NCBI GenBank assembly: GCA_021792355.1
Contig: JAJYUV010000044.1
Location: forward strand, 1 to 7,752
Origin: Thermoplasmata archaeon
GTDB taxonomy: Archaea; Thermoplasmatota; Thermoplasmata; Thermoplasmatales; GCA-001856825
DNA: 7,752 nt
Direction of reading: 5' to 3'
The notes beneath the pieces are model-generated. The model saw nothing but the letters and a program-made list of their open reading frames with translations, did no database searches and was not told the DNA's origin. Below are positions 1-7,752 of the stretch, one piece after another (the first letter of the stretch is position 1; every line of letters begins with the position of its first letter). Position numbers and translations under genes: made by a program.

Positions 1-51
1 CGCAAGCAAAAAATAATAATGGCCTAGAGATTGCCCTTAGAATCTAAGTAT

Positions 52-126
52 GGGCCCGTGGCCTAGTCTGGATAAGGCATTGGCCTTCTAAGCCAATGAT
101 CCGGGGTTCAAATCCCCGCGGGCCCG
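52..126 (+). tRNA. tRNA-Arg (anticodon TCT)
   Basis: A full cloverleaf can be folded by eye. The acceptor stem is GGGCCCG (52-58) paired with CGGGCCC (119-125), with discriminator G126. The anticodon stem TTGGC/GCCAA closes the 7-nt loop CTTCTAA, giving anticodon TCT, which reads AGA. The T arm is CGGGG, TTCAAAT, CCCCG. CCA is not encoded and there is no intron. The 3' end of this gene is the integration target of the element to the right, and the gene stays complete because the element carries a copy of the end it replaced. The A/T-rich stretch around 9-20 is a plausible promoter for it. Confidence 0.96.
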
Positions 127-127
127 T
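115..127 (+). repeat. Left attachment site (attL) in tRNA 3' end
   Basis: CCCGCGGGCCCGT covers the end of the T stem, the acceptor 3' strand, the discriminator base and one base beyond the tRNA. It is repeated exactly at 7569-7581. One further match follows leftward after a single mismatch. Integration at tRNA 3' ends is the usual habit of archaeal tyrosine integrases. Confidence 0.85.
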
Positions 128-193
128 TTATATTTTGTAATCGAATCCCTATCTTTCTTGTAAGAAGTATTTAAAGAAATTATGGTTCTTAAT

Positions 194-228
194 AATATAA
201 AAATACTCAGATATTGAATATAAAAATA
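194..228. repeat. 12-bp direct repeat inside the left end
   Basis: AATATAAAAATA occurs at 194-205 and again, identically, at 217-228, 23 bp start to start, about two helical turns. It lies in the 103-bp AT-rich stretch between attL and the end of the regulator gene. The AATATAA core recurs at 7533-7539 near the other end. It could be an integrase or accessory arm-binding site. Read leftward it is T-rich and could equally serve as the regulator's transcription terminator. Confidence 0.45.
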
Positions 229-230
229 AT

Positions 231-833
231 CTAGTTTGATTCGCCGTATTTCAGATACGGCGTTCTGTTTTGAATCTTCCAGGTAGAGAACGCTTTTAGA
301 ATCTTTGCAGTTTCATTTTCTTCCTCGAATGCTCCAATCGCCCAAGATAAAGGCTTGGTCGAGCGCATTTCATATTTTAGTAATTTCGTGTCTCTGGTAA
401 TTTCGAGGCTTCTTCTTACCATAAGATAGACCTTGAGTTCTCTCTCACTATCCTTGTCAAGCTTTCCTTTTCTCGACTCCAGCATTTCTTTGAACAATCT
501 AATCTCTTCGCTCTCGATCAACTCCGATATCTTGTGGTTGTCCAGTTCGTATTCGAAGGATATTGTTGAAAGACGGGCTTTTATAAAGGTAGGACTGACT
601 TTTGTTACATCCATAAGGGTATGACTACTGGTTTTTATTACAATACCAGATCTGACTAATTCTGCTAACGCTTTGTCTATAGACCTGACTGTAATGTCTT
701 CTTTGAAAAGAACCTTGAAAGCACTACTCACGCTTTCGACTATTTGATTGTGGGTACTCTCCGCGCCCTTGTTCTCAACAAGAAATCTAATAACATATTC
801 TCGCGTTAATCCTTCTCTATGTCTGCCCATCAT
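231..833 (-). CDS. Winged-helix-type putative transcriptional regulator
   Basis: A 200-aa soluble protein with no recognisable catalytic motif. Residues about 9-72 fit a winged helix-turn-helix: a first helix (LTREYVIRFLVEN), a second helix (26-43), a recognition-type helix ITVRSIDKALAELVRSG (47-63) and a short beta wing (IVIKTSS, 64-70). The rest (about 80-200) is charged, mostly helical and unfamiliar, and may be for dimerisation or ligand binding. It is transcribed away from the AbrB-like gene, sharing a 116-bp control region, so a role in controlling that cluster or copy number is inferred. The ATG at 831-833 is followed directly by a second ATG; there is no Shine-Dalgarno, but a TATA-like box about 25 nt upstream fits a leaderless start. 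The last codons contain a perfect 8-bp hairpin. The DNA-binding fold is inferred from helix pattern only. Confidence 0.75.
   Translation of the reverse strand: MMGRHREGLTREYVIRFLVENKGAESTHNQIVESVSSAFKVLFKEDITVRSIDKALAELVRSGIVIKTSSHTLMDVTKVSPTFIKARLSTISFEYELDNHKISELIESEEIRLFKEMLESRKGKLDKDSERELKVYLMVRRSLEITRDTKLLKYEMRSTKPLSWAIGAFEEENETAKILKAFSTWKIQNRTPYLKYGESN
242..262 (-). terminator. Hairpin in last codons of the regulator gene, then T-rich
   Basis: CGCCGTAT (242-249) and ATACGGCG (255-262) form a perfect 8-bp stem with a 5-nt loop. Read leftward the hairpin is followed, after the TAG stop at 231-233, by a T-rich run (about 230 to 217). The stem is the only GC-rich patch locally and overlaps coding sequence. 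A terminator or 3'-end stabiliser is likely; archaeal termination depends mainly on the T tract. Confidence 0.5.
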
Positions 834-852
834 TACATCATTGTTTAATTGT

Positions 853-872
853 TATTAAATATATCTATATAG
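853..872 (-). promoter_or_regulatory. TATA-type promoter of the regulator, leaderless
   Basis: Read leftward, the sequence just upstream of the regulator contains an ATATTTAATA box centred near 858, about 25 nt before the ATG at 833. That is the normal TATA-to-start-site distance in archaea, so the transcript probably begins at or next to the start codon. An inverted repeat TTTAAT/ATTAAA (844-859, 4-nt spacer) overlaps the box and could be an operator. Confidence 0.5.
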
Positions 873-902
873 AATCATACTTTAATGTATTCATCCGGAA
901 CC

Positions 903-910
903 ATATTTTA
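903..910 (+). promoter_or_regulatory. Probable TATA box of the rightward gene cluster
   Basis: The sequence ATATTTTA sits about 43 nt upstream of the ATG at 950. A start site about 25 nt downstream would give a short leader of about 17 nt. No strong Shine-Dalgarno is present there (only AGG near 935). This is the only good promoter candidate before the tightly packed genes that follow. Confidence 0.4.
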
Positions 911-949
911 ACAAAAAGAACTATGGAATGAATAGGCTGTTTAATTATT

Positions 950-1111
950 ATGGAATCTGTGATGGAATGGGAGAGTTACGTCAGGAAGATTGGTGGCTCT
1001 TTCTATGTAAGGATACCTACAGATTGGGCCAGGAATAAGGGAATCCAGAGAGACGACGAAATTAGGGTCTCTTTGAGTCTAGACGGGACTTTGAGGATTG
1101 ATAAGAAATGA
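950..1111 (+). CDS. AbrB/SpoVT (MazE-like) DNA-binding protein
   Basis: A 53-aa protein that is one swapped-hairpin AbrB-type domain and nothing more. The pattern YVRKIGGSFYVRIPTDWARN followed by KGIQRDDEIRVSL and DGTLRIDKK closely follows the archaeal AbrB family: a beta strand, the K-[IV]-GGS-[LF]-x-V-[RK]-IP motif, a helix, then 'GI..DDE(I/V)' and a closing strand. Such proteins act as dimeric transcriptional regulators or as toxin-antitoxin antitoxins. No recognisable MazF- or VapC-like toxin follows, so regulation of the element is the better inference. The ATG at 950 has a weak ribosome site; a second in-frame ATG lies four codons later. Its stop overlaps the next start as ATGA, so the two are translationally coupled. 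Confidence 0.85.
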   Translation: MESVMEWESYVRKIGGSFYVRIPTDWARNKGIQRDDEIRVSLSLDGTLRIDKK

Positions 1112-1275
1112 TCTCCACTAAGCCACTCAAAGAGAAATGGAATAGCATGGAAGACTCAACGGCTAAACAGTTGATTTTGAGTTTGCCGGACCAAATCAGC
1201 AAAGAAGATCTCGTTTCAAAGATGGACTTGATCTTGCCTTTTCTTTCGAACAAAAAGGAGGTCGTTCCGAAATGA
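1108..1275 (+). CDS. Small 55-aa hypothetical protein
   Basis: Starts inside the stop of the AbrB-like gene (ATGA, 1108-1111) and ends in another ATGA (1272-1275). The protein is charged, with a predicted helix-loop-helix: residues 15-28 and 31-47 (SKEDLVSKMDLILPFLS) look amphipathic. There is no cysteine, transmembrane stretch or known motif. Overlap coupling at both ends argues that it is really translated, perhaps in fixed ratio with the AbrB-like protein, so a partner or small effector is possible but unproven. I see no toxin motif (no PIN, RelE or MazF signature). Function not recognised. Confidence 0.6.
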   Translation: MISTKPLKEKWNSMEDSTAKQLILSLPDQISKEDLVSKMDLILPFLSNKKEVVPK

Positions 1276-1307
1276 AATTCTTGTCAGTGACGGAGGGGAA
1301 GAGATGA
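1272..1307 (+). CDS. 11-codon mini-ORF linking two genes by ATGA overlaps
   Basis: Encodes MKFLSVTEGKR. It has a perfect ribosome site (AAGGAGGT, 1255-1262, 9 nt before the ATG) and ATGA overlaps with the gene before (1272-1275) and after (1304-1307). Its initiation region matches that of the rep gene at 19 of 22 positions (1253-1274 against 2149-2170). It may be a leader or coupling peptide that passes ribosomes to the glycosyltransferase-like gene. The alternative is a remnant of an older gene start. Confidence 0.4.
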   Translation: MKFLSVTEGKR

Positions 1308-2143
1308 CCGTAGTAGTCAATCACGAACCCCCTTATTCGAGCATCCACAGCTTTTCAAGGGCCTTAGGCTCATCCCTCGATATCCCAGTAATCAATTCCA
1401 TCTCAAAGCATTACTACCTCGATGGTCTGAAATTCCCGCTCAGGAAGCTGGACGGCAACGTCATCATGGCTGACCCCTTTGTCGGTATCCATGGTAACAA
1501 AACAATAACTGTTTACCACGACCTAGGGTTTTATGAATGGGAACCGGCGACGCGCGCTTTGCTCTTTTCGGTCGTCGATAAGGTGGTGAGGAGCGAGAAA
1601 GTGTTTGTCTCACAGCACACCAGGGAATTTTATAAAAAATTGCGTAAATCTGATGGTGGCACGGTCATCTACCCATACGTCCTTCCAGAGATCAGATCCA
1701 TGAATCTGGATCGTTCAGATTTCATCCTTATGGATTTCGCAATGTCCAGCGGAGCGAGGAAGAATCCTCAGTATCATGAGAAAATGGTGAGAGATAACCC
1801 GAAGCAGCACTTCATAAAAATCGGTAATGGCAAATTCTCTTGCGAGTACGACAATGTAGAGTACAAAACGAAGCTCAGCATGGATGAGGTCAATTATCTC
1901 TACAACAAGGCGAAAGAGGTCTGGTGGTTCACCCTCGATGAGGGCTTCGGGTCTCCGATGGCCCAGGCGATGATGACCAAGACTCCGATCCGTCTCCTAG
2001 ATACGGAGATAAATCGAGAAATCTACGGCGATCTGCAAGACAGAGATGTCGATAGGAAGTTTGAAAGGATAAACGGTTTGGTCGATCCAAGGAAATTGAC
2101 AAACCAATGGAAGACGCTGCTGGAGGGCTTGGGATGGACCTGA
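1304..2143 (+). CDS. GT-B-fold glycosyltransferase-like protein (GT4-like)
   Basis: A 279-aa protein, short for GT4 enzymes (usually 350-400 aa). The family's landmarks appear in order: an N-terminal strand TVVVNHEPP (2-10), TVYHDLGFYE (69-78, the N-domain H-D-L region), KVFVSQHTREFYKKL (99-113, like 'V.VSe.tr..L'), a linker and start of the C-domain (about 138-160), HFIKIGNGK (169-177), and LSMDEVNYLYNKAKEVWWFTLDEGFGSP (191-218), the nucleotide-sugar site. The EX7E motif is altered: Glu213 is present but the second position is Gln221 (EGFGSPMAQ). No membrane segment. A cytosolic enzyme using a nucleotide-sugar donor is inferred; acceptor unknown (host S-layer, glycan or element DNA are possibilities). 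The start at 1304 has GGAGG at 1292-1296. Rep follows after 24 bp. Confidence 0.72.
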   Translation: MTVVVNHEPPYSSIHSFSRALGSSLDIPVINSISKHYYLDGLKFPLRKLDGNVIMADPFVGIHGNKTITVYHDLGFYEWEPATRALLFSVVDKVVRSEKVFVSQHTREFYKKLRKSDGGTVIYPYVLPEIRSMNLDRSDFILMDFAMSSGARKNPQYHEKMVRDNPKQHFIKIGNGKFSCEYDNVEYKTKLSMDEVNYLYNKAKEVWWFTLDEGFGSPMAQAMMTKTPIRLLDTEINREIYGDLQDRDVDRKFERINGLVDPRKLTNQWKTLLEGLGWT

Positions 2144-2167
2144 GCAGCAAAAGGAGGTTATTACGAA

Positions 2168-4423
2168 ATGAGCAAAGATGATAAAGATGAGATTGACAAA
2201 GTAAAAGAAGGCCCCTCGTCAAAGGGGCCAGATGATGCGGACACGAGCACCAAGGAAGATATAAAACCTAAAGATAAAAGTGTTTCTGGTCCTATAAAAA
2301 AAACGAAGCCATTTTACCGTCTTGACGACACAGAAAGAGGCCAGGAGCTAAAAATTCATGGCCTAGCCAATAACGACCCAAAAGACTTCATATCTCTGAC
2401 GTGGGACGAGACAGGAGACATCTTAGACAACAAAAATCCTGGAATTATCACTTCAAAACTCAGAAAGGATACAAAAGAGTTCTACGACATCGACTACCTA
2501 ACAAAAGAGTTGAGCGAGTCCGACGAACTAAGAAGGAAATTTGAAAATTATATGAAGAAGAAATCCGAATCGGGTCCTTTTGAAATACAATCGGTCAACG
2601 AATTTGATCTGGTAATGGGGAACGTCAAGATCATAAATCCGGCCCTAGATTACTTCGACGACAGGTTGATTCTGACATTACCCTTCATCTGGAACAAACC
2701 ACTCTTAGATGACGACAAATCGATAAGGGGTCATAGGCCTGAGTTAACCAATTTTGCACTCATTCTACCGCACAAGGACCTCTTCCTTTTGAACGAAAAC
2801 GAACTGATAAAGAGAGGCTTATTCGCTAGACCGCCAACAGGAGTCTTTCCCCAGAGATGGAGCAATGATTCTTTCTTGGACTTTTTCAAGCGTGGAAAGA
2901 AAGTAAATCCCTATGAAGTTTTCAAGAGAATCAAGATCAAGTATGACTACTTCCTGGACTACGGAGAAAGTCAGTCCTACATTACCACGTATAAAGCTGC
3001 ATACATCATCATGACTTATTTTCATCCACTTTTTAACTATCTGGGATATGACAAACTGGAAGGCGATACCTCATCAGGGAAATCGAAGTCTGCGTTGATT
3101 GATCTACAAACCGGTTTCAACGCTATAAGCTCAGTCGATGCAAGTCCAGCTGCGGTTTACAGAATCATCCAGGAAAGGAGAGCTATGCTAATAGTGGATG
3201 AGTTTGAGGGTCACGCCGTCAAAGATCCCGATAAGCTTCAAATTCTAACGATTTTAAATGCCGGTTTTCAAAAAGGATTGACTATTCCAAGGATGGAAAT
3301 GAAAGGAGGTAGAGCTACTCTCCTTGAGAGTTCCCCTTATGGTCCAAAGACAATAGCGTCAATAGATTCACTCTATGAAACACTCAGAAACAGATCTCAC
3401 CTGATACGGTCCATTAAAACTCTGGACAAAGAGAAGTCAAATCGAGAAGTCAATATAGACGATCCAGAATGGCAATCGATCAGAGATGACCTTTACATTT
3501 TACTGGTAAATTATTATGGCGAGATAAAGAAGCTCTCGAATGAGAAGTACGACGACTGGGATCTAAGTAGCAGAGAGCTAAACAAAGCGAGGCCGATACT
3601 AGCGGTCATCAAGTTCATTTGTAAATATGCTGGACCAGAAGCAGAAGAGGTCTTAGACGACACCAAAAAATTCTTCGAGAATCAGAAAGAAGAAAATAGA
3701 GAGGCTAGCACGGAATCATTTGAAGCCACAATTATCAATCGATTGGAGATATTTGTAGAGGATGTAATCACCAACAGACACGAAATAAAGAGAAACAGGG
3801 ACGACGAAGATCAATTTAAGAAAGAACTAGCTAAATTCGACAAAGAGAACGTCGATATCTTGATTCCCGCAGTTTCTGAGGCAATAGCACTGGATTCAGG
3901 GATAGATATCGAGAATTCGAGATTCAATAAGATCAGCTATTCTAAAAAGATATCACAGAAACTTAAGACTATGAATCTGAAGAAAAATCCTAGAATCACC
4001 CACAATAACGTGACAATCTTCGAATGTTCACTTTCAGATGTCAAGGATGCGAAGACCAGATACGGACTTCTTTCAGGTCAATCTATACTACCTAACCTAC
4101 CTATACAACCTATACAACCTATACAATCTATACCAAAAAGTGAAAATTCAGGTATAGAAGGTAGAGATAGTATAGATGGTATAGAAAAAAGTAGGAGAGA
4201 GGATCAAGAAGAATTCAAAAAAGGAAATGGGTCATATTTCAAGATCCTAGAAAATTGTCATGTCCAGAGAAAAGGAATTCTCAAGAAAGGAATTACGATT
4301 TTTCTTTATCATAGCGAGGCAGCCGGACTGATTCAAGAAGGCCTTGTGGAATTAGCCTGTCGTGATGGAAATTGGGATCCGATTGAAAAACAATGCGTTA
4401 TGAATGGGGGTAGTCAAAAATGA
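2168..4423 (+). CDS. Replication initiator / helicase-like P-loop ATPase
   Basis: A 751-aa protein and the likely replication protein. Residues 1-45 are Lys/Asp/Ser-rich and disordered. About 60-260 match nothing I recognise. Residues 262-300 (YGESQSYITTYKAAYIIMTYFHPLFNYLGYDKLEGD) lead into a Walker A GDTSSGKSK (299-307), and Walker B is AMLIVDEFE (339-347, Asp344-Glu345). Sensor-like TIASID (395-400) and LRNRSHLI (406-413, likely arginine finger) follow. This order fits the AAA+/SF3-like ATPases of plasmids and phages, near the DUF3631 type, with a possible winged-helix region at about 565-632. A repetitive linker (638-673: PIQ repeats, then GIE/GRD/SID/GIE) is the translation of a DNA iteron array. 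The end (685-745) may be a small SH3-like domain. No primase motif is seen. GGAGG lies at 2153-2157, and the stop overlaps the next ATG. Confidence 0.78.
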   Translation: MSKDDKDEIDKVKEGPSSKGPDDADTSTKEDIKPKDKSVSGPIKKTKPFYRLDDTERGQELKIHGLANNDPKDFISLTWDETGDILDNKNPGIITSKLRKDTKEFYDIDYLTKELSESDELRRKFENYMKKKSESGPFEIQSVNEFDLVMGNVKIINPALDYFDDRLILTLPFIWNKPLLDDDKSIRGHRPELTNFALILPHKDLFLLNENELIKRGLFARPPTGVFPQRWSNDSFLDFFKRGKKVNPYEVFKRIKIKYDYFLDYGESQSYITTYKAAYIIMTYFHPLFNYLGYDKLEGDTSSGKSKSALIDLQTGFNAISSVDASPAAVYRIIQERRAMLIVDEFEGHAVKDPDKLQILTILNAGFQKGLTIPRMEMKGGRATLLESSPYGPKTIASIDSLYETLRNRSHLIRSIKTLDKEKSNREVNIDDPEWQSIRDDLYILLVNYYGEIKKLSNEKYDDWDLSSRELNKARPILAVIKFICKYAGPEAEEVLDDTKKFFENQKEENREASTESFEATIINRLEIFVEDVITNRHEIKRNRDDEDQFKKELAKFDKENVDILIPAVSEAIALDSGIDIENSRFNKISYSKKISQKLKTMNLKKNPRITHNNVTIFECSLSDVKDAKTRYGLLSGQSILPNLPIQPIQPIQSIPKSENSGIEGRDSIDGIEKSRREDQEEFKKGNGSYFKILENCHVQRKGILKKGITIFLYHSEAAGLIQEGLVELACRDGNWDPIEKQCVMNGGSQK
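4083..4184. repeat. Inverted array of 9-nt iterons inside rep
   Basis: Left arm: six units starting at 4083, 4092, 4101, 4110, 4119 and 4128, consensus CTATACAAC (the 4092 unit is degenerate). Right arm: four units at 4152, 4161, 4170 and 4179, consensus GTATAGAWG, the opposite orientation. Both arms keep an exact 9-nt period, and the inner parts (4101-4134 and 4151-4184) pair as an imperfect hairpin of about 34 bp (7 mismatches) around a 16-nt loop. The array is in frame and encodes PIQ and GIE-like tripeptides. It looks like an intragenic replication origin or autoregulatory site bound by the ATPase; that role is inferred. Confidence 0.7.
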
Positions 4424-4725
4424 TCTTCGTCAAGGTCGAAGACTACTCGGACCTATTCATTCAGATCTTCCACTACGAGACACTGAACCCGTCTGGTTCT
4501 CAAAATCAAGAACGCTTCAGAATGAACGCTAGCATGTCCGTCAAGAATTTATTGAGTAATCACACGTCTAAACCTTGCTCTCATGAAAATTCGAATTTTA
4601 AATCGATGTCGAATAATTCTGCTCTGATACACGAGTATCAAAAGACCTCAAAAAGCAAAAATGACACTCAAGTATCAAAAGATTTAAGGTCCACTTTTTT
4701 CAGGACGGTTTCAGGTTATCTTTAA
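4420..4725 (+). CDS. Doubtful 101-aa hypothetical protein
   Basis: Begins inside the rep stop (ATGA, 4420-4423), with a G-run (4407-4411) as the only ribosome-site-like sequence. Residues 1-35 look like ordinary protein (MIFVKVEDYSDLFIQIFHYE). Residues 45-100 are rich in Ser, Asn, Thr and Lys and lack hydrophobic pattern; the DNA there carries a palindrome, an inverted repeat and a direct repeat, and the stop lies inside another hairpin. Either a short real protein runs into regulatory DNA, or the frame is open by chance after coupling from rep. No family recognised. A position between rep and the coiled-coil gene would suit a replication accessory protein, but nothing in the sequence shows this. 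Confidence 0.42.
   Translation: MIFVKVEDYSDLFIQIFHYETLNPSGSQNQERFRMNASMSVKNLLSNHTSKPCSHENSNFKSMSNNSALIHEYQKTSKSKNDTQVSKDLRSTFFRTVSGYL
4586..4682. promoter_or_regulatory. Cluster of palindromes and repeats before the coiled-coil gene
   Basis: AAAATTCGAATTTT (4586-4599) is a perfect 14-bp palindrome. TGATAC/GTATCA (4625-4640, spacer ACGA) is an inverted repeat. AGTATCAAAAGA occurs at 4634-4645 and again at 4671-4682, so the GTATCA half-site is reused. These lie 64-160 bp upstream of the coiled-coil gene and look like operator or centromere-like sites. They overlap the tail of the doubtful 101-aa frame. Confidence 0.45.
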
Positions 4726-4731
4726 ACCTGA
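4711..4731 (+). promoter_or_regulatory. Hairpin abutting the ribosome site of the coiled-coil gene
   Basis: TCAGGTT (4711-4717) pairs with AACCTGA (4725-4731) around a 7-nt loop. The stem's last base is the first base of the Shine-Dalgarno AGGAGG (4731-4736), and the stop of the preceding frame (4723-4725) lies in the loop and stem. Folding in the RNA could limit access to the ribosome site unless upstream ribosomes melt it. Confidence 0.4.
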
Positions 4732-4745
4732 GGAGGTAAATCAGA

Positions 4746-5579
4746 ATGATAGATAAACATGTAAAGATGGATGAAGGACAGAACGAAAGGGTTACCAAGT
4801 CTGGCAAGAGCATACCTGAGCTCATTGACATAGCTCTAAAGGTTACAGAAGAAGAGGGGATCAGTTTGCCTTCTTGGCTGCCTGGTTTCGATACCGACCC
4901 GAGGACGATCTACAACGATCTGAGAAAATTGGATGACAGCGATTTCAATGGACGACTGATAAAGGAGACCTACGATCAGGGATTGGGAACTCAGCACAGA
5001 GAATTCCTACTGAAAATTGCAGACAGCAACAGCGTTTACTATTTGCCTTTGGTTGAAAAATACGTGGGTCCTCTAGTCTCTGAGGAAAACAGGCTTAAGG
5101 TCATTGAAAGCGAAGTGGAATCCAAGATCGCTGAACGAGATGAGCTAATCGATGAGGTAGACGATCTTCGAGATGAACATGAGACTCAAGCTGAGCTCAG
5201 GAGAAAGATCCAGGAACTTCACGGAAAACTGAACGACGTTAACGAAAAGGTCAATGAGAGTATAGCGGAACGCATCAAGCTCCTTGAAGAAATATCGGAA
5301 CTTGAGAAAGCAAGGGATTCTTTGATAACACCGATTGTGAAAGAAATCGTAGGAAATTGGATCAGCGAGGAATATACGCTAGGAACTGTCCTAATCGGAA
5401 ATGCAATCTGGAGCTGTGACAATCCATATCACGAACAAACCGATGAAGAGAGAGCAGAAACTTATGGGCAGATAGTCCACTTCTTTAGAGGACTGAGAAA
5501 TCTCTCACACGTCACGCCTTCTAGTCTCATAAAAATAGCACAGCAAGTCAAAGAAGAACACCCTGAGTTCGACTCGTAA
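4746..5579 (+). CDS. Coiled-coil protein of unknown function
   Basis: A 277-aa acidic, almost wholly helical protein. Residues 20-108 are a helical N-terminal region, including SIPELIDIALKVTEEEG and a Trp/Pro turn (SWLPGFDTDP, 43-52) and RTIYNDLRKLDD. Residues about 111-192 form a long heptad-rich coiled coil (runs such as IAERDELIDEVDDLRDEHE and EISELEKARDSL). A compact C-terminal part (195-277, with WISEEY, IWSCDNPYHE and HFFRGLRNLSH) follows. No Walker, HTH or transmembrane motif is clear. The Shine-Dalgarno AGGAGG at 4731-4736, 9 nt before the ATG, fixes the start. As last gene of the cluster, next to the repeat-rich noncoding region, it could be a partition or replication partner; that is positional inference only. 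Family not recognised. Confidence 0.75.
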   Translation: MIDKHVKMDEGQNERVTKSGKSIPELIDIALKVTEEEGISLPSWLPGFDTDPRTIYNDLRKLDDSDFNGRLIKETYDQGLGTQHREFLLKIADSNSVYYLPLVEKYVGPLVSEENRLKVIESEVESKIAERDELIDEVDDLRDEHETQAELRRKIQELHGKLNDVNEKVNESIAERIKLLEEISELEKARDSLITPIVKEIVGNWISEEYTLGTVLIGNAIWSCDNPYHEQTDEERAETYGQIVHFFRGLRNLSHVTPSSLIKIAQQVKEEHPEFDS

Positions 5580-5584
5580 GCTCA

Positions 5585-5821
5585 AATCCACTCCAAAACC
5601 CCCTATTTTTCTTGTTTATTTTATATTCAATCCATTGTGGATTTTCTAGTCAGTCCCCTAAAATTCCTTGGCTAGCCCTTATTCTAGAACCACAAAATCC
5701 ACAGAATCCACGTTATAACTCGTTATAGCACTCTGTTAGACTAACATGTATGCGCATACGCATGTGAAAGGAGACACTCGGGTTTCCTTTTCTCCCCTCT
5801 CGTAATTCGCCTATCGCCTAA
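5585..5821. other. Repeat-rich noncoding region, candidate origin
   Basis: The 310 bp between the convergent gene ends (5580-5891) holds no credible gene. It contains AATCCAC at 5585-5591, 5696-5702 and 5705-5711, and an inverted repeat AATCCA-TTG-TGGATT at 5629-5643. CCACARAAT units stand at 5690 and 5699, with a partial one at 5708 (9-nt period). CGTTATA occurs at 5711-5717 and 5721-5727 (10-nt period). GTATGCGCATAC (5748-5759) is a perfect 12-bp palindrome, and CGCCTA is repeated at 5808 and 5815. No promoter should be needed between convergent ends, so an origin, partition site or small RNA are the alternatives. Confidence 0.5.
5601..5623 (+). terminator. T-rich terminator of the rightward cluster
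   Basis: A pyrimidine- and T-rich run (CCCTATTTTT, then further T clusters) begins 22 bp after the stop of the coiled-coil gene. Archaeal RNA polymerase terminates at such T tracts without needing a hairpin. Confidence 0.45.
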
Positions 5822-5830
5822 ACTCATGTC

Positions 5831-5875
5831 AAATTTAAAAATAGAAAAGGAAATCAAAATTAAAAGGATAAAATT
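5831..5875 (-). terminator. T-rich terminator of the integrase unit
   Basis: Read leftward from the stop of the 72-aa gene, this stretch holds several T clusters of 3-5 (A-rich on the given strand). It fits archaeal T-tract termination of the leftward integrase transcript. Confidence 0.4.
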
Positions 5876-5891
5876 CTAGCCTACTGATCTC

Positions 5892-6110
5892 CTAATCTGG
5901 CATAAGTTGCTCAAGAATATTCTGGATGGAACTTTCAAGCACTATCTCTGTTTTCTGCTTGGCTTCTTGTATCTCGCTTACGACTTCTAGCAGAACTTCC
6001 TTCTCTTTCTCCGTGATTCCTTGTTTCGCCATTATGCTGCTAATTGTCCCTTGTGCAGCCGCCAGTCCAGCGTGATATCCATTCCAGAACTCCTCGCTCT
6101 TTTCACCCAT
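5892..6110 (-). CDS. Small helical protein downstream of integrase
   Basis: A 72-aa acidic protein, nearly all helix: MGEKSEEFWNGYHAGLAAA, then GITEKEKEVLLEVVSEIQEAKQKT (about 43-66 in the longer frame's C-terminal half) and SIQNILEQLMPD. I chose the ATG at 6108-6110 because a perfect ribosome site GGAGGTGA lies 5-6 nt upstream of it. The frame stays open upstream to a GTG at 6206, which would add 32 residues, but that start has no ribosome site. It follows the integrase by 100 bp on the same strand and is probably co-transcribed. A role as a small accessory or directionality factor is suggested by position alone; no winged-helix or HTH is visible. Family not recognised. Confidence 0.65.
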   Translation of the reverse strand: MGEKSEEFWNGYHAGLAAAQGTISSIMAKQGITEKEKEVLLEVVSEIQEAKQKTEIVLESSIQNILEQLMPD

Positions 6111-6210
6111 CTTGTCACCTCCTTCACTTTGGTCGTCTTTCAAAATTGATCCATCTCCAGGTTGAGCTTTAAGATAGCATCTAATCTCATTTGCGTGTCT
6201 TTTCACTCTC

Positions 6211-7512
6211 TCACGCCCTTTCGGGAAGTCTGACTATTGCCTCTTTGCCGTTTAGAGTAGTCACGAATTCCCATCCCTCGGTTATGTATTTTTTGACCTC
6301 ATTGGCAAGAATGACTTTCTGAGAGTGGCCGTTGTTTAGAGTTTTCCCCATTTTGTCTCTTACCTTCTTTTGTAGTTCCTCTGGCGGAAGATCCAACAGC
6401 TTGCCCTCTGATATCTCTTTATCATCAAATCCAATCATAGTCAGAAACCACTTCGTGGATGCATTGTTCAATTCTTCTTTCTCTTGTTCTGATAATGGTC
6501 TTCTCCCCGTCTCTAAATATGGCACGCACTTGAGGTAGGTCGATCTCATTTGCTCTACGATATCTGAGGCTAACCCCTTGTTTGTCGAGTATCTAGCCGA
6601 TATGTCTCCCTTGTGTCCAGTCCAATACTCCCTCCAATTATGAGAGACAAGACCTTTGTTCTCACACACGTCAAGAGCAGTCGAAAAGTAGGCTCTCAGG
6701 ACGTATGGTCTCCATTTGAAATCAAGTTCTCTAATTGCCTTTCTTATTTCCCTTGATATCAATTGCGTCCTTGGCCTTTTGTGCGTTGAGCGTGGAGTTC
6801 CTTCTATTGCGACTAGTGGAGAACTACCTGATAACCTCTCTCCATTCTTTAGTCTCTCTTCTAGATACTTCTTGACATAGGTGGCCCCTTCTTCCGGCAA
6901 GAACGTGATGTATTTATGTCTCGCCTTGCTAAGTGTGGACCTTACCTTGACTATTGTAGGCAATCGCTCAAACTCTATCTTATCATTGCTGAACTTCAAT
7001 TCTGGAAGATCTGAGAGTGTCAGGCCGTCGTTTCCTTTGAAGTCTCCGATGCTTTCAATTCTGAGGCCAGAGAATGCCATAAGGGATATCGAAACTTTAG
7101 CCCTTGGAGTAGCCCTGGTGATGATCTTGGACAATTCCTCTTGATTAGGAACTCTCTCATCCTCTACTGTTGGATTCCTAAAGGCTTCTCGGATCTTGAC
7201 TGATCTAAAGTCTATTTGAACGTCGTTATATCGTGTCCACGAAGACAGCACCTTCTTGAATCTCACTATGTAGGACCCCGCTTTTCCTTCTTCTTCTAGT
7301 CTGCGCACGAAGTCGTTGAACTCTTTTTTTAGCTTTCCGGTCTTTCCCTGTTCTATCACGCGTTTTGGTGTTGTCCCTTGTAACTCGCAGTATAGACCAA
7401 GAGTCCTAAGATAGACCTCTCCGGTTATTGTGGATCCGGCTGCTACGTTTTCGTTCCATCTTCTTACGTCGCGATCTTTGAGAAGTTTCAGGTGTTTCGC
7501 CTTGAATCCCAT
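6211..7512 (-). CDS. int: Archaeal tyrosine recombinase (integrase)
   Basis: A 433-aa site-specific recombinase that should integrate and excise this element at tRNA-Arg. The N-terminal core-binding region (about 15-115) contains the SAM-like helices. The catalytic domain shows box I FSGLRIESIGDFKG with Arg151, a beta-hairpin Lys in KARHKYITFLPEE (196-200), box II RPYVLRAYFSTAL with Arg273, GHKGDISARYSTNKG with His300, and nucleophile Tyr308. The usual first His of the HxxR box is Tyr270. A C-terminal extension (about 335-433), ending VKKYITEGWEFVTTLNGKEAIVRLP-like, resembles that of other archaeal plasmid integrases. All key residues except Tyr270 are standard, so it looks active. The start at 7512 has a TATA-like box about 23-25 nt upstream and no ribosome site, so it is likely leaderless. 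The gene is complete and not split by attachment. Confidence 0.93.
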   Translation of the reverse strand: MGFKAKHLKLLKDRDVRRWNENVAAGSTITGEVYLRTLGLYCELQGTTPKRVIEQGKTGKLKKEFNDFVRRLEEEGKAGSYIVRFKKVLSSWTRYNDVQIDFRSVKIREAFRNPTVEDERVPNQEELSKIITRATPRAKVSISLMAFSGLRIESIGDFKGNDGLTLSDLPELKFSNDKIEFERLPTIVKVRSTLSKARHKYITFLPEEGATYVKKYLEERLKNGERLSGSSPLVAIEGTPRSTHKRPRTQLISREIRKAIRELDFKWRPYVLRAYFSTALDVCENKGLVSHNWREYWTGHKGDISARYSTNKGLASDIVEQMRSTYLKCVPYLETGRRPLSEQEKEELNNASTKWFLTMIGFDDKEISEGKLLDLPPEELQKKVRDKMGKTLNNGHSQKVILANEVKKYITEGWEFVTTLNGKEAIVRLPERA

Positions 7513-7530
7513 GACACCCTATAACTAGGT

Positions 7531-7540
7531 GAAATATAAG
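7531..7540 (-). promoter_or_regulatory. TATA-type promoter of the integrase, leaderless
   Basis: Read leftward, CTTATATTTC lies about 23-25 nt before the ATG at 7512, the distance expected for a transcript that starts at the start codon. The CACC and GGTG ends of 7515-7531 are complementary and might form a small operator. The promoter lies inside the element, between attR and int, so it is kept in both integrated and excised forms. Confidence 0.5.
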
Positions 7541-7549
7541 GTATTCGCT

Positions 7550-7563
7550 TATAATCTATAATC
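7550..7563. repeat. Tandem 7-bp repeat next to attR
   Basis: TATAATC occurs twice in tandem (7550-7556 and 7557-7563), 5 bp from the right attachment repeat, upstream of the integrase promoter. ATAATCTA, overlapping this motif, also occurs at 226-233 near the other end. It is a candidate integrase arm site or autoregulatory site. Confidence 0.4.
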
Positions 7564-7568
7564 TAATA

Positions 7569-7581
7569 CCCGCGGGCCCGT
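7569..7581 (+). repeat. Right attachment site (attR)
   Basis: CCCGCGGGCCCGT is an exact copy of tRNA-Arg positions 115-127 but without the rest of a tRNA gene. It marks the junction between the element and the original chromosome, which resumes at 7582. Confidence 0.85.
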
Positions 7582-7632
7582 ACATCCAAGTGTTCTATCC
7601 ATCATTTTTCCTTATTTAGACTGCAATAAACA

Positions 7633-7752
7633 TCACGTCTTTTGTACAAAGGTTGAACCTCCTACTTTCGTGAAGATCCAAGATAATTGAGGAATGCTTG
7701 TTCTCTCACAGATAGAAAATAGACTCTTTAAGAGCTCTTGAACATGTGGTAC
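7633..7752 (-). CDS. Possible end of a leftward chromosomal gene (partial)
   Basis: One leftward frame is open from the window edge for 39 codons to a TGA at 7633-7635, while all other frames nearby are stopped often. The peptide (ending FTKVGGSTFVQKT) is not recognised. A run of this length can occur by chance, so this is only a possible C-terminus of a host gene. Confidence 0.22.
   Translation of the reverse strand, partial: VPHVQELLKSLFSICERTSIPQLSWIFTKVGGSTFVQKT

Follow-up and report, generated by a model that had tools for sequence, protein, structure and literature searches.

A small mobile element integrated in a tRNA gene

The stretch of DNA analysed here, called the window throughout, comprises 7,752 nucleotides, apparently a whole contig, from a Thermoplasmata archaeon (JAJYUV010000044.1, assembly GCA_021792355.1). 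It holds a small mobile element integrated in a tRNA-Arg (TCT) gene, with the following features:

51 to 127, forward strand: tRNA-Arg (TCT), the integration target, with attL in its 3' end at about 108 to 127
2168 to 4423, forward strand: rep, an open reading frame for a 751-residue P-loop ATPase, putative initiator/helicase
3713 to 4060, forward strand: predicted winged-helix domain of Rep (residues about 516-631), directly before the repeat array
4187 to 4420, forward strand: charged end of the linker and small beta-rich C-terminal domain of Rep, the confident part being residues about 687-746 (4226 to 4405)
5580 to 5780: second origin candidate, an intergenic stretch with inverted repeats, flanked by converging genes
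6211 to 7512, reverse strand: tyrosine recombinase/integrase
7562 to 7581, forward strand: attR, a direct repeat of 108 to 127 (18/20 identical, 90%)

The integrase matched phrog_1 (E 3.4e-6), its homologues are named integrase, and it also matched XerA_Arch with an E value of 4e-8, yet below the curated cut-off of that model. Its gene reads away from attR. No relative of the integrase was found among viral contigs, plasmids and phages. Relatives with 66-77% identity lie on contigs labelled Thermoplasmatota, Micrarchaeaceae, Parvarchaeota and Nitrososphaerota, a spread of sequences hinting at exchange or binning errors. The protein encoded at 1304-2143 is weakly glycosyltransferase-like (phrog_4356, E 1.9e-4), and the nearby ORF at 950-1111 is AbrB/MazE-like (PF04014, E 2e-4, below its cut-off). 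A coiled-coil ORF of the window gave a weak match to LmuB in a defence library (E 1.7e-4). Rfam detected no RNA besides the tRNA in the window, bacterial promoter and terminator scans of it were uninformative, and the GC skew seems to track the gene strand.

Two opposed arms of 9-nt units lie within rep

The preliminary description had placed ten 9-nt units, in two opposing arms separated by a 16-nt loop, inside the rep coding sequence, and had stated that they keep a strict period and stay in the reading frame. We confirmed this layout, which is composed as follows:

4082 to 4135, forward strand: left arm, codons 639-656, six 9-nt units encoding SILPNLPIQPIQPIQSIP
4136 to 4150, forward strand: A/T-rich spacer of 15 nt separating the arms, read from the sequence
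4151 to 4186, forward strand: right arm, codons 662-673, four inverted 9-nt units encoding GIEGRDSIDGIE

The period is strictly 9 nt in the rep frame, each arm was detected independently by a tandem-repeat search (TRF), and the spacer plus one base on its left forms the 16-nt hairpin loop of the minimum-energy fold. The core, CTATAC in the left arm and GTATAG in the right, is exact in eight of the ten units. Exact copies start at 4083, 4101, 4110, 4119 and 4128 on the left and at 4152, 4170 and 4179 on the right; the two degenerate units read CTAACC (4092) and GTAGAG (4161). All five copies of CTATAC in the window fall inside the array, as do three of the five copies of GTATAG, the other two being isolated at 5260 and 7390. 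In a core scan of the window, neither hexamer was found upstream of rep.

Evidence for a constraint on the DNA beyond the need of the peptide

One hexamer occurs five times in a 9-nt register within 60 nt, while the maximum given by 150 first-order Markov sequences was three. We then kept the peptide fixed and recoded it synonymously under three nulls, with codons drawn from rep, drawn from six ORFs or permuted within rep (20,000 draws each). Against the eight exact cores of the native array, the null means were 0.54, 0.67 and 0.82 and the null maximum was five, so that in each null none of the 20,000 recodings reached eight. The left arm alone, with five cores, was equalled by none of the 20,000 recodings in any of the three nulls; the right arm alone, with three cores, was less extreme and was matched by 3, 5 and 18 of 20,000.

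Since tandem copying also preserves codons, a stricter, slippage-aware null was used, in which each arm was allowed tandem copying and used a single codon for each type of residue. One or more inverted hexamer matches between the arms appeared in 4,838 of 40,000 such trials, but the observed 15 of 24 matches were reached in only 19 of them. Slippage can thus account for repetition within one arm, but it is an unlikely source of so close a match between the two arms. Together with the synonymous nulls, this supports the earlier claim that the complementarity of the arms exceeds what peptide repeats alone would give. A constraint on the repeats at the DNA level, beyond the need of the peptide, is well supported within the window, and we consider it likely that the array has a function as DNA.

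Conservation of the array in homologous proteins

Protein searches, run with the single sequence and then with an alignment, returned the same nine proteins (P0001-P0009), scoring being done among the 7,998 candidates that shared most words. Both arms were present as peptides in all seven close Rep homologues (65-99% identical), two of which carry names, as proteins of Thermoplasmatales/Thermoplasmata MAGs. Units were counted in seven sequences, namely the window and P0002-P0007, P0001 being left out since it is identical to the window across the array; 66 of the 70 units were ungapped and four gapped. P0004 and P0005 are shorter by three residues, the length of one unit. At the protein level, where two wobble bases among the six core positions are not visible, the core is still encodable in the 53 of 66 units that have Ile as middle residue, and is lost through this residue in the remaining 13, with Asn in seven units of the left arm and Arg in six of the right. 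The first residue of the unit was P or S in the left arm and G, S or C in the right, and the third was Q, P or L in the left arm and E, D or G in the right. All these outer residues are compatible with unchanged outer core bases, as judged from proteins and with the wobble bases outside the view.

When each distinct residue was counted once per column, all nine codon-1 replacements were of the base-1-only kind and all nine codon-3 replacements of the base-2/3-only kind, both outside the core; all 18 can be reached by one base outside the hexamer, and three middle-codon replacements alter the core. In the rest of Rep, base-1-only and base-2/3-only replacements were split 202:163, leaving out 170 multi-step and 7 ambiguous ones, which gives P values of 0.005 for codon 1 and 0.0008 for codon 3. 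In these protein sequences the bias of the outer codons appears to back a constraint on the DNA; this support is not decisive, because P/S, G/S and E/D exchanges are easy in any linker.

P0001 equals the Rep of the window through residue 719 and then differs at eight columns, all eight matching P0002; from the sequences, the pattern at rep residues 720-751 looks as if tails had been swapped downstream of the array.

Beyond these proteins, Rep had no relative among viral contigs, genome contigs, phages and plasmids save one remote Thermus plasmid protein (21.4% identity over 35% of Rep, E 4e-3). CTATACAACCTATACAAC was present in 12 viral-contig stretches and the two-arm pattern in 89. None of the 102 motif loci examined had a coding sequence related to P0001-P0009 at E up to 0.01, in a search in which the window, as positive control, was recovered by all nine queries. 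The motif alone is not diagnostic.

Domains of the putative initiator Rep

By eye, Rep has a Walker A motif, GDTSSGKS, and a Walker B motif, LIVDEFE. Its ATPase core aligned over 248 columns (29%) with P0008, a protein that bears the name DNA primase and has toprim domains and a DnaG zinc ribbon, and with P0009, an ATPase carrying DUF3631 (33% over 109 columns). No model of Pfam (E up to 1) or NCBIfam (E up to 0.1) matched Rep; with Pfam at E up to 1, Rep showed neither RepA_N, toprim nor zinc ribbon, and both Rep and its eight-member alignment lacked a match to any primase family. Membership of Rep in DUF3631 (PF12307) was rejected, as there was no model match and the similarity to P0009 lies at residues 254-356 of that protein, with PF12307 at 345-473. 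The best PHROG for Rep was a single match (E 0.067). The Rep alignment had no match among solved structures in a sequence search, and a profile of the C-terminal part retrieved only unrelated chains (best E 0.022). Residues 536-627 gave a weak match to PDC-M63B in a defence library (E 0.0053).

AlphaFold models reached a mean pLDDT of 69.9 for the C-terminal third and 45.5 for full-length Rep. By block, pLDDT was 25-40 in the segment encoded by the array and 71-86 in the C-terminal domain. The array is predicted from the model of the C-terminal third to encode a disordered linker joining the winged helix to a small C-terminal domain, in agreement with the earlier placement of this linker after the ATPase. 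The C-terminal domain resembled in fold the GINS/PriS B-domain, among other small folds, and the winged-helix rows of Foldseek also list plant immune receptors and RNA polymerase III parts; since no match had an E value of 0.001 or better in either library, these fold names are leads. A GINS-B-like C-terminal domain, as modelled, may be a tether to the host replisome or may just be a common small fold.

A candidate replication origin inside the putative initiator gene

On balance, we lean towards the array being a set of initiator-binding iterons that double as coding sequence and most likely serve the excised element as its replication origin. The winged helix of Rep, which adjoins the linker, would bind the CTATAC cores, and the two opposed groups of units around the A/T-rich spacer would set two Rep oligomers head to head, an arrangement that would suit the loading of two rings in this orientation. 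The ATPase of Rep, which we infer to be an initiator protein, would melt the DNA, and two helicases would depart in opposite directions. Since the linker peptide would only have to be flexible, the DNA core could be frozen while the bases outside it drift. As for base composition, the 400-base profile has its G+C minimum in 3901-4300 (0.34); at the 200-base scale the A/T-richest positions are near 131 and 771, and 4111 is among the 12 lowest in G+C. A spacing of 9 bp is unusually short for iterons and counts against the iteron reading.

Origins inside genes are already known in bacteria and phages; we found none for an archaeal element in a literature search of titles and abstract openings, with subscription journals mostly outside its scope. 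The lambda O initiator recruits a helicase and is not itself an ATPase. According to PMC3349717, the lambda origin within gene O consists of four 18-bp iterons beside A/T-rich DNA. Like these, the array, if bound as proposed, would be iterons inside the coding sequence of their own initiator and adjoining A/T-rich DNA; unlike them, it has 9-nt units in two opposed groups and belongs to an archaeal element, in a gene for an ATPase. By analogy, the nearest working model may be pSK41, whose Rep boxes, as described in PMC5703833, lie centrally in rep and encode a linker that is dispensable as protein, and whose Rep binds the boxes through an N-terminal winged helix and the host DnaG through its C-terminal domain. 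In both cases repeats in rep encode the linker, here a predicted one, from a winged helix to a C-terminal domain. In contrast to pSK41-type RepA_N plasmids, which are bacterial, the Rep described here is an archaeal P-loop ATPase in which RepA_N was not matched. The P4 alpha protein binds its origin repeats through a winged helix (PMC4234260). Our Rep is similar to P4 alpha and DnaG-type primase-helicases in that its ATPase core is related to P0008, and differs from them in having no matched toprim or zinc ribbon and in the location of the sites inside the gene.

On this reading, the element departs from lambda and pSK41 in that its initiator would be archaeal and helicase-type and its iterons form two arrays facing each other. 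To our knowledge, many archaeal mobile elements have no mapped origin. If our reading is right, an element family that has not been studied gains an origin open to direct testing, and origins placed within the initiator gene, as in lambda and pSK41, would also have arisen with a helicase-type initiator in archaea. The array would then illustrate overlapping selection neatly, the hexamer core staying frozen while the disordered peptide encoded there varies at positions outside that core. A bolder proposal, to which we give little credence, is that a family of Thermoplasmata integrative elements carries its origin in the linker of the helicase-initiator, with opposed iterons loading two rings head to head and the encoded linker tethering a GINS-B-like recruiter of the host CMG replisome; origin, initiator and host adaptor would then be a single inseparable cassette.

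Fold of the array and alternative readings

The main rival, a serious one although we judge it improbable, reads the array as a stem-loop in DNA or RNA; in this view a winged-helix helicase would recognise a cruciform or hairpin as the origin, as proposed for pRN1. The archaeal plasmid pRN1 encodes a Rep (ORF904) with helicase and winged helix and requires an intact 100-nt stem-loop, where its authors propose the assembly of Reps that combine a winged helix with an AEP primase and an SF3 helicase (PMC4234260). The element studied here shares with it the archaeal host, an ATPase with a winged helix (predicted in our case) and an inverted structure of about 100 nt tied to the rep gene. The pRN1 stem-loop is, however, non-iteron and located downstream of its gene, and no primase domain was recognised in our Rep. 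A hairpin is indeed predicted at the array, with z -3.9 as RNA (equalled by 0/200 shuffles) and z -3.0 as DNA (2/200), and in a scan of 284 windows (30 shuffles each, RNA parameters) the three top z-scores belonged to two array windows and a tRNA window. Nevertheless, 46 and 48 of 2,000 synonymous recodings folded as well as the native array, and fold energy alone is weaker evidence. Moreover, a hairpin tolerates paired changes and needs no repeated single hexamer, no compensatory exchange is visible among the homologous proteins at the protein level, and the broken units (left 2 and 5, right 2 or 3) are paired by no single register.

It is likewise doubtful that the array is a regulatory site to which Rep or some other protein of the element binds, for autorepression, as a roadblock to the rep transcript or for copy control by titration or handcuffing, with the origin elsewhere, for instance at 5580-5780. 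This intergenic region contains 15-nt inverted arms (5636-5650/5689-5703) 38 nt apart, 9-nt repeats at 5686-5711, three AGAATCCAC-like copies and, by eye, the palindrome TATGCGCATA. Its DNA fold had z -2.0 (4/200 shuffles as good), and the scan segment at 5617 reached z -3.1 with RNA parameters. It could be an origin, or a terminator between the converging genes. Against a regulatory site, the rep promoter is without a core-like site, and a position 1.9 kb into the gene would be odd for an operator. Autoregulation at the rep promoter itself was set aside as less likely, there being no CTATAC or GTATAG there. The array as a transcription terminator was also set aside, as it lies inside a gene and has, by eye, no T run.

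Least probable is a tandem-copied proline/isoleucine-rich linker whose DNA has no role: tandem copying explains the repetition within each arm and, in slippage-aware trials, can give an occasional inverted match, and a peptide motif could also account for the middle Ile, but the two arms encode differing peptides and still match in inverted order to a degree rarely reached in those trials, the outer replacements spare the core and the linker is predicted to be disordered.

Two 21-nt repeats were observed at 4625-4682, directly downstream of rep and within a doubtful 101-residue ORF. Each is an imperfect palindrome with GTATCA, and their fold is unremarkable (z -1.0).
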